A DNA stretch of 64,000 nt, from the NCBI RefSeq assembly GCF_003669035.1, contig NZ_CP033070.1, forward strand, positions 1,984,001-2,048,000. The letters are read 5' to 3'. The notes beneath the pieces are model-generated. The model was not told the DNA's origin. It saw only the letters and a program-made list of their open reading frames with translations, and ran no database searches. The stretch's first letter is position 1. The number at the start of each line of letters is the position of its first letter. Below are positions 1 to 64,000 of this stretch, one piece after another. Both the position numbers and the translations under genes were made by a program. This stretch comes from Chryseobacterium sp. 3008163. GTDB taxonomy: Bacteria > Bacteroidota > Bacteroidia > Flavobacteriales > Weeksellaceae.

Positions 1-1124
1 ATTCTGAGAGGTTCTCAATACACTCTCATTCAAAATATAAGCATTATTGACCGTATTGTTATAAAACGTCTGGCTGGTAACATCCACCGATGCAGAAAAC
101 GTCAGAAACGGATTCGATTTTGCATCCTGGCTGTGTCTCCACGCGATTCTGTAAGTTCCGGTTTTGCTGTAATCATCTAAACCTTTAATCCCTCGAATAG
201 TCGTCCCAATATCTGCCGAGAAGTTACCCGAATATCGGTATTTTTTGAGGTAATTCATTTCAGGACGAAGATTCCAGCTTCCTTTTGTATAAATATCTGC
301 TAAAACTTTCAGGTCAAAATGTTCTCCGATGGGTTGATAATATCCTATTCCATTTAAGAAAAACCCGACATCTTCCCTTTCTCCAAAGCTAGGAATCAAA
401 ATACCTGCGGATCTTTTTGCGAAAAAGGCAATATAGCAAAAGGCATCACAAGCGGAGTCGGAACTTCCTCTATATACATCTGCACCGGACCTGTAATTAA
501 AGAAGAACCGTTTTTACCTTTAACCATTTTTATATGAGATGCACGTAATTTATAATCGGCAACAGTATCTTTCTTTTTGATAAAATAATCATCTGTCGTA
601 AAATCTGCACGTCGCATTACATATACAGAATCATTGTACTTTTTTGTCTTCTGAGCAACGATAACCCCTTCACTTTCCTCAGTTCTTGCATTATAAGCAA
701 TTGCCTGCTTCGTTTTTGTATTGTAGCTAAATTCTGTTGTTTCGTACTTTTTACCAGCTTGTGTAACTTGTACCAACTCTACAATTTTACCTAAAGAATC
801 TTGCTTACCTCTAGCAAAAACGGTACTTTTTGCTTCATCGATCGATATATAATCTGCATCAACCTGCATATCCTGATACTTTATCTGAGCATTTTTGATC
901 AGATAAATCATCTTTTTCGGAAAATCTCTACGTTCTGTGTCTGCCTTAGTCTCGAATACATCCTCTAGGGCTTCTTTTTTTACAATAATGGTATCCTTTT
1001 TGGGGATGGTATCATTAACTACCTTTGTTTCCGTTAATTTTTTAGGCGACTGCTGTGCTAAAAAACTGTTAAAAATTAGGATAATTAAAATTTGTAATAT
1101 ATTTTTGAAGACGGTTTTGTCCAA
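1..1124 (-). pseudogene. LptD/OstA-like outer-membrane LPS assembly protein, N-terminal part, frameshifted, runs off window
   Basis: The protein starts with a signal peptide ending in LAQ, followed by an OstA-like repeat region containing IKYQDMQVDADYI, FARGKQD and LITGPVQMYIE. This is the arrangement of flavobacterial LptD-type proteins, which insert LPS into the outer membrane. The frame stops at 396 after LPFSQKDPQVF. Adding one base to the T run at 414-418 restores QKRSAGILIPSFGEREDVGFF, and that frame stays open to base 1. The shift is therefore probably a missed homopolymer base and not a real break. I place the start at the TTG at 1124 (MDKTVFKN) because a TAATTTTG promoter-like box covers the upstream TTG at 1151. 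The family call rests on the OstA-like half; the barrel lies outside the window. Confidence 0.75.
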
Positions 1125-1178
1125 TTTTGTTTTTATATAATTTAGGCTCAAAATTAGTATAATTTTTAAAACTGTAAG

Positions 1179-2470
1179 ATGTACACACGAAAATTTAAAA
1201 TAATTTTAGCATTTCTCTTCATACTTTCTACTCAATTTGTCTTTTCTCAAAAAAATTCACTGTTGTTTTAGACGCAGGGCATGGAGGAAGTGATCACGGA
1301 GCCAACAGAAATTACTCTGATATAGGCACCGTTTTGGAGAAAAACGTCACTTTGGCAATTGTGCTGAAATTAGGCTCTATGCTTGAGAAAAACAAAGATT
1401 TCAAAGTAATATACACCAGAAAATTTGATGAATATCCATCATTAACGGATCGAACCAATACAGCCAACAGAAGTAAGGCAGATTTATTTATTTCTGTACA
1501 CGTAAATTCTTCACCCAGCAGATCGGCAACAGCAAGAGGAACCGAAACTTTTGTACAAGGGCCTGCCCAAAACAGGGAAAACCTGGAAGTTGCGAAGCAA
1601 GAAAACAATGTAATCTATCTTGATGAGAAAGATAAAGAGACTTTTGCCTCGTATGATGCGGGTTCTCCTGAATCTTTAATCGCCTTAAAACTTCAACAAA
1701 GTAAATATCTTGAAAACAGCTTAATTGTAGGAAGTTTTGTAGAAGGAAATTTTGAAAAAAGCGGACGTTTTTCAAGAGGGGTAAAACAAGAAAACCTTCA
1801 CATTTTAAGAAGAAGTTCGATGCCTTCTATTCTTATTGAAACAGGATTTGTAAATAATTATGAAGACGCAGCATTTTTAAACTCAGAAAGCGGACAACAA
1901 CAAACGGCTGAAAACATTTACAAAGCAATCATTGATTACAAAAAAGCAGTCGACAGAAAAGGCGGCGTGCAAGCACCAACGAGAAAACCCGAACCTGAGA
2001 AAAAAGAAGAAGTTCCGTTGAAGAATGATTTCAGAATATTATTGATGACTTCTGCCATAAAATACAACGAAGATGATCCTGCATTGAAAGGCTTAAATTA
2101 CATTCTTGCTTTAAAAGAAAACGGAATTTACAAATACTACTACAGCGTGACAAATATGGCATCTGTAAGAGACAGCAATATCAAAACCGCTAAAGATGCC
2201 GGCTTTAGAAATGCGTATGCGGTAGGATTTATGCCCAACCAAAAATTAAATACCGGATATTACACCATCGAAGTCTTTACCGGAAAAGATAAATTGAGCG
2301 CCAACTCGTTTATTCTACAAACTTTAAAAGATGTGGAAAGAGAGAAAAACAATGGTTTATTCTACTACACCTACGGAAAAGTATCTTCTTTAGAAGATGC
2401 CGTAAAACTTCAAAAAGAATTAGAAGCCAAAGGGATTAAAAATACGATTATCCAGAAAGTGTATAAATAA
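1179..2470 (+). pseudogene. N-acetylmuramoyl-L-alanine amidase (Amidase_3) with SPOR-like tail, frameshifted near its N-terminus
   Basis: This periplasmic zinc amidase cleaves the MurNAc to L-Ala bond of peptidoglycan. The ATG at 1179 gives a signal peptide (MYTRKFKIILAFLF...FSQ), but the frame then hits TAG. Adding one base to the A run at 1249-1255 gives QKKFTVVLDAGHGGSDHGAN and joins the long downstream frame. With that repair the protein has 430 residues. Zinc and catalytic residues are visible: His in DAGHGG, Glu in VLEKNVT, His in ISVHVNSS and Glu in ILIETGFVNN. After a charged Pro/Lys/Glu linker, the last 80 or so residues resemble a SPOR domain, which would bind denuded glycan at division sites. 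The gene diverges from the LptD-like gene with only about 55 nt between starts. Confidence 0.85.
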
Positions 2471-2481
2471 GGAGAATAATT

Positions 2482-2511
2482 TTGAAGTGTAAATGTTAAT
2501 TAATACTTTTG
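2482..2511 (+). promoter_or_regulatory. Bacteroidota-type promoter of tRNA-Glu
   Basis: TTG (2482-2484), 19 nt, then TACTTTTG (2504-2511) fits the Bacteroidota consensus TTG-N17-23-TANNTTTG. It ends 14 nt before the tRNA, so the tRNA has its own promoter after the amidase stop codon. Confidence 0.7.
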
Positions 2512-2525
2512 CATCCTCAAAATTT

Positions 2526-2597
2526 GGTCTATTCGTCTAGTGGTAAGGACTCAAGGTTTTCATCCTTGCAACAGGAGTTCGATTCTCCTATAGACTA
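2526..2597 (+). tRNA. tRNA-Glu (anticodon TTC), variant body
   Basis: This is a 72-nt cloverleaf. The acceptor arms are GGTCTAT and ATAGACT (first pair G-U) with discriminator A. The anticodon stem is CAAGG/CCTTG around TTTTCAT, giving anticodon TTC, and the T arm is CAGGAGTTCGATTCTCCT. No CCA is encoded. The acceptor and anticodon stems differ clearly from the two tRNA-Glu genes near 15.2 kb, although the anticodon is the same. Confidence 0.95.
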
Positions 2598-2610
2598 CAC
2601 TTCAAAACAA

Positions 2611-2640
2611 AAAAAGCCTTCCGATCGAAAGGCTTTTTTT
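2611..2640. terminator. Bidirectional intrinsic terminator
   Basis: The hairpin AAAAAGCCTT / AAGGCTTTTT has a short loop and an A run on one side and a T run on the other. It can end the amidase/tRNA transcript on the plus strand and the histidine kinase transcript (stop at 2667) on the minus strand. Confidence 0.9.
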
Positions 2641-2666
2641 ACGTTTAAATTTTAATATTGCATCTT

Positions 2667-4408
2667 CTAATCTTTAAAGCTATCAGATTTAAGAATAAAA
2701 TAAAAAGTACTTCCTACACCAATTTCACTTTCCACAGCAATTGTTCCGCCTTGGGCTTCAATAAATTCTTTGCTGATGCTAAGGCCGAGACCGGTGCCTT
2801 CGGTTTTGGTTCCGGGAATTCTGAAATAACGGGTGAAGACTTTATTTAAATATTGCTCTTCTATCCCACGACCATTGTCTGTAACCGAAAATTTCACCTG
2901 ATCGTTATCTAATTTAACTACATTGATTTCAATCACCGACTTCTCGTGCGAATACCGAATTGCATTTGATAAAATATTGTTCAAAACCCACGATGTTTTC
3001 TCGCTGTCTGCATTCACGACGGAAATATCCGAGGCGACATTCGTTTTGATGGCAATCTCTTTATTCTCTGCAGCCGATTTGTTTGCAGCAATGACATCTT
3101 CAATCATGTTCTGAACTGATGAAGGTTTTATATTTAATTGCACCACGCCAGATTCCAGCTGAGTCATATTGAGAAGTTCTCCGGTAATTCTGAGTAAACG
3201 CTGCGTATCATCTTTAATTCCGGAAACCAATCTCCCTTGCTCCTCATTGAGATGACCAATTCTTTCATTTTCCAACAATTGCAAGCCCATTTGAATGGAT
3301 GAAATAGGTGTTTTGAATTCATGAGAAACTGTTCCCATAAAATGGGTTTTGGCTAAATCCAATTCTTTAAACGGCGTGATATTCCTCAGCATAATGACCT
3401 GACCAATGAAACGGCTTTCTTTTTCGCCTGTAGGAATTACATTGATAGCTAATATTTCTTTTTCAAAATAATTTTCTTTCCCTTCTACAAAAATTTTCAA
3501 TGCTGCTGTAGAATTTTTTGCAGCATCCGGATTAACAATTTCCCGGATAAGATCACGAACCAAATCGTTAGAAACGGCAACATCCTGAATGAGTTTTCCT
3601 ACGAAGTTTTCTTTTTTCAAACCTGAAATTTTCAGTGCTTCATCATTGACGAAAAGAACTTTCCGGTCTTCATCAATTCCAATCACCGCATCATGCATAT
3701 TGTCAATAAGCGTTTCAATTCTTTTTTTCCTTTTAAAATTTTATCGATTCTACTTTCGGAATATTCCTGAAGTTTTTCTGCCATTGTATTGAAAGATCTC
3801 GCCAGTTCGCCAAACTCACTGCTGCTTTCAAACTGCACCCGCTGTCTGTAATTTTGATTGGCAATCTGATGAATACTCGAAGTCAATTCACGAATCGGAT
3901 TTGAAATATTAGCCGGCAAATTCACCATTAAGATAAATGCAATCAAAAAACACAGAGTTCCGACAATAGAAATCACCGCAATTGCGTTTTCTGCCGTCGT
4001 ATTGGCAATTCCGCTTTTGATCTGGATCGCATTCATATTTAGCTGCATCAGCTCGGCAATATCTTTTCGGATGGCTGAATGTAAGCTTAAATTTCCCTTA
4101 TCAACTTTCAGCTCCGAAAAATGATCATGAATATTTTGAGTTGTCTCTTTCTCTCCACTTTCTGTAATATTCTGACGCTGAAGATCAAGGTTTTTTTGAA
4201 ACTCTGACAGCGCAAAAGGCTCGGTAGAAATTTCTTCGAGTGACAATAGCATATTTCTGGAGTACTGCAACGTATTGTAGTTGGCTACAAGAATATTCTG
4301 TGTATCTTTTTTCAGCTGATAAATAAACCATCCACCCAACGTTGACAGCACAATTATCATAAAAAACAGCAGACCAACGCCTGCATTAAGCTTAGTTTTT
4401 ATTTTCAT
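2667..4408 (-). pseudogene. Membrane sensor histidine kinase (HAMP-PAS-HisKA-HATPase), kdp locus, frameshifted
   Basis: With one base added to the T run at 3722-3728 this reads as one 580-residue kinase; as written it breaks into 241- and 343-residue frames. The repaired join reads GKKRIETLIDNMHDAVIGID. The order is TM1 (about residues 9-30), a periplasmic segment, TM2 (about 143-165), HAMP (NPIREL...FNTMAEKLQEY), PAS, an H-box with HEFKTP, an N-box (NNILSNAIRYS), and G-boxes (DNGRGI, GTGLGLSISKEF). The start ATG shares its A with the TAA stop of the KdpD-type gene, so the two are translationally coupled. In Bacteroidota the KdpD input domain and the kinase are often separate proteins. The likely partner is the NtrC-type regulator at the far end of the locus; this pairing is inferred from position. 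Confidence 0.85.
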
Positions 4409-5531
4409 TACGACAAAATTACTAAATCTACGTTCTGTTTAGACAGTCTTTTGAGTAAGGAATTAAAAGTGTCTGTAGCCAGAATAATTCTCCAGATATC
4501 CAAATGTGGTTTTCCGATACACATCGTCGTAATATTCCTCTCTTCGCATTGTTCCATGATGGTCATTGCAATATTTTTACTTTGAATTTTTATGATTTCT
4601 GCACCCAACTCAGTAGCCAATCTGAAATTATTAATCAAATGTCTCTGTTTATTCAGCGCAATTCTGTCCGCCGATTCTCTAGGAACCTGAACATACAATA
4701 AAAACCACTGACTGTTGTAGTAGCTTGCCAGTCTTGCGGTTTTCCGAATAACATTTTTTGCTGTCACTTCGTTTGAACTGATGCAAGCAAGAAATCTTTC
4801 TTTTTTAAAGTTTTTCCTGTGACAACTTCTGTTTCAACTTTCCTTGTAACCTGCGATGCCACTTCTTTCAGCGCCAACTCACGAAGTTGAAGGATATTTT
4901 CGTTTTTAAAAAAATTATTGAGTGCAGAGAGTATTTTACTTTGATCGTAAATTTTCCCTTCTTTTAATCTTAAAATCAATTCATCAGCGGTAAGGTCAAT
5001 ATTGACGACCTCATCCGCCGAAGCTAGAACGGTATCAGGAATTCTTTCGGCAACCTCAATTCCGGTTACAGCTTTTACCTCATCGTTGAGACTTTCCAAA
5101 TGCTGAATGTTCACAGCACTGATGACATTAATTCCGGCATCTAAAATCTCAAAAACATCCTGCCATCTTTTTTTATTTTTGCTTCCTTCGATATTGGTGT
5201 GAGCCAATTCGTCAATAATCACAATTTCCGGACGCAGGACGATGATCGCCGGAACATCTAGTTCTTCCAGCTCTTTGCCTTTGTAAAATAATTTTCTTCG
5301 GGGAATAATAGGAAGACCTTCCAGCAAATCGTGTGTTTCCTTACGATTGTGTGTTTCCACATATCCTATCTTTACATCTATTCCGTTTTGAAGGAGTACG
5401 TGAGCTTCCTGAAGCATTCTGTAGGTTTTCCCTACGCCCGCACTCATCCCGATGTAAATTTTCAGTTTACCCCGTTTTGAACTGTTGATGAGATGCAGAA
5501 ACTCTTCTGCGGATTTTCTTGATTCGTTCAT
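4408..5531 (-). pseudogene. kdpD: Stand-alone KdpD-type sensor (KdpD N-terminal + universal-stress domain), frameshifted
   Basis: This is the short Bacteroidota form of KdpD, with the osmosensitive K+ channel sensor domain and a UspA-like domain but no kinase. The Walker A stretch is GMSAGVGKTY (about residues 28-37) and the Walker B stretch is IVIIDELAHTN. The reading frame ends early with ASVQTK. Adding one base to the T run at 4801-4806 restores KERFLACISSNEVTAKNVIR and leads into the Usp part. The repaired length is 374 residues, about the usual size of this short form. In E. coli the domain senses K+ and turgor signals and controls the kinase portion; here the kinase is the next gene, overlapping by one base. 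The start ATG at 5531 gives MNESRKSAEEFL. Confidence 0.88.
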
Positions 5532-5567
5532 TTGTAGAATTGATTATTTCAGGTAAGAAAAATGTTT

Positions 5568-5710
5568 TAAACCATTAAGGGTATTGAGTTTTTAAGGACA
5601 AAAATAATTTTCATTTTTTAGATTCACCAAGGTGAATCATTAAGTTACACGCTTAAATCAATTTATTGATTCTTAACATTCCTTAATCAATTAATTCCCT
5701 TAATGGTTTA
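5568..5710. repeat. Intergenic inverted-repeat element between barrel gene and kdpD
   Basis: The perfect 14-bp arms TAAACCATTAAGGG (5568-5581) and CCCTTAATGGTTTA (5697-5710) enclose further nested symmetry: GATTCACC-AA-GGTGAATC at 5621-5638, and TTAAGGA against TCCTTAA. The remaining gap bases are AT-rich with no reading frame. A related stretch (AACCATTAAG and TTTTTAAGGA) occurs near 22.75 kb, so this looks like a dispersed, MITE-like element. Confidence 0.7.
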
Positions 5711-5769
5711 TAAAAATTCACAATCTTTTTTAGCTAACTTAATTTAACCAAAAGTTATAATTGCTATTA

Positions 5770-6849
5770 CTAAAATGAAATGGCCAATGCCGTCGTTGCC
5801 GTCAGACTATTGCTATTAAATTCATCCGTCCTGTTCATAAAGATAGCATCTTTACTGTTTAAATTTCTGATTTCTGTACGCCAAACGAGATTCGGCAGGA
5901 TCTGATAATCAGCATTCAGAGAATACCCGAAAGTTTTAAAACCGTTTTCTGTTCCCGTAGCAATGATCACTCCCTTTTCATCTTGGTAATATTCTCCTCT
6001 TGCGGTAAAACTCAGTTTTTCTGTAGCATTGTATTTTGCAATTAAAACTGGTGTGTACCAAATATTATACTGCTCGCTTCCTTTTGCTTTTTGTTCGGCA
6101 CCAATGTCAAAACCTGCTGTCACTCCGAACTTTTTATTAATTTGATACACTGCATACAGATTATGAAAATATCGCATCTGGCGAATGCTGTCGGGTTTAT
6201 CATTTCCGATAAAAGAACTGCTGTTGATGGTCAGTTTTTCATTAGGTTTAAATGTCAACTGATGTCCGAATGCAGGCGTAGAATTTCCGTCAACTCTCTG
6301 AATACGCTGCCAACCATTGAGTACTAAACCGCTTACAAACCACTTTCCACTTTCTGAAGTGTAGGAAATTTTAGCACCTGTCTCGAAATACGGCGAGTTG
6401 TCAGCAAAAAGACTTCGTGTCAATGTCCAATTATCTTTTCCAACAGCACTTTCAAATCCTAAATGGGATGGGAAAACTCCTGCATCAATCCAAAGATTAT
6501 GTTTTTTTGAAATTTTCAAACCTACATTGGCTTCGTAAATATTTTTCATCACACCTTGCTCTGCTGCGTAATTGGCATTCATGTATGTTCCGACTGCTAA
6601 AGCAAGATTGGCTCTCACATTTTCTGTATTGTATGCTGTTTTTACAAACGCTAAATTAACGTTCACTTCATTGTTTCGGTTGTGACTGTATACGAATCCA
6701 GGACGGTTATTATTTTTCGGATTATTAAAATCTGCAGTGTAATAAACCTCAGCGTATCCGCCAACAGTAAGAGGTTTTGCAATTGAATCGTTTTGAGCAG
6801 ATGCACTGATACCGCATACAGCTAACAAAACAAATAGTATTTTTTTCAT
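5770..6849 (-). CDS. Outer-membrane beta-barrel (porin-like) protein of the kdp operon
   Basis: The protein has 359 residues with a signal peptide ending ISASAQ, then alternating amphipathic strands (GGYAEVYYTADF, NVNLAFVKTAYN, SFTARGEYYQDE) and a C-terminal Phe (ALAISF), as in outer-membrane barrels. It most resembles the porin-like barrels that accompany kdp genes in Bacteroidota. It sits 78 nt after kdpC and before kdpD on the same strand. I infer that it lets K+ or another solute across the outer membrane, so that uptake is not limited there; no residue proves the substrate. Nothing appears truncated. Confidence 0.75.
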   Translation of the reverse strand: MKKILFVLLAVCGISASAQNDSIAKPLTVGGYAEVYYTADFNNPKNNNRPGFVYSHNRNNEVNVNLAFVKTAYNTENVRANLALAVGTYMNANYAAEQGVMKNIYEANVGLKISKKHNLWIDAGVFPSHLGFESAVGKDNWTLTRSLFADNSPYFETGAKISYTSESGKWFVSGLVLNGWQRIQRVDGNSTPAFGHQLTFKPNEKLTINSSSFIGNDKPDSIRQMRYFHNLYAVYQINKKFGVTAGFDIGAEQKAKGSEQYNIWYTPVLIAKYNATEKLSFTARGEYYQDEKGVIIATGTENGFKTFGYSLNADYQILPNLVWRTEIRNLNSKDAIFMNRTDEFNSNSLTATTALAISF

Positions 6850-6926
6850 TTAATTTAAATTTAAGAAAAAGATGGGATTTTATTAAAAAAATAAAACCTC
6901 CGATGATAAATATTGATTTTAAAATT

Positions 6927-7493
6927 TTACTTTCCACTTAATTGATCAAGTGCGATGTTGAGTTGAAGAACATTGATTTTTTCAGGACCAAACAATCCTA
7001 TCACAGGTTTTTCTGTATTTTGAGTAATCAAATTATTGATTTTCACCTCATCGATATTTCTGATTTTCGCAATTCTTTTCACCTGAATTTTCGCTGCCTG
7101 CACAGAAAAATTCGGATCTAATCCGCTTCCGCTGGCCGTCACTAAATCTGCCGGAATATCTGACTTTACAATTCCAGGATTTTTCATCAAAATTGTATCG
7201 ATACGAGCCTGAATTTGTTTGAGATACTCTTCATTCGATGGACCTTTGTTGCTTCCTCCCGAACCTGCTGCATTGTAATCGACCGCTGAAGGACGAGAAT
7301 TGAAATATTGATCTGTACTGAACGACTGTCCGATATTGGCGTAATAGGTTTTATTATTATGTTTAATTAAATCTCCTTTTCCTTGATTAGGTGAAAGCTG
7401 AGCAATTGCCCAGATGGATATCGGATAAACAATGGTAAGAAAAACAATGCACAAAGCGGTCAGTTTGATTGCTGGTAAAATATGTTTTTTCAT
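6927..7493 (-). CDS. kdpC: Potassium-transporting ATPase subunit C
   Basis: KdpC is the single-span subunit of the high-affinity KdpFABC K+ pump in the inner membrane. This one has 188 residues, the usual size. A membrane helix lies near residues 8-30 (ALCIVFLTIVYPISIWAIAQ), followed by family motifs YYANIGQSFSTDQYFNSRPS, DLVTASGSGLDPNFS and ITQNTEKP, and it ends LNIALDQLSGK. It follows kdpB after a 102-nt gap that holds a long inverted repeat. Start ATG at 7493. Confidence 0.97.
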   Translation of the reverse strand: MKKHILPAIKLTALCIVFLTIVYPISIWAIAQLSPNQGKGDLIKHNNKTYYANIGQSFSTDQYFNSRPSAVDYNAAGSGGSNKGPSNEEYLKQIQARIDTILMKNPGIVKSDIPADLVTASGSGLDPNFSVQAAKIQVKRIAKIRNIDEVKINNLITQNTEKPVIGLFGPEKINVLQLNIALDQLSGK

Positions 7494-7510
7494 TTGATAA
7501 TAATTTAAAA

Positions 7511-7586
7511 AGGCATGAAACAGGAAGAATTGAGATAGTTAAAAGGACGAAAAGTTGCATGATAAAAGTTTCTTCCTGCCGTGCCT
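7511..7586. other. Long stem-loop between kdpB and kdpC
   Basis: AGGCA (7511-7515) and CAGGAAGAA (7521-7529) pair with TTCTTCCTG (7570-7578) and TGCCT (7582-7586), leaving small internal bulges. There is no T run on the minus strand after it, so it is not an ordinary terminator. It may block decay or adjust the ratio of KdpC to KdpAB; this is inference. Confidence 0.65.
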
Positions 7587-7595
7587 GTGAGCTAT

Positions 7596-9605
7596 TTAGA
7601 AAAATAAGGATACAATAATATCTATGATTTTAATTCCGATAAAAGGGATAATGACACCGCCTAATCCGAAGATGAATAAATTCCTTCTCAGCAACGCAGA
7701 TGCGCCGATTGGTTTATAAGCCACCCCCTTCAATGCCAACGGTATCAGTATAGGAATGATAATCGCGTTGAAAATGACTGCCGATAAAATTGCACTTTCC
7801 GGACTGTGAAGATTCATAATATTTAAACCTTGCAAAGCAGGAATTGCCGTGATAAACAATGCCGGAATAATGGCAAAATATTTTGCAACATCATTGGCGA
7901 TACTGAATGTAGTCAGCGTACCTCTTGTCATCAGCAACTGTTTGCCGATTTCTACAACTTCAATTAATTTCGTAGGATCATTGTCGAGGTCGACCATATT
8001 TCCGGCTTCTTTTGCAGCCTGTGTTCCGCTGTTCATGGCAACACCTACATCTGCCTGAGCCAATGCCGGAGCATCATTGGTACCATCACCCATCATGGCA
8101 ACCAGACGACCTTCCTGCTGTTCTTTTTTGATGTAGTTCATTTTATCTTCCGGTTTTGCTTCGGCAATAAAATCATCAACACCTGCTTTTTCAGCAATAA
8201 ATTTTGCAGTCAGTGGATTGTCACCGGTCACCATCACGGTTTTAATACCCATTTTTCGGAGACGTTCGAAACGCTCGCTGATTCCGGGTTTAATGATATC
8301 CTGAAGTTCAATCACTCCCAGAACTTTTTCATTTTCTGAAACCACCAATGGTGTTCCTCCGTTCTGAGAAATTTCTTTAACTTTTAAATCAATTTCTTGT
8401 GGAAAAATATTTCCAGCAGCTTCCGATATTTTTCTGATGGCGTCGGTTGCTCCTTTTCGGATGCGGTTTCCGTCGTAATCAATTCCTGAACTTCTGGTTT
8501 CTGCGGTAAATTTGATAAACTGAGGATTACTGATTTCATAGCTTAAAGGATTGATTCCCGCCAGCTCTATGATTGATTTCCCTTCAGGAGTTTCATCTGC
8601 CATTGAACTCAAAACAGCCGCTTTGATTAACTGTGTTTCATCAACTTGGTTAGCAGGATAAAAACTCGTTGCCTTACGGTTTCCGATGGTGATTGTCCCT
8701 GTTTTATCTAAAAGTAAAACATCGATATCTCCAGCTGTCTCCACTGCTCTACCGCTTTTTGTGATCACGTTGGCTCGCAATGCTCTGTCCATCCCGGCAA
8801 TACCAATCGCTGATAATAATCCGCCAATAGTAGTCGGAATTAAACAAACAAAAAGTGAGATAAATGATGCAATAGTAATCGTGACATTAGAATAATCTGC
8901 GAATGGTTTTAAAGTCACACAAACGATGATAAAAACCAATGTAAAACCTGCCAGTAAAATCGTTAAGGCAATTTCGTTCGGTGTTTTCTGCCTTGAAGCA
9001 CCTTCTACCAAAGCAATCATTTTATCTAAAAAGCTTTCGCCGGGTTGCGTTGTCACTTGTACAACAATTTTATCCGACAAAACTTTTGTTCCTCCTGTTA
9101 CAGAACTTTTATCACCTCCAGATTCACGAATGACAGGAGCCGATTCTCCGGTAATCGCACTTTCATCTATGGTAGCAAGTCCTTCAATGATTTCTCCGTC
9201 AGAAGGAATAATGTCTCCAGCTTCACAAACAAAAACATCTCCTTTCTGTAATTTAGATGAAGAAATTATTTCACCGTTTTGCAGTTTTGCAGGCGTTTCT
9301 TCTCTTGTTTTACGAAGACTGTCTGCCTGAGCTTTCCCTCTTGCTTCGGCAATTGCTTCAGCAAAGTTTCCGAATAAAACGGTGAGTAAAAGAATGATGA
9401 ATACCGTGAAATTGTAAGCAAAACTTCCCTGAGATTTTTCTCCTGTCAAAGTCCAGACGCTTACAAAAAACATCACCAATGTACCGAGCCATACAAGAAA
9501 CATGACGGGATTTTTAAACATTAGTTTCGGATTCAGTTTCACAAAAGACTGTTTCAATGCTTCCTGAACCAATTCTTTTTGAAACAAAGATTTATTTTGA
9601 GTCAT
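7596..9605 (-). CDS. kdpB: Potassium-transporting ATPase subunit B (P-type ATPase)
   Basis: KdpB is the ATP-hydrolysing subunit of KdpFABC. It has 669 residues, normal for the family. The phosphorylated Asp is residue 300 in [10 protein letters not shown], the actuator-domain motif ITGES is at 151-155, and the hinge motif is [16 protein letters not shown]. Four helices lie in the N-terminal half and three near the C-terminus. The start ATG at 9605 gives [12 protein letters not shown]. The gene follows kdpA with a 22-nt gap, and nothing is missing. Confidence 0.98.
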
Positions 9606-9627
9606 TTTAATTTCTTTTATTTAAAAT

Positions 9628-11315
9628 TTATTTCATTGAAAAATATTCTGCAATTGGACCCAATGCCAATGCCGGGAAGAATGATAATGCTGCAATAATT
9701 GCAATCACTGCAAAAGTCATCAGTCCGAATGTTGAAGTATCGGTTTTCAGAGTTCCTTCTCCTTCAGGTATGTATTTCTTCTGAGCCAATAATCCTGCAA
9801 TCGCTAAAGGACCAATAATTGGTAAGAAACGACCGACCAACAAGACAATTCCTGTAGAAATATTCCAGAAAGGATTATTATCACCCAACCCTTCAAAACC
9901 GCTTCCGTTGTTGGCTGCTGAAGAAGTATATTCATAAAGCACTTCGCTGAAACCGTGGAATCCAGGATTATTGAGTGTGGAAGTACCGACTGCGGGGAAA
10001 TAAGTAGCTATTGCGGCACCTACCAAAATAAGAAACGGATGAAGCAATGCGATGATCATCGCAATTTTCATTTCACGAGCTTCAATTTTTTTACCCATAA
10101 ATTCCGGAGTACGACCTACCATCAATCCGCTGATGAAAACTGCCAGAATGATATAGATAAAAATATTTAAGATACCTACTCCATCACCTCCATAGAAAGC
10201 ATTGACCATCATTGAAAGCATCTGTGTCATCCCGGAAAGTGGCATCGAGCTGTCGTGCATTGAGTTGACTGAACCCGTAGAAATCACCGTGGTTACAATA
10301 CTCCAAAAACCTGAAGCGGCAGAACCAAAACGGATTTCTTTACCTTCCATTGCGCCCAATGACTGATCAATCCCCATTTGGCTGATGGCGGGATTTCCGT
10401 TCATCTCCATAACAACTGTAGGTACTGCAAGTAATAGAAACCCGATGGTCATGACTCCAAAAATCATGTATCCAAATTTCTTTCTTCTGATGAAATAACC
10501 AAAAGCAAAAACCATTGCCATCGGAATTATTAACTGTGAAACCATTTCTACCATATTGGTAAAATAGTTAGGATTCTCTAACGGATGAGCTGAATTTACT
10601 CCAAAAAATCCACCGCCATTCGTTCCTATATGTTTTATAGGCACAAAAGCAGCAACAGGTCCTGTAGAAACTTCCACATTTTTACCTTCCAGCGTAATCA
10701 TTTTATCTTTTCCTTCAAACGTCATCGGCATGCCCTGAAAAACCAACACCAAACCCATTAAGAATGAAAGAGGTAGCAAAATTCTTGTGATTGATTTTAG
10801 CAAATAATCATAAAAATTACCTAGTTTTTCGGTTGTTTTTTCTCGGAAAGCTTTGAATACAACGATTGCTGCTGCTATCCCTGTTGCAGCGGAAACGAAT
10901 TGAAGAAACATCAGCCACATCTGTCCGAGATAACTTAATCCTGTTTCGCCTGAATAATGCTGTAAATTACAGTTAACTAAAAAGAAATGGTTGTATTAAA
11001 TGCCAGATCCGGCGACATATCCGGATTTCCGTCCGGATTGAGCGGAAGCCAGCTCATATTCATTAAAACCAGCATACTGATGAAAAACCATAAAAAGTTG
11101 ATGGTTAAAAGTGCAATCAGATGTTGTTTCCAGTTCATTTCATGATCAGGATCGATTCCTGATATTTTGTAGAAAAATCTTTCTACGGGTTTGAAAACAG
11201 GATCCAGAAATGTTTTTTCTCCTGTGAATACTTTTGAAATGTACTTTCCAAAAGGTATCGCCAACAGCAATGTTATGACAAACATTGCTACAACGCCTAA
11301 AATTTCAGTGTTCAT
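9628..11315 (-). pseudogene. kdpA: Potassium-transporting ATPase subunit A, frameshifted after residue 112
   Basis: KdpA is the channel-like, K+-selective subunit of KdpFABC. The first frame (start 11315) ends AFNTTISF. One extra A in the run at 10979-10983 turns this into SFLVNCNLQHYSGETGLSYL and joins the 430-residue remainder. The repaired protein has 562 residues, the normal length. Filter-like stretches are present, for example NTTISF(L)VNCNLQHY and IGTNGGGFFGVNSAHP. The simplest explanation is one base lost from a homopolymer in the assembly, because kdpB, kdpC and kdpF are all intact. If the shift were real the Kdp pump would be dead. Confidence 0.95.
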
Positions 11316-11322
11316 AGTTTGT

Positions 11323-11442
11323 TTAATGAATTAGTGCAAATTCTTTTACCGTAATCACTAGATACAAAAAAGCGACGATGAAGCTGATCCAAAAAATCAG
11401 AATTCCCCACTCTTTTATTTGATGTATGATCTTACGGTTCAT
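11323..11442 (-). CDS. 39-residue single-span membrane peptide between kdpF and kdpA
   Basis: The frame starts at ATG 11442 (MNRKIIHQIKEWG) and ends 7 nt before the kdpA start. It has a positively charged N-terminus, one hydrophobic helix (ILIFWISFIVAFLYLVITV) and a short tail. It has no known name to me. Its position inside the kdp operon, its tight spacing to kdpA and its membrane helix suggest an accessory Kdp peptide, but translation is not proven. Confidence 0.6.
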   Translation of the reverse strand: MNRKIIHQIKEWGILIFWISFIVAFLYLVITVKEFALIH

Positions 11443-11459
11443 TTGCTTATTAATTGGTT

Positions 11460-11537
11460 TTAAAATTTTTCCGGCTTTACGAGCACATAGCAGATATAAA
11501 TGAATATGGCTATTGATATAAAAAATAGTAGGGTCAT
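11460..11537 (-). CDS. kdpF: Potassium-transporting ATPase subunit F
   Basis: This 25-residue single helix ends in VLVKPEKF, the hallmark KPEKF tail of KdpF, and sits just upstream of kdpA as KdpF normally does. KdpF is a lipid-like peptide that stabilises the KdpABC complex in the inner membrane. The start ATG at 11537 lies 2 nt after the stop of the preceding small gene, so coupled translation is likely. Confidence 0.9.
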   Translation of the reverse strand: MTLLFFISIAIFIYICYVLVKPEKF

Positions 11538-11539
11538 TT

Positions 11540-11920
11540 TTAGAATTTTAGATCTTGATCTTTTTTTGTTTGTTCGCTGTATACCATTCTAAAATCTTTT
11601 GGAATTTCCTGATACAGGAATCTCCACTGTTGCGGTTTTAGATTTTTACTCAGACTTGCAAATGAGCGTATAAAGAGATTCTCTATAATGTATCTGATGT
11701 AAGAATTTCCGTTTTTGTAAATCCAGTACATTCTTTTGATTGAAATATTGATTTTCTGTACGTTTGATTTTTGCGTATCTATTTTCATATCATCAATCAT
11801 AACCTGTATCACTCCCGGGAAATTGTTTTGCTCAGAAAGTGTAACAATCTCTCTTCGAACTGACGGAAAAAACACTTTCAGATATTCTACAGCGGTGAAT
11901 CTGTTTATTTTGTTTAACAT
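11540..11920 (-). CDS. Small unknown protein of the kdp locus, paralogue of the 12279-12638 product
   Basis: I do not recognise a named function. From the ATG at 11920 (MLNKINRFTAVEYLKVF) the product has 126 residues, is soluble, and is predicted helical and basic. It aligns along most of its length with the other small protein of this locus: IKRMYWIYKNGNSYIRYIIEN here against ITKMNQLYNKGDQALKNAIE there, and ENLFIRSFASL against ENIFIYSLDSL. An upstream start at 11974 is possible but would overlap a 27-residue frame. It lies 2 nt before kdpF. A paralogous pair in one K+ operon suggests a cytoplasmic accessory or regulatory role, which is inference. Confidence 0.75.
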   Translation of the reverse strand: MLNKINRFTAVEYLKVFFPSVRREIVTLSEQNNFPGVIQVMIDDMKIDTQKSNVQKINISIKRMYWIYKNGNSYIRYIIENLFIRSFASLSKNLKPQQWRFLYQEIPKDFRMVYSEQTKKDQDLKF

Positions 11921-11921
11921 T

Positions 11922-12005
11922 TTAGATTTTGTCGAAATATTCAACAAGACGGTAAAACAAAACAAATAACACAACTGCCGTAATTAATAGAATAATTGTT
12001 ATCAT
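11922..12005 (-). CDS. 27-residue single-span membrane peptide in the kdp operon
   Basis: The frame runs from ATG 12005 and encodes MITIILLITAVVLFVLFYRL plus VEYFDKI, a hydrophobic helix with a charged tail, built like KdpF but without the KPEKF ending. It stops 1 nt before the next ATG at 11920. The packing of start and stop codons supports real translation. The function is unknown. Confidence 0.55.
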   Translation of the reverse strand: MITIILLITAVVLFVLFYRLVEYFDKI

Positions 12006-12016
12006 CTTATGTAATT

Positions 12017-12157
12017 TTAATTAACCTGCAGAATCGCAGCTGCTACAAACACACCAAGGATTACAGCAATATTGATCGTAATGACTTCGAGGTTGTGCTT
12101 TTCACGGGTAGACTTCAGAAGTTTCCAGTCTCCGATTTTTCTGATTTTTGATTTCAT
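12017..12157 (-). CDS. 46-residue membrane peptide at the head of the kdp structural operon
   Basis: From ATG 12157 the frame encodes a basic, soluble N-terminal half (KSKIRKIGDWKLLKSTREKH) and a C-terminal helix (VITINIAVILGVFVAAAIL). A 120-bp repeat that recurs before susD at 33.7 kb abuts its start codon. It is followed after 11 nt by the 27-residue peptide. I do not recognise the family. Confidence 0.6.
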   Translation of the reverse strand: MKSKIRKIGDWKLLKSTREKHNLEVITINIAVILGVFVAAAILQVN

Positions 12158-12275
12158 ATGTAGATTTTTATTGTTTTTTAAAGGTCATCCCGAATGGTCG
12201 GGACAGGCTATGCAATCGCTGAATCTTCAATACAATTTTGTATTTCCAAATCATGGTGATTTCATTTCTTTAAAA
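12153..12275 (-). repeat. Copy A of a 120-bp intergenic repeat abutting a start codon
   Basis: Nearly the whole gap upstream of the 46-residue peptide matches the gap upstream of susD (33664-33787), by eye about 80-85 percent. Both copies contain a perfect hairpin TCCCGA-CCAT-TCGGGA, a TTTAAAAAACAATAAA stretch, and end in CTACATATGAAA with ATG as the gene start. It holds no reading frame. Confidence 0.75.
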
Positions 12276-12278
12276 TTT

Positions 12279-12638
12279 TTAAATTCCTGATTTATAAACC
12301 TGACGTAAGTAGTTGTTTTGAAGACTTGGTGACATTTTAGAAAAAATCAAATCTTTGTATGAAGGTTCACAACAAAATGTAAGACTGTCTAAAGAATAAA
12401 TGAAAATGTTTTCGATGGCGTTCTTTAATGCCTGATCCCCTTTGTTGTAAAGCTGATTCATCTTGGTAATCGACTTCATCAGAATTTTCTGATCATGATT
12501 TTTAATCAGTTTTTTAATTTGTTTGGTGAAAATACTGATCACCATAAACGGAGTTTTTGTTTTGTAAGACTCTTTAAATTCTTCCTGAGATTCAGGAATG
12601 ATTTTAACGATTTCTCTTACAGCATCTGTATGATTCAT
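12279..12638 (-). CDS. Small unknown protein of the kdp locus, paralogue of the 11540-11920 product
   Basis: I choose the ATG at 12638 (MNHTDAVREIVKIIPESQEE) over a TTG at 12668 that would add ten residues. The product has 119 residues and is helical, basic and soluble. It shares the pattern Y-N-x-G ... AIENIFIYSLDSL ... SPSLQNNYLRQ with the second small protein of the locus, so the two arose by duplication. It is the first gene after the regulator's terminator and lies upstream of the membrane peptides and kdpFABC. Its function is unknown. Confidence 0.75.
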   Translation of the reverse strand: MNHTDAVREIVKIIPESQEEFKESYKTKTPFMVISIFTKQIKKLIKNHDQKILMKSITKMNQLYNKGDQALKNAIENIFIYSLDSLTFCCEPSYKDLIFSKMSPSLQNNYLRQVYKSGI

Positions 12639-12746
12639 TTTTAGATTGTTTTGAATCTCTAATGCCAAGATTTATTCCCTTGAATAAAAAAATACCCAAC
12701 TCATTATAAAACAAATATTTAAACAAAATTTAAAACATTTCAAAAC

Positions 12747-12774
12747 ACAAAAAACCCTATCAAAATGATAGGGT
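12747..12774 (-). terminator. Intrinsic terminator after the NtrC-type regulator
   Basis: The stem ACCCTATCA / TGATAGGGT has a three-base loop and is followed on the minus strand by a T run (plus-strand A run before 12754). It lies 24 nt after the regulator stop, separating the regulator from the rest of the locus, which therefore needs its own promoter. Confidence 0.85.
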
Positions 12775-12797
12775 CGTTATCAGAATGGAATTATTTT

Positions 12798-14150
12798 TTA
12801 AGAAATTTTGTATTCATCCACTTTTCTGTACAAGGTGGCAATGCCGATCTCGAGTAAACGGGCAGCTTCGGCTTTATTACCTTTGGTATGATTAAGCACT
12901 TTTTGGATCTGCATTTTCTCTGCACTCGCCATAGAAAACGCTGACATCATTTTGGTTTGAGAAGAATCTATCTCGTTATTATAGACCGAAATATCTAAAG
13001 GAAGACTATCTACCTCTAATTCAGATGAATCTGTGAGAATTACACTTCGTTCAATTACATTTCGAAGTTCACGAATATTGCCTTTCCAGGGATGATTTTT
13101 TAAGGCTTTTAAATAATCAGGAGATACCGAATTGATATTTTTACCGGTTTTAAGCGAAAAACTTTTTAGGAAAAACTGAGCCAGCAATTCAATATCAACC
13201 ACTCTTTCTCTTAAGGAAGGAAGCTTAATCTGAAAAATATTAATTCTATAATATAAGTCTTCACGGAAATTCCCTTTCTCGATTTCAGTTTCTAAATCTC
13301 TGTTGGTGGCAGCGATGATTCTCACATCCGTTTTGATAGGTTTATTGTCTCCCACTTTCAGAAATTCGCCTGATTCTAAAACACGCAAAAGTTTTGCCTG
13401 CAAATCCAACGGCATCTCACCGATTTCATCCAAAAAAACAGTTCCCAGATTGGCTTCTTCAAAAATACCTTTGCTGTCTTTCAGAGCCCCGGTAAATGCG
13501 CCGGCTTTATGACCAAACAATTCATTTTCCAACAAATCTTTTCCAAAAGCTGAACAATTGACGGCAATAAAATTATTTTTATTTCTTTTGCTTGCATGGT
13601 GAATTGCCTGGGCAAAAACCTCTTTTCCTGTACCCGTTTCGCCCGTCAAAAGAACGGTAGCATCGGTAGTTGCAACTTTTCTTGCAGAATCTACAACGCT
13701 GGTAATAGCTGATGATTTCCCTATGATGCTGTCAAAGGATTGTTTTCTGTTGAGTTGCTTTTCCAGATGCAGAACGCGTTTGTTTAACGCAACTTTTTCA
13801 GATGCTTTATAAATGAGAGGAAGAATTCTGGTATTGTCGTCACCTTTTGTAATGTAATCAAAAGCCCCGTTTTTAATCGCTAAAACGCCGTCAGGAATGT
13901 TTCCAAAAGCTGTTAAGAGAATAATTTCTACGCTAGGAAATTTATCTTTTATAATTTTAGAGAATTCCACTCCGTTTCCGTCGGGTAGTTTGACATCGCA
14001 GATGACAATATCGATCTCTGAGGTTTCAAGTTTCTTTAAACCACTCTTCAGATTGCTAGATTCGAAAACTTCAAAACCTTCAAGGGCAATGATTCGTGAG
14101 AGAAGCGATCTTATTTTCGCTTCATCATCTATGATTAAAATGCTGTTCAA
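12798..14150 (-). CDS. NtrC-family sigma-54-dependent response regulator of the kdp locus
   Basis: The 450-residue protein has a receiver domain with phospho-acceptor Asp52 (CDVKLPDGNG). An AAA+ sigma-54 activation domain follows, with Walker A GETGTGKE (170-177), GAFTGA loop (217-222) and Walker B VFLDEIGE, and then a Fis-type HTH (KAEAARLLEIGIATLYRKVD). The start codon is TTG at 14150, immediately before the family start SILIIDDE. In enterobacteria KdpE is OmpR-like; here an NtrC-type protein seems to take that role, paired with the kinase at the other end of the locus. Regulation would then be through sigma-54, although I found no convincing -24/-12 element. Confidence 0.93.
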   Translation of the reverse strand: MNSILIIDDEAKIRSLLSRIIALEGFEVFESSNLKSGLKKLETSEIDIVICDVKLPDGNGVEFSKIIKDKFPSVEIILLTAFGNIPDGVLAIKNGAFDYITKGDDNTRILPLIYKASEKVALNKRVLHLEKQLNRKQSFDSIIGKSSAITSVVDSARKVATTDATVLLTGETGTGKEVFAQAIHHASKRNKNNFIAVNCSAFGKDLLENELFGHKAGAFTGALKDSKGIFEEANLGTVFLDEIGEMPLDLQAKLLRVLESGEFLKVGDNKPIKTDVRIIAATNRDLETEIEKGNFREDLYYRINIFQIKLPSLRERVVDIELLAQFFLKSFSLKTGKNINSVSPDYLKALKNHPWKGNIRELRNVIERSVILTDSSELEVDSLPLDISVYNNEIDSSQTKMMSAFSMASAEKMQIQKVLNHTKGNKAEAARLLEIGIATLYRKVDEYKIS

Positions 14151-14355
14151 TGCTGTAAAAATATAATGTTCAAAATTAGAATTAATATTTCATTCGGAAT
14201 CCTTTTGAGAAAAATTATTCATCATCGTAACTGAAATAGGTGTAAAATCTCATCAATTTTGAAATACATTTGAAAAATAATCACTGGTAAGACATTATTT
14301 TGAAGCTGATAATTAGCTTTTTAACAAAAACTTTCATTTAATTAATATCTCTATT

Positions 14356-14383
14356 TTGAAAAAAGAAAAAAATATTACCTTTG
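14356..14383 (+). promoter_or_regulatory. Strong Bacteroidota-type promoter
   Basis: TTG (14356-14358), 17 nt, TACCTTTG (14376-14383). It drives a transcript with a leader of about 145 nt before the ORF at 14534. The preceding stretch 14151-14355 is AT-rich upstream sequence of the regulator in which I see no gene. Confidence 0.65.
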
Positions 14384-14533
14384 CACGAACCTAAAAGGGA
14401 GATTGGGAGTTCTTATAATTTAATTCATGACTACAATGGTTTTTAAAATGATTTCGTCACAGACAAATCTTTAAAGCTTTATATGTCGTAAATCTAGAAT
14501 GTATATAACTCTTAGATTACCAAATTTGATATC
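14384..14533 (+). other. Long untranslated leader, no assigned element
   Basis: About 145 nt lie between the promoter and the ATG at 14534. I see no riboswitch match and no clear terminator hairpin. A 15-codon frame (MTTMVFKMISSQTNL) begins inside it but has no supporting signal. Confidence 0.4.
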
Positions 14534-14848
14534 ATGCCGGATTTAAAGATACAGGAAGCAAAATTGCTTTTTACTAAAATCCACTCGAACCCAAAAAGTT
14601 ACGATTTAAAGATCAATGAAGAAGGGATTACAGGCAGAGATGATAAAATAAGTTTCAGACTCTACAGGAACGGTGAGGGAAGTGCCTTTGAGGTACTGAT
14701 TGACGGGATAACGTTCACCAATACGACTGGGGAATGGAACAATGCTCTGAATATGCTAACAAGCACAATCAGAAAAATAGAAAAAGAACAACAGAATATA
14801 AAACTAGAACAGGCATTAGATAAACTCAAAAAATACCTCTCAGAATAA
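14534..14848 (+). CDS. Conserved-looking protein of unknown function upstream of rpsT
   Basis: I do not recognise this 104-residue protein. It is soluble and mostly acidic/polar. The first 75 residues look like a small beta-rich fold (SYDLKINEEGITGRDDKISF, EVLIDGITFTNTTGEW) and the last 30 like a charged coiled coil (IRKIEKEQQNIKLEQALDKL). It has its own promoter and a long leader, and is followed after 70 nt by rpsT, which also has a promoter. The context gives no functional clue. Confidence 0.75.
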   Translation: MPDLKIQEAKLLFTKIHSNPKSYDLKINEEGITGRDDKISFRLYRNGEGSAFEVLIDGITFTNTTGEWNNALNMLTSTIRKIEKEQQNIKLEQALDKLKKYLSE

Positions 14849-14872
14849 AGTTTAAATTTTTTAAAAATAAAT

Positions 14873-14903
14873 TTGGCTGGTATAAAAAAAGTTTATAAAT
14901 TTG
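14873..14903 (+). promoter_or_regulatory. rpsT promoter
   Basis: TTG (14873-14875), 20 nt, TAAATTTG (14896-14903), with a start codon 18 nt further on. The match to the Bacteroidota consensus is full. Confidence 0.75.
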
Positions 14904-14921
14904 CACTCACATTTGAACGAT

Positions 14922-15176
14922 ATGGCAAATCATAAATCAGCTCTTAAAAGAATAAGACAAAACGAAGTTAGAAAAGTTCGTAACAGATATTACCACAAGA
15001 CTGCTAGAACAGCAATCAAAGGGTTAAGAAATGAAGAGGACAAAACTGCAGCAACAGAACAATTGCCAAAAGTTATCGCTTTATTGGATAAATTAGCTAA
15101 GAAAAATATTATCCACAAGAACAAAGCGGCTAACTTAAAAAGTAAATTGACTAAGCACGTTAACAAGTTAGCGTAA
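14922..15176 (+). CDS. rpsT: 30S ribosomal protein S20
   Basis: S20 binds 16S rRNA in the small subunit. The product has 84 residues starting [20 protein letters not shown], the conserved S20 opening, and is rich in Lys and Arg throughout. I use the ATG at 14922 because the promoter box reaches 14903, which makes an in-frame upstream start at 14901 impossible. Two tRNA-Glu genes follow directly and may be cotranscribed. Confidence 0.97.
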
Positions 15177-15184
15177 TTATAGTA

Positions 15185-15256
15185 GGCCCGTTCGTCTATC
15201 GGTTAGGACCTCAGGTTTTCATCCTGGTAAGAGGGGTTCGACTCCCCTACGGGCTA
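15185..15256 (+). tRNA. tRNA-Glu (TTC), tandem copy 1
   Basis: A 72-nt cloverleaf with acceptor arms GGCCCGT/ACGGGCT, anticodon loop TTTTCAT and T arm GAGGGGTTCGACTCCCC. It lies 8 nt after rpsT and is identical to the next copy, but differs from tRNA-Glu at 2.5 kb. Confidence 0.97.
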
Positions 15257-15323
15257 CTAAAAAGAATTGAAACTTTCAAAAATTCAAAATTACTAACCCG
15301 CTATTTATAGTGTGATGGTAGAT

Positions 15324-15395
15324 GGCCCGTTCGTCTATCGGTTAGGACCTCAGGTTTTCATCCTGGTAAGAGGGGTTCGACTCCCCTACGGGCTA
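15324..15395 (+). tRNA. tRNA-Glu (TTC), tandem copy 2
   Basis: Identical over its 72 nt to copy 1, from which it is separated by 67 nt. The spacer has no gene. It is a recent duplication or kept identical by gene conversion. Confidence 0.97.
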
Positions 15396-15396
15396 C

Positions 15397-15430
15397 AAAA
15401 AGAGATTTCAGATTTGAAATCTCTTTTTTT
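15397..15430 (+). terminator. Intrinsic terminator after the tRNA-Glu pair
   Basis: AAAGAGATTTC and GAAATCTCTTT form a perfect stem followed by a T run. It ends the rpsT/tRNA transcript. Confidence 0.92.
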
Positions 15431-15486
15431 TATTTTATATGGTCAAAAATCATATATAAAATTCACCTTATATTCTTTTAAAGTTA

Positions 15487-15516
15487 TACTTTTGAAATTC
15501 ATCAGATGATGTGATG
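15487..15516 (+). promoter_or_regulatory. Promoter box plus operator of the GntR-family gene
   Basis: TACTTTTG (15487-15494) is immediately followed by AAATTCATCAGATGATGTGA plus TG (15495-15516), which lies where transcription should start. The segment recurs with one mismatch before the adjoining MFS gene. It contains CATCA-GA-TGATG, a dyad of the size bound by GntR-family dimers. A -33 TTG is not evident. Confidence 0.75.
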
Positions 15517-15524
15517 TTTTAATC

Positions 15525-16181
15525 ATGCAGATTCAAAGAAAAACTTTAGCGCAGGAAGTAGCAGATAGATTAATCGAAGGAATATCCAGCGATGAATATG
15601 CAATTGGCGAAAAACTACCGATTGAATCTGAGCTGATGAAAATCTACGGCGTTGGCCGCTCCAGCATTCGTGAAGCAATAAAAATTTTATCCATCAAAGG
15701 AATTCTCAATGTACAGCAAGGCGTGGGAACTTTTGTGGTTGCTAAAAACGCTCAAGAATCTTTAGAATCTCAAATGAATAAAGCAGAGATTCAGGATGTA
15801 CAAGAAGTGCGTTCACTGCTCGATTCGAAAATTGCAGCGAAGGCAGCGATGAACCGATCGGAGGAAGATTTAAAAACAATTAAAAAATATTTGGATCTCA
15901 GATCTCAATTTGCAGAAGAAAATCTCGCGACAGAATGTTATCAGGCAGATATCAATTTTCATTTAGCCATTGCAGAAGCTTGCGGAAACAAACTTTTACG
16001 GGAAATTTACAAAGTAGCAACAAAACATATATTGAGTTCTTTTGAAATCAGACATCACAACAATACGGACTCATTTAAAATTTCGCAAAAAATACATAGC
16101 GAACTTTATCAATCTATCGAAAACCGCGATGCTGAAAAAGCGTCCATCATTGCGCAAAAAATAGTTGATCAGATTTACTAA
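15525..16181 (+). CDS. FadR/GntR-family transcriptional regulator
   Basis: The 218-residue protein has an N-terminal winged helix (about 1-75, with IGEKLPIESELMKIYGVGRS and SIREAIKILSIKGIL) and a C-terminal FCD-type ligand domain (about 85-215). The FCD part has the expected metal-binding pattern in DINFHLAIAEACGN and a later His in IRHHNNTD. Such proteins are usually repressors released by small carboxylates or similar metabolites. It is followed after 28 nt by an MFS exporter. Near-identical operator copies precede both genes, so I infer that it represses itself and the exporter. The effector is unknown. Confidence 0.92.
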   Translation: MQIQRKTLAQEVADRLIEGISSDEYAIGEKLPIESELMKIYGVGRSSIREAIKILSIKGILNVQQGVGTFVVAKNAQESLESQMNKAEIQDVQEVRSLLDSKIAAKAAMNRSEEDLKTIKKYLDLRSQFAEENLATECYQADINFHLAIAEACGNKLLREIYKVATKHILSSFEIRHHNNTDSFKISQKIHSELYQSIENRDAEKASIIAQKIVDQIY

Positions 16182-16193
16182 AAAAATTTAATA

Positions 16194-16215
16194 AAATTCA
16201 TCAGATGATATGATG
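16194..16215 (+). promoter_or_regulatory. Second operator copy, before the MFS gene
   Basis: It is the same 22-bp segment as at 15495-15516 with a single G-to-A change. A longer dyad, TTCATCA-N7-TGATGAA, is perfect here. It covers a possible ATG at 16210, which favours the ATG at 16231 as the true start of the MFS protein. Confidence 0.75.
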
Positions 16216-16230
16216 AATAAAAATAATATT

Positions 16231-17436
16231 ATGGAAAATATATCTACAAAAACAATTGACACCACAAAAATTGTTTACCCTATCCTATTCATGATTAGTT
16301 TTTCTCATTTTCTAAATGATCTAATTCAATCTACCATTCCTTCATTATATCCCATTTTAAAAGGAGAATTCAGTTTATCTTTTGCCCAGATTGGAATTAT
16401 CACCTTGGTATTTCAACTCACCGCCTCAATTTTACAACCTTTTGTAGGAATTTACACTGACAAAAAACCTAACCCAAGATCTTTAGCCATCGGCATGGGA
16501 TTATCAATGGCCGGATTACTTTTGTTGGCTGCTGCTCATCAGTATTATGTCATTCTAATTTCGGTTGCATTAATCGGAATGGGCTCTTCTATTTTTCATC
16601 CTGAAGCTTCAAGGGTAGCACAATTAGCATCTGGCGGACAAAAAGGATTGGCTCAATCTATATTTCAGGTAGGCGGAAATTCGGGAAGTGCGATTGGACC
16701 TTTGTTGGTTGCGTTGATTATTCTTCCTTTAGGACAAGGTTATGTAGGATTGTTTGCCATCGCAGCATTTATCGGAATCATCGTACTGTGGAGAATCGGA
16801 AACTGGTACGCTGAAAGATTATCATTGAAAAAATCATCAAAACATCCAAATGACATCATTGAAATACAGCTTTCCCGTAAAAAAGTTCTGTTTTCAGTGA
16901 CTATTTTATTGGCTTTGGTATTTTCAAAATACATTTATCTGGCTTCAATGACCAATTATTTTACTTTTTTCTTGATAGACAAATTTCACATTTCGGTACA
17001 AGATTCTCAGTTATTTTTATTCATGTTTTTATCTGCAGTTGCTGTCGGAACCATTTTAGGAGGGAAATTAGGTGATAAATACGGCAGGAAAAAAATCATC
17101 TGGATTTCTATTTTAGGAGCGGCACCCTTCACACTTTGTCTTCCCTATCTTTCACTATTCTGGACAATTGCATTTGCAGTTATCATAGGATTAATCATCG
17201 CTTCCGCATTTTCTGCAATATTAGTCTATGCCACAGATTTGATGCCCAATAAAATCGGATTGGTTGCAGGATTATTCTTCGGATTTATGTTTGGAATGGG
17301 CGGAATAGGTTCTGCCGTTTTAGGAGCAGTCGCAGATGACACCAGCATAGAATATGTTTTCAAAATCTGCGCATTCTTACCTTTGATGGGAATTATTACC
17401 GCATTTCTGCCCAATATAAAAGGGAATAAAAAATAG
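16231..17436 (+). CDS. MFS transporter, fosmidomycin-resistance (Fsr) type
   Basis: This is a 12-helix major facilitator of 401 residues from the chosen start (MENISTKTIDTTK); an ATG at 16210 would add seven residues. The opening (SHFLNDLIQSTIPSLYPILK) and the helix 4-5 stretch (GMGSSIFHPEASRVA, FQVGGNSGSAIGPL) are typical of the Fsr group, whose E. coli member exports fosmidomycin. The loop between helices 8 and 9 carries GGKLGDKYGRKK, the MFS motif. The gene is paired with the GntR-family regulator and a shared operator. I infer an inducible exporter; its substrate may well be a metabolite and not an antibiotic. Confidence 0.9.
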   Translation: MENISTKTIDTTKIVYPILFMISFSHFLNDLIQSTIPSLYPILKGEFSLSFAQIGIITLVFQLTASILQPFVGIYTDKKPNPRSLAIGMGLSMAGLLLLAAAHQYYVILISVALIGMGSSIFHPEASRVAQLASGGQKGLAQSIFQVGGNSGSAIGPLLVALIILPLGQGYVGLFAIAAFIGIIVLWRIGNWYAERLSLKKSSKHPNDIIEIQLSRKKVLFSVTILLALVFSKYIYLASMTNYFTFFLIDKFHISVQDSQLFLFMFLSAVAVGTILGGKLGDKYGRKKIIWISILGAAPFTLCLPYLSLFWTIAFAVIIGLIIASAFSAILVYATDLMPNKIGLVAGLFFGFMFGMGGIGSAVLGAVADDTSIEYVFKICAFLPLMGIITAFLPNIKGNKK

Positions 17437-17464
17437 TCCTCAACGCTGTGGATGAGGACTATTA
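17432..17464 (+). terminator. Hairpin overlapping the end of the MFS gene
   Basis: AATAGTCCTCA pairs with TGAGGACTATT around a ten-base loop, starting at the stop codon. A T run is lacking, so termination may be weak or the stem may protect the 3' end. Confidence 0.6.
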
Positions 17465-17470
17465 CAATAG

Positions 17471-17526
17471 TAGAATTTTAGGTTTAAGAAAGAATTACGA
17501 CAATTGCTTTTTTACCTAAAATTCTA
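17471..17526. repeat. 13-bp inverted repeat between convergent genes
   Basis: TAGAATTTTAGGT (17471-17483) and ACCTAAAATTCTA (17514-17526) are perfect arms around a 30-base spacer. It lies between the MFS gene and the convergent barrel gene and could end transcripts from both sides, or be a small mobile element remnant. Confidence 0.6.
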
Positions 17527-17539
17527 TTTTCTATTTATT

Positions 17540-18484
17540 TTAAATACCAAAATTGAGAAAAACACTGAATCTTGATTTCGCTTCAATATCTCCTCCTGCC
17601 AAATTGGTGTAAGTCGGAAGCATGACTTCTGTTCCCAGACTGAACTTTTTATAAGAAGCTTCAAAACCTAACTTCCCGTACAAAGCACTTCCGGCAGTTT
17701 TCGGAAGTACTTCTTTATATTGGAGGTTTCGGTCATAGACTTCACCCTGAAAACCAAATTTTGCAGAAAGAATACTTTTCTCACTTCCAAAGATTTGATA
17801 AAATCCTGTGGCTAAATAATTCCACTGATTCCCAAACTGATAATTTTTTTTGTTTTTAGTTTTAATGGTATAATCGGTATTGAGAAGTAAGGCAAATTTA
17901 TTTTTTTGAAATCTGTAATTTAAAACTGCCTGATAATCCCAACTTCCGGTTCCCAACTGAAAACTAGGATTGACTCCGGAAATTCCTTTTTCATCAAACT
18001 TTCCGAGCGGAACTTTTACTCCGACTCCACCATTCAGTTGATGAATATTGTCTTTTGAACTAATCAATTGATAAATTCCCATCAAATTAAAATCTCCGAT
18101 TCCGTTGATATTGATATCGCCCTGCAAAGTTTTCTTTTCATGAAAATAAAACGGCAGACTTCCGTAAATACTCAATTTTTGAGTCAAGGGAATTTTTGCC
18201 CAAAGCTGAATGGTATTGAAATATTGATCCTGCGTTAAATCATTGATAAACAAATTCTCTTTGGCTTTATAATGCTGAGCAAAATATTTAATTCCGATAA
18301 ACTGAGGATTCAAAAGAGATTCAAAACCTGAAGATCCATTTCCTGCCGCACAACCGCAGGCATCGCATTCGTTGAATAAAATCTCATCTTGAAAATTATT
18401 TGAAATGTATAAACTGTCATTCACTGTTTTTGCCTGAAAACTGTTCAAAGAAATCAGACTTATGATAAAAATTATTTTCTTCAT
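17540..18484 (-). CDS. Outer-membrane beta-barrel protein of the MbnP/MbnH operon
   Basis: The 314-residue protein has a signal peptide (ending FQAKTV or nearby), then a short Cys motif, CDACGCAAGN (about residues 41-50), and then a series of amphipathic strands ending FSVFLNFGI with a terminal aromatic two residues from the end, as in outer-membrane barrels. It starts 9 nt after the MbnH-like gene, so the two are cotranscribed. The Cys-x2-Cys-x-Cys motif could bind a metal. I infer a role in passing or sensing copper across the outer membrane; no known family name fits with certainty. Confidence 0.7.
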   Translation of the reverse strand: MKKIIFIISLISLNSFQAKTVNDSLYISNNFQDEILFNECDACGCAAGNGSSGFESLLNPQFIGIKYFAQHYKAKENLFINDLTQDQYFNTIQLWAKIPLTQKLSIYGSLPFYFHEKKTLQGDININGIGDFNLMGIYQLISSKDNIHQLNGGVGVKVPLGKFDEKGISGVNPSFQLGTGSWDYQAVLNYRFQKNKFALLLNTDYTIKTKNKKNYQFGNQWNYLATGFYQIFGSEKSILSAKFGFQGEVYDRNLQYKEVLPKTAGSALYGKLGFEASYKKFSLGTEVMLPTYTNLAGGDIEAKSRFSVFLNFGI

Positions 18485-18493
18485 TTCTATAAA

Positions 18494-19540
18494 TTATTCA
18501 GCGAATTTTGGATTAGAAATAAAATTTTTGTCAGATAGCGTTTTCAGAAAAGAAATAATGAATTGTTTTTCCTGAGCATTCATCGCAATTCCAATATGAT
18601 TGTTCTGTTTCAGTTGCGTGTCGAGATTAGGATGATCTTCAACACTATCAGAATAAAAATTAAGTACAGCTTCCAAAGTGTAAAATCTTCCGTCATGCAT
18701 GTAAGGTGCTGTGTATTCAACATTCCTTAAACTTGGAACTCTGAATTTCATCCAGTCATTTTGATCCAACGTCACACGATGTCGTCCTGCATCTTTAAAT
18801 TGGGTATTGTAATACATTCCGGTGTTCCTGAAGCTTTCATCGGTAAACAATTCTCCACCGTGACAAGAAGCGCATTTTTGCTGAAACAAAGCCATTCCCT
18901 GAGATTCTTCAGAAGATAAATTTACTTTCCCCTGTTTAAACCGATCATATTTGGAATCTGCCGAAATCAAAGTGGCCATAAACTGCGACAATGCTTTCAA
19001 CACTCTTTCTCCGGTAATACTTTCGTCTCCGTAAGCCTGCTTAAATAATTTTTTATAAACATCCTCTTTACTGAGTTTGGTAATCACTTCAGGCATCGAA
19101 CTATCCATTTCGTTTGCATCGGTGATCGGAATAATCGGCTGTTGGTTTAAATTATGAATCACTCCGTCCCACATATACCGTTTCAGAAAAGCCATGTTTT
19201 GAATGGCCGGCGCATTTCTGATTCCTATTCTGTCGTCAATTCCATGACTTACCGTGTGACCATGATGGGTAAATGCATGTTCGTGAATGTGACAGAAACC
19301 GCAGGAAATGGTATTATTTCTTGAAAGTCTGCCTTCATAAAATAATTTTCTGCCCAACTCTACTCCATTTTTTGTGATTGGATTTTCATCTTTATCAAAG
19401 GTCATTTCTGGAAAGTAAGATGGAAACTGAAGATTCACCGCTTCATCTTTATCTAAAGGCTGAATTACCTCATCAGAACACGAAATAAAATTTAGAAAAG
19501 CGACAATTAATAATCCTGTTTTTAAAATAAGTTTAGTCAT
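18494..19540 (-). CDS. MbnH-like dihaem cytochrome c peroxidase family lipoprotein
   Basis: The 348-residue protein has a lipoprotein signal with Cys21 (FISC). Two c-type haem sites are present: C80-x2-C83-H84 (CGFCH) and C223-x2-C226-H227 (CASCH). The spacing and the length match the CcpA/MauG superfamily. The MbnH branch works with MbnP: it oxidises a Trp of MbnP to kynurenine, creating a copper site. The gene overlaps the MbnP-like gene by 8 nt, which supports that pairing. Conventional H2O2 detoxification is the alternative. Cytochrome maturation and export place it in the periplasm. Confidence 0.88.
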   Translation of the reverse strand: MTKLILKTGLLIVAFLNFISCSDEVIQPLDKDEAVNLQFPSYFPEMTFDKDENPITKNGVELGRKLFYEGRLSRNNTISCGFCHIHEHAFTHHGHTVSHGIDDRIGIRNAPAIQNMAFLKRYMWDGVIHNLNQQPIIPITDANEMDSSMPEVITKLSKEDVYKKLFKQAYGDESITGERVLKALSQFMATLISADSKYDRFKQGKVNLSSEESQGMALFQQKCASCHGGELFTDESFRNTGMYYNTQFKDAGRHRVTLDQNDWMKFRVPSLRNVEYTAPYMHDGRFYTLEAVLNFYSDSVEDHPNLDTQLKQNNHIGIAMNAQEKQFIISFLKTLSDKNFISNPKFAE

Positions 19541-20360
19541 TGTGAACGTGATCTACTTTAAACATTTTCGTTAAATTATTCGTCACATTTACCAAATGCT
19601 GATTGGAGCCCATCGCCATATCATTAGCTGTAGAAAGGCTTAAAGCAGTTTCTCCACTTAAGTATTGGTTGAAATCTGCCAAAATATGAATCGAAGGTTT
19701 TACTGTTGTCGAGACTCTCGCGGTTGTTGGAAGATCCAAAGTGACTTCACGATACAAATCTGGAGTATTATTGGCGGCTACATTTCCCATGTTTCCGGTG
19801 TGATTCATAAATTCTGTGCTGGCAGAACTCGTTCCGTATTTTCCTTCGAGTTTTACGAAAATATATCCGGCAGCCCAAGACCAGGTCAGACTTTCTTTTT
19901 TGGCTTTTTCCCAGAATTCTGCTTGTCCGTTTTGTCCCAGCAAATAAGCATTTTGACTGATCCCTAATCCGAATTTTATTTTCTTGTAATTGTTTTTCGG
20001 AATTTCATCTAAGTCTACATAAATAATTCCGGCAACGGCTTTCTCTTGATTGATGATAAAAGCACCTTTGTCGGGATTATTTTCGTTGTATTTGAATTCA
20101 TTTCCGTTTTCGTCGATCAAACTGATGTTGCTGATAACATATTTTAAGGTTGAAAACTGATGTTTTTGTGCGCTGGAAGACGTTTGAGTAGTTTGATTAA
20201 GAACAATATTTCCGAGATTATTGAATCCGTTTTCAAATTTAAGTTGGAGTTTTCCTTTTGCTTCCGGTGATGAATCTTCTTCATCATTGTTACGACATGA
20301 TGTAAAGGTTAAAAAAGTAAAGGCAATAAAGAATAATGATAAAAATTTATTGATGTTCAT
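19533..20360 (-). CDS. MbnP-like copper-binding lipoprotein
   Basis: The 275-residue lipoprotein has Cys22 as lipidation site (TFTSC). The MbnP-domain features are there: an early KYVISNISLIDENGNE strand pair, the tryptophan-rich core SLTWSWAAGYIFVKLEG (W160, W162), and a His-rich end (MGSNQHLVNV, VDHVHND). In characterised MbnP proteins a Trp is turned into kynurenine by MbnH and contributes to a Cu(I) site. The MbnH-like partner follows with an 8-nt overlap and a barrel comes third. Methanobactin synthesis genes are absent, so the role here would be copper capture or storage without that chelator (inference). Confidence 0.88.
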   Translation of the reverse strand: MNINKFLSLFFIAFTFLTFTSCRNNDEEDSSPEAKGKLQLKFENGFNNLGNIVLNQTTQTSSSAQKHQFSTLKYVISNISLIDENGNEFKYNENNPDKGAFIINQEKAVAGIIYVDLDEIPKNNYKKIKFGLGISQNAYLLGQNGQAEFWEKAKKESLTWSWAAGYIFVKLEGKYGTSSASTEFMNHTGNMGNVAANNTPDLYREVTLDLPTTARVSTTVKPSIHILADFNQYLSGETALSLSTANDMAMGSNQHLVNVTNNLTKMFKVDHVHND

Positions 20361-20389
20361 TGTTGATTTTTTAGTTGAAACGTTGTTTT

Positions 20390-20530
20390 ATGCTGTATCC
20401 CGCGATAGGGATGGTAGCGGTTATCCTTTTTGTCTTTTCTGAATCATTGTTTTATAGACTCACTTGGCAAGACAAAAAGATATGAGCGGACAGCCCGACC
20501 CGAGCGGCTGGAAAAGCCAGGGAAAGAGAA
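20390..20530. repeat. Structured intergenic repeat, likely dispersed element
   Basis: It contains perfect 11-bp arms CTTTTTGTCTT (20426-20436) and AAGACAAAAAG (20469-20479), flanked by AGCGG and ATCCCGCGATAGGGAT-like symmetry, and a GC-richer stretch GCCCGACCCGAGCGGC not seen in neighbouring DNA. There is no reading frame. The style matches intergenic repeats common in flavobacterial genomes, but only one copy is in this window. Confidence 0.55.
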
Positions 20531-20554
20531 TCGTCCAAAAATTGATATGTACAA

Positions 20555-20923
20555 CTAAAAAATCGGTGGTCTGAAAATGTTTTTCAGAAAGAGGAATGTG
20601 TAACCTGTTTGGTAAGTGAAATTCAGGTTTGGGAATGAGAAATTGTTCCCGATTGAGGTTTTAAAAATCTCTGTAGGAATGTAAAAATCCAGTATTTTCT
20701 GAACGGAATTTTTCCCTTTGGAAAGTGGTAAAGAATCGGTATCGTTTGTTTTTGATAATTCTTTGGCCAGGTAACATTTTCCGTTACAATGAAGGTCAAC
20801 ATTTTTCTTGTTGACGCAGAGTTCTTCGCTAATGTATTGATAATTTACAGCATACTCCACCAACGGAATCAGAGGCCTGAATACCGTAAAAAAGGTGAGG
20901 AATATGCTGCAAATTAAATTCAA
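20555..20923 (-). CDS. Small exported CxGKC protein, copy 1
   Basis: The 122-residue protein begins with a hydrophobic segment (ICSIFLTFFTVFRPLIPLVEY), followed by NYQYISEELCVNK and HCNGKCYLAKEL, and ends IFRPPIF. It shares this plan with the 120-residue protein at 22867-23229: PLVxYAVNYxYI, LCxN, CxGKC, KEL and an F-x-PP ending. The function is unknown. Its start lies 4 nt after the superoxide dismutase stop. The invariant Cys residues and the metal-gene context suggest a periplasmic metal or redox role, as inference. Confidence 0.7.
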   Translation of the reverse strand: MNLICSIFLTFFTVFRPLIPLVEYAVNYQYISEELCVNKKNVDLHCNGKCYLAKELSKTNDTDSLPLSKGKNSVQKILDFYIPTEIFKTSIGNNFSFPNLNFTYQTGYTFLFLKNIFRPPIF

Positions 20924-20927
20924 AAGA

Positions 20928-21602
20928 TTATTTTTTGCTTAACGCTTCGTCATATCTTCTGCTGATTTCTTTCCAATTGGTAACGTTCCAAATGGCAGTT
21001 AAGTAATCCGCTCTTTTGTTCTGATATTTCAGATAGTAAGCGTGCTCCCAAACGTCGATTCCGAAGATTGGAGTTCCTTTTTCTTCCACCACATCCATCA
21101 AAGGATTGTCCTGATTTGGTGTTGAGGAAACAAATAATTTCCCGCTTTTATCTACAGAAAGCCAAGCCCAGCCAGAACCAAAACGGTCTGCTCCTGCTTT
21201 AGCCATTTTTTCTTTAAAGGCGTCCATGCTTCCGAAAGCATCCGTGATTGCTTTTGTTAATTTCACAGAAGGCTTTGTGTCTTTTTGTGGAGTCAAAACC
21301 GTCCAGAATAGCTCATGGTTGTAATGTCCGCCAGCATTATTTCTTACCGCCATTGGCAAAGTTCCCGCCTTTGAAAGAATCTCAAACAACGTTTGTTTTT
21401 CCTGTGGAGTTCCGGCAATTGCTTTATTCAAATTCGCAACGTACGCTGCAGCGTGTTTTGAATAATGAATTTCCATGGTTTGTGCATCAATATTACCTTC
21501 CAACGCATTGTAAGCGTATGGTAAAGGCGTTTGTTTGAACTGTGCAAACGCAAACTGCGCCGCAAATACTGCAGTGAATGCAGCTACTTTAAAAATCTTC
21601 AT
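20928..21602 (-). CDS. Exported superoxide dismutase (Mn/Fe type)
   Basis: This 224-residue SOD has a clear signal peptide (ends FAFAQ). The metal ligands are H46 (IHYSKH), H96 ([10 protein letters not shown]), D183 and H187 (DVWEHAYY). The NQD at 163-165 carries the Gln characteristic of Mn-specific or cambialistic enzymes, where Fe enzymes have another arrangement. It would remove superoxide in the periplasm. Neighbours are SCO1 upstream and a CxGKC protein downstream, fitting a redox and copper stress set. Confidence 0.95.
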
Positions 21603-21710
21603 AATGTTTTGTATGTAAGGTTAAACTTTTATTTTTTTTTGGATGATGGGTGATGGAAGTCTTTTTCGGTGTGATCATAACTTCCCACATCTAGCTTCAA
21701 ACTTTCGGCC

Positions 21711-22394
21711 TTATTTCAGTAATTTCTTAATATCCTCAATTAAAATTTCTCGGTCTGGATGAAACTTGCCTGTCAATTTAGGGATTTTTCCTTCGGCATC
21801 TTCATAATTTAATCCTGAATAATAAAGAATCGGCATATTTTCTTTATTGTATCGACATCTGATGTTTCCATCTTGGTCGACTAAGGCAATCATTCCGCTG
21901 TGATTGAGGTTTTCGCTTTCGTCTTCTTTATCGCCAACATAAATATCAAACTGATCTGCCAGATTTCCGATATAGGCTCGGTCACCAGTCAAAAAATGCC
22001 AGTTCGGAGATTTTACGCCTATTCTTCGAGCATGACTTTTCAAAAGCTCAGGAGTATCATTTTCAGGATCAATACTGATAGAAATAATTCCAAAATCAGG
22101 ATTGTTAATCTCATCTTCAATCGCTCTCATGTTGGAATTCATCACCGGACAAATCGTTGGACATTTGCTGAAGAAAAATTCAACCAAATAAACTTTCCCC
22201 AACATATCTTTATTTGTCACTTTTTTATTGTTCTGATCAGTCAGTTCAAAATCCGGAACTTTCATCACCATATAAAGATTGCTTTTAAAATAACTCATCC
22301 CAAATCCTATTCCTAAAAACAGTAAGGCAATGATTGCAATCGGAATGATAATCTTCTTTTTTGCACTACTATCGGCCTTTTTATTTTTGGACAT
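21711..22394 (-). CDS. SCO1/SenC-family copper chaperone, membrane-anchored
   Basis: From the ATG at 22394 (MSKNKKADSS) the protein has 227 residues; an ATG at 22421 would give nine more and overlap the YHS gene further. There is one N-terminal helix (IIIPIAIIALLFLGIGFGMS) and then a thioredoxin-like domain with C78-x3-C82 (KCPTICP) and H165 (LNHSGMI), the three copper ligands of SCO proteins. It delivers copper or reducing power to the CuA site of cytochrome oxidase. It overlaps the YHS gene by 14 nt. Confidence 0.92.
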   Translation of the reverse strand: MSKNKKADSSAKKKIIIPIAIIALLFLGIGFGMSYFKSNLYMVMKVPDFELTDQNNKKVTNKDMLGKVYLVEFFFSKCPTICPVMNSNMRAIEDEINNPDFGIISISIDPENDTPELLKSHARRIGVKSPNWHFLTGDRAYIGNLADQFDIYVGDKEDESENLNHSGMIALVDQDGNIRCRYNKENMPILYYSGLNYEDAEGKIPKLTGKFHPDREILIEDIKKLLK

Positions 22395-22656
22395 ACTTCT
22401 CAGGATTTTTCTTAAACTCATCCTTACAATAGCTACTGCAAAAACCGTACGTTTTATTTTTGTAGACCGCAGTATCTTTCATATCGCTTTCGGTAGGCAT
22501 ATCACAAATCGGGTCTACAGCGTTTGCAAACTTCACTTTTTGGGCAGTCGTTTTTGTAGCAGTATTTTTCTTTTTATGCTTTACTTTCGGGGTTTCCTGC
22601 GCACAGGCTAATAATGAAACAGACAAAAATGCCGTTAATAAAATCTTTGATTTCAT
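22381..22656 (-). CDS. YHS-domain lipoprotein
   Basis: The 91-residue protein has a lipobox (LLAC, Cys18), a Lys/Thr linker and a YHS domain with Cys51 (VDPICDMP), Cys73 and Cys77 (FCSSYCKDEF). YHS domains occur in metal-binding proteins and heavy-metal ATPases. It precedes SCO1 with overlapping frames. A periplasm-facing metal-holding role is likely but unproven. Confidence 0.9.
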   Translation of the reverse strand: MKSKILLTAFLSVSLLACAQETPKVKHKKKNTATKTTAQKVKFANAVDPICDMPTESDMKDTAVYKNKTYGFCSSYCKDEFKKNPEKYVQK

Positions 22657-22742
22657 TTTATTTAAATTGAAATTAATAATTGAGATGAATAAAATTAAGT
22701 GGATTTTTAAACTAAAATTAATGTTGATTGGCCGAAATTTGA

Positions 22743-22780
22743 ACCATTAAGAGGTTTAAACGGTTAAGGTTTTTTAAGGA
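22743..22780. repeat. AT-rich repeat related to the 5.57-kb element
   Basis: AACCATTAAG (22743-22752) followed by GGTTAAGG and TTTTTTAAGGA echoes the arms and interior of the element at 5568-5710. The rest of the gap upstream of the YHS gene (to 22866) shows no gene. Confidence 0.45.
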
Positions 22781-22866
22781 ATCAAAGAGATTTAATTAAA
22801 AGTACAATTTAAGCTACTTCAAATTTCACCAAAGACAAACAACTAAGAATTTAGTTTAAATAAAGC

Positions 22867-23229
22867 TTATGATAAAGGAGGATGGAATATTCTGAAGAAA
22901 TATTCTGAAGTATGAGAATCAATGTAATCAGAATTAAGATTTTTTAATTGAATCTCCGATGGTGATTGTTCTGAAAAAGAAAGAATTTCATTGTATAAAA
23001 AAACATCTAATCCCGAAATTTTTACATTCTGACCGTTATTAGATTGCTTTTCTGTTTTTGCCAATTCTTTTTTGACGAAACATTTTCCTTTACAGTCAGA
23101 CTCAATTATTTTTCTGTTCTCACAAAGATTTTTCGCGATGTAATCATAATTGACAGCATAATTGACCAATGGCAAAACCGGACGGATTGCAATAGTAAAA
23201 ATGATGAAAAAGGATAAGAGAAACTTCAA
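22867..23229 (-). CDS. Small exported CxGKC protein, copy 2
   Basis: The 120-residue paralogue of the protein at 20555-20923 has hydrophobic N-terminus ILSFFIIFTIAIRP-like, PLVNYAVNYDYI, LCENRK, DCKGKCFVKKEL and a C-terminal IFHPPLS. The two share about the same spacing of Cys residues, though the middle third has diverged. It lies downstream of the P1B ATPase but separated by a repeat-rich gap of 287 nt. Function unknown. Confidence 0.7.
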   Translation of the reverse strand: MKFLLSFFIIFTIAIRPVLPLVNYAVNYDYIAKNLCENRKIIESDCKGKCFVKKELAKTEKQSNNGQNVKISGLDVFLYNEILSFSEQSPSEIQLKNLNSDYIDSHTSEYFFRIFHPPLS

Positions 23230-23324
23230 GTATCAAATCTTTAGTACAAATATAGTGTAGAAAATTGAGTTGAGTGGTCTTTTATGATGAAAGTCAGTTT
23301 TGAATTGGAGCGGGATGTTTTTTT

Positions 23325-23361
23325 AGTTCCCGCAGATTACACGGATTTGCACAGATATTTG
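23325..23361. repeat. Dispersed CAGATT repeat, copy 1
   Basis: AGTTCCCGCAGATTACACGG and the following ATTTGCACAGATATTTG resemble the stretch at 37533-37569. Such CGCAGATTACACAGAT repeats are common between flavobacterial genes. Confidence 0.5.
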
Positions 23362-23388
23362 AAAATATATTATGAAAATATTTAAGTT

Positions 23389-23439
23389 TTGGCTAAAGCC
23401 AATCATATTGGAAATTTAGAAGGCGGGCTAAAGCCCGCC
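23389..23439. repeat. Twin hairpins with GGCTAAAGCC cores
   Basis: TTGGCT-AA-AGCCAA (23389-23402) and GGCGGGCT-AA-AGCCCGCC (23422-23439) are perfect stems sharing the core GGCTAAAGCC. The GC content is far above the surroundings. It resembles a REP-like dispersed element; no T run follows. Confidence 0.65.
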
Positions 23440-23516
23440 CCTATTGATAAAAATGCATACAAAGATTTATAGTTTATTTGTAAACTTCCATCTCCCAGCT
23501 TCAGTCTTCTAGCTCA

Positions 23517-25469
23517 TCAAAACTTCATCCTTTGAATTCTCACTGCATTTAATATCGCCAATAATGCAACACCGACGTCGGCAAAAACAGCTTCCCACAT
23601 GGTTGCTAAACCGCCTGCTCCGAGAATCAGAACGATGGCTTTGACAGCAAAAGCCAGAATAATATTTTGCCAAACTATTTTTTTAGTTTGTTTTCCTATA
23701 TTGATTGCCATTGGAATTTTACTTGGCTGGTCATCCTGAATCACAATATCAGCAGTTTCAATGGTGGCATCACTTCCTAAACCGCCCATTGCTATTCCCA
23801 CGTCGCTTAAAGCAACAACAGGAGCATCATTCACGCCGTCTCCTACAAAAGCTACTGTTTGATTTTTCGCTTTGATTTCTTTTACCTTATTGACTTTATC
23901 TTCTGGAAGTAAGTCGCCGTAAGCATTTTCAATGCCCAACTGATCGGCAACGAACTGAACTACGGAAGTTTTGTCACCACTTAACATGGTTGTTTTTACG
24001 CCCAATGACTTCAATTTATTAATCGTTAATTGAGCGTCTTCTTTAATACTATCTGCAATTGTAAGATAACCAACAAACTTTTTATCATAAGCGACGGCAA
24101 TTAAAGTGTAGACAATCTTTTCAATATTGACATCAAATGAAATATTGAACTGCTTCATGAGTTTTAGATTTCCGACTAAAATTTCCTTGCCGTTGATGTC
24201 AGCTTTTAAACCTTGTCCTGCAATTTCTTCTACATTTTCTAACTGAATTGAATGATCCACTTCGCCCACAAACTCATGAATAGCGGTTGCAACGGGATGT
24301 GTGCTTTGACCTTCAAGTGCATTGACAAGTTTTAAAATTTCTTCCTGATTAAATTCTTTACTAAAATGAACTTCCTGCACTTTAAAAACTCCTTCGGTCA
24401 TCGTTCCTGTTTTATCCATCACCACATTCTGAATATTAGCCAAAACATCTAAGAAATTGCTGCCTTTAATTAAAATCCCATTACGGCTTCCTGCTCCAAT
24501 TCCACCAAAATATCCTAGTGGAATAGAAATAACCAAAGCACAAGGACAAGAGATAACCAAGAAAACCAATGCTTTGTAGAGCCATTCTTTAAACTGATAA
24601 TTTTCAATGAAAAAATACGGTAACAAAGTAATTCCTATCGCCAGAAATACAACGATTGGGGTGTAAATTTTCGCAAATTTTCTGATGAAAAGTTCTGTCG
24701 GAGCTTTTTGAGACGTCGCATTCTGAACGAGTTCTAAGATTTTGCTCAACTTACTGTCTTTAAATGAAGCAGTAACTTTGATTTGACTGACAGTATTTAA
24801 ATTAATCATTCCTGCTAAAACCGTTTCACCTTTTATTTTTGTGTCGGGTTTGCTTTCTCCGGTAAGTGCAGAAGTATTGAAAGATGATTTATCTGAAAGC
24901 AATTCGCCGTCTAATCCTAATTTCTCCCCCGATTTTAACTGAATAATATCCCCAATTTTTGCATCGACAGCTTTCATCATTCTCGGCTTCCCATTTTCTA
25001 AAACGGTAACTTCATCAGGACGCTGGTCGAGAAGAGATTTGATATTTGATTTGGCTTTGGTCACTGCCATTGCCTGGAAAACTTCACCTACAGAATAAAA
25101 CAGCATCACGGCAACACCTTCGGGATATTCTCCGATTGCAAAAGCACCGATTGTGGCAATTCCCATCAGGAAAAACTCAGAAAACACATCACCTTTCGTG
25201 ATACTTCCATATGCCTCTTTCAAAACTGGAAATCCGACAGGAACGTAAGCAATTAAATACCAAACCAAGCGAATCCAGCCCGAAAACCAATCGGGTTTTA
25301 TATAATAATCTAAAGCGATTCCTATTAATAATAAAGTAAAAGAAATAATCGCAGGAAGAAACATCTGAAACGTAGATTGATCTCCCGTATCATGAGAATG
25401 GTCGTGGTCATGACCTTCATGATTGTGATTATATTCTTTTTTAGGTTTTGTACTGCAACATTCTTCCAT
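23517..25469 (-). CDS. Zn/Cd/Pb-type P1B ATPase (heavy-metal exporter)
   Basis: The 650-residue pump lacks a classical HMA domain but starts with MEECCSTK and a His-rich stretch (HNHEGHDHDHSHD) that can bind metal. The membrane CPC motif is at 308-310 (SCPCALVISIP), phosphorylated Asp at 352 (DKTGTMTEG), the HP motif in STHPVA, and the hinge GDGVNDAPVVALSDVG. Lys in the seventh helix and Asp in FADVGVALL of the eighth place it in the P1B-2 (Zn2+, Cd2+, Pb2+) group. It exports ions from cytoplasm to periplasm. The Fur-family gene starts its operon 45 nt upstream. Confidence 0.93.
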   Translation of the reverse strand: MEECCSTKPKKEYNHNHEGHDHDHSHDTGDQSTFQMFLPAIISFTLLLIGIALDYYIKPDWFSGWIRLVWYLIAYVPVGFPVLKEAYGSITKGDVFSEFFLMGIATIGAFAIGEYPEGVAVMLFYSVGEVFQAMAVTKAKSNIKSLLDQRPDEVTVLENGKPRMMKAVDAKIGDIIQLKSGEKLGLDGELLSDKSSFNTSALTGESKPDTKIKGETVLAGMINLNTVSQIKVTASFKDSKLSKILELVQNATSQKAPTELFIRKFAKIYTPIVVFLAIGITLLPYFFIENYQFKEWLYKALVFLVISCPCALVISIPLGYFGGIGAGSRNGILIKGSNFLDVLANIQNVVMDKTGTMTEGVFKVQEVHFSKEFNQEEILKLVNALEGQSTHPVATAIHEFVGEVDHSIQLENVEEIAGQGLKADINGKEILVGNLKLMKQFNISFDVNIEKIVYTLIAVAYDKKFVGYLTIADSIKEDAQLTINKLKSLGVKTTMLSGDKTSVVQFVADQLGIENAYGDLLPEDKVNKVKEIKAKNQTVAFVGDGVNDAPVVALSDVGIAMGGLGSDATIETADIVIQDDQPSKIPMAINIGKQTKKIVWQNIILAFAVKAIVLILGAGGLATMWEAVFADVGVALLAILNAVRIQRMKF

Positions 25470-25514
25470 AACTGAATAATTTTAATCAAAATTAGGTCTA
25501 AACTTAATGCAATA

Positions 25515-25934
25515 CTATTGCAAACTTTCAAGACAATTCTCGCAAATTCCTTTGGCAAAAAGCCTTATTTCATCGATTCTGAAATTCGTCTGAATATTTT
25601 CAGGGATTGAAACATCTTCTTTGCAAGTCGTCTGTTTGCAAATTTTACAGTAAAAATGAAGATGCCAGTCTTTATGTGTTGTCTCGTCGCAACCATCGTG
25701 GCAAAGCTTATATTTTGTCGTGGTATTTTCCTGTATGCTGTGAACAATTCCTTTTTCCTCAAAGGTTTTTAATGTTCGATAAATTGTAGTTCGGTCGGCA
25801 TTTTCAAAATAATTTTCAATTTCTGATAATGACAAAGCTGCTTCCTGAGAACTCAAAAAATCATACACCAAAATCCTCATGCTTGTAGGCTTGGTATTTT
25901 TATCTATTAATTTATTTTCAATATCTTTTTTCAT
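25515..25934 (-). CDS. Fur-family metal-responsive repressor
   Basis: The 139-residue protein has a winged helix (TSMRILVYDFLSSQEAALSL, DRTTIYRTLKTFEEKGI) and a C-terminal dimer/metal domain with His-rich HKDWHLHFY, then C-x2-C (CKIC) and a last C-x2-C (CENC) that form the structural zinc site. It lies between the P1B ATPase and the RND genes, so I infer zinc- or divalent-metal-dependent control of this cluster (Zur-like). Fe or peroxide sensing cannot be excluded from sequence. Confidence 0.9.
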   Translation of the reverse strand: MKKDIENKLIDKNTKPTSMRILVYDFLSSQEAALSLSEIENYFENADRTTIYRTLKTFEEKGIVHSIQENTTTKYKLCHDGCDETTHKDWHLHFYCKICKQTTCKEDVSIPENIQTNFRIDEIRLFAKGICENCLESLQ

Positions 25935-25946
25935 AATTTTTGAAAA

Positions 25947-27170
25947 TTAATGTTCGTGTTCTCCAGAATTTGTCAATTTAGCATTAATGAAAAACGCTCC
26001 TTTTGTAGCAATTTTTGCACTTTCAGGAATCGATTTTACAGGCGTAATTGCTGTGTAACCCATTTCTGAAGTCCCTTTTACCACTTCTACTTTCTCAAAG
26101 TTAACGGTTTTTTCGTTGTGTTTTTCCTGAGTTTTTTCATCTTTATGATCTTCCGTTTTTTTATCATTTACAAGAAAAATATAATCTTTTCCGCCAGCAC
26201 TTGTGATAGCCGTGTTAGGAACGGCAGACATTAATCTGTTATCTAAACTTACCACTGCGGTGGCATTCATTCCATCAATCAAACCATTTTTATTTCCTTT
26301 TACTTTGCAATGAATCGGAATGGTTTTACTTTGATTTTCAAAAGCTGTTCCGATGCTGTAGACCTCAGCATCATATTCGGCAACCGGGCTATTCGTCAAT
26401 GTAAAATGAATTTTCTGCCCCACTTTTATTGATGGTAAATCTTTCTCAAAAACTTGTAAATCAAGATGTAAAGAGCTATTGTCGACAATTTCTGCAACAG
26501 GCGAAGAAACATCAATATAACTTCCGATTTGCAATAAAATATTACTGATTGTCCCGCTAATTGGCGCCGTAACGGCAAGTCCGGATCTTAAATTTTTGTT
26601 GGAGACATTTCCAGGACTGATTCCCATCATCTGAATCTGTCTTTGTAAAGACGCTTTTTTTGTTCTTAATGTTTTTAACTCGGCATCAGCATTTTGTAGA
26701 TTTTTTTTCGCTCCGGCATCGTTATCGAAAAGCTCTTTCTGTCTTCTGTATTCCTGTTCTGCAAAAGTAATGCGGCTTCCCGTTGTCAAATAATCTTCCT
26801 GCAATTGAATAAACTCCGGATTAGCAATTGTAGCGATCACCTGACCCTTTTTCACATAGTCTCCGACCTGAACATTCAACGTTTTGATCACTCCGCCGTA
26901 TAAAGAAGTTGCGCTAGCTTTGTTGTTATTGGGAACACTCAGCGCACCGTTGGCCTTAACGATCGATGTTAGCTCTTTCATTTCAATTTGCCCTAATGTA
27001 ATGCCGACTGCATCCATTTGATCTTGCGTCAATTCTGCAAAATCTGAGCTTTCATGTTCTGAATGTTCTTCGGTTTTCTCCTTTGGTTCTTCTGCTTTTT
27101 CAGATTTCCCACAACTCGCTAGAAAAAATGACAGAAGAATGATTATGATGATATTAAATTTTAATTTCAT
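25947..27170 (-). CDS. RND efflux periplasmic adaptor lipoprotein (CzcB/CusB type)
   Basis: The 407-residue lipoprotein (Cys20 in LASC) has the adaptor order: lipoyl-like half (GGVIKTLNVQVGDYVKKG), helical hairpin (about residues 115-185), second lipoyl half (VTAPISGTISNILLQIGSY), and beta-barrel with KVGQKIHFTL. A charged insert DEKTQEKHNEK near residue 355 and the ending NSGEHEH could bind metal. It bridges the inner-membrane pump and outer channel. It begins 1 nt after the pump gene stop, so translation is coupled. Confidence 0.93.
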   Translation of the reverse strand: MKLKFNIIIIILLSFFLASCGKSEKAEEPKEKTEEHSEHESSDFAELTQDQMDAVGITLGQIEMKELTSIVKANGALSVPNNNKASATSLYGGVIKTLNVQVGDYVKKGQVIATIANPEFIQLQEDYLTTGSRITFAEQEYRRQKELFDNDAGAKKNLQNADAELKTLRTKKASLQRQIQMMGISPGNVSNKNLRSGLAVTAPISGTISNILLQIGSYIDVSSPVAEIVDNSSLHLDLQVFEKDLPSIKVGQKIHFTLTNSPVAEYDAEVYSIGTAFENQSKTIPIHCKVKGNKNGLIDGMNATAVVSLDNRLMSAVPNTAITSAGGKDYIFLVNDKKTEDHKDEKTQEKHNEKTVNFEKVEVVKGTSEMGYTAITPVKSIPESAKIATKGAFFINAKLTNSGEHEH

Positions 27171-27171
27171 T

Positions 27172-30100
27172 TTATTTGTTGATTAAAGAATTAATGTTGA
27201 CCACAGTTTGATTCACCTGTTGAATGGATTGCAAATATTTCAGTTCGATATTGGTTGCTGTTTGAAGCGCAAACAAATATTCTACATAAGAGATTTCTCC
27301 TGTTTTATAACCTAACTGAGCGGCTTTTACAATACTTTTCGCATTAGGAATCGCTTGATTTAAATAATACTGATACTGCTGAAGATCTTGCTGATACTGG
27401 CTTAACGAATTTTTTAGTTGAGCATCCAATTGCTGCTGTTGGAACTTCGCATTATTTTCCTCCATCTGCTTTTGATATTCCAAAGATTTTATTCTTGCTT
27501 TTGTAGCCCCGAAAGTCAATGGAATAGCCACTCCAATACTTACAGAATTAAATCTATTTTCAGCGCCATAGTATTTCTCCTGTCCATTTAAGGTGTGAAA
27601 ACCTATCAAAGACTGATTAGTATATCCGATACTGAAATCTGGTAATCCCTGCGCCTTTTCAACATTTTTATTCTTTTCCAGCACTTCCATATTCTGCTTA
27701 AAAATCTGGATCGACGGATGATTTTCTACCGTTTCGCTGTCTAGAAGATATTCTACTTTTAACGGTTCATATTTTTGAGAATCAGGAATGGAAATATCTT
27801 CGTCCGTATTCAACAAAACCTTTAAATTTTTATAGGCATTATCTAGATACACCTTATTCTGCTGAAACAAAAGATTAATTTCTCCTTTTTGGGTTTCGGC
27901 AGTATTAATTTCGATCTTTTTAATATCTCCTGCTTTGAATCTCACCGTTGCAATTCTTATGAAATCGCCATACAAATTGTCGAGATATTTCAATTTTGTT
28001 TGATTGTACTGCAAATATTCGATCTGATAAAAATAGGATCTAACCTGTTTGATCAATTCATTTTCGGTGATTTGCTTTTCAAGCTTTTTAGTTTTAATTT
28101 CTTCCTGAATCAATTCTTTTCTGGCTTTAAATAACGTCGGAAACGGAATAGATTGTGAGATGGCAAAAGACTGATCAAATTTCGGACTGTTATATTGTCC
28201 GAGCTGCGCATTGAAATCCAGTTTCGGAAGCTCTTTTGCTGTTGGTTTTAAGGCTTCGGAAGACTGAATATTAAGATCTTTTGCTTTGATGGAAGGATTA
28301 TTTTCTTGTAGTAATTCTATCGCCTGATTCAAAGAAATTTCTCTTGAACTTTGGGCTTTCAAATTTTGACCTAAAAATAAAGTTCCTATTAAAATGATTA
28401 CTGTTAAAGGCTTTTTCAACAATTTATCTTTAAGATTAATTTTAGAATTAAAAATAATGTACAACATCGGCAAGACGAATAAAGTAAGGAAAGTTGCAGA
28501 GAGTAATCCTCCAATAACAACCGTTGCTAATGGTTTCTGAACTTCTGCTCCCGCGCTTGTACTTATTGCCATCGGTAAAAATCCGAAAGAGGCTACCGTT
28601 GCCGTCATTAAAACAGGTCTTAATCTGGTTTTCGTTCCTTCAATTACTCTTTTAAATACATCGGTAACTCCATCTTTTTCTAATTGATTGAATGTTCCAA
28701 TCAAAACAATTCCGTTAAGAACCGCCACTCCAAATAATGCGATAAAACCAATTCCTGCGCTGATACTGAAAGGCATCCCTCTCAATAAAAGAGCAAAAAC
28801 ACCTCCGATCGCGCTCATCGGAATCGCTGTAAATATTAAAGTTGCCTGTTTAAATGAATGGAATGTAAAATATAGCAGCATAAAGATCAAAAGTAGCGAC
28901 ACAGGAACAGCAATCATCAATCGTTGACTGGCTTCTTTTAAATTTTCAAACTGTCCGCCATAGGTAAAATAATATCCAGATGGAAGTTTTACGTCTTTCT
29001 CTAATTTTTGCTGAATATCTTTCACAACACTTTCTACATCTCTTCCTTTTACATTAAAACCAACGACAATTCTTCGTTTTCCTGCTTCACGGCTAATTTG
29101 TGCAGGTCCAAGTTTATATTCAATATTAGCGACTTGCGACAACGGAACCTGAGTTCCGGTATTCGTTGGAACCATCAAATTACTGACATCCTCAATATCC
29201 GTTCGGTACAGACTATCTAATCTTACTACCAAATCAAAACGTCTCTCATTTTCAAAAATTTGTCCAGCGGTTTTTCCTGCAAATGCGGTGCTTAAAACAT
29301 TGTTGACATCTTCTACATTCAAACCATAATTTGCAATTCTCGTTCTGTCGTACGTCACATTGATCTGCGGAAGTCCTCCCACTCTTTCAACCTGCGGAGA
29401 AGTTGCGCCATCAACATTTTGAATAACTTTGCTTACTTTATCGGCATAAATAGAAAGCGTATCCATATTTTCACCGAAAATCTTTACCGCAACATCTTGT
29501 CGGATCCCTGTCATTAATTCATTAAAACGCATTTGGATTGGCTGATTGGCTTCAAAGAAAACACCGGGAATTACTTCCAGCTTTTCTGTAATCTCATCCG
29601 ATAATTCAGTGTATGATTTTTTGGATTTCCATTCTTTTTGAGGCTTTAAAACAATTATTAAATCGGTTGCTTCAGGCGGCATCGGATCTGTAGGAACTTC
29701 GGCTGAACCCGTTTTTCCAACTACCATTTTCACCTCATCAAATTGTTTAATAACTCTTGAAGCCTGCATCGAAGTTTCGATACTCTGGCTTAATGAACTT
29801 CCTTGCGGTAAAATACAGTGAAAAGCAAAATCTCCTTCCTGCAACTGTGGAATAAACTCACCACCCATTCTGCTAAAAATCAATGCTGAAATTGAAAATA
29901 ACAAGACGGTGAGCCCAACAATCACATATTTAATTTTAATGGCTTTCTGTAATAAGGGTTGATATATTTTTTGCAGCCAATTCATCATTTTATCCGAAAA
30001 ATTTTCTTTGTGAGACGTTTTCTTTGAAAGGAAAAGTGCGCACATCATCGGAATGTAGGTCAATGAAAGAATCAGTGCTCCGAGAATTGCAAAACCTACT

Positions 30101-31536
30101 GTTTTAGCCATGGGTGAGAACATTTTACCTTCAATTCCTACCAACGTAAGAATCGGAATGTATACAATCAGAATGATAATTTCTCCAAAAGCGGCACTTC
30201 CACGGATTTTTGATGCTGATAGAAAAACTTCTTCATCCATTTCGCTTTGTGTCAATTTTTGGACAGATTTCCTTAATCCTAAATGATGTAAAGTAGCTTC
30301 AACAATAATTACGGCACCGTCTACAATTAATCCGAAATCAATCGCTCCCAAACTCATTAAATTGGCACTTACTCCGAAAACATTCATCATTCCTAAAGCG
30401 AACAATAATGATAAAGGAATTGCTGACGCTACAATTAATCCTGCTCTGAAATTGCCGAGAAATACAACTAAAACAAAGATCACGATCAATGCTCCTTCAA
30501 TCAAATTCTTTTCTACTGTACTTATGGCTCGATCTACCAAGTCGGTTCTGTCTAAAAATGGTTCGATTACAATATCTGCAGGCAACGATTTCTGAATTGT
30601 AGGAATTTTTTCTTTAATTCTGCTCACAACATCATTGCTATTGGCTCCTTTCAACATCATGACCACTCCACCTACAGCATCGGTTTGGCCGTTGTACGTC
30701 ATCGCACCGTAACGGGTTGCGTGCCCGAAACGAACATCTGCGACATCTTTCACAAAAACAGGAATACTCCCTGTATTTTTGACCGCAATATTTTTAACAT
30801 CCTCAATAGAAGTTGCTAAGCCAATTCCACGGATGAAATAGGCATTTGGTTTTTTATCAATATAAGCTCCGCCTGTATTTTGATTGTTCTTTTCAAGGGC
30901 TGTGAAAATATCTGCAACGCTTACTCCCATTGCTTTTAGACGATTAGGATTGACGGCAACTTCATATTGCTTCAACTCGCCTCCAAAACTATTGACCTCA
31001 GCAACGCCTTCTGTTCCGTATAATTGTCGGGAAACGATCCAATCCTGCATCGTACGCAGATCTTTCGCATTGTATTTTTTTTCACTTCCCTTTTTAGGAT
31101 GCAAAATATATTGGTAGACTTCACCTAATCCGGTACTGACAGGCGCTAACTCAGGAGTTCCAATTCCTTTTGGGATATTTTCTTCGGCTTGTTTTAATCT
31201 TTCATTAATTAATTGCCGGGCAAAATAAATGTCTACTTTATCTTTAAAAACAACGGTGATTACCGATAATCCGAATCTTGAAATACTTCGGGTTTCTTCT
31301 ATATCGGGAACGGTTGCAATACTTTGTTCGATGGGGAAAGTGACCAATTGCTCAACCTCTTGTCCAGCCAAAGTAGGGCAAACCGTAATAATCTGAACCT
31401 GATTATTGGTGATATCAGGAACAGCATCGATGGGTAATCTGGAAGCACTCCAAACTCCCCAAATGATCAAAAGCAAGGTCATTATGCCAATAACGATCTT
31501 GTTTTTGATGCTAAATTTTATGATTTTATCTAACAC
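27172..31536 (-). CDS. CzcA-type heavy-metal RND pump fused to a TolC/CzcC-like outer-membrane channel
   Basis: The 1454-residue protein is a fusion. Residues 1-1035 or so are an HME-RND pump with 12 helices. The helix 4 signature DFGLIVDGAVIIVEA (from Asp400) fits the DFGxxxDGA class that pumps Co, Zn, Cd or Ni, not the Cu/Ag class; its usual last Asn is Ala here. About residues 1050-1454 are an outer-membrane efflux domain with two coiled-coil repeats, preceded by a second signal-like helix (LTVIILIGTLFLGQNLKAQ). The start codon is GTG at 31536. The fusion is found elsewhere in Bacteroidota. Whether the chain is cleaved after LKAQ is unknown. Confidence 0.95.
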   Translation of the reverse strand: MLDKIIKFSIKNKIVIGIMTLLLIIWGVWSASRLPIDAVPDITNNQVQIITVCPTLAGQEVEQLVTFPIEQSIATVPDIEETRSISRFGLSVITVVFKDKVDIYFARQLINERLKQAEENIPKGIGTPELAPVSTGLGEVYQYILHPKKGSEKKYNAKDLRTMQDWIVSRQLYGTEGVAEVNSFGGELKQYEVAVNPNRLKAMGVSVADIFTALEKNNQNTGGAYIDKKPNAYFIRGIGLATSIEDVKNIAVKNTGSIPVFVKDVADVRFGHATRYGAMTYNGQTDAVGGVVMMLKGANSNDVVSRIKEKIPTIQKSLPADIVIEPFLDRTDLVDRAISTVEKNLIEGALIVIFVLVVFLGNFRAGLIVASAIPLSLLFALGMMNVFGVSANLMSLGAIDFGLIVDGAVIIVEATLHHLGLRKSVQKLTQSEMDEEVFLSASKIRGSAAFGEIIILIVYIPILTLVGIEGKMFSPMAKTVGFAILGALILSLTYIPMMCALFLSKKTSHKENFSDKMMNWLQKIYQPLLQKAIKIKYVIVGLTVLLFSISALIFSRMGGEFIPQLQEGDFAFHCILPQGSSLSQSIETSMQASRVIKQFDEVKMVVGKTGSAEVPTDPMPPEATDLIIVLKPQKEWKSKKSYTELSDEITEKLEVIPGVFFEANQPIQMRFNELMTGIRQDVAVKIFGENMDTLSIYADKVSKVIQNVDGATSPQVERVGGLPQINVTYDRTRIANYGLNVEDVNNVLSTAFAGKTAGQIFENERRFDLVVRLDSLYRTDIEDVSNLMVPTNTGTQVPLSQVANIEYKLGPAQISREAGKRRIVVGFNVKGRDVESVVKDIQQKLEKDVKLPSGYYFTYGGQFENLKEASQRLMIAVPVSLLLIFMLLYFTFHSFKQATLIFTAIPMSAIGGVFALLLRGMPFSISAGIGFIALFGVAVLNGIVLIGTFNQLEKDGVTDVFKRVIEGTKTRLRPVLMTATVASFGFLPMAISTSAGAEVQKPLATVVIGGLLSATFLTLFVLPMLYIIFNSKINLKDKLLKKPLTVIILIGTLFLGQNLKAQSSREISLNQAIELLQENNPSIKAKDLNIQSSEALKPTAKELPKLDFNAQLGQYNSPKFDQSFAISQSIPFPTLFKARKELIQEEIKTKKLEKQITENELIKQVRSYFYQIEYLQYNQTKLKYLDNLYGDFIRIATVRFKAGDIKKIEINTAETQKGEINLLFQQNKVYLDNAYKNLKVLLNTDEDISIPDSQKYEPLKVEYLLDSETVENHPSIQIFKQNMEVLEKNKNVEKAQGLPDFSIGYTNQSLIGFHTLNGQEKYYGAENRFNSVSIGVAIPLTFGATKARIKSLEYQKQMEENNAKFQQQQLDAQLKNSLSQYQQDLQQYQYYLNQAIPNAKSIVKAAQLGYKTGEISYVEYLFALQTATNIELKYLQSIQQVNQTVVNINSLINK

Positions 31537-31736
31537 AAATTGAGATTTAATTTGTGATTGTCTGCTTTGTTTTTTTAACGCCTTTTAATTTTTTAACGCA
31601 AAGTGAGCAAAGAGACAATCTGTTAATTTTAATTGAAATGTACACTCCATCATTTAAAAATGACAGGATGCAAAAATATCATGAATACCTCTGCAACGAT
31701 ATTGCAAAGTTTCATGGAATATTTAAAATCAATAAA

Positions 31737-32060
31737 TTAAATCTTAGGAGGTTGCCAGATGTGATCGTACACCTGATAGGCAAAATTGTTTTTCTGAAAT
31801 AGAATTTTCTTGGAAAAATAAGTTTGAATCTGCTTAGGAATATTCATTGAAATATCCATTTTAAAAGCTGTAACCGTAATTTGACAGCAATTGCAAATAC
31901 ATAATGGTGAACAGATATCGCCTTTATCTTTAGAATGAGATTCGTCGATGTTTAATGATAGTTTTGTTTTGTTTGAACCTGATTGTTGATGCACATCTTC
32001 GCACGGCATTACGGATAACACCATGAAATACATTGCTAAAATCAATCTGAATAGGTTCAT
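31737..32060 (-). CDS. Small Cys-rich exported protein upstream of the CzcA fusion (DUF6660-like)
   Basis: The 107-residue protein has a signal-like start (LFRLILAMYFMVLSVMPCED), a His/Cys centre (ICSPLCICNCCQITV) and a C-terminal IWQPPKI. It resembles the small proteins named DUF6660 that sit before metal efflux genes in Flavobacteria; I recall this family from context only. The PP ending is shared with the two CxGKC proteins. It precedes the pump by 200 nt of AT-rich DNA containing an AACGCAAAGTGAGCAAAG repeat-like stretch and is probably the first gene of the efflux operon. Confidence 0.72.
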   Translation of the reverse strand: MNLFRLILAMYFMVLSVMPCEDVHQQSGSNKTKLSLNIDESHSKDKGDICSPLCICNCCQITVTAFKMDISMNIPKQIQTYFSKKILFQKNNFAYQVYDHIWQPPKI

Positions 32061-32124
32061 TATGACAAAGGTAGAGTTTTTTTTGTAAAATAAATTTGGA
32101 ATATTCTCAATTTAATTTTAAAAT

Positions 32125-32155
32125 AAAAAACCACTGCATTACGCAATGGTTTTTA
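32125..32155 (-). terminator. Terminator of the first susC/susD operon
   Basis: AAAACCATTGC and GCAGTGGTTTT on the minus strand pair with one mismatch around GTAAT and run into T6, 20 nt after the susD stop. Confidence 0.85.
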
Positions 32156-32174
32156 AAAAAATATAAAATCAAAA

Positions 32175-33668
32175 CTATAAATTTGGATTGTTCTCTATTT
32201 CCTTCTGTGGAATTGAAAACAAATAATATCTGCTGTTGGGCGCAAAAGCCGACTGATCAGGAAAAGCGAAAATAGAATGTCCTCTTCCATTCACCATCTT
32301 TACCGTTCCATCGGGAGTGGTTACCTGCACCTGAATCGGTTGTCCGCTTGTATTGACATAAGCTTTTCTTTCTACTTTACCTTGTGTTCTGATGATGTCT
32401 GAGAGAGAGAAACCTTCTCCGAATAGTTCTTTCCTTCTTTCAGTTAGAACTTCTTTAATCACAGCATTCTGCGCAAGAGAACCATTATAAACATTGGCAT
32501 TTCTAGCTGTTTTTAATTGATTTAAAACGGTCACCGCATTGGAAACATTACCGTTTCTTGCTTCGGCTTCAGCTTCAATTAAATACATTTCAGATGCTCT
32601 CATGAAAACGATATCGGCAATTAAATTAGCTTTAAATTTAAATTTAGCATATCTCAAAAGTCCTTCTCTTCCCGGCAATCCGTCCCATGAAAATAGAGAA
32701 TAACGGATATCATTGGTATCAAATAAATCTTTAAAATAAGGATCAGCCATAAAACTGTAATAGTAGCTTCCCGAAGATGAGACATCCAAAAAGTGGAATG
32801 CATAGCTTTCACCAGACTGTTCCTGAGTTTGTGCGTGACCCCAGATCCATTCTCCGTTGGTGATGTCGTTGAAGCCTTCTTTGTATTTTTCGGCATTCAT
32901 TAAAGGAAATCCTGTTCTCGCAATTTTTGCAGAAGCGATTGCGTTGGTCCATTCGCCGGTGTTTAAATAAACTCTTGCCAGAAGTCCGTTGACGACAAAT
33001 CGGTCGATTTTATCTTTATTGTTTCTGGAATAATTTTGAAGCAATTGGTCGGCATCCTTCAAATCACTTTTAATTAAAGTGTAAATTTCTTCGAGGCTTG
33101 CTTTTTTCTTCCCTACAGAATTGGTGGTTGCCGGTCCGGTATAAATGGGAGCAGTCGGAGCATTTTTATCTTTCAAATAACTAAACTGATAAAAGCTGGC
33201 AAGATTTAAATAACAGAACGCACGTAGCGCTTTCGCCTGGCCTTTCACCTGATTTTTCTTTTCCTGAGTTCCTTCAGCAATATCAATTTTGGCAATCACA
33301 TTGTTCATATTATTGATGACAGAATATAAAGACGTCCAGATATAAAGCGATCTACCTCCAGTATTATTCACCAAATCAGTAAATGCATAAGCCGATGGAA
33401 ACCCATATTTGTTAGTCAAAACTGCAACATCACTTCCCATGGCATCGCTGGTTCTTAAAACCGTTGAATAACCAATATTGGCATACGTCGTTCCGTCGTC
33501 ATTAAACTTCGCCCAAGTTCCGTTGATTACTGTTTCGGCACTTTCTGCAGTTTTGAAAATTTCAGCTTCATCTGCCTGATTGGTTGGTGCGGTTTCAAGA
33601 TCCTGCTCACAGCTGATCAATGAGATGGCGGCAATTAAAGCAAAAGATATGTATTTTAATTTTTTCAT
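32175..33668 (-). CDS. SusD/RagB-family nutrient-binding lipoprotein (SAM-riboswitch operon)
   Basis: The 497-residue lipoprotein has Cys20 (LISC) and the helical tetratricopeptide fold of SusD (KGQAKALRAFCYLNLASFYQ, RFVVNGLLARVYLNTGEW) and the C-terminal family end (TERRKELFGEGFSLSDIIR). SusD lids cap the partner SusC barrel and bind the substrate at the cell surface. Substrates range from glycans to peptides; the motifs do not tell which. The upstream SAM-I riboswitch suggests a sulfur-related substrate. The start abuts copy B of the 120-bp repeat. Confidence 0.95.
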   Translation of the reverse strand: MKKLKYISFALIAAISLISCEQDLETAPTNQADEAEIFKTAESAETVINGTWAKFNDDGTTYANIGYSTVLRTSDAMGSDVAVLTNKYGFPSAYAFTDLVNNTGGRSLYIWTSLYSVINNMNNVIAKIDIAEGTQEKKNQVKGQAKALRAFCYLNLASFYQFSYLKDKNAPTAPIYTGPATTNSVGKKKASLEEIYTLIKSDLKDADQLLQNYSRNNKDKIDRFVVNGLLARVYLNTGEWTNAIASAKIARTGFPLMNAEKYKEGFNDITNGEWIWGHAQTQEQSGESYAFHFLDVSSSGSYYYSFMADPYFKDLFDTNDIRYSLFSWDGLPGREGLLRYAKFKFKANLIADIVFMRASEMYLIEAEAEARNGNVSNAVTVLNQLKTARNANVYNGSLAQNAVIKEVLTERRKELFGEGFSLSDIIRTQGKVERKAYVNTSGQPIQVQVTTPDGTVKMVNGRGHSIFAFPDQSAFAPNSRYYLFSIPQKEIENNPNL

Positions 33669-33787
33669 ATGTAGGATTTATTGTTTTTTAAAGGTCATCC
33701 CGAATGGTCGGGATAGGTTATGGAATCGTGTCATCTTCATCAGTTTTTGTTTTTCCAAATCATGGCGATTTCATTGTTTAAATTTTA
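33664..33787 (-). repeat. Copy B of the 120-bp intergenic repeat, between susC and susD
   Basis: Same element as at 12153-12275: TTTAAAAAACAATAAA stretch, the hairpin TCCCGA-CCAT-TCGGGA, and CTACATATGAAA at the gene start. It fills the gap from the susC stop to the susD ATG. It may act as a translation or stability element, or may be a mobile repeat. Confidence 0.75.
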
Positions 33788-33793
33788 AAAAGA

Positions 33794-36703
33794 TTAAAGC
33801 GTAGCCTGCAGTCCGAAAGTTACCGTTCTCATTGCAGGATATCTGTAATAGGTTGTTCCGTCCAGAGTCTGCTCAGGATCCATTCCTTTATGTTTGTAGA
33901 ATGTGAAAAGATTTTCTGCCTGAACGTACACTCTCAGTTTTTTTAACCCTATTCTTTCAAAGTAATTTGACGGAAGTGTATATCCCAGACTCACGTTTTT
34001 AATTCTTGCATACGTTCCCGAGTATAAAAATCTTGACGAAGCGGAAGTCCAGTTATTGGTCGTCGTGCTTAAAGCAGGAACATCGGTATTGGTATTTTCG
34101 GGAGTCCATCGATTTAACATTTCAGAGCTCCATGCTCTTCCGGCAGCACTTCCGTTGTGCATTAACATCGTATAATCAGTATCGAGAATTTTTCCTCCCA
34201 AACTAAAAGTCAGCAATCCTGAAAAATCAAAATCTTTATATCTGATACTTGTGGTAAGACCTCCCATCACTTTTGGCAAAGAAGATCCTTGCAAAATTTT
34301 TGTGGCTTTTGAATACTCAGAAGTTGTTCCTTCCACTGTATTTCCGTTGGCATCGGTGGTGATTGTTTTCCAAAGGGGATTTCCGTTGCTTGGGTCGACT
34401 CCAATCCATTCAGGAATGAAGAAATCGTAAATAGAACCTCCGACTTGCAAAAGTTTTGTTCCGCTGACAATAGACCCTTTCGGCAGTTTGGTTATTTTAT
34501 TGTTTAAAGTACTCAGATTCATATCAACATCCCATTGAAAGTCATCAGTTTTAACGGGCGTTGTAAATAGAGAAAATTCAAAACCTGTATTTTTTAATTC
34601 TCCGATATTTGCCTGATATCCGCTGAAACCCACTGACGGAGCCAAAGGCATATCAAACAAAAGATCTTGACTCTGACGTTGGAAATATTCTACATTTCCT
34701 TTGATTCTGTTTTTCAGAATGGCAAATTCCAAACCTACATTCAGATTGAGGTTGGTTTCCCATTTCAAATCCGGAGTAGGAAGCCTGCTTGCCACCGTAC
34801 CGCCTTCACCTAAGTTGTTATAAAAGGTATACAGACTTTGATACGCATAATACGTGCTCAATTTGTCATTTCCCTGTCCTCCATAACTTGCACGAAGAGT
34901 CAGCTGATCGAATATATTTAAATCTTTAATGAAATCTTCATTCGAAGCCCTCCAAGAACCACCGACTGACCAGAACGTCCCCCATCTGTTTTCAGGAGAA
35001 AATCTTGAAGAACCATCTGCCCTTACCGATCCGGAAACGAAATATTTATTTTTAAAATCATATTCCACTTTTCCCAAGAAACTTAACAAGCCTAATTTAT
35101 CGCTGTTTCCACTGAATCCACCCAACAAAGCTGCCGCATCCGGCTCGTAATAATAGGGAAGTGAAAATTGGCTTCTGTTTCCAGAGATGGTTTGAAATTC
35201 GTAATGATAAAATTCCTGACCCGCCAAAATATTAAAGTGATGCTGGTTGAATTTTTTATCAAAAGTCAGAATATTACTGGTCGTATAAGACAGCGTTCTT
35301 GAGTTTGTTTTTGTTACTGAACCACCGATCTCACTTCCCTGCCCAATCAAAGGATTTGAATAAAAGTGACCGTTGTAATTCACCAAATCAACAGAAAAAC
35401 TAGATTTAAATTTCAATTCTGGTAAAAAAGTAAAGTCTAAAAACCCTTTTCCTGAAAAGTTATCTTCTCTGTTTTCATTTTTATCTAAAGGCAACGTCGC
35501 TGCTGCATTTTGATTCTGTAAAGCACTTGTTGGACGGTATTTTCCAAAGTCATAAATGTAATTTCCATTGGCATCTAATCTGTGGCTTCCATCTACATTT
35601 CTTTCGTAATAAGGATAAAACGAAGGGATGACTCTTGCCGCATTAATGATATTATCCGTCCTAGAATCTGATGAAGGCGGCGCTTCCTGAAGACTGTTGG
35701 TATAACTTAAATTAGCTCCTACGTTCAACCATTTTTTGACTTCAGAATTAATTTTCAGTCTTGTGCTGTATTTCGTAAAACCTGAACCAATGGCAATTCC
35801 TTTATCATCGAGATAACCTAAAGAGAAATAATAATTGCTTTTTTCACTGCCACCACTGAAATCCAGATCAACCTGACTTCTTGCGGCTACTCTTTGAAGA
35901 ATATCTCTCCAGTCGTCATTCCATAAAGCATTTGCACCAGACAAAAGCTTCCCGTCTGTTCCGACCGGTTTTGCAAAATTTGAACCATAAGGATTGATCC
36001 CTAAAGCTGGTACTAAATTATCACTTGCCATCTGTGCCGCCTGCTGTGAAGAGACCTGACTCGATTTATACCCATTTCTCAAAGCTTCCCAATACAGCTG
36101 AAAATACTGATCGGTATTCACCTGCTCATAATCTTTAACCGCTCTACTAGAAAATCCCTGACTGATATTAAAGTTGACCTTTGCCTCACCTTTTTTACCG
36201 GATTTTGTGGTGACAATAATCACTCCGTTGGCCGCTCTTGATCCGTATAGTGAACTTGCTGTAGCATCTTTCAAAACACTGATGGATTCAATATCATTCG
36301 GACTTATAGAGTTGATGTTTCCGTCAAAAGGAATTCCGTCAACCACAAACAAAGGATTGCTGGAAGCACTTACCGAGCCAATCCCACGAATACGGATAGA
36401 AGCTGTGGCTCCTGGTTGTCCCGAAGAACTCACCGCCTGAAGTCCAGGAACCTGGCCTTCCAAAGCTTTGGTAATATTGGTTACCGGTCTGTTATTTATT
36501 TTTTCGCTGGAAATTGTTGCCACAGAACCTGTGTAACTTGTTTTTTTCGCTTTACCGTAAGCGACCACTACGACTTCATCTATTTCCTGTTCGCGTAGTG
36601 AATCTTTTTTTGTTTCCTGCCCATGTAGATTGATAATTCCTAAGAAAAATACAGCAACGGGAGGAATCCAAATTTTAGAATTAATTAAATTTTTGTTAAT
36701 CAT
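33794..36703 (-). CDS. SusC/RagA-family TonB-dependent outer-membrane transporter (SAM-riboswitch operon)
   Basis: The 969-residue receptor has a signal peptide (NLHGQ), the TonB box region EIDEVVVVAYGKAKK, the plug domain (NRPVTNITKALEGQVPGLQ, PLFVVDGIPFDG, NDIESISVLKDATASSLYGS, RAANGVIIVTTKSGKKG) and a large barrel ending VTFGLQATL. The carboxypeptidase-like N-terminal domain of many SusC proteins is absent, so this is the shorter form. It imports a substrate using TonB energy together with the SusD protein downstream. The leader holds a SAM-I riboswitch with a terminator, so expression should drop when S-adenosylmethionine is plentiful. Confidence 0.96.
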   Translation of the reverse strand: MINKNLINSKIWIPPVAVFFLGIINLHGQETKKDSLREQEIDEVVVVAYGKAKKTSYTGSVATISSEKINNRPVTNITKALEGQVPGLQAVSSSGQPGATASIRIRGIGSVSASSNPLFVVDGIPFDGNINSISPNDIESISVLKDATASSLYGSRAANGVIIVTTKSGKKGEAKVNFNISQGFSSRAVKDYEQVNTDQYFQLYWEALRNGYKSSQVSSQQAAQMASDNLVPALGINPYGSNFAKPVGTDGKLLSGANALWNDDWRDILQRVAARSQVDLDFSGGSEKSNYYFSLGYLDDKGIAIGSGFTKYSTRLKINSEVKKWLNVGANLSYTNSLQEAPPSSDSRTDNIINAARVIPSFYPYYERNVDGSHRLDANGNYIYDFGKYRPTSALQNQNAAATLPLDKNENREDNFSGKGFLDFTFLPELKFKSSFSVDLVNYNGHFYSNPLIGQGSEIGGSVTKTNSRTLSYTTSNILTFDKKFNQHHFNILAGQEFYHYEFQTISGNRSQFSLPYYYEPDAAALLGGFSGNSDKLGLLSFLGKVEYDFKNKYFVSGSVRADGSSRFSPENRWGTFWSVGGSWRASNEDFIKDLNIFDQLTLRASYGGQGNDKLSTYYAYQSLYTFYNNLGEGGTVASRLPTPDLKWETNLNLNVGLEFAILKNRIKGNVEYFQRQSQDLLFDMPLAPSVGFSGYQANIGELKNTGFEFSLFTTPVKTDDFQWDVDMNLSTLNNKITKLPKGSIVSGTKLLQVGGSIYDFFIPEWIGVDPSNGNPLWKTITTDANGNTVEGTTSEYSKATKILQGSSLPKVMGGLTTSIRYKDFDFSGLLTFSLGGKILDTDYTMLMHNGSAAGRAWSSEMLNRWTPENTNTDVPALSTTTNNWTSASSRFLYSGTYARIKNVSLGYTLPSNYFERIGLKKLRVYVQAENLFTFYKHKGMDPEQTLDGTTYYRYPAMRTVTFGLQATL

Positions 36704-36727
36704 AATCCATTTTATTTATCAATTATT

Positions 36728-36762
36728 AAAAAATAACCCTTTGCAGAAAAGACGGCAAAAGG
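36728..36762 (-). terminator. Regulated terminator of the SAM riboswitch
   Basis: On the minus strand CCTTTTGC and GCAAAGG form a stem (one bulged T) followed by GTTATTTTTT. It lies between the aptamer (ends 36788) and the susC ATG (36703), which is where a transcriptional OFF switch is expected. Confidence 0.8.
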
Positions 36763-36787
36763 CATCGATAAATACGATTAACCAATT

Positions 36788-36882
36788 GCTTATTTTTCCT
36801 TTAAAGGCTGAATTTAACACCTTGCGCAGAGCAGGTTGTTAAGACTTCACAGGGTCAGTTCCCTCCATCTTTCTTTATAAGC
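36788..36882 (-). promoter_or_regulatory. SAM-I (S-box) riboswitch in front of susC
   Basis: Read on the minus strand, the leader carries the conserved S-box blocks in order: GATGGAGGGA, CTGACCCTGTGAAG, CAACCTGC, GCAAGGTGTTAAATTCAGC. The closing helix P1 is GCTTAT (36877-36882) with ATAAGC (36788-36793). The P3 arm is ACCT/AGGT. This matches the SAM-I class, which binds S-adenosylmethionine and normally turns off methionine genes. A terminator follows before the start codon. Confidence 0.88.
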
Positions 36883-36899
36883 CGATCGAAATATGAGTG

Positions 36900-36938
36900 C
36901 AAATCTAAAAACAATTAGTCTACAAAACAAGTAGACTT
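36900..36938 (-). promoter_or_regulatory. Promoter of the riboswitch-susC transcript, overlapped by a dyad
   Basis: On the minus strand TTG (36930-36928), 20 nt, TAGATTTG (36907-36900). A perfect dyad AGTCTAC-AAAACAA-GTAGACT (36918-36938) lies over the -33 element, so a protein regulator could add to the riboswitch. Confidence 0.7.
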
Positions 36939-37126
36939 TTAAGTTTCAAATTATTATTTAATGAAAATTAACTTAATATATTCTTAAAAAACACTAAAAT
37001 AGAGCGTTACAAAAAATATTAAATTATAGAATATGATAAATATCATTAAAAATAATGTAATTCGAAAAAAATGATTTAAAATGGAAAAGCTTTCTACTTA
37101 TTGAAAAAACTTTTTAAATTTATCCT

Positions 37127-37534
37127 ATGAAAGTTTTAATCATCAACGGCCCGAATCTGAATCTTCTAGGCACAAGAGAACCTGAAATCTATGGAAGCAT
37201 TTCCATGGAAGATTATTTAGAAAAACTAAAGTCTGAGTTCACTTCTCACGAACTGCATTATTATCAGTCAAACATTGAAGGCGAACTAATTAACAGACTT
37301 CAGAAAGGTGATTTTGATGCGGTTGTGATTAATCCGGGAGCTTTCACACATTATTCTTATGCAATTGCGGATTGTTTAAAAAATATTCAGAAACTGAAAG
37401 TGGAAGTTCACATCAGTAATATTTACAAAAGAGAAGAATTTAGGCAGAAATCTGTAACGGCAGCTTGTACGGATGCAGTTTTGTCTGGTTTTGGGATGGA
37501 GGGATATCGACTGGCGATTTTGAGTTTAAAATAG
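37127..37534 (+). CDS. aroQ: 3-dehydroquinate dehydratase, type II
   Basis: Third step of the shikimate pathway, 3-dehydroquinate to 3-dehydroshikimate, in the cytoplasm as a dodecamer. The 135-residue length is usual. Family motifs are INGPNLNLLGTREPEIYG (the catalytic Tyr is in this loop), YYQSNIEGELINRL, NPGAFTHYSYAIADCL and EVHISNIYKREEFRQKS (His and Arg of the active site). The gene stands alone; its neighbours give no operon partners. In the remaining upstream stretch I see no gene. Confidence 0.97.
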   Translation: MKVLIINGPNLNLLGTREPEIYGSISMEDYLEKLKSEFTSHELHYYQSNIEGELINRLQKGDFDAVVINPGAFTHYSYAIADCLKNIQKLKVEVHISNIYKREEFRQKSVTAACTDAVLSGFGMEGYRLAILSLK

Positions 37535-37569
37535 TTCCTCACGGATTGCACAGATTTTCACAGATAAAT
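37533..37569. repeat. Dispersed CAGATT repeat, copy 2
   Basis: AGTTCCTCACGGATTGCACA and the following GATTTTCACAGATAAATG resemble 23325-23361; the first two bases belong to the end of aroQ. It continues into CTCGCAGATCAAACTGATTA, a second decayed unit. Confidence 0.5.
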
Positions 37570-37623
37570 GTGTGAATTTTGCTCTCGCAGATCAAACTGA
37601 TTATACCGATTTTTCTTTAAAAT

Positions 37624-37650
37624 AAAAAAGCCTCATCAATCGATGAGGCT
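37624..37650 (-). terminator. pckA terminator
   Basis: AGCCTCATC-GATT-GATGAGGCT followed by T6 on the minus strand, 12 nt beyond the pckA stop. Confidence 0.92.
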
Positions 37651-37661
37651 TCTCACTATTT

Positions 37662-39278
37662 CTAAATGGTCTGTTCCTGCAATTGAGGACCAGAGGCAAT
37701 CAGCTTTTTGGCTTCGTCATTACCGCAGTACTGCTCGAAGTTCTTAATATATTTTGCAGCAAGATCTTTTGCTTTTTCTTCCCATTCTGCAACATCATTG
37801 TATGTATCTCTCGGATCTAAAATACCTTCAGAAACATTCGGCAATGAAGTTGGAATTTCTAAATTCATTACAGGGATTGTAGTTTTCTCAGCATTTTCAA
37901 TTGATCCGTCGATAATTGCATCAATAATTGCTCTTGTATCTTTTAGAGAAATTCTTTTTCCTGTTCCGTTCCAACCTGTGTTCACTAAATAAGCTTTTGC
38001 TCCGTGCTCTTTCATTTTACCAATCAATGTTTTAGAATACATAGTTGGGTGCAATGTTAAGAATGCTTCACCAAATGCCGGAGAGAAAGATGGTTCCGGT
38101 TCTGTAATTCCTCTCTCTGTTCCAGCTAATTTTGAAGTATAACCGCAAAGGAAATGATATTGAGCCTGGTTTTCATCTAAAATAGAAACCGGAGGCAAAA
38201 CTCCGAAAGCATCAGCCGAAAGATAAACAATCTTGCTTGCGTGACCTGCTTTAGAAGGTAAAACGATTTTATTAATATGATAAATCGGATAAGAAACTCT
38301 CGTATTTTCTGTGATTGAACCGTCTTTGTAATCAGCAACTCCATCATTAACCACAACATTTTCTAGAAGCGCGTCTCTTTTAATCGCTCTGAAAATATCC
38401 GGTTCTTTTTCTGCTGACAAATCGATTACTTTAGCATAACATCCACCTTCATAGTTGAAAACTCCGTTGTTATCCCAACCGTGCTCATCGTCACCAATTA
38501 AATATCTTTTAGGATCTGCAGACAAAGTTGTTTTTCCTGTTCCCGAAAGTCCGAAGAATAACGCTACATCTCCTTCTTCACCAACGTTAGCAGAACAGTG
38601 CATCGATGCCATACCTTTTAACGGAAGGTAATAATTCATCATCGCAAACATTCCTTTTTTCATTTCTCCGCCGTACCAAGTTCCACCAATAATCTGAAGC
38701 TTTTCTGTAAGGTTGAACATCACAAAATTTTCAGAATTCAATTCCTGCTCTTCCCAATTTGGGTTGGTAGTTTTTGAACCATTAATTACTGTGAAATCTG
38801 GTTCTCCGTAGTTTTCTAAATCGTAATGAGATGGACGGATGAACATATTTGTAACGAAATGCGCCTGCCACGCAACTTCAACGATAAATCTTACTTTTAG
38901 TCTTGTATCTTCATTAGTCCCGCAAAATGTATCGACAACATAGATTTTTTTGGCACCAGAAAGTTGATTTAAAACTAAATCTTTACAAGATTCGAAAATT
39001 TCGGGTGTTGTAGGAAGGTTTACTTTACCGTCCCAGAAAATAGTATCTTTCGTAACATCATCCTGAACAATGTATCTGTCCTTCGGCGAGCGTCCAGTGA
39101 AAATACCTGTCTGTACAGATACCGCACCCGATTCTGTAAGCTCAGCTTTTTCAAACCCCTGATTTTCAGGTGCCATTTCCGCTTGATATAACTCTTCGTA
39201 CGAAGGATTATAAGTTAATTCATACTCTCCTTTAATCCCTAATTTTTGTAAATCCTGGATGATTTTAGCGTTTTTCAT
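37662..39278 (-). CDS. pckA: Phosphoenolpyruvate carboxykinase (ATP)
   Basis: It converts oxaloacetate and ATP to phosphoenolpyruvate, the entry to gluconeogenesis. The 538 residues are the usual length. The P-loop is [13 protein letters not shown], the kinase-2 type metal site is [10 protein letters not shown], the substrate site holds [10 protein letters not shown], and the C-terminal part carries [19 protein letters not shown]. The promoter region contains a perfect dyad at 39310-39341, a candidate operator for carbon-source control. Confidence 0.98.
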
Positions 39279-39309
39279 TTTACTTATATTTTCTTTTTGC
39301 TTTTTGTTC

Positions 39310-39341
39310 GTTTAACAATTCATATTAACTAATTGTTAAAC
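39310..39341. promoter_or_regulatory. Perfect 11-bp dyad upstream of pckA
   Basis: GTTTAACAATT (39310-39320) and AATTGTTAAAC (39331-39341) are perfect complements around ten bases. There is no T run, so it is not a terminator. It sits about 30-65 nt before the pckA ATG, near a weak TATATTTA box, as expected for an operator. Confidence 0.6.
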
Positions 39342-39407
39342 TTCGATAAATATAAACATATAAGCGAAAATGGCAAATAAAAAACAAACCTTTTAATCAA
39401 CTGATTA

Positions 39408-40310
39408 TTAATTAATTAAATCACGCCATTCAAAAACAGTAGTAAAACCTTTTCCCCAAAAATAGTCTTGGTAGCCCTCAAATTTTGCACTCATCACAAA
39501 ATCACCGCCCCAAGCGCCTAAACTTTTGACGAATTTTGCACAATCTGCAAAAAAAATTGATTTAACTGTCGGTATTTCAATAAAATTAGAAATACATTGC
39601 TCATGCAATATCATTAAGTCAGAAAAATTATCTAATCCATCACACAATAAAATATTTCTTGTGAGATTAGAAAATTCATCGACTAAGTTTTGAGACTTTA
39701 TTTTAGACTTATAAAGATTAATTCCTTCCCGACTATCCTGCTTTTGATTTAAGTGAATGAAAATCAGCTCATTCTTAAATTTTGGATTAAAATCTACCTT
39801 TTCAAAATGAATTTCAGGTTTGTTCTGATACAATACCGCAGACTTTGCTTTTGCCACTGCAATATCATATCCGCTTCCGCCTAAACTTATGGTGTTAAGA
39901 TGAAAAGGATCAATCTCGGACCATTCGGCTAGATTGTTCATTAAAGTCGAACTGCTTCCAAGACCATAGTCTGCAGGAAACTGAAGGTTTGTTCTTAAAT
40001 AGTATGAATCTGTGCTTTTAAATTTAATTTCAGAAAGACTCTGAACATTTTTGAGAGTTTTAAGAATAAACTCTGCACTTGAAGTAATATTGGTTTCAAG
40101 AATCTGCCAATTTTTATAATCAATGACCGCTTTTAACCATAGTTTGTTTTGATGATAAGCTTCCCAGAAAATAAGAGATTTTCTGTCATGCTTTTCTTCA
40201 AAAAAAAACTCTTGTCCTAGCTTGGTGGGTACCGCTAAGACAAGAGCTCCGTCTACAGCGAAATATTCTGAAGTCAGCATCAGCTTTCCCGGTGAATAAA
40301 TCTCGCCCAT
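39408..40310 (-). CDS. GYDIA-family GHMP kinase (mevalonate-kinase-like)
   Basis: The 300-residue GHMP small-molecule kinase has an N-terminal substrate loop (YSPGKLMLTSEYFAVDGA), an ATP-binding motif (PADYGLGSSSTLM) and the family-naming GYDIAVAKAKSAVLYQ. The third motif AWGGDFVMSAKF is close to the C-terminus. In Bacteroidota such proteins are thought to act as phosphorylating enzymes of the mevalonate route; the exact step is not settled. It lies 12 nt after the repaired fabD stop, on the same strand. Confidence 0.88.
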   Translation of the reverse strand: MGEIYSPGKLMLTSEYFAVDGALVLAVPTKLGQEFFFEEKHDRKSLIFWEAYHQNKLWLKAVIDYKNWQILETNITSSAEFILKTLKNVQSLSEIKFKSTDSYYLRTNLQFPADYGLGSSSTLMNNLAEWSEIDPFHLNTISLGGSGYDIAVAKAKSAVLYQNKPEIHFEKVDFNPKFKNELIFIHLNQKQDSREGINLYKSKIKSQNLVDEFSNLTRNILLCDGLDNFSDLMILHEQCISNFIEIPTVKSIFFADCAKFVKSLGAWGGDFVMSAKFEGYQDYFWGKGFTTVFEWRDLIN

Positions 40311-41197
40311 TTTTTATTTAAATTAAATTGCGGAAGCCGATGTAACTTCGCTGTCAATTTTTTAATTAATCCTTGTAAAGTCTTTCCAGGTCCTACTTCA
40401 ATAAAATTGGTAGCACCATCTTTAATCATATTTTGTACAGACTGCGTCCATTTTACAGGACCTGTCAACTGAGCAATAAGATTTGCTTTAATCTGATCGG
40501 GATCTGTAACAGCAGTCGTGGTAATATTCTGATAAACAGGAATCGTCGCTTTTCTGAATTTCGTATTTTCAATCGCAGCGGCCAATCTCTCTTGTGCAGG
40601 TTGCATCAATGGTGAATGGAAAGCTCCGTTTACAGGCAATAATAATGCTCTTTTTGCTCCTGCTTCTTTTAATTTAGCACAAGCTTCTTCTACCGCAACT
40701 GTTTCTCCGGAAATTACCAATTGTCCGGGACAATTATAATTCGCAGGAACTACAATTCCGCTGATTGAAGCACAAATTTCTTCTACCTTAGCATCTTCCA
40801 AACCTAAAATTGCTGCCATAGAACTTGGATTAGCATCACAAGCCGCTTGCATAGCTTTTGCTCTTTCAGAAACCAATTTCAAACCGTCATCAAAAGATAA
40901 AACTCCGTTGGCAACCAATGCTGAAAATTCTCCTAAAGAGTGCCCTGCAACCATTTCAGCTCCAAGACCGTTTACTGCTTTTAACGCAGCAACTGAATGA
41001 ATAAAGATTGAAGGTTGAGTAACCTCCGTTTTTTTCAGATCTTCATCTGCTCCACTAAACATAATGGATAAAATGTCGAATCCTAAAATTTCATTAGCAG
41101 ATTCCATTAGGTCTTTAATGTCTTTACGGGAATCGTATAACTCTTTTCCCATCCCTACAAACTGTGAACCCTGCCCAGGAAATACAAGTGCTTTCAT
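40280..41197 (-). CDS. fabD: Malonyl-CoA:acyl-carrier-protein transacylase, C-terminus altered by frameshift
   Basis: FabD transfers malonyl from CoA to ACP for fatty acid synthesis. It opens MKALVFPGQGSQFVGMGKEL, has the nucleophile Ser in AGHSLGEFSA and His in NGAFHSPLM. As written, the end reads LIKKLTAKLHRLPQFNLNKK and continues into the next gene, overlapping it by 31 nt. Adding one base to the T run at 40358-40363 gives LIKKIDSEVTSASAI and a stop at 40323, the normal FabD end (291 residues). The catalytic core is unaffected in either case. Confidence 0.96.
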   Translation of the reverse strand: MKALVFPGQGSQFVGMGKELYDSRKDIKDLMESANEILGFDILSIMFSGADEDLKKTEVTQPSIFIHSVAALKAVNGLGAEMVAGHSLGEFSALVANGVLSFDDGLKLVSERAKAMQAACDANPSSMAAILGLEDAKVEEICASISGIVVPANYNCPGQLVISGETVAVEEACAKLKEAGAKRALLLPVNGAFHSPLMQPAQERLAAAIENTKFRKATIPVYQNITTTAVTDPDQIKANLIAQLTGPVKWTQSVQNMIKDGATNFIEVGPGKTLQGLIKKLTAKLHRLPQFNLNKKWARFIHRES

Positions 41198-41256
41198 TTA
41201 TTGATTTAAAAAATTTAATACAAATATATACTTTTAAAAGTAGATTTTTTTTGATT

Positions 41257-42978
41257 TTAAGGAGTAAGTGTTATGACACGGAATCCGGTATTTACGTAAG
41301 CACCGTTGGTTTTAGACTTCACAAATTCAAATTTTGTCGCAAGTTGCGTCTGAACTTTATTCATTTGCTTGAAAATCTCTCCTTTTTTGTTTTCTCTTGT
41401 CAACATATCATTGACAACATCGAAACCAATCACTGCATATTTACCAGGAGTTTTGCAATATTTAGCTTTGTAAGCAGCCAAAATTTCTTTCTCAAAACTG
41501 CCTTCTGCATTGATTTTTCTATCCATTAAATAAACTAAACTCGCCTGACTCAATTCATCAACCTTTTTCTCAAAACTTGGAACAGAATATAAACTGAAGG
41601 CTTTCATGCCCTGAACGTCTTTAGAAAGAGCAATCATTCGGCTGGAGAAAGCTTCACCCACTGTATCATTATCACTTGCCAAAATTGCAATCACCGGTGC
41701 AGATTGCCCCGTCATCATGTTTTGATCTAACTGAATTTCTGATGCAGAATTAACGATAGTAACGTTTGCATTTTTTAATACTTTCTCAAGATTTGCTTTG
41801 ATGTAATTGGCATTATCTTTCTTAGCATCTGCCACTACATATATTTTCTGATCTGAATATACCGTTTTCACTTCCTCAACAATCTTATCTGCATACGCCT
41901 GATCGTTGGTTTCTACAATAATTAAATTGCTGTAGTTGTACAATTCCGGAGAGTTGGCAAATGGCGCAACCACCGGTATTTTCTGAGTTTTTGTAAAATC
42001 TAAAAGATCAATCACATTCGATTTGAAGAATGGACCGATAATTAAATCTGTATTATTTGGATTAATCTGGGTAAGCGAACTTTTAAATGAAGCTTCGTTT
42101 CCAGAGTCTACAATTTTGATATCCAGTTTCTGACCGTTCGCTGCATTTCTCTCAATAGCCAATTTTGCTCCGGTAAGGAAGTCTAAGGCCATTGCGCGAT
42201 ATTGCGTTTCGTTGGTACTGTACCCAAATGGCAACATCAAAACTACGCTTAACGCATCACCGTTTTTCTTAATGTACGCAGCGTCGAGTTTCTTTATTTT
42301 AAGAATCATGCCGGCTTTTAAACCTTTTGACAAATCTGGATTTAAAGCAACCAATTCGTCAATGGTCACTCCAAATTTATTGACGATAGAGAAAACTGTA
42401 TCTCCCTGCTCAACGGTATACGTTGCATACTCATCCTGATTAGAAGAAGACTGCACAGAAGAAGATTTCTCATTTCCTGAATCTATTTTGGTTTTGCTAT
42501 TGCTTGGTGATACCGTTTCTGCTGGTGCAACTACAGGTTTTGCGGTTGCAACTACAGCTTCACTTCCGCCATACTTCCTGATGTTTTCAAGAGGCAAAGT
42601 AATTTCATCCCCAATTTTCGTATGCGAATCTAAGTCAGGATTTAATTTTCGTAAATCTGTCTCAGAAATTCTGTATTGTTTTGTAATACCGTAAATCGTC
42701 TGTTTGGGCTGAAGAATAATTCTTCCGGTTTGTGCAGAACTAGACGCCGTTGTGTTTTTTACAACTGTAGCATTTCCAGCCTTTACATTAAGAATATCAC
42801 CAATTGAAAACTTTCCGTCTTTAATTTTTGGATTTAGTTTCTCTAATTCAGCAATGGTAATGCCGTACTTTTTTGAAACATTATAAGGATTATCACCTTT
42901 TATAACCGTGTGTGTTTTCTGTGCAGATACGCTCAGAAACATACATAAAGCAGATAGTAAAAAAAACCTCTTAATCAT
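41257..42978 (-). CDS. Exported LysM protein with periplasmic-binding-protein-like domain
   Basis: From the ATG at 42978 (MIKRFFLLSALCMF) the product has 573 residues and a signal peptide ending VSAQ; an upstream ATG at 43029 would precede the signal peptide. Three LysM peptidoglycan-binding repeats lie near residues 23-65, 85-130 and 190-235 (each with the pattern IAELEKLNP or similar). The rest is a type-1 periplasmic-binding fold (FLTGAKLAIERNAANGQKLD, IGPFFKSNVIDLL) as in LppC/branched-chain sensors. It probably binds cell-wall glycans and takes part in envelope homeostasis; the function is inferred. Confidence 0.85.
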   Translation of the reverse strand: MIKRFFLLSALCMFLSVSAQKTHTVIKGDNPYNVSKKYGITIAELEKLNPKIKDGKFSIGDILNVKAGNATVVKNTTASSSAQTGRIILQPKQTIYGITKQYRISETDLRKLNPDLDSHTKIGDEITLPLENIRKYGGSEAVVATAKPVVAPAETVSPSNSKTKIDSGNEKSSSVQSSSNQDEYATYTVEQGDTVFSIVNKFGVTIDELVALNPDLSKGLKAGMILKIKKLDAAYIKKNGDALSVVLMLPFGYSTNETQYRAMALDFLTGAKLAIERNAANGQKLDIKIVDSGNEASFKSSLTQINPNNTDLIIGPFFKSNVIDLLDFTKTQKIPVVAPFANSPELYNYSNLIIVETNDQAYADKIVEEVKTVYSDQKIYVVADAKKDNANYIKANLEKVLKNANVTIVNSASEIQLDQNMMTGQSAPVIAILASDNDTVGEAFSSRMIALSKDVQGMKAFSLYSVPSFEKKVDELSQASLVYLMDRKINAEGSFEKEILAAYKAKYCKTPGKYAVIGFDVVNDMLTRENKKGEIFKQMNKVQTQLATKFEFVKSKTNGAYVNTGFRVITLTP

Positions 42979-43015
42979 TTTCAATATTATAATGTACAAA
43001 AATACTTCTTTAAAA

Positions 43016-44602
43016 TTAAATGGCAACAATTATTAGTTTTGATTGTTCCACTTCCATTTCTTCAACAATCGTTCCCAACCATTCGTAGCCATAATCGGCG
43101 AAAAAAACAGAGAAATTAAAGATTCTCTCCTGCCAGGTTTTTGCCGGATGAACATCTAAGAATAAGGTTTCTAAACGTTCCAGCAGCTCATTTTGTTTTA
43201 TTTTTTCTGCGTGAAGCAATCTTTTTTTCAATCGTTTAAAAGACTTCAACTGACGTACTTCTTCCGCTTTCACCATGTTTCCGAAAGATTTTTCAGTTGT
43301 TTCTGCTAATGATTTTAGCTGAGAAAAATTATTTAAAATTAAATTTTCCTGTGATTCTAAAGATTCCAGAACAGAATTATTATCTAAAATTTTTGAATTG
43401 GTAATTTTGGTGAAATTCTGAAAGAAATCTTCAATTTTTAAATCCAGCTTTTCGATTTTACCTAAAGTTTTCTCTTTAATAAACAACATCGAATTCCTCG
43501 GAATCAAAATTGGAAATGGAATATTGATCTTAGAAAAATAATCTTTCAACTCCAGCCAGTACATGATTTCGGCATTTCCACCGATATACGCCAAATTGGG
43601 CAAAACTTTTTCCTGATAAACCGGACGCATCAAAGCATTCGGGCTAAATCTTTCAGGGAAATTTTCAAGTTCGGCTAAAATTTCTTCCTTTGTAAATTTT
43701 CTATCGGTATCAACAATAACATAATTTTCACCGTCCAAATCTATTCTGTCTCTGGTTTCAGAAAGGTAAAATAAGTTAATCTCTCTCGGATTGACCTGAA
43801 CTATTCCGTATTTATTTGTAAGGAAATCAACTTTTTCTTTTGATGATTTATTTAAACTAAAATTAATTAATTCATCTTTAAAAATTTCTTTTATCTGATT
43901 TTTTAATTCCTTAGAATCTCCGTCAAGAATCAATAACCCAAAATCTGAAAATAATCTGTTGACTAAAGTTCTGATTGCTTCCGTTAAGGTATTTCCGATT
44001 TTATAAGCTTCTTTCAGCATCAAAATCAATTCGGTTCCGAAAATAGAATCTTTAAATTCTTTCTCAAATTCAGAAATAAAAAATGTATCGTTTATCTTCA
44101 TTCTTCCGACAGCACCGCCAGATTTCTCATTGATTTCGTAATAATTATTTTCTGTTTTAAAATGATTGATTTCTGCAAAATCATGGTCTTCAGAAGCCAT
44201 CCAATACACCGGTACAAAATTATAATCGGGAAACTTTTCTTTAAGACTTGTACACGTTTTGATCGTCTGAAAAATTTTATAGACAAAAAACACGGGACCT
44301 GAAAAAAGGTTCAACTGGTGTCCTGTTGTGATTGTAAACGTATTGATTGATTTTAAACTTTGAATATTATCTTTCTGTTTTGCGGAAAGCTGAAGATTTG
44401 AAAGCTGATCTGTGAAAGTTTTTGAAATAACATCTCTTTGAACTTGTTCAAAAGAGTTTTGTTTCAAATGAATCTGCTGTGCAAAATTTTCAAATGAAAA
44501 AGTAGCGTTTTCGAAGCCCTCAATCTGATGATTCAGAAAATCTTTTATCAGCTGAGGAATACTTTCGATATCGTTGAATGAAATTTTATTAACTGTTTTC
44601 AA
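43016..44602 (-). CDS. bshC: Bacillithiol biosynthesis cysteine-adding enzyme
   Basis: BshC joins cysteine to GlcN-malate to finish bacillithiol, a low-molecular thiol. From the TTG at 44602 (MKTVNKISFNDIE) it has 528 residues. The upstream ATG at 44632 would overlap the previous gene, so I prefer TTG. Family motifs are TTGHQLNLFSGPVFFVYKI, PVYWMASEDHDFAEI and YIGGNAEIMYWLELKDYF. The C-terminal coiled-coil (LKSFKRLKKRLLHAEKIKQN) is typical. Bacillithiol is used by many Bacteroidota in place of glutathione; bshA/bshB are not in this window. Confidence 0.95.
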   Translation of the reverse strand: MKTVNKISFNDIESIPQLIKDFLNHQIEGFENATFSFENFAQQIHLKQNSFEQVQRDVISKTFTDQLSNLQLSAKQKDNIQSLKSINTFTITTGHQLNLFSGPVFFVYKIFQTIKTCTSLKEKFPDYNFVPVYWMASEDHDFAEINHFKTENNYYEINEKSGGAVGRMKINDTFFISEFEKEFKDSIFGTELILMLKEAYKIGNTLTEAIRTLVNRLFSDFGLLILDGDSKELKNQIKEIFKDELINFSLNKSSKEKVDFLTNKYGIVQVNPREINLFYLSETRDRIDLDGENYVIVDTDRKFTKEEILAELENFPERFSPNALMRPVYQEKVLPNLAYIGGNAEIMYWLELKDYFSKINIPFPILIPRNSMLFIKEKTLGKIEKLDLKIEDFFQNFTKITNSKILDNNSVLESLESQENLILNNFSQLKSLAETTEKSFGNMVKAEEVRQLKSFKRLKKRLLHAEKIKQNELLERLETLFLDVHPAKTWQERIFNFSVFFADYGYEWLGTIVEEMEVEQSKLIIVAI

Positions 44603-44613
44603 CTTGATTAAAT

Positions 44614-46554
44614 TTAGTTGAACAAATACCATACAATCCCAATATTCAATCTAAAATCATAGACTGGATAATGTGGAAATGCATAGGCTTTATTATGTGA
44701 AAGCATCGTTCCGATTTGCTGTCCTTCGATGAAGAAAAACATTTTTTTGACCTTGAAATTTAAATAAAGATCAGCAATCGGCTCGCCTCCGATAGAAAAA
44801 GAATCTGCTCTTGGAAGAATGTATTCACTAAGAATTGTGAAATATTCTCTTGAAGCAAATTTTGAGAAATAATACACTTTGATACCCGCCTGGATTTCTG
44901 CCGCATTTTTAAATGCTCTTGTCTGAAAGAAAAAGTTGGCTCTACCGATGAATGAAGGCATCGGTAAAAGATCTTTATTCGTTAAAGCACTTTGAAACTG
45001 TACTCTCGTATTTAAATGAAATTTTCTGTAGCTGAACGTTGCATCACCACCAATTTGCGAAATATTGAGTGAGTTTTCGCTTTGACGAGAAATTGCATTA
45101 GAATCAAAATACGTGTAATTATCTATTCTGAAATAGTTGGCAAACAATTCAGATTTGAACCATTTTAAATTGATACTTCCTCCGATTTCTGTGATTGCCT
45201 GATTTTTTGCATCTTGTAAATAATAATTAAATTTTCTGTAAACAGAAGAATTCGCAAGATAATTGAAAGACGGATAAACGCTTTGGAAGTTCACTTTTGC
45301 ATTAACAAAGTACTCTTCTATCGGCTCAAACTTTATATTATTTGTTGTTTTCAGATAATTTCCAAACTGACTTCCTTTTGAAAATTCTAAGAATGAGTTT
45401 AACTGAAACTTGTCGAATAATTTCACCTGCAAATTTCCGACAGCGCCCAATCTGTTTTCTTTTAATTCACCCGGAACATTGACTGTGGGCAGATTTATTT
45501 CATTTAAACCAAATTTCAGCATCTGATATCGTACTCCGGCATCCAATTTAAATTTTTCGTTATCAAAAACTAAGCTTAACGTGTTGCTCAGATTATTTGA
45601 ATACTTTTTGGTAGAAGGACTAAATCCAGATATAATCTCTGAAGCTGTGTTGCTGTACCAATAATTTTCTAAAGCATCTTGAAAGTAGTAATATTTATTC
45701 CCTTGATTAAATATCGTATGCCTGATTCTAAAAGGAAATTTTTCAGAGTTGAAAGGAGTAAACTGATGACTTAGGTAGTAACGTCTGTAAGAATACTGCG
45801 AACTAGATGCTTCTAAATTAACCTGAGCATTGTACTTGTTGCTGATGTTACTTGACCCCGCCTGAAAGAGATCATCATCTACAATTCCTCCGCTTTCCTG
45901 ATTGTTGACATTCTGATGAAGGTAATGGGCAAATAGCTCATAGTTTCCACTTTTGGAAGTGTAATGTCCCGAAAACAAGGTTTTATTATTTGCAGCCAAA
46001 GAGTTTCTGTACATTCCTTCAGAGCGTAAACCATCGTACTCAACAGAAAAATTAAATCTCTTTCCTATATTCTGAGTATACATCGACTGTAATGCAGCAC
46101 CGTTTCGCATTGCGGTATGATAAACAAAAGTTGCCGTGGGGGTTTTGACATCGTAATACTTCACGTCATCAATTCCCAAAATCACATACGCTTTATTGGA
46201 AGGTAACAACGACAGGTTTTGTTCGGCATTGACTTCGTACGAGAGTGGGTTAAATCCTGCCCCAATGTTTGCAAACTGTGCACGACCAAAATTATCTTGA
46301 TTATTGTATTGTGAGAATATATGGGTTTTGTCAAAAGTCAGCACTGTATCAAAAATTTTCTTCTCAGAATACTGCGTCTGATATCGATAATCCTGAATGG
46401 TCGGCTTAAATATTTTCAAAGAATCTTTTTTCCCGGAATCAATCACCAAAGTATCAGACAACTTTTTATCCAATCTATTGGAGTCTGTTTTGTTGACGAT
46501 TACTTGGGCTTTGAATAGGGAGCCGAAGAATATGAGAAGGAGGATATATTTCAT
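44614..46554 (-). CDS. Putative porin (Porin_10 family)
   Basis: The 646-residue outer-membrane protein has a signal peptide (LFKAQ), a short charged neck, and a long barrel of repeated aromatic strands (FSVEYDGLRSEG, YELFAHYLHQNVNN, FRIRHTIFNQGNKYYYFQ) ending FRLNIGIVWYLFN. The pattern matches the Bacteroidota Porin_10 family (PF14121). The substrate is unknown. A terminator separates it from the upstream susC/susD operon; bshC follows 11 nt after its stop (with the TTG start), so the two may be cotranscribed. Confidence 0.85.
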   Translation of the reverse strand: MKYILLLIFFGSLFKAQVIVNKTDSNRLDKKLSDTLVIDSGKKDSLKIFKPTIQDYRYQTQYSEKKIFDTVLTFDKTHIFSQYNNQDNFGRAQFANIGAGFNPLSYEVNAEQNLSLLPSNKAYVILGIDDVKYYDVKTPTATFVYHTAMRNGAALQSMYTQNIGKRFNFSVEYDGLRSEGMYRNSLAANNKTLFSGHYTSKSGNYELFAHYLHQNVNNQESGGIVDDDLFQAGSSNISNKYNAQVNLEASSSQYSYRRYYLSHQFTPFNSEKFPFRIRHTIFNQGNKYYYFQDALENYWYSNTASEIISGFSPSTKKYSNNLSNTLSLVFDNEKFKLDAGVRYQMLKFGLNEINLPTVNVPGELKENRLGAVGNLQVKLFDKFQLNSFLEFSKGSQFGNYLKTTNNIKFEPIEEYFVNAKVNFQSVYPSFNYLANSSVYRKFNYYLQDAKNQAITEIGGSINLKWFKSELFANYFRIDNYTYFDSNAISRQSENSLNISQIGGDATFSYRKFHLNTRVQFQSALTNKDLLPMPSFIGRANFFFQTRAFKNAAEIQAGIKVYYFSKFASREYFTILSEYILPRADSFSIGGEPIADLYLNFKVKKMFFFIEGQQIGTMLSHNKAYAFPHYPVYDFRLNIGIVWYLFN

Positions 46555-46595
46555 GAATATTTTTTGTACAGCAAAAATAAGAAATAAAAGGAAAT

Positions 46596-46624
46596 AAAAA
46601 ACCCCGTCCTTGGACGGGGTTTTT
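46596..46624. terminator. Terminator of the second susC/susD operon
   Basis: A perfect stem AAAAACCCCGTCC/GGACGGGGTTTTT around TT with A and T runs. It ends the lipoprotein gene on the minus strand before the porin start. Confidence 0.95.
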
Positions 46625-46645
46625 GTATAATAAAATTAATATAAA

Positions 46646-47452
46646 TTAATTTTTAACTAAGACAAATTTATTACCATTAGATGTTCCAGAGGCACCTGAA
46701 AAATTAAGATTTGAAATATCTATAGCGCCTGTACAAAAGTTAACATTTCCACTACCAGAAACCGAAAGCAGACCTGTTGATCCTCCATAGTTAAAAGCTT
46801 CATTGGAAGCTACTGTAACACTACCATTTGTTTGAACAGTTACCAACATATAAGCAGTACTAAAATTAGAAATATAAGCATTATTATTTGCTAATATTTT
46901 GAATTGATTAGGTCCTGGTCCTGGTTGTACAGAGATAAGATCATCAGCCGCGTAATCCGCCCATGTATCAGTCACAACTTTATAAGTTCCAGAAAATGGT
47001 GCTATATTAAAAGGACATAATTTAGTGTACCTCAAAATATATGTTTGATCAAACGTAGCATTAGGAATTGATGAAGACTGCAACTTAAACACTATAACCT
47101 TCGGCGCAACAGTAGCCCCGCTTTCTAAAAGCTTAACCTGAAATTTCCCGCCAATTTGACCAGCTTCAACTGTAGTGTTTTGATTAACGATTTGAAAATC
47201 GGTGCCCTCAACAGCAGTTGAAACAGTGGGGTCAACTACCAATTTAACTTGCGAAGTGCTAGATAAGGCATCAATTGTTCCAAAATCAATATTTATAGTA
47301 TTGGAACCTGTACCCTGTATTACCGAAAATTCTCCACTTACTCCTTTATTGAAATGTAAATAAGGTTGACCATCATATACTTCCGCCTCATCTTTACAAC
47401 TATTTAATAAGAAAATAAGAGAGGCAAATATTAAAAACGAGATTTTTTTCAT
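46646..47452 (-). CDS. Surface lipoprotein of the second susC/susD operon (unknown)
   Basis: The 268-residue lipoprotein has Cys19 (LLNSC). The N-terminal half has strands typical of SusE-like or Calx-beta-like folds (YLHFNKGVSGEF, KLVVDPTVSTAVEGTDF). A conserved-looking C-terminal part begins LCPFNIAPFSGTYKVVTDTW and ends with VNFCTGAIDISNLNFSG. It is third in the operon after susD (12-nt gap). I infer a cell-surface accessory that helps to bind the imported substrate; the family name is uncertain. Confidence 0.75.
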   Translation of the reverse strand: MKKISFLIFASLIFLLNSCKDEAEVYDGQPYLHFNKGVSGEFSVIQGTGSNTINIDFGTIDALSSTSQVKLVVDPTVSTAVEGTDFQIVNQNTTVEAGQIGGKFQVKLLESGATVAPKVIVFKLQSSSIPNATFDQTYILRYTKLCPFNIAPFSGTYKVVTDTWADYAADDLISVQPGPGPNQFKILANNNAYISNFSTAYMLVTVQTNGSVTVASNEAFNYGGSTGLLSVSGSGNVNFCTGAIDISNLNFSGASGTSNGNKFVLVKN

Positions 47453-47464
47453 ATGTATATATTA

Positions 47465-49006
47465 TTAATTATAACCTGGGTTTTGTTGAATATTAGGATT
47501 TGAATTGATCTCATCCAATGGAATAGGAAGGGTAAATCTAAAATCACTAGCAGGCAATGTAAGAGGAAGACCCTGATTATCATCATCATACTTATCTCTG
47601 TCTATACCAACACCAGCTGCTACACCCATTCTCTTTAAATCTACATAACGGTGGCCTTCAAAGCAAAGTTCTCTTCTTCTTTCCAAAAGAATGTCTGCAT
47701 AACCTTGTTGAGGAGTTGTATATGTAATATTTTGTGCAATACCTTCCAAATTTCTGGCCAATCTAATTTCTTTTACAAGACTAGCTGCTAAAGTAAGATT
47801 TGATTCATGAATAGCAATTTCTGCTAAAATAAGCTTCATCTCAGATAATCTGAACATTTTGATATCGTTTCTCAATTGCATAGTTGCACTTGCTAAAGGA
47901 GCATTTTTACCTGGATATTTATTAATTACGATAACATCTTCTTCTCTTGGATTTGGACCATTAGGATATCCCCCATCTAGTGTAGTTGACGGATCAATAA
48001 ATACTGGTTTATTTCTTACATCAGCAATTGCACCAGTATTACTAGGAAGTTGATTTAGAAGAGAATATAATTTTCTGCTCATATCAAAATTTACGGAACC
48101 ATTAATATCAGTAGAATTGGTTGTCCATAGACCGGCTATGTTTGACCATGAACCAACAGCACTGTTAGGTCTGTACAAAGACCATATTATTTCCCCTCTT
48201 GTAGCATCAGTCCACATACTTGCGTAACTTCCAACAGGAGTTAAACTAAAACCAACTATAGCAGCATTTGCATTAAGTTTTGCATTTGCATCATCACCTT
48301 TATAATTATAATATCTTGCAGCAATAGCGTTAATAGCCCTTTTCTCTAGATAATGCTGTGCTAAAGTACCTGAAGCAGCTACACTTGTAGTAGTAAAATT
48401 AGTCAATGCATACTGCAAATCAGATTCGATCAAACCAAAAATTTCGGAGTTTTTTACTCTTGGCAATTTAGTATTGAAGATATCCGCTGGCTCTGTACTA
48501 AGCGCTACACCCAATGCATTAGGATCCTTCATATTTGTTGAAAAATATGCTTCCAAAGTAATATAAGCATACGCTCTTAAAGCTCTCGCATGAACTAATA
48601 CAGCAGTATAAGTTGCTTTATTTGTAGCATTAAGACTATTATAATTAATTAACTTACTTCTATCTAAAAGAATATTAACCTTATTAATTATATTATAATT
48701 GCTTACCCATATACCTGATGCATCACCAGAAGTTGAGTTCAACACCCATCTGTGAGTTTGAATATCTGAAGTACTAACTCCAGCCGGACCAAAACCTACT
48801 TCATCTGTAAAGTTAGATGTAAAGAAAATTTCATTCGATGGATCGACAGCAGGATAAATGTTACCATTAAGAAACAATTTCATATCATCCGCTGTTTTAA
48901 AAGCAACAGCTGGATCATTAATTTCAAAATCCTGAACTATATCTAGTGCATCTTTACAAGATGTCATCACTAAAAAAACTGATAATATATAAAATATCTT
49001 TTTCAT
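47465..49006 (-). CDS. SusD/RagB-family nutrient-binding lipoprotein (second operon)
   Basis: The 513-residue lipoprotein has Cys17 (TSC), N-terminal TPR-like helices (AVLVHARALRAYAYITLEAYF, ARYYNYKGDD) and the C-terminal SusD end (LLERRRELCFEGHRYVDLKRMG, plus FTLPIPLDEINSNPNIQQNPGYN in two adjacent blocks). It forms the lid on the SusC barrel encoded 14 nt upstream. The substrate is not evident. An S8 protease diverging upstream suggests peptide import as one option. Confidence 0.95.
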   Translation of the reverse strand: MKKIFYILSVFLVMTSCKDALDIVQDFEINDPAVAFKTADDMKLFLNGNIYPAVDPSNEIFFTSNFTDEVGFGPAGVSTSDIQTHRWVLNSTSGDASGIWVSNYNIINKVNILLDRSKLINYNSLNATNKATYTAVLVHARALRAYAYITLEAYFSTNMKDPNALGVALSTEPADIFNTKLPRVKNSEIFGLIESDLQYALTNFTTTSVAASGTLAQHYLEKRAINAIAARYYNYKGDDANAKLNANAAIVGFSLTPVGSYASMWTDATRGEIIWSLYRPNSAVGSWSNIAGLWTTNSTDINGSVNFDMSRKLYSLLNQLPSNTGAIADVRNKPVFIDPSTTLDGGYPNGPNPREEDVIVINKYPGKNAPLASATMQLRNDIKMFRLSEMKLILAEIAIHESNLTLAASLVKEIRLARNLEGIAQNITYTTPQQGYADILLERRRELCFEGHRYVDLKRMGVAAGVGIDRDKYDDDNQGLPLTLPASDFRFTLPIPLDEINSNPNIQQNPGYN

Positions 49007-49020
49007 TGTAATAATTTAGT

Positions 49021-51897
49021 TTAAAAATCAACTTTTACCCCTAATGTAAACATCCTCGGATTTGGATAAACACTTAAATTTGATCCTGTAATAGGTTCAG
49101 GGTCGAAACCTCTCCATTTTGTCCATGTATAAACATTTTCAGCCTGTACATATACTCTCATACCTGTAATAGGTAAATTTCTCAACATATCTTTACTAAG
49201 TTGGTACCCTAGAGTAACTGATCTTACTTTAACAAATGAAGCATCTTTTATAAAGTAATCTGAGGTCGCTGAAAATCCCCAATTTGTTGCTCTTAGATTA
49301 GGTACATCACTGTTACTATTACTTGGACTCCATGCATCCAACAAATCAGTTGAAAGGTTGGAAGATCCTACTGCATTTGACCCTAATCCTTCTGGGTTTG
49401 CTAACCAGTATAGTGCATTATCAAACTTTTTAATTCCTTGTTGAAATGTAAATAATGCATCAAGGAAAAAACCTTTATATCCACTTTCAAAACCGAAACT
49501 ACCTGCATATTTAGGAATAGGACTTACCTCTAAATATTGAGCATCGCTAACATTTGGTGATTCTGTAACTCCACCATCTTTTGTATAGAATAATAAATTC
49601 CCATTACTCTTGTTAACACCGGCATATTTGTAAACATACCACTCACTTAGCTGGTGACCAGCAATCGTAGTCGTTGTTCCTGGTTCTGGATCTCCATTTG
49701 TGATAAATTCATTAATTTTGTTCTGATTGTAAGCACCATTGGCAAATATACTGAACTTAACACCGTCTTTGTTAAGAATATTGTAACGTAATCCAAGTTC
49801 AATACCTCTATTAGTCATTGTACCATTATTACCATTTACCCCGTAAGTACCAGCAATACCAGAAACAGGAATAGTACTGAATAGATTTGTTGTTTTCTTA
49901 TTATAAACATCAAATGTACCTTCTAATTTATTACCTAATAAAGTAAAGTCTAATCCAATATTAGCCTGCGCCACATCTTCCCATTGCACTCTCGGATTTC
50001 CATAACCAAAACCTGAACCTAAAGCATTTCCATAACCTGTAGGCGTAGTATATTGATCTCTTACAATACTAGTAGCTGTTAATAGAGGGTTTGAACCAGC
50101 TCCTGCAGCAATGATATTTTGGTTACCATTCGTACCATATGATGCTCTTAGCTTTAGAACACTGAACGTAGAACCTTCCATAAAGTTTTCCTGATCAATA
50201 TTCCATCTACCAGCAACAGACCAATAGGTAGCCCATTGATTATCACCCACGAATCTATAACTCGCATCTCTTCTTATAGTTCCACTGAAACCGTATTTTC
50301 CTGCATAGTCATAGTTAGCATTTGCAAAATAAGCGAGTGTCCCCGCAACGAGTCTCGATGCACTTACAGCAGGAAGAAAATTTGGATTTGAAAATGGCAC
50401 ATATCCTGTACCGGATCCCGGAACGTATGTCCTTGGATCAAGACCATTTTGCGTTCTGGAACTTGTTCTGTAATGAACTTTGTTATATTCCATACTTACT
50501 GTTGCATCTACGGTATGTTCACCAGCCTGACCATTATATGAAGCAGACACCACATTGTTGATACTCAAATCTCTGGTTGTTGCCTGAGATTCACTCCCTG
50601 TAAATGCAGCCGTACCCTGAGTTGCTAAAGCCAAATAAGACCAAGGTGCTCTACCTGAAATTCTTTCACCTTGTCTATAATCTATCCCTAATTTATTATT
50701 TATGCTAAAATTTTTAGTAAATTGATAAGATGCACCTAAGTTACCTGTAATAGATATCTGATCAACAAAATTTGGAAGATTACCTCTAGTCAATAAGTTT
50801 TCTAATACGTAAATATTATTTCCGTTATTGAAATTGGTGCCAATAGCATTAAATAATTCCTGACCATTAGCATAAACACCAGGAGCTAAATAAGGTAAAC
50901 CCTGTAGAACTCCAAGAAGTGGATTTTGTACAGAATTATTTCTAATTGCAGAGCTGGTTTCTTCGAACAATTCATTTCTTCTTGAGAAAGCAAGACCAAT
51001 CTGTGAGTTCACAGTTAGCTTTTCGTCTTTAGACCTAGCTTGAATATTTGATCTCGCAGTAAATCTCTTAAAATCAGTTGTCGGAACTGCTCCACCTTGT
51101 TCCATATAACCAAAAGAAGTATAAGAACTTACATTACCTCCACCTGCAGAAACCGCTATATCATGAGATTGAAACATTTCAGGTTTAAAGAATACTTTCT
51201 TCCAGTCTGTATCAACACCTGCTGCCTGACCCTTTAATGCTATATCATAAGAATTGGGAGTCGTAGTAGTACTTGGAGTTAACCCATAAGCCTTCATAAT
51301 ATCCAAATACTCATTGGTATTCGCAAGATTATACTTATCAAGAGGCCTCAAAGATAAACCAGTCATACCAGTATAGCTCACTTTAAGTGCAGTGTTAAAC
51401 TTCCCTCTTTTTGTTCTAATAACCACTACTCCGTTTGCTCCTCTGTTTCCATAAATCGCAGTTGCAGCAGCATCCTTTAGAACAGTCATTGATTCGATAT
51501 CGTTAGGATTCAAGTTTCTGTATTCAGAAGCGTTTGAAGGAATATCATCAATAACAATTAAAGCATCAGTATTACCATTGATTGAACTTGTTCCTCTAAT
51601 TAACAAACTGAATTTAGCAGAGCCCGGACTTCCTGACCCTCCATTCATAACAACACCTGGAGCAGAACCCTGCAAAGCAGTCAATACATTGGCATTTGGT
51701 CTGTTCTCAAGAAAAACATCACTTACAGTATTAGAAGCAACTGTTGAATTCTTTTTTGTAATTGTTTTTGAATACCCCAATACAACAACTTCTTCAATCT
51801 TTACTTCTTTTTCTAAAGTGTCTTTCTTTTGAGCAAAAGCTAACTGTCCTGTAAAGAATAGTACACCAGCCGTTAACACACGTAATTTAACATTCAT
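49021..51897 (-). CDS. SusC/RagA-family TonB-dependent transporter (second operon)
   Basis: From the ATG at 51897 (MNVKLRVLTAGVLF) it has 958 residues. An ATG at 51927 lies on the -7 box and is unlikely. Signal peptide ends FAQ; the TonB box region is KIEEVVVLGYSKTI. The plug has NVLTALQGSAPGVV, TDALIVIDDIPSN, NDIESMTVLKDAAATAIYGN and RGANGVVVIRTKRGK. The large barrel ends FTLGVKVDF. It lacks the N-terminal carboxypeptidase-like domain. It is coded with a SusD and a lipoprotein. DNA of this operon appears slightly AT-richer with other codon habits than the metal region; this is an impression, not measured. Confidence 0.95.
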   Translation of the reverse strand: MNVKLRVLTAGVLFFTGQLAFAQKKDTLEKEVKIEEVVVLGYSKTITKKNSTVASNTVSDVFLENRPNANVLTALQGSAPGVVMNGGSGSPGSAKFSLLIRGTSSINGNTDALIVIDDIPSNASEYRNLNPNDIESMTVLKDAAATAIYGNRGANGVVVIRTKRGKFNTALKVSYTGMTGLSLRPLDKYNLANTNEYLDIMKAYGLTPSTTTTPNSYDIALKGQAAGVDTDWKKVFFKPEMFQSHDIAVSAGGGNVSSYTSFGYMEQGGAVPTTDFKRFTARSNIQARSKDEKLTVNSQIGLAFSRRNELFEETSSAIRNNSVQNPLLGVLQGLPYLAPGVYANGQELFNAIGTNFNNGNNIYVLENLLTRGNLPNFVDQISITGNLGASYQFTKNFSINNKLGIDYRQGERISGRAPWSYLALATQGTAAFTGSESQATTRDLSINNVVSASYNGQAGEHTVDATVSMEYNKVHYRTSSRTQNGLDPRTYVPGSGTGYVPFSNPNFLPAVSASRLVAGTLAYFANANYDYAGKYGFSGTIRRDASYRFVGDNQWATYWSVAGRWNIDQENFMEGSTFSVLKLRASYGTNGNQNIIAAGAGSNPLLTATSIVRDQYTTPTGYGNALGSGFGYGNPRVQWEDVAQANIGLDFTLLGNKLEGTFDVYNKKTTNLFSTIPVSGIAGTYGVNGNNGTMTNRGIELGLRYNILNKDGVKFSIFANGAYNQNKINEFITNGDPEPGTTTTIAGHQLSEWYVYKYAGVNKSNGNLLFYTKDGGVTESPNVSDAQYLEVSPIPKYAGSFGFESGYKGFFLDALFTFQQGIKKFDNALYWLANPEGLGSNAVGSSNLSTDLLDAWSPSNSNSDVPNLRATNWGFSATSDYFIKDASFVKVRSVTLGYQLSKDMLRNLPITGMRVYVQAENVYTWTKWRGFDPEPITGSNLSVYPNPRMFTLGVKVDF

Positions 51898-51924
51898 ATT
51901 AACAAATTTTAATATTATTTCGTG

Positions 51925-51955
51925 CAAATATGTTAATAATTATTAAAACCTCCAA
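51925..51955 (-). promoter_or_regulatory. Promoter of the second susC operon
   Basis: Minus strand TTG (51955-51953), 20 nt, CATATTTG (51932-51925), with one mismatch to TANNTTTG. It lies 28 nt before the chosen susC ATG. Confidence 0.5.
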
Positions 51956-52004
51956 ATTTTTTAACTTTTATTTTACAATTAATTATATAGTAACAGATTT
52001 TACA

Positions 52005-52012
52005 TATATTTG
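52005..52012 (+). promoter_or_regulatory. Promoter box of the S8 peptidase gene
   Basis: TATATTTG matches TANNTTTG fully and ends 17 nt before the ATG. No TTG is visible at the expected -33 distance. Confidence 0.5.
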
Positions 52013-52029
52013 TCCAAATTATACTTAAA

Positions 52030-53946
52030 ATGAAAAAATATACTTTTTTCCTATGTTTTTCGTTTTTATTTCCAATTGTTTCTAATGCACAGACAGTTGA
52101 GGAAAGAAGAAACATAGCCAAATTTTCCAATCAAGAAGGAAATTCTGAATTAGCAGCAATTTTAAAGAAGGAGAATTTTGATAGAAAAATCAGATTACAA
52201 AATTTTATAACTAATAACCCTACATTTCCAATTATTAGAAAAATTGGAGATATTGGAATTGAAGAACTCTTAGATGTTTTGCCAAACGGTGAAAAAATAT
52301 TTGCAAGAACAACTAATTCTGGTGCTGCCCTCACTGCAAGAGCACAAAATTTGTATAATGGAGGAAGCTTAGGAATCAACATTCAAGGCCAAAATATGAT
52401 TGCAGGTGTTTGGGATGGGGGAAATGCAAGAAATACTCATCAAGAATTTATGGTCGGCGGTAACAGTAAAATAACCCTTGGTGATGGATCAAATTTTCAG
52501 CCACATCCTACACACGTTGCAGGAACAATTGCTGCTCAGGGGATAGATGTAGATGTGAAAGGTATTGCATTTAATTCATCTATTCTCTCGTATGATTGGG
52601 ATTCTGATTTAAGTGAAATGCTAGATAAAGCATCAACAGGATTATTAGTTTCTAATCACTCTTATGGAACAGGATCATTAAGCAGCTTATGGTTTTACGG
52701 AGCTTATGATTCTCGAGCTAAGGAAATTGATAATATCTGTTTTAACAATCCTTATTACCTTCCAGTTATTGCGGCAGGAAACGATCGTAATAATACGACA
52801 CCTCCTGCATCAGTTCAAATTAATACTAAAGAGGGATATGACATGATTTTCGGACATGCAAATGCCAAAAATGCAATTACTGTTGCTGCAGTTAACCAGG
52901 TTTTAAATTATGTAAATCCATCTAATGTTGTAATGTCAGCATTCAGTAGTTGGGGACCTTCTGACGACGGTAGAATAAAACCAGATATTTCAATGAAAGG
53001 CGTAAATGTATTATCTACACTCTCTACATCCGATACAGCTACAGGATATATGTCTGGCACCTCAATGGCTTCACCAGGTGTAACAGGAGTTGTTGTTTTA
53101 CTTCAGCAATATTATAATCAGTTATATAGTAGTTTTATGAAATCCGCAACAGTTAAAGGATTAATATTGCACACAGCAGATGAGGCCGGAACTACTGTTG
53201 GCCCTGATTATCGTTTTGGGTGGGGTCTGATAAACGCAACAAAGAGTGCAATTGCAATTCGTGATAAAAATTCTACTACAAGTACTAAAAGTGTTATTGA
53301 AGAACTTACATTAAATAATACTGCAACTTATACTAAAACTATAACTGCCAGCGGAACGAGTCCACTGAAAATTTCTATTTCATGGACTGATAGGCAAGCA
53401 CCAATAAGTAATAATGGAACTGTGGATTCAACAACCAAATACCTAGTAAATGATTTAGATATAAAGGTTTCTAAGGACGGTGTTGATTATTTTCCATGGA
53501 AACTTCAGGGTATGTCAAATACTTCCGCAGCCGCTACAAATACAGGAACAAATGATGTTGACAATTTTGAGAGAGTAGATATCAATAACCCTTCCGGAAC
53601 TTACACGATTACCGTTACGCATAAAGGAAACTTATTTGGGAATAGCCAAAATTTCAGTTTAATTGCTACATCTGATAATCTTGCAACTCTTTCAACTAAT
53701 GAAGCAATTAAAGCAAATGATACTAAAGTTGATTTCTATCCTAACCCAGCCAAGAATTACATTCAGATTAATGAGAAAGATAAAGACTTGCTAATTAATA
53801 TTTATGATGTTTCTGGGAAATTAGTATTAACTTCTAAATTAGTTGACAACAGAGTCAGCATTAGTCAATTAGTAAAAGGAGGCTATATTGCTAACTTTAT
53901 CAATAAAAAAGGAGAAATTAAAAGCTTTAAATTTATTAAAGAGTAA
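52030..53946 (+). CDS. Secreted S8 (subtilisin-like) peptidase with T9SS sorting domain
   Basis: The 638-residue protein has a signal peptide ending SNAQ. The catalytic triad is in GVWDGGNARNTHQEF (Asp), HPTHVAGTIAAQG (His) and MSGTSMASPGVTGVV (Ser), with oxyanion Asn in VIAAGNDRNN. A beta-rich domain follows (ISWTDRQAPISNNG, LVNDLDIKVSKDG). The last 80 or so residues form a type A T9SS sorting domain (VDFYPNPAKNYIQI, INIYDVSGKLVLTSKL, GGYIANF). The enzyme would be exported through the type IX system. It diverges from the susC operon, suggesting that peptide release and uptake are linked. Confidence 0.95.
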   Translation: MKKYTFFLCFSFLFPIVSNAQTVEERRNIAKFSNQEGNSELAAILKKENFDRKIRLQNFITNNPTFPIIRKIGDIGIEELLDVLPNGEKIFARTTNSGAALTARAQNLYNGGSLGINIQGQNMIAGVWDGGNARNTHQEFMVGGNSKITLGDGSNFQPHPTHVAGTIAAQGIDVDVKGIAFNSSILSYDWDSDLSEMLDKASTGLLVSNHSYGTGSLSSLWFYGAYDSRAKEIDNICFNNPYYLPVIAAGNDRNNTTPPASVQINTKEGYDMIFGHANAKNAITVAAVNQVLNYVNPSNVVMSAFSSWGPSDDGRIKPDISMKGVNVLSTLSTSDTATGYMSGTSMASPGVTGVVVLLQQYYNQLYSSFMKSATVKGLILHTADEAGTTVGPDYRFGWGLINATKSAIAIRDKNSTTSTKSVIEELTLNNTATYTKTITASGTSPLKISISWTDRQAPISNNGTVDSTTKYLVNDLDIKVSKDGVDYFPWKLQGMSNTSAAATNTGTNDVDNFERVDINNPSGTYTITVTHKGNLFGNSQNFSLIATSDNLATLSTNEAIKANDTKVDFYPNPAKNYIQINEKDKDLLINIYDVSGKLVLTSKLVDNRVSISQLVKGGYIANFINKKGEIKSFKFIKE

Positions 53947-53969
53947 AATTGTTTAATTTCATCAATAAT

Positions 53970-54004
53970 AAAAAAGAGTTTCTCGGATTGAGAAACTCTT
54001 TTTT
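53970..54004 (+). terminator. Terminator of the S8 peptidase gene
   Basis: AAAAAGAGTTTCTC / GAGAAACTCTTTTT with a GGATT loop; a T run follows. Confidence 0.93.
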
Positions 54005-54297
54005 ATTATTGAAAATTCGATATGTAATTCTCTGATTTCCACAGCTAACATTCTTGATGAGTTGTAGAAGTTTGGCGGGCTCTGTCTACAGTATCGGCTA
54101 AAGTGTTTTGTTCTGTCGAAGGTTGATTGAATTACCAAATTCTACCTCAAAACTAAAAGTATTCATCTCAATTATTTAATTATTAAACAAATAATGGAAT
54201 GTAAGTAATTAGGGATATGCATTTAAATATTAAATACTTGTCTAAAGAAACTTATAATAATATATATATTTGTAATTTTACAATAAAGTTTAAAAAA
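54005..54297. other. Gap with possible gene relic and a promoter box
   Basis: On the minus strand (about 54165 to 54045) a frame starts MNTFSFEVEFGNS and, after a one-base shift, could continue EQNTLADTVDRARQTSTTHQ and stop after EC. It looks like a decayed or frameshifted small gene, but I do not recognise it. Near the right end TTG (54238-54240) with 24 nt and TATATTTG (54265-54272) can serve the downstream gene. Confidence 0.35.
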
Positions 54298-54996
54298 ATG
54301 ACAAAAAAAATTATAGGTATTTTCGTAGTACTATTATTCTATCCACTATCCGCACAGCAGGCAACAGCACTATCATACAGTGGTGGTCAATTATCGACAG
54401 GCGGCACTCTATTTAAAGTAGATTCTCCAAGTTCAAAAAGAGGGTTATCGTATGATGAAATCCAAGGTACACCCTATTTAAACAAAACATTTTCTAAAGC
54501 AAGTTTTATTATTTCTGATAAAGTTAACGTTGAAACAGCACCTGCACGCTACAATGCATATTCTGATAATATAGAATTTAAAAGAGGAGATGAAGTTTTG
54601 GCTCTTCTATCTGACAATCCTTTTACAAGAGTCGAATTTTCCGACACAAATCAAATTTTAGTGAAATTAAATATTGACGATGATTTAAAAGGATATTTTT
54701 TTGAGATAGTAAAAGACAAAAATTCTCTATACAAAAAAGTAATAGCTAAATTTAATGATTTTGTTCCTGCAGCAAATTCTTATGCAATGGATAGACCTGC
54801 TAATTTTAATATCTTAAATCCAACTTATTATATTAATACAGAAAAGGGTTTTATAAAACGTCCAAACAATAAGAGAGAAATTATTGACCAATTTCCTGAA
54901 AAAAAAGCAGCGTTAAACTTTTTTTTTAAAGAAAACAAAATTCGATTTGATAAAGAAGAAGATTTGAAAAAATTAGTTATCTTTTTAAATCAATAA
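54298..54996 (+). CDS. Exported protein of unknown function
   Basis: I choose the ATG at 54298 (MTKKIIGIFVVLLFYPLSAQ), which gives a signal peptide at once; an ATG at 54217 would put 27 residues of non-signal sequence before it and include the promoter box. The mature 213 residues are soluble with several Phe/Tyr-rich stretches (YDEIQGTPYLNKTF, FEIVKDKNSLYKKVI, YYINTEKGF) and a Lys-rich helix at the end (FFKENKIRFDKEEDL). No cysteine, no known motif. An adjoining downstream inverted repeat may end the transcript. Confidence 0.75.
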   Translation: MTKKIIGIFVVLLFYPLSAQQATALSYSGGQLSTGGTLFKVDSPSSKRGLSYDEIQGTPYLNKTFSKASFIISDKVNVETAPARYNAYSDNIEFKRGDEVLALLSDNPFTRVEFSDTNQILVKLNIDDDLKGYFFEIVKDKNSLYKKVIAKFNDFVPAANSYAMDRPANFNILNPTYYINTEKGFIKRPNNKREIIDQFPEKKAALNFFFKENKIRFDKEEDLKKLVIFLNQ

Positions 54997-55026
54997 TAAA
55001 TAATAAGGATTGAATAAAATTAGTAA

Positions 55027-55081
55027 TTCCGTAGGAATCTAAGTTACGCTTTACAAAAATATCATTAAGATTTCTACGGAA
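55027..55081. repeat. 14-bp inverted repeat (CCGTAGGAATCT type)
   Basis: TTCCGTAGGAATCT (55027-55040) and AGATTTCTACGGAA (55068-55081) differ by one base from perfect complementarity and enclose 27 AT-rich bases. TTCCGTAGGAATCT-like words recur in intergenic repeats of many Bacteroidota; only one copy is present here. Confidence 0.6.
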
Positions 55082-55163
55082 ATTGAAGATTCGACATAAT
55101 AAATGGCAAACTGATTTCTAATTTTATTGCGAAAAACAATTTCAAAAAAAGTAACACAAAAAC

Positions 55164-55197
55164 AAAAACTGCCCGTATCAATGATATGGGCAGTTTT
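55164..55197. terminator. infB operon terminator
   Basis: Minus strand AAAACTGCCCATATC and GATACGGGCAGTTTTT pair around ATT, followed by a T-rich tail, 18 nt after the infB stop. Confidence 0.9.
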
Positions 55198-55215
55198 AAT
55201 ATATATAACTGAATA

Positions 55216-58203
55216 TTATTTCAATTTCTTCTTCACAGCAACTTCTTCGTATACTTCAAGAATGTCGTACTGTTCGATGTCGTTGTAACCTTTCAGGTTC
55301 AATCCGCATTCGTAGCCTTTTGTAACTTCTCTTACATCGTCTTTGAAACGTTTTAAACTTTCAAGTTCACCGTCGAATTTCACAATACCGTCTCTTAGTA
55401 ATCTTACTTTCGACTGTCTTGTTACTTTTCCGGTAAGAACCATACAACCTGCAATAGTACCGATCTTAGAAATCTTGAAGACTTCACGGATTTCTACATT
55501 ACCGATTACCTGCTCCTGAATCTCCGGAGAAAGCATTCCCTCCATCGCTTCTTTTACCTCATCGATTGCTTTATAGATAATAGAATATGTTCTGATCTCG
55601 ATTTCTTCACGATCTGCCAATTCTTTTGCATTAGCACCGGCTCTTACGTTGAATCCGATGATAATTGCATCTGAAGCTGCAGCTAGGTTGATATCAGATT
55701 CAGTAATCTGTCCTACACCTGAGTGAAGAATGTTTACACTGATCTCTTCTGTTGATAATCTTTGTAACTGATCAGAAAGCGCTTCTACTGAACCATCCAC
55801 GTCACCTTTCAGGATAATATTCAATTCTTTGAATTCTCCTAGAGCAATACGTCTACCCAATTCTTCAAGTGTCGTATGTTTCTTGGTTCTGATAGAAAGT
55901 TCTCTTTGTAACTGCTCTCTTTTGTTAGCGATAGTTTTACCTTCACTTTCGTCAGCATATACTCTGAATTTATCACCTGCTGTTGGTGCTCCGTCAAGAC
56001 CTAAGATCGTTGCCGGAATAGATGGACCTGCTTCTTCAAGGTTTTTCCCTCTTTCGTCAAGCAAAGCTTTTACTTTACCGTGGTTTTTACCTGCTACTAC
56101 ATAATCTCCAACTTTTAAAGTTCCGGTCTGTACCAACATTGTTGCTACATACCCTCTACCTTTATCTAAAGAAGCTTCAATCACAACTCCTTGTGCAGCA
56201 CGATTAGGATTAGCTTTCAGCTCAAGCATTTCTGCCTGAAGTAATACTTTCTCTAAAAGGACATCCATATTGTTACCCATTTTAGCAGAAATTTCCTGCG
56301 CCTGTACATTTCCACCCCATTCTTCAACAAGAATATTCATTCCTGAAAGTTGTTGACGGATGTTGTCTGGGTTTGCATTTGGCTTATCTACCTTGTTGAT
56401 GGCAATAATCATCGGTACACCTGCAGCCTGTGCGTGAGAAATTGCTTCTTTCGTTTGAGGCATTACATCATCATCGGCAGCGATTACGATAATTGCAATA
56501 TCAGTAACCTGTGCACCTCTCGCTCTCATCGCGGTAAAGGCTTCGTGACCCGGTGTATCTAAGAATGTGATTCTCTGACCGTTTTCCAGTTTCACATTGT
56601 ACGCACCGATGTGCTGTGTAATTCCTCCAGATTCACCTGCGATAACGTTAGTTTTTCTTACGTAATCCAATAATGAAGTTTTACCGTGGTCAACGTGACC
56701 CATTACCGTTACAATCGGAGCTCTTGAAACAAGGCTTTCTTCTGTATCGATATCTTCTTCAGAATCTGCTTCTTCAAGATCAGCATCTGAGAATTCAATT
56801 TTAAATCCGAATTCGTCAGCTACCAATAGTAAAGTATCAGCTTCCAGTCTTTGGTTCATGGTAACCATTACTCCAAGAGAGAAACAAGCAGAAATTACTT
56901 CAGTTGCACTTACATCCATCAAACTTGCCAATTCTCCGACAGTAATGAATTCTGTAACTTTTAGTGATGTATCTCTTGCATCGGCTTCCTGCTGACGCTC
57001 ATTCTCCTCTCTACGGTAAGATCTTTTATCTTTTCTGTGTTTAGCAGATTTAGATTTACCACCTTTATTGGTTAGTTTTTCAAGAGTTTCCTTAATCTGG
57101 TTTTTAACTTGCTCGTCGGTTAATTCGACAGGCATTGTTCTCTGACCAGGTCTGTTGTTGTTTCCAAAACGGTTTCCTCCACCTTGTCCTGCAGGACGAT
57201 TTTGTCCACCTTGTCCCGGAGGTCTGTTTCCTTGAGGACCACCTGGACGGTTTTGTCCGCCTTGTCCCGGAGGTCTGTTCCCTTGAGGACCACCTTGTCC
57301 CGGAGGACGGTTTCCACCTGGGCCGTTCTGACCTTGAGGACGGTTTTGTCCACCCTGATTATTTCCACCTTGTTGGTTATTCCCAGTATTCTGGTTTGGA
57401 CCACCCGGTTTTTCAATTCTTTTTCTTTTCTTCTTAGCTGCATTTGGCTTAGGCGCAAACTGCGTTAAGTCAATTTTTTCACCAACAATTTTTGGCCCAT
57501 CCAATTTTTGATAAACCGTTTCAATCTTCTGAGATTCCTGAGCCTCTTCTGCTGCAGGAGCTGGTTTTTTCTCTTCCACTTTCTCAATTGGTTTTTCAAC
57601 CGGTTTAGGTGTTTCTTTTACAGGTTCAGCAGCTTTTGGCTGTGCTTTCACCTCTTCCACTTTAGGTTTATCTTTTTTGGCAGGTCTGTTTCTATTTCCC
57701 TCAATCTGAGACAAATCAATTTTGTCCAACACTTTAAACTCCTGCTTTTCAGGTGTTGGTTTAGTTTCAGAAACCGCTTTTGGCTCTTCCTTCACTGGCT
57801 CTTTCACTTCTTCCACAACCTCTTTCTTCTCCTCAACAGGAGCTGGTGCAGGTGCAGGAGCAGGAGTTACTTCCACAGCTTCAGGTTTTTTAGGCTCTAA
57901 ATCAATTTTACCTAAAATTCTGGTTTCTGGTTTATTAGCTTTAGCTCTTATTACTTCAGGGGTTTTATATTCTTCGATTTCCAGTTTTTCTTCCGGAACT
58001 TTAGAAATAACCACCTCATGGGAAGCCTTACGCTGCTCGCCGTCTTTGGCAAACTCAGCTTCCAATGCAGAATATGCCGCCTCATCTAATTGAGCGTTAG
58101 GATTACTTTCAACCACGATATCTTTAGACTGTAAAAATTCTACCATTCTCGACATCGATATATTGAATTCCTTAACCGCTTTATTTAATCTTATTTTTGG
58201 CAT
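55216..58203 (-). CDS. infB: Translation initiation factor IF-2
   Basis: IF-2 brings initiator tRNA to the ribosome using GTP. The 995 residues comprise an N-terminal IF2_N helix ([20 protein letters not shown]), a long low-complexity linker (about 70-360), a second IF2_N, the GTPase ([10 protein letters not shown] near 500, [12 protein letters not shown]), and the C-terminal tRNA-binding domains. The linker ends in a Gly/Asn/Arg/Pro/Gln-rich tract with GNRPPGQGG units encoded by a DNA tandem repeat. It is last in rimP-nusA-infB; a 75-nt gap separates it from nusA. Confidence 0.98.
57170..57400 (-). repeat. Tandem repeat within infB (Gly/Pro/Gln-rich linker)
   Basis: Related units of about 40-60 bp coding [18 protein letters not shown] and similar words follow one another. 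The C/G-rich composition contrasts with the rest of the AT-rich gene. Unit numbers may vary between strains. Confidence 0.75.
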
Positions 58204-58278
58204 CTATATTATTTACTGTTTTTTTTTAATTCTTAAAATTAAAGTATTCTTTTACTGCTATTAAAATTAATTCAAATT

Positions 58279-59514
58279 TTAATCTTCAAATTCTGCTTTC
58301 AAGATATTTTTAACGTCATTGATTGTTTCCTCTTCCAAGTCAACCATTTTCAATAGACTTTCTGTATCTTTATCCAGAACTGATTTTGCAGTCGTAAGAC
58401 CTACTTTCTTAAACTCATCCAAAATCCACTGCTCGATATCGTCATTGAATTCTCTCAAATCAACGTCATCATCTTCGCTAGCTTCTCTGTACACGTCAAT
58501 CTCATAACCTGTCAACCATGAAGCCAATCTGATGTTTTGACCTTGCTTACCGATAACTTTAGAAATCTCTTCAACAGGAGTATAAACCATTGCGTAGTTT
58601 GTCTCTTCGTTGATGTCAATTTTATTGATGGTAACATTACCTAAAGCTCTCTTCACCAATATTTCAGGGTTGTTTGACCACTGAATTACATCTATATTTT
58701 CGTTTCTTAATTCTCTTACCACCCCGTGGATTCTTGATCCTTTTACTCCGACACAAGCTCCTACTGGATCTATTCTGTCATCGTAAGCATCAACAGCGAT
58801 TTTCGCTTTCTCTCCCGGTATTCTTACTGCTTTTTTAAGGATAATAGTTCCGTCCTGAATTTCAGGAATTTCTAATTCCAATAATTTCTCCAAGAATTTT
58901 GGAGCTGTTCTTGAAATGATAATTTGAGGTTTAGATCCTTTAAAATCAACAGATTCTACAATAGCTCTGATATTTTCACCTTTCTTGAAAAAGTCTGATG
59001 AAATTTGATTTTCTTTTGGTAAAATAAATTCATTTTCTTCATCATCCAACAAAATTACGTGTTTGTGACGAATGTGGTGAATTTCTCCCGTTACAATTTC
59101 CCCTATTTTATCTTTAAACTGCTCATAAAGCATTGCATTGTTATGCTCCTGCAATTTCGTAGCCAAGATTTGCTTTAAGGTAAGAACATTTCTTCTTCCC
59201 AATTGAGCCACCGGAATTTCCATTGTAAAATCTTCACCTACTTCAAAAGTCGGGTCGATTTTCTTCGCTTCAGTGATTTCGATTTCCAAATCATCATCTT
59301 CAGACATTTCGTCTTCAACAATTGTTTTATTCAAGAAAATCTGAAAGTCACCTTTATCAGGGTTTACAATGACATCAAAGTGATCATCAGAATCAAATCT
59401 TTTTCTCAAAAGAGTTTTCAGAGAATCTTCAATAATTGCCATCAGATCGATCTTACTGATCCCCTTTTCGTCTTTAAAATCACCAAAGGATTCAATCAAC
59501 GCTATATTATCCAT
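58279..59514 (-). CDS. nusA: Transcription termination/antitermination factor NusA
   Basis: NusA binds RNA polymerase and nascent RNA. The 411-residue protein has the N-terminal polymerase-binding domain (SFGDFKDEKGISKIDLMAII), an S1 domain (GEIVTGEIHHIRHKHVILLD), two KH domains (GVKGSRIHGVVRELRNENID, VIGKQGQNIRLASWLTGYEI) and a short acidic end; the E. coli-type C-terminal acidic repeats are missing, as in most bacteria. It follows rimP after 19 nt. The leader hairpin before rimP could be a NusA-sensitive site. Confidence 0.98.
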   Translation of the reverse strand: MDNIALIESFGDFKDEKGISKIDLMAIIEDSLKTLLRKRFDSDDHFDVIVNPDKGDFQIFLNKTIVEDEMSEDDDLEIEITEAKKIDPTFEVGEDFTMEIPVAQLGRRNVLTLKQILATKLQEHNNAMLYEQFKDKIGEIVTGEIHHIRHKHVILLDDEENEFILPKENQISSDFFKKGENIRAIVESVDFKGSKPQIIISRTAPKFLEKLLELEIPEIQDGTIILKKAVRIPGEKAKIAVDAYDDRIDPVGACVGVKGSRIHGVVRELRNENIDVIQWSNNPEILVKRALGNVTINKIDINEETNYAMVYTPVEEISKVIGKQGQNIRLASWLTGYEIDVYREASEDDDVDLREFNDDIEQWILDEFKKVGLTTAKSVLDKDTESLLKMVDLEEETINDVKNILKAEFED

Positions 59515-59533
59515 TTATCTTTTTTTCTTTAAA

Positions 59534-60001
59534 TTAAAATTTAACTACTACCAACGCTTTTTTAATCTCAGAGTACAAAATTTCTTTTTCCTCTTCCACA
59601 TCAACTTTACCTTTACCTATATCTTTCGGTTTTCGGTAACGAAGAATCAGTGTGATTTTTTCGTCGTCTACTTTAGCCAGCTCACCTTCTATTGTTGTAG
59701 AATCCGCCAGCATTACTTCGATTTCTCTTCCTAAGTTTTTGTTAAACTGTCTCGGCGTTGCCAAAGGTTCGCTCAACCCTGCTGACATTACCTGAAGGCT
59801 GAAATCATGCTCATCACGATCTGCATTGAATTCTATGGCGCGGCTTGCATCAAGACAATCTTGTAAAGTCACCCCATTATCACCGTCTAAAATCACAGTA
59901 ACATCATCTGCTGCAGAAATCTTTAAATCAATAAGAAATAAATCCTCTCTTGTCTCAAGGAAAGTACTTAATAATGTTTCAATATTTTTTCTAAACTCCA
60001 T
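59534..60001 (-). CDS. rimP: Ribosome maturation factor RimP
   Basis: RimP helps to mature the 30S subunit. The 155-residue protein has the N-terminal alpha/beta domain (LFLIDLKISAADDVTVILDG, DCLDASRAIEFNADRDEHDF, MSAGLSEPL) and the C-terminal SH3-like barrel (EVMLADSTTIEGELAKVDDE). Length is normal. It is the first gene of the rimP-nusA-infB operon and is preceded by a promoter and a terminator-like hairpin. Confidence 0.95.
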   Translation of the reverse strand: MEFRKNIETLLSTFLETREDLFLIDLKISAADDVTVILDGDNGVTLQDCLDASRAIEFNADRDEHDFSLQVMSAGLSEPLATPRQFNKNLGREIEVMLADSTTIEGELAKVDDEKITLILRYRKPKDIGKGKVDVEEEKEILYSEIKKALVVVKF

Positions 60002-60029
60002 ATCTATATAATCATGGTCTATCTGTACG

Positions 60030-60054
60030 AAAAAAGGCTTTCTTGCGAAGCCTT
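60030..60054 (-). terminator. Terminator-like hairpin in the rimP leader (possible attenuator)
   Basis: On the minus strand AAGGCTT-CGCAAGA-AAGCCTTTTTT forms a 7-bp stem with a T run. It lies between the promoter (60079-60109) and the rimP ATG (60001). No minus-strand gene precedes it, so it cannot be the terminator of an upstream gene. Confidence 0.75.
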
Positions 60055-60078
60055 CCCATTTTTCCCGTAAATCTTATG

Positions 60079-60109
60079 CAAATATAATACATTTTTATAA
60101 AATAAACAA
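60079..60109 (-). promoter_or_regulatory. Promoter of rimP-nusA-infB
   Basis: Minus strand TTG (60109-60107), 20 nt, TATATTTG (60086-60079): a full match to the Bacteroidota consensus. The remaining gap to 60290 holds only a TATTTTTG box (60257-60264) that may serve ugd. Confidence 0.75.
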
Positions 60110-60290
60110 ATACTGTTCATAATCAATTAAATAAGAATTTAAAATTCAAGCAATTAAAAGATTAAAATTGATATAAAAACAGGTATATTATTTACGAATT
60201 TATCAATCATCATCTATAACTTATTACTAATTAGAAGACCATGAAAGTATTTTTAGTATTTTTGTCGAGAATTTTTTAAAAACATATATT

Positions 60291-61604
60291 TTGAATATAA
60301 CAATAGTAGGAACAGGCTATGTAGGATTGGTGACAGGAACTACCCTTGCAGAACTTGGAAATTCTGTATACTGTGTTGATATCGATGAAAAGAAAGTAGC
60401 GAACATGAAAAACGGCATTGTGCCTATTTATGAGCCGAATCTTGAAGAAATGTTCCTCAGAAACATACAGGCAGAAAGACTTTTTTTCACAACCAATTTA
60501 AAAGAAGCTTTAGATAAAAGTGAAGTTATTTACCTCGCATTACCGACACCTCCCGGTGAAGATGGTTCTGCAGACCTCTCTTACGTTTTGAAAGTTGCCA
60601 ATGACATTGGCGAAATGATGACCGAATATAAGGTTATAGTAAATAAAAGTACCGTTCCTGTAGGAACCGCAGACCGAGTATCTGAAGTCATTGCTTCAAA
60701 AACCCAAATTTCTTTCGACGTAGTTTCAAATCCTGAATTTTTGCGTGAAGGCTTTGCCGTTGAAGATTCTATGAATCCTGCGAGAGTGGTTGTAGGATCT
60801 AGTTCAGAGAAAGCGAAAGACATTATGGCTCAAATCTACCAGCCATTTACCAATACCGGAATTCCTATTATATTTATGGATGAGAAATCATCTGAATTAA
60901 CAAAATATGCTTCCAACTCATTCTTAGCGGTTAAAATCACTTTTATGAATGAAATCGCCAACTATTGTGAAAAAGTAGGTGCCGACGTTGATAAAGTAAG
61001 ACTAGGGATGGGAAGTGACGACAGAATCGGGAACAGATTTTTATTTCCGGGAATCGGATACGGCGGAAGCTGTTTTCCGAAAGATGTGAAAGCATTGATC
61101 AGATCCGGAAAAGATGAAAATTTTAATTTCCAGATTTTAGAAGCGACAGAAAATGTCAATATTTCCCAAAAAGTAATTCTGGTTTCAGAAATTGAAAAAT
61201 ACTTTAACGGAAACCTTGAAGGAAAAACAATTGCAGTTTGGGGGCTTGCTTTTAAAGCCAATACAGACGACATCAGAGAGGCCTCTTCTTTAGATAACAT
61301 TGATTTACTCTTAAAAAAAGGAGCGAAAGTTGTAGCTTACGATACCATTGCTGAGAAAAATGTTCAGAAAATTCTTGGTGACAAAATACAGTATGCAAAA
61401 ACGATGTACGAAGCTTTGGAAAATGCAGATGCATTATTTATTGCAACGGAATGGCCGGAATTTAAAAATCCAAACTTTAAACTGATGGCTGAGAAAATGA
61501 ACAATAAGGTTATTTTTGACGGAAGAAATATGTACCCGCTAGAAACACCTGAGCAAAATGGGTTTTTCTATAAATCGATCGGTAGAAAAACGATTGGTAA
61601 GTAG
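60291..61604 (+). CDS. ugd: UDP-glucose 6-dehydrogenase family protein
   Basis: The enzyme oxidises UDP-glucose (or a related UDP-sugar) to the uronic acid with two NAD+. The 437-residue protein has Rossmann GTGYVGLVTG at the N-terminus, catalytic Cys in GYGGSCFPKDVKAL, and the C-terminal NAD/UDP-binding domain (VWGLAFKANTDDIREASSL). The start codon is TTG at 60291; no ATG lies upstream in frame and the usual family start matches it. It begins a nucleotide-sugar cluster for cell-surface polysaccharide. UDP-N-acetyl-mannosamine dehydrogenase is a less likely alternative. Confidence 0.93.
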   Translation: MNITIVGTGYVGLVTGTTLAELGNSVYCVDIDEKKVANMKNGIVPIYEPNLEEMFLRNIQAERLFFTTNLKEALDKSEVIYLALPTPPGEDGSADLSYVLKVANDIGEMMTEYKVIVNKSTVPVGTADRVSEVIASKTQISFDVVSNPEFLREGFAVEDSMNPARVVVGSSSEKAKDIMAQIYQPFTNTGIPIIFMDEKSSELTKYASNSFLAVKITFMNEIANYCEKVGADVDKVRLGMGSDDRIGNRFLFPGIGYGGSCFPKDVKALIRSGKDENFNFQILEATENVNISQKVILVSEIEKYFNGNLEGKTIAVWGLAFKANTDDIREASSLDNIDLLLKKGAKVVAYDTIAEKNVQKILGDKIQYAKTMYEALENADALFIATEWPEFKNPNFKLMAEKMNNKVIFDGRNMYPLETPEQNGFFYKSIGRKTIGK

Positions 61605-61658
61605 TCTTAAGCAAAAATACAATTTAATCAAAGTCATTCAGTTGGCAAAACATACACA

Positions 61659-62738
61659 ATGAAAAACATCATCATCACAGGCGGAGCAGGATTTATAGGC
61701 TCGCACGTTGTAAGAGAGTTCGTTAAAAATAATCCTAATTCAACAATCATCAATCTTGATGCTTTAACGTACGCCGGAAATCTTGAAAATTTAAAAGATA
61801 TTGAAAACGAACCTAATTATGTTTTCGAAAAAGCAGATATTACAAAACCCGAAGAATTAAGAAAGGTTTTTGAAAAATACAATCCAGACGCCATAGTTCA
61901 CTTAGCAGCAGAAAGCCATGTTGACAGAAGCATTACAGACCCTAATGCTTTCATCAACACGAATGTAAACGGAACTGCAAATCTTTTGAATCTCTGCATC
62001 GAATTCTGGACATTAAACCCTGATCATACTCACGGAAGATTTCCAAATGAGCCGAGACAAAATTTATTTTACCATGTTTCGACAGATGAAGTTTACGGAA
62101 GTTTAGGCGAAACAGGATTTTTCCTTGAAACAACTCCTTACGATCCGCAATCTCCGTATTCTGCAAGTAAAGCAGCTTCTGACCACTTGGTAAGAGCTTA
62201 CGGAAATACGTATGGAATGCCGTTTATTTTATCGAATTGCTCCAACAATTACGGCCCGAATCACTTCCCTGAGAAATTGATCCCGCTTTGTATTTCTAAC
62301 ATTATCAATGAAAAACCATTGCCAATTTATGGTGACGGAAAATATACAAGAGATTGGTTATTTGTCATCGATCATGCAAAAGCGATTCATCAGATTTTTA
62401 ATGAATCAAAAACCGGAGAAACATATAACATTGGAGGCTTCAATGAGTGGCAAAATATTGATTTGGTGAAAGAATTAATCAAGCAGATGGATGAAAAGCT
62501 TGGTAATCCAGCAGGTCATTCAGAAAAATTAATCACTTATGTGAAGGACAGACCGGGTCACGATAAACGTTACGCAATTGATGCTACAAAACTGAATAAA
62601 GATCTTGGCTGGAAACCGTCTGTTACTTTTGAACAAGGTTTAGGAAAAACAATTGATTGGTTCTTAGACAATAAAGAATGGCTTGAGAATGTGACGAGTG
62701 GAGATTACCAGAAATATTACAACGAACAGTATAATTAA
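61659..62738 (+). CDS. rfbB: dTDP-glucose 4,6-dehydratase
   Basis: The enzyme turns dTDP-glucose into dTDP-4-keto-6-deoxyglucose, the branch point to rhamnose and amino-deoxy sugars. The 359-residue SDR has [10 protein letters not shown] for NAD+, the catalytic Thr-Asp-Glu in [12 protein letters not shown], and the YxxxK pair in [10 protein letters not shown]. Substrate region [14 protein letters not shown] and the C-terminal [16 protein letters not shown] are typical. It lies between ugd and rfbA with short gaps, so it is in the same operon. Confidence 0.97.
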
Positions 62739-62755
62739 TACTAATCACAAAACAA

Positions 62756-63616
62756 ATGAAAGGAATAATATTAGCCGGAGGATCCGGAACAAGACTCTAC
62801 CCTCTTACAATTGCAGTAAGCAAGCAACTGATGCCGGTTTACGACAAGCCAATGATTTATTATCCTCTATCAACTCTATTGTTAGCAGGGATTAAAGATA
62901 TTTTAATTATTACCACACCACACGATCAAGCTGGCTTTATCAAGCTTTTGGGTGACGGTTCTCAAATTGGGTGCAACATTGAATATATAGTTCAACCGAG
63001 CCCGGATGGTCTTGCGCAAGCGTTCATTTTAGGTGACCAATTTATCGGAGATGATTCTGCAGCTTTAGTTTTAGGAGACAATATTTTCTATGGCTCTGAG
63101 ATGGGCACTTTGCTAAAAAACAAAACCAATCCTGATGGAGGTGTTGTTTTTGCCTACCATGTTGCCGATCCTGAAAGATATGGTGTCGTAGAATTTGACA
63201 AAAACTTAAAGGCCGTTTCTATTGAAGAAAAACCTACTCATCCAAAATCAAATTACGCTGTTCCGGGATTGTATTTTTATGATAACGAAGTGGTAGAAAT
63301 CGCTAAAAACATACAACCTTCCCCAAGAGGCGAACTGGAAATCACCGACATCAACAATGTCTATTTACAGAAAGGCAAATTGGAAGTTGGAGTTCTTGAC
63401 AGAGGAACCGCTTGGTTAGACACAGGAACTTTTGATTCTCTAAACGACGCTTCAGAATTCGTAAGGGTCATTGAAAAAAGACAAGATTTCAAAATAGGAT
63501 GCATCGAAGAGATTGCTTTCAGAAACGGATTCATCAATGAAGAAAAACTGCTTGAAACTGCTCTAAAATATGGAAAAAGCGGGTATGGTGAATATTTGAA
63601 AAAACTTGTTCTTTAA
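62756..63616 (+). CDS. rfbA: Glucose-1-phosphate thymidylyltransferase
   Basis: It makes dTDP-glucose from glucose-1-phosphate and dTTP, the step before RfbB. The 286-residue nucleotidyltransferase has [20 protein letters not shown] at the N-terminus, LGDNIFYG (metal Asp), [20 protein letters not shown] and [12 protein letters not shown]. Length matches the family. It starts 17 nt after rfbB. Confidence 0.97.
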
Positions 63617-63634
63617 ATTTAATTTATATATTTG
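63606..63634 (+). promoter_or_regulatory. Internal promoter downstream of rfbA
   Basis: TTG (63606-63608), 18 nt, TATATTTG (63627-63634). It gives a leader of about 160 nt before the next gene; within it TTGATTG (about 63650) can pair with CAATCAA (about 63743). Confidence 0.6.
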
Positions 63635-63802
63635 CTAACTTGTAGTTTTGATTGATACTATTCATTGTAAAGAATTTTGTAATTGATTACCTTCAGAATT
63701 GCAGCTATTTAAATTCGCAGCATATCAGCTATAATAAAATTTCAATCAAGATTTTAGCATTTTTATTTAGCGTATTCTGTTTTGGATGTTAAATAAAAGT
63801 TA

Positions 63803-64000
63803 ATGAACAAACCCACCTATTTCAATTTAGATAAAATCGGAAGCTCTTCTTTAGGATTCATCACCGTTGCCGAGAGCCTTAAGAATGTTCCTTTCGAAGT
63901 GAAGCGTGTGTATTGGACGTATTACACACCACAAGATGTTATACGAGGAGGTCATGCACACAAAAATCTGGAACAATTGATCTTTGCTGTAGCAGGAACT
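63803..64000 (+). CDS. FdtA/QdtA-type sugar 3,4-ketoisomerase (cupin), 5' part, cut by window edge
   Basis: The 66 residues seen begin MNKPTYFNLDKIGSSSLGFI and carry the family signature RGGHAHKNLEQLIFAVAG, the cupin motif with metal-like His residues of the WxcM/FdtA group. These enzymes isomerise dTDP-4-keto-6-deoxyglucose (the RfbB product) to a 3-keto sugar on the way to dTDP-Fuc3NAc or dTDP-Qui3NAc. This is consistent with rfbB and rfbA just upstream. The product stereochemistry (FdtA or QdtA) cannot be told from this part. Confidence 0.88.
   Translation, partial: MNKPTYFNLDKIGSSSLGFITVAESLKNVPFEVKRVYWTYYTPQDVIRGGHAHKNLEQLIFAVAGT

Follow-up and report, generated by a model that had tools for sequence, protein, structure and literature searches.

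A SAM-I riboswitch and a conserved promoter palindrome ahead of a SusC/SusD pair point to methionine acquisition in Chryseobacterium

The window analysed here, a stretch of 64,000 nucleotides of Chryseobacterium sp. 3008163 (contig NZ_CP033070.1, positions 1,984,001 to 2,048,000), carries a SAM-I riboswitch, of a class that senses SAM made from methionine, and, further upstream, a conserved promoter palindrome ahead of a susC-susD operon. Two sulfur-linked controls at the same genes, one of them a candidate operator, therefore suggest methionine acquisition, and we consider it probable (about 0.7) that this operon, served by one promoter, imports a methionine source.

Results

The aptamer extends over 36787..36883 on the minus strand and lies 83 nt upstream of susC. 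An Infernal search with the Rfam model RF00162 matched the entire model (1-108) with 67.7 bits, above the gathering score of 44.4, at an E-value of 1.2e-13. A preliminary description, prepared from the nucleotide sequence alone, had recognized a minus-strand S-box leader at 36882-36788 and named this search as a check; the full-length match at 36883-36787 bears it out. Covariation points in the same direction. Among 21 aptamers (eight from SusC loci of the clade, with the window and Olivibacter among them; two from further SusC loci; 11 from other targets), 97.1% of the cells in the 31 pairs of P1-P4 and the pseudoknot are paired. Two-sided changes occur in 19 of the 31 pairs, and the covariation score was matched by none of 500 shuffles. 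The four-base pseudoknot, formed by CUGA in the P2 loop and UCAG 3' of P3, covaries over the same set (96.4% of cells paired, three of the four pairs altered on both sides), the exceptions being L134, L136 and L142, each of which breaks one position. Between aptamer groups the pseudoknot changes as a unit. It reads CUGA/UCAG in all seven aligned SusC leaders of Chryseobacterium and Elizabethkingia, UAGA/UCUA in 7 of the 11 aptamers of other targets, and AAGG/CCUU in Olivibacter. The aptamer is thus real and complete. The 78 ortholog leaders taken alone are near-invariant, with two-sided changes at 6 pairs compared with 3.0 in shuffles and a score that was reached by 208 out of 500 shuffles; as variation was too low, this set was dropped as support for the aptamer.

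The switch is a constant companion of this particular susC. A protein scan with six exact SusC peptides, which favours close relatives, kept 78 loci, namely 75 from Chryseobacterium, 2 from Elizabethkingia and one from Olivibacter domesticus (SusC 60-61% identical). The Rfam model found SAM-I in all 11 of the ortholog loci scanned with it, and with a model derived from the 21 aptamers it was detected at 78 of the 78 named ortholog loci. A second sample, of 40 Chryseobacterium genomes, contained a SusC ortholog (at least 77% identity) in 30, one of which (G726) is matched over residues 1-806 only, and SAM-I was located 83-87 nt upstream of all 30. These ortholog-linked sites make up 30 of the 96 SAM-I sites in the 40 genomes. 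The S-box before a SusCD pair, as claimed in the preliminary description, is therefore a conserved arrangement. In wider draws covering 38 loci, all six close orthologs had SAM-I. It was absent before 29 out of 29 SusC homologs with 35-41% identity and at least 1374 nt of upstream sequence; the distant homologs numbered 32 in total, none with SAM-I, and for three of them the contig breaks off 12, 96 or 177 nt upstream. SAM-I hence marks the susC ortholog group and not SusC generally. The susCD pair is missing from 10 of the 40 congeners, which we count against our best explanation. In Chryseobacterium sp. E1 (L080), SusC is in several pieces while the upstream aptamer is intact.

The first gene of the pair, susC (33794..36703, minus strand), encodes a SusC/RagA-family TonB-dependent transporter of 969 aa (TIGR04056 797.6 bits, cut-off 368.25; PF07715 Plug 85 bits). 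The closest named relative is Chryseobacterium aahli, whose SusC is 99% identical. The second gene, susD (32175..33668, minus strand), starts 125 nt downstream of susC and encodes a SusD-family surface lipoprotein partner of 497 aa (PF07980 67.6 bits, cut-off 23.1; PF14322 64.4 bits, cut-off 27). SusC shares the SusC/RagA architecture with the RagAB system of Porphyromonas gingivalis, and RagA (6sli, 380.9 bits) is its best match among solved sequences. In contrast, SusD is far closer to 3snx and 3lew (392.6 and 388.2 bits), to neither of which the listing assigns a ligand, than to RagB (38.8-38.9 bits).

A terminator-like hairpin of 13 pairs with a T-rich tail lies 3' of susD (32126..32154, minus strand) and is likely to mark the operon end; the terminator scan gave 2 such sites in the region compared with 0.4 in shuffles. 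Beyond it follow genes for a DUF6660 protein and then a CzcA/HlyD/Fur-like/P-type ATPase set. These were rejected as operon members because the hairpin intervenes after susD, and according to the ORF lists they are absent at this place in the two Elizabethkingia loci and Olivibacter. Since the hairpin follows susD and the downstream genes differ in relatives, the transcription unit is taken to be susC-susD. It contains no enzyme that would name the cargo, and we count this against the methionine-import reading. Within the neighbouring set, next to the HlyD, Fur-like, P-type ATPase and DUF6660 genes, a single ORF of 1454 aa (27172-31536, minus strand) fuses a CzcA-type RND pump with an outer-membrane efflux (OEP) domain.

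Between the aptamer and the start codon, a hairpin with the arms CCUUUUGC and GCAAAGGG is followed by a T-rich tail (36728..36762, minus strand, read from 36762 to 36728). Its stem is conserved: across 78 leaders (the window and 77 Chryseobacterium and Elizabethkingia loci, with Olivibacter left out) each of the eight pairs is standard in 66 to 78. Furthermore, the 3' strand of P4 (AAAGG) could pair with the 5' arm of the hairpin, each pair being standard in 58-78 of the 78 leaders, and would make a plausible antiterminator. The folding energy has a median of -12.7 over the 78 leaders and is -9.2 in the window, and the weakest six hairpins, a minimum for the number of weak leaders, reach only -1.6 to 0.0 kcal/mol. 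Six or fewer T within 12 nt after the stem were counted in 52 of the 78 leaders, and the terminator scan did not list the hairpin at 36762-36728. The preliminary description had proposed a regulated terminator before susC. The conserved stem agrees with this proposal; the weak hairpins, the few T residues and the result of the scan do not, and we regard the hairpin as a likely, but not certain, regulated terminator.

Upstream of the aptamer, the motif count over 79 loci revealed a promoter (36900..36930, minus strand) composed of TTG (36930-36928), a spacer of 20 nt and TAGATTTG (36907-36900). The motif TTG-N18-22-TAnnTTTG, which we take to be the Bacteroidetes promoter consensus, is present in 78 of the 79 loci compared with 0.8% of 5000 random 90-mers. 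A palindrome with the sequence AGTCTAC-N7-GTAGACT (36917..36937, minus strand) overlies the -33 box of this promoter. With at most two substitutions it is conserved in 76 of the 79 loci, invariably 9 nt before the -7 box; as background, 4000 random 90-mers drawn from these loci gave 22, true sites possibly being among them. The three exceptions are both Elizabethkingia loci and Olivibacter, where a diverged form was seen by eye. The span of the preliminary description, which ended at 36938, included the palindrome, and its text made no mention of it. A palindrome covering the -33 box of the conserved susC promoter is a new observation, and its position and conservation, together with its copies at the sulfur genes described below, make it a candidate operator of a sulfur regulator. 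A second palindrome, TGATATTTATCA, is located at about 37034-37047 between aroQ and susC, and a similar one occurs upstream of a SAM-I-linked TonB receptor of G331 (L373).

Relaxed palindrome patterns gave no excess in the own genome over backward controls (19 matches versus 33 for one pattern, 31 versus 30 for the other). Twelve of the 19 matches were read and 30 of the 31 were examined. Among these 30 sites, 7 had a relaxed promoter box TA-N2-3-TTTG within 40 nt, and 4 of these were intergenic and lay directly upstream of the box. They precede susCD, cysHDN, an operon of an exporter and MetNIQ, and a gene for an NIL-domain protein of 109 aa. In the third case, a YedA/EamA-type exporter gene is followed by metN, metI and metQ; MetI passes its cut-off (381.7 bits, cut-off 212) and MetN scores 450.2 bits, below the equivalog cut-off of 499.7. 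In this region (L317; C1:1066000-1076000) the exporter gene and a split metQ are frame-broken in the assembly used (5459-6456 and 8187-8995), through either decay or sequence error. The site at cysH-cysD-cysN adjoins a gene of the Rrf2 family. Its product is assigned to the Rrf2 superfamily with 111.9 bits (cut-off 73.3) but scores below the cut-offs of both CymR (61.2 bits, cut-off 195) and IscR (74.1 bits, cut-off 207.55). Judged by adjacency, this protein is the probable regulator that would act at the palindrome. No such palindrome was seen by eye upstream of the met operon, the other SAM-I unit of the genome.

A broader picture of the palindrome was derived from the 40 Chryseobacterium genomes, in which the pattern gave 329 matches compared with 75 for the backward control, symmetric sites being scored on both strands. 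From these, 20 regions in three genomes (G739, G210 and G754) were read. The palindrome precedes the MetNIQ operon in G739 and G210, a cupin-domain gene in G739 and G754, and susC itself in G754. In all three genomes it lies ahead of the NIL gene and a peroxiredoxin gene, of a gene for a 295-aa protein whose first residues resemble the TauE-type protein of the own genome, and of TonB receptors of 908-926 aa (Pfam was checked on one). These receptors (L353, L359 and L366) are encoded without a SusD, follow palindrome and promoter, and are about 43% identical to an 822-aa SAM-I receptor. The latter, together with an APC amino-acid permease, is headed by the third SAM-I of G210, the start of which is overlapped by a copy of the palindrome, and in G265 a pair of TonB receptor and APC permease is likewise under SAM-I. 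Copies without a promoter box were found in G210 before a 35% identical SusC and in G754 (L360), where two copies about 157 nt apart precede an adenosine-deaminase-like gene.

The 4.56-Mb one-contig genome contains two SAM-I sites, so that susCD is the only SAM-I unit besides the methionine-biosynthesis operon. That operon starts with an alpha/beta hydrolase (read as metX), homoserine dehydrogenase and a Cys/Met PLP enzyme, and continues with a homocysteine S-methyltransferase domain protein, B12-dependent methionine synthase and methylenetetrahydrofolate reductase. A wider survey comprised 40 genomes chosen for at least two SAM-I sites, a biased pick, from which 109 sites were read. At 80 out of 109 sites, BLAST matched met-operon proteins to one or more of the downstream ORFs, of which up to four were considered. 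The first gene was a TonB receptor or SusC at 9 of the 109, and the second gene at one more (L152). These receptors fall into four groups. Because identity between the groups is at most 34%, SAM-I control of outer-membrane receptors would appear either to have arisen more than once or to be old and reshuffled. Two of the receptors (G138 and G080; 25-27% identical to the SusC of the window) have similar half-matching upstream repeats, as seen by eye. Part of the first genes without a match to met-operon proteins was classified, yielding an APC permease (L176), a PAPS reductase with sulfite reductase (L160), a peroxiredoxin, a cobalamin-independent methionine synthase (L201) and RimK-like ATP-grasp proteins (L188 and L199). 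Two other observations concern RNA genes on the plus strand of the window. A Flavo-1 RNA (RF01705) was identified at 20393-20504 with 55.3 bits (gathering score 42), and two tRNA genes of equal score and identical printed sequence lie 67 nt apart at 15185-15256 and 15324-15395.

Discussion

Control of susCD by SAM-I, as read in the preliminary description, is supported by the unbroken presence of the aptamer at orthologs and by the met operon being the only other SAM-I unit of the genome. The elements upstream of susCD suggest the following course of regulation. A sulfur-responsive protein, probably the Rrf2-family member encoded beside cysH, would act through the palindrome that overlies the -33 box, setting initiation at susCD in step with MetNIQ and sulfate assimilation. 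At high SAM levels the aptamer would keep P1 closed, the leader hairpin would terminate transcription and susCD would be off; when SAM falls, SusC and SusD would be made. SusC with its SusD lid would then import a methionine source. This would most likely be methionine-bearing peptides or else a small derivative of methionine and, once trimmed in the periplasm where needed, would pass into the cytoplasm via MetNIQ. Further points against this scheme are the lack of a palindrome excess in the own genome, the assignment of the Rrf2 protein by adjacency and its scores below the CymR and IscR cut-offs, the low MetN score, the broken metQ and exporter genes, the weak hairpins in some leaders and the met operon without a visible palindrome.

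Several observations bear on the cargo, which may be methionine, a derivative, methionine-bearing peptides or another sulfur source. A methionine or sulfur cargo, as predicted in the preliminary description, gains support that is independent of the riboswitch, because the palindrome is common to the MetNIQ operon, cysHDN and the NIL-domain gene. The inner-membrane transporters that share these control elements, MetNIQ here and an amino-acid permease in congeners, favour methionine or small derivatives. RagAB imports peptides, and as RagA is the best solved match of SusC, a peptide cargo is hinted at as well. Both hints would be reconciled if peptides were cut down in the periplasm. Overall, comparison of the sequences makes a good case for methionine scavenging by susCD. 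We further lean towards a wider reading, in which dedicated outer-membrane methionine importers of the Bacteroidia, both SusCD pairs and other TonB receptors, have repeatedly come under SAM-I, the susCD of the Chryseobacterium lineage being doubly controlled by the riboswitch and by a sulfur regulator acting at the element shared with MetNIQ.

Alternatively, SusCD may import some other sulfur source that feeds methionine synthesis, such as cysteine or cystine, glutathione, sulfonates or sulfate esters, with SAM serving as a read-out of sulfur status. The palindrome at cysHDN and, in congeners, before the TauE-like and peroxiredoxin genes would fit this explanation. We nevertheless consider it improbable, since the cysHDN promoter lacks SAM-I, so that the methionine branch stands out by its SAM control, and since MetNIQ and the NIL-domain gene carry the palindrome too. 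Glycans or peptides are the usual cargo of SusCD pairs, and the closest solved SusD proteins, 3snx and 3lew, have no assigned ligand. It could thus be argued that this is an ordinary importer of that kind and that the SAM switch conveys a general growth or one-carbon signal irrelevant to the cargo. Two sulfur-linked elements conserved upstream of susCD, and a SAM-I receptor group that includes an amino-acid permease, make this very unlikely. Import at low SAM of a cofactor for methionine synthesis is a remote prospect. The B12-dependent methionine synthase in the SAM-I met operon would give a corrinoid a place in such a scheme, but the two cobalamin riboswitches of the genome lie elsewhere than susCD, one of them preceding a TonB-receptor plug-domain protein. 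Import of a methionine source by SusCD accordingly remains our preferred reading.

The structure 3snx is presumably BT1439 of Bacteroides thetaiotaomicron, which would then be the closest solved relative of the SusD described here. PMC9758874 describes BT1439 as important in mono-colonisation of the gut and in the uptake of vancomycin, and its mutant as slow-growing. With regard to regulation, the nearest parallel is the btuB/btuG loci of gut Bacteroides, TonB-dependent importer loci controlled by cobalamin riboswitches according to PMC6143338. In both cases a metabolite riboswitch acts on a TonB-dependent importer with a surface lipoprotein partner, although the ligand is cobalamin there and SAM here, and the proteins are BtuB/BtuG there and a SusC/SusD pair here. 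Thiamine riboswitch control of TonB receptors is reported in PMC2211319. The S-box itself controls methionine genes and transporters in the portions consulted of PMC3766115, PMC2211319 and PMC2258182. The present switch belongs to the same RNA family, which also controls the met operon in the same genome, but its target is an outer-membrane SusCD pair, a class of target not named in those portions. An earlier report of SAM-I before SusCD was not found in the open-licence literature searched, partly by listings. As far as searched, the combination is an unreported, conserved pairing of known parts.

Conclusions

Most cargo assignments of SusCD systems rest on adjacent glycan enzymes. Here, two cis elements instead of enzymes provide the pointer to the cargo. 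They suggest a source of sulfur amino acids, and a non-glycan role of a SusCD pair thereby becomes directly testable. Riboswitch control of outer-membrane uptake would be extended from vitamins to SAM. If our reading is true, the palindrome can be used to list the methionine and sulfur uptake genes of this lineage, including several TonB receptors.
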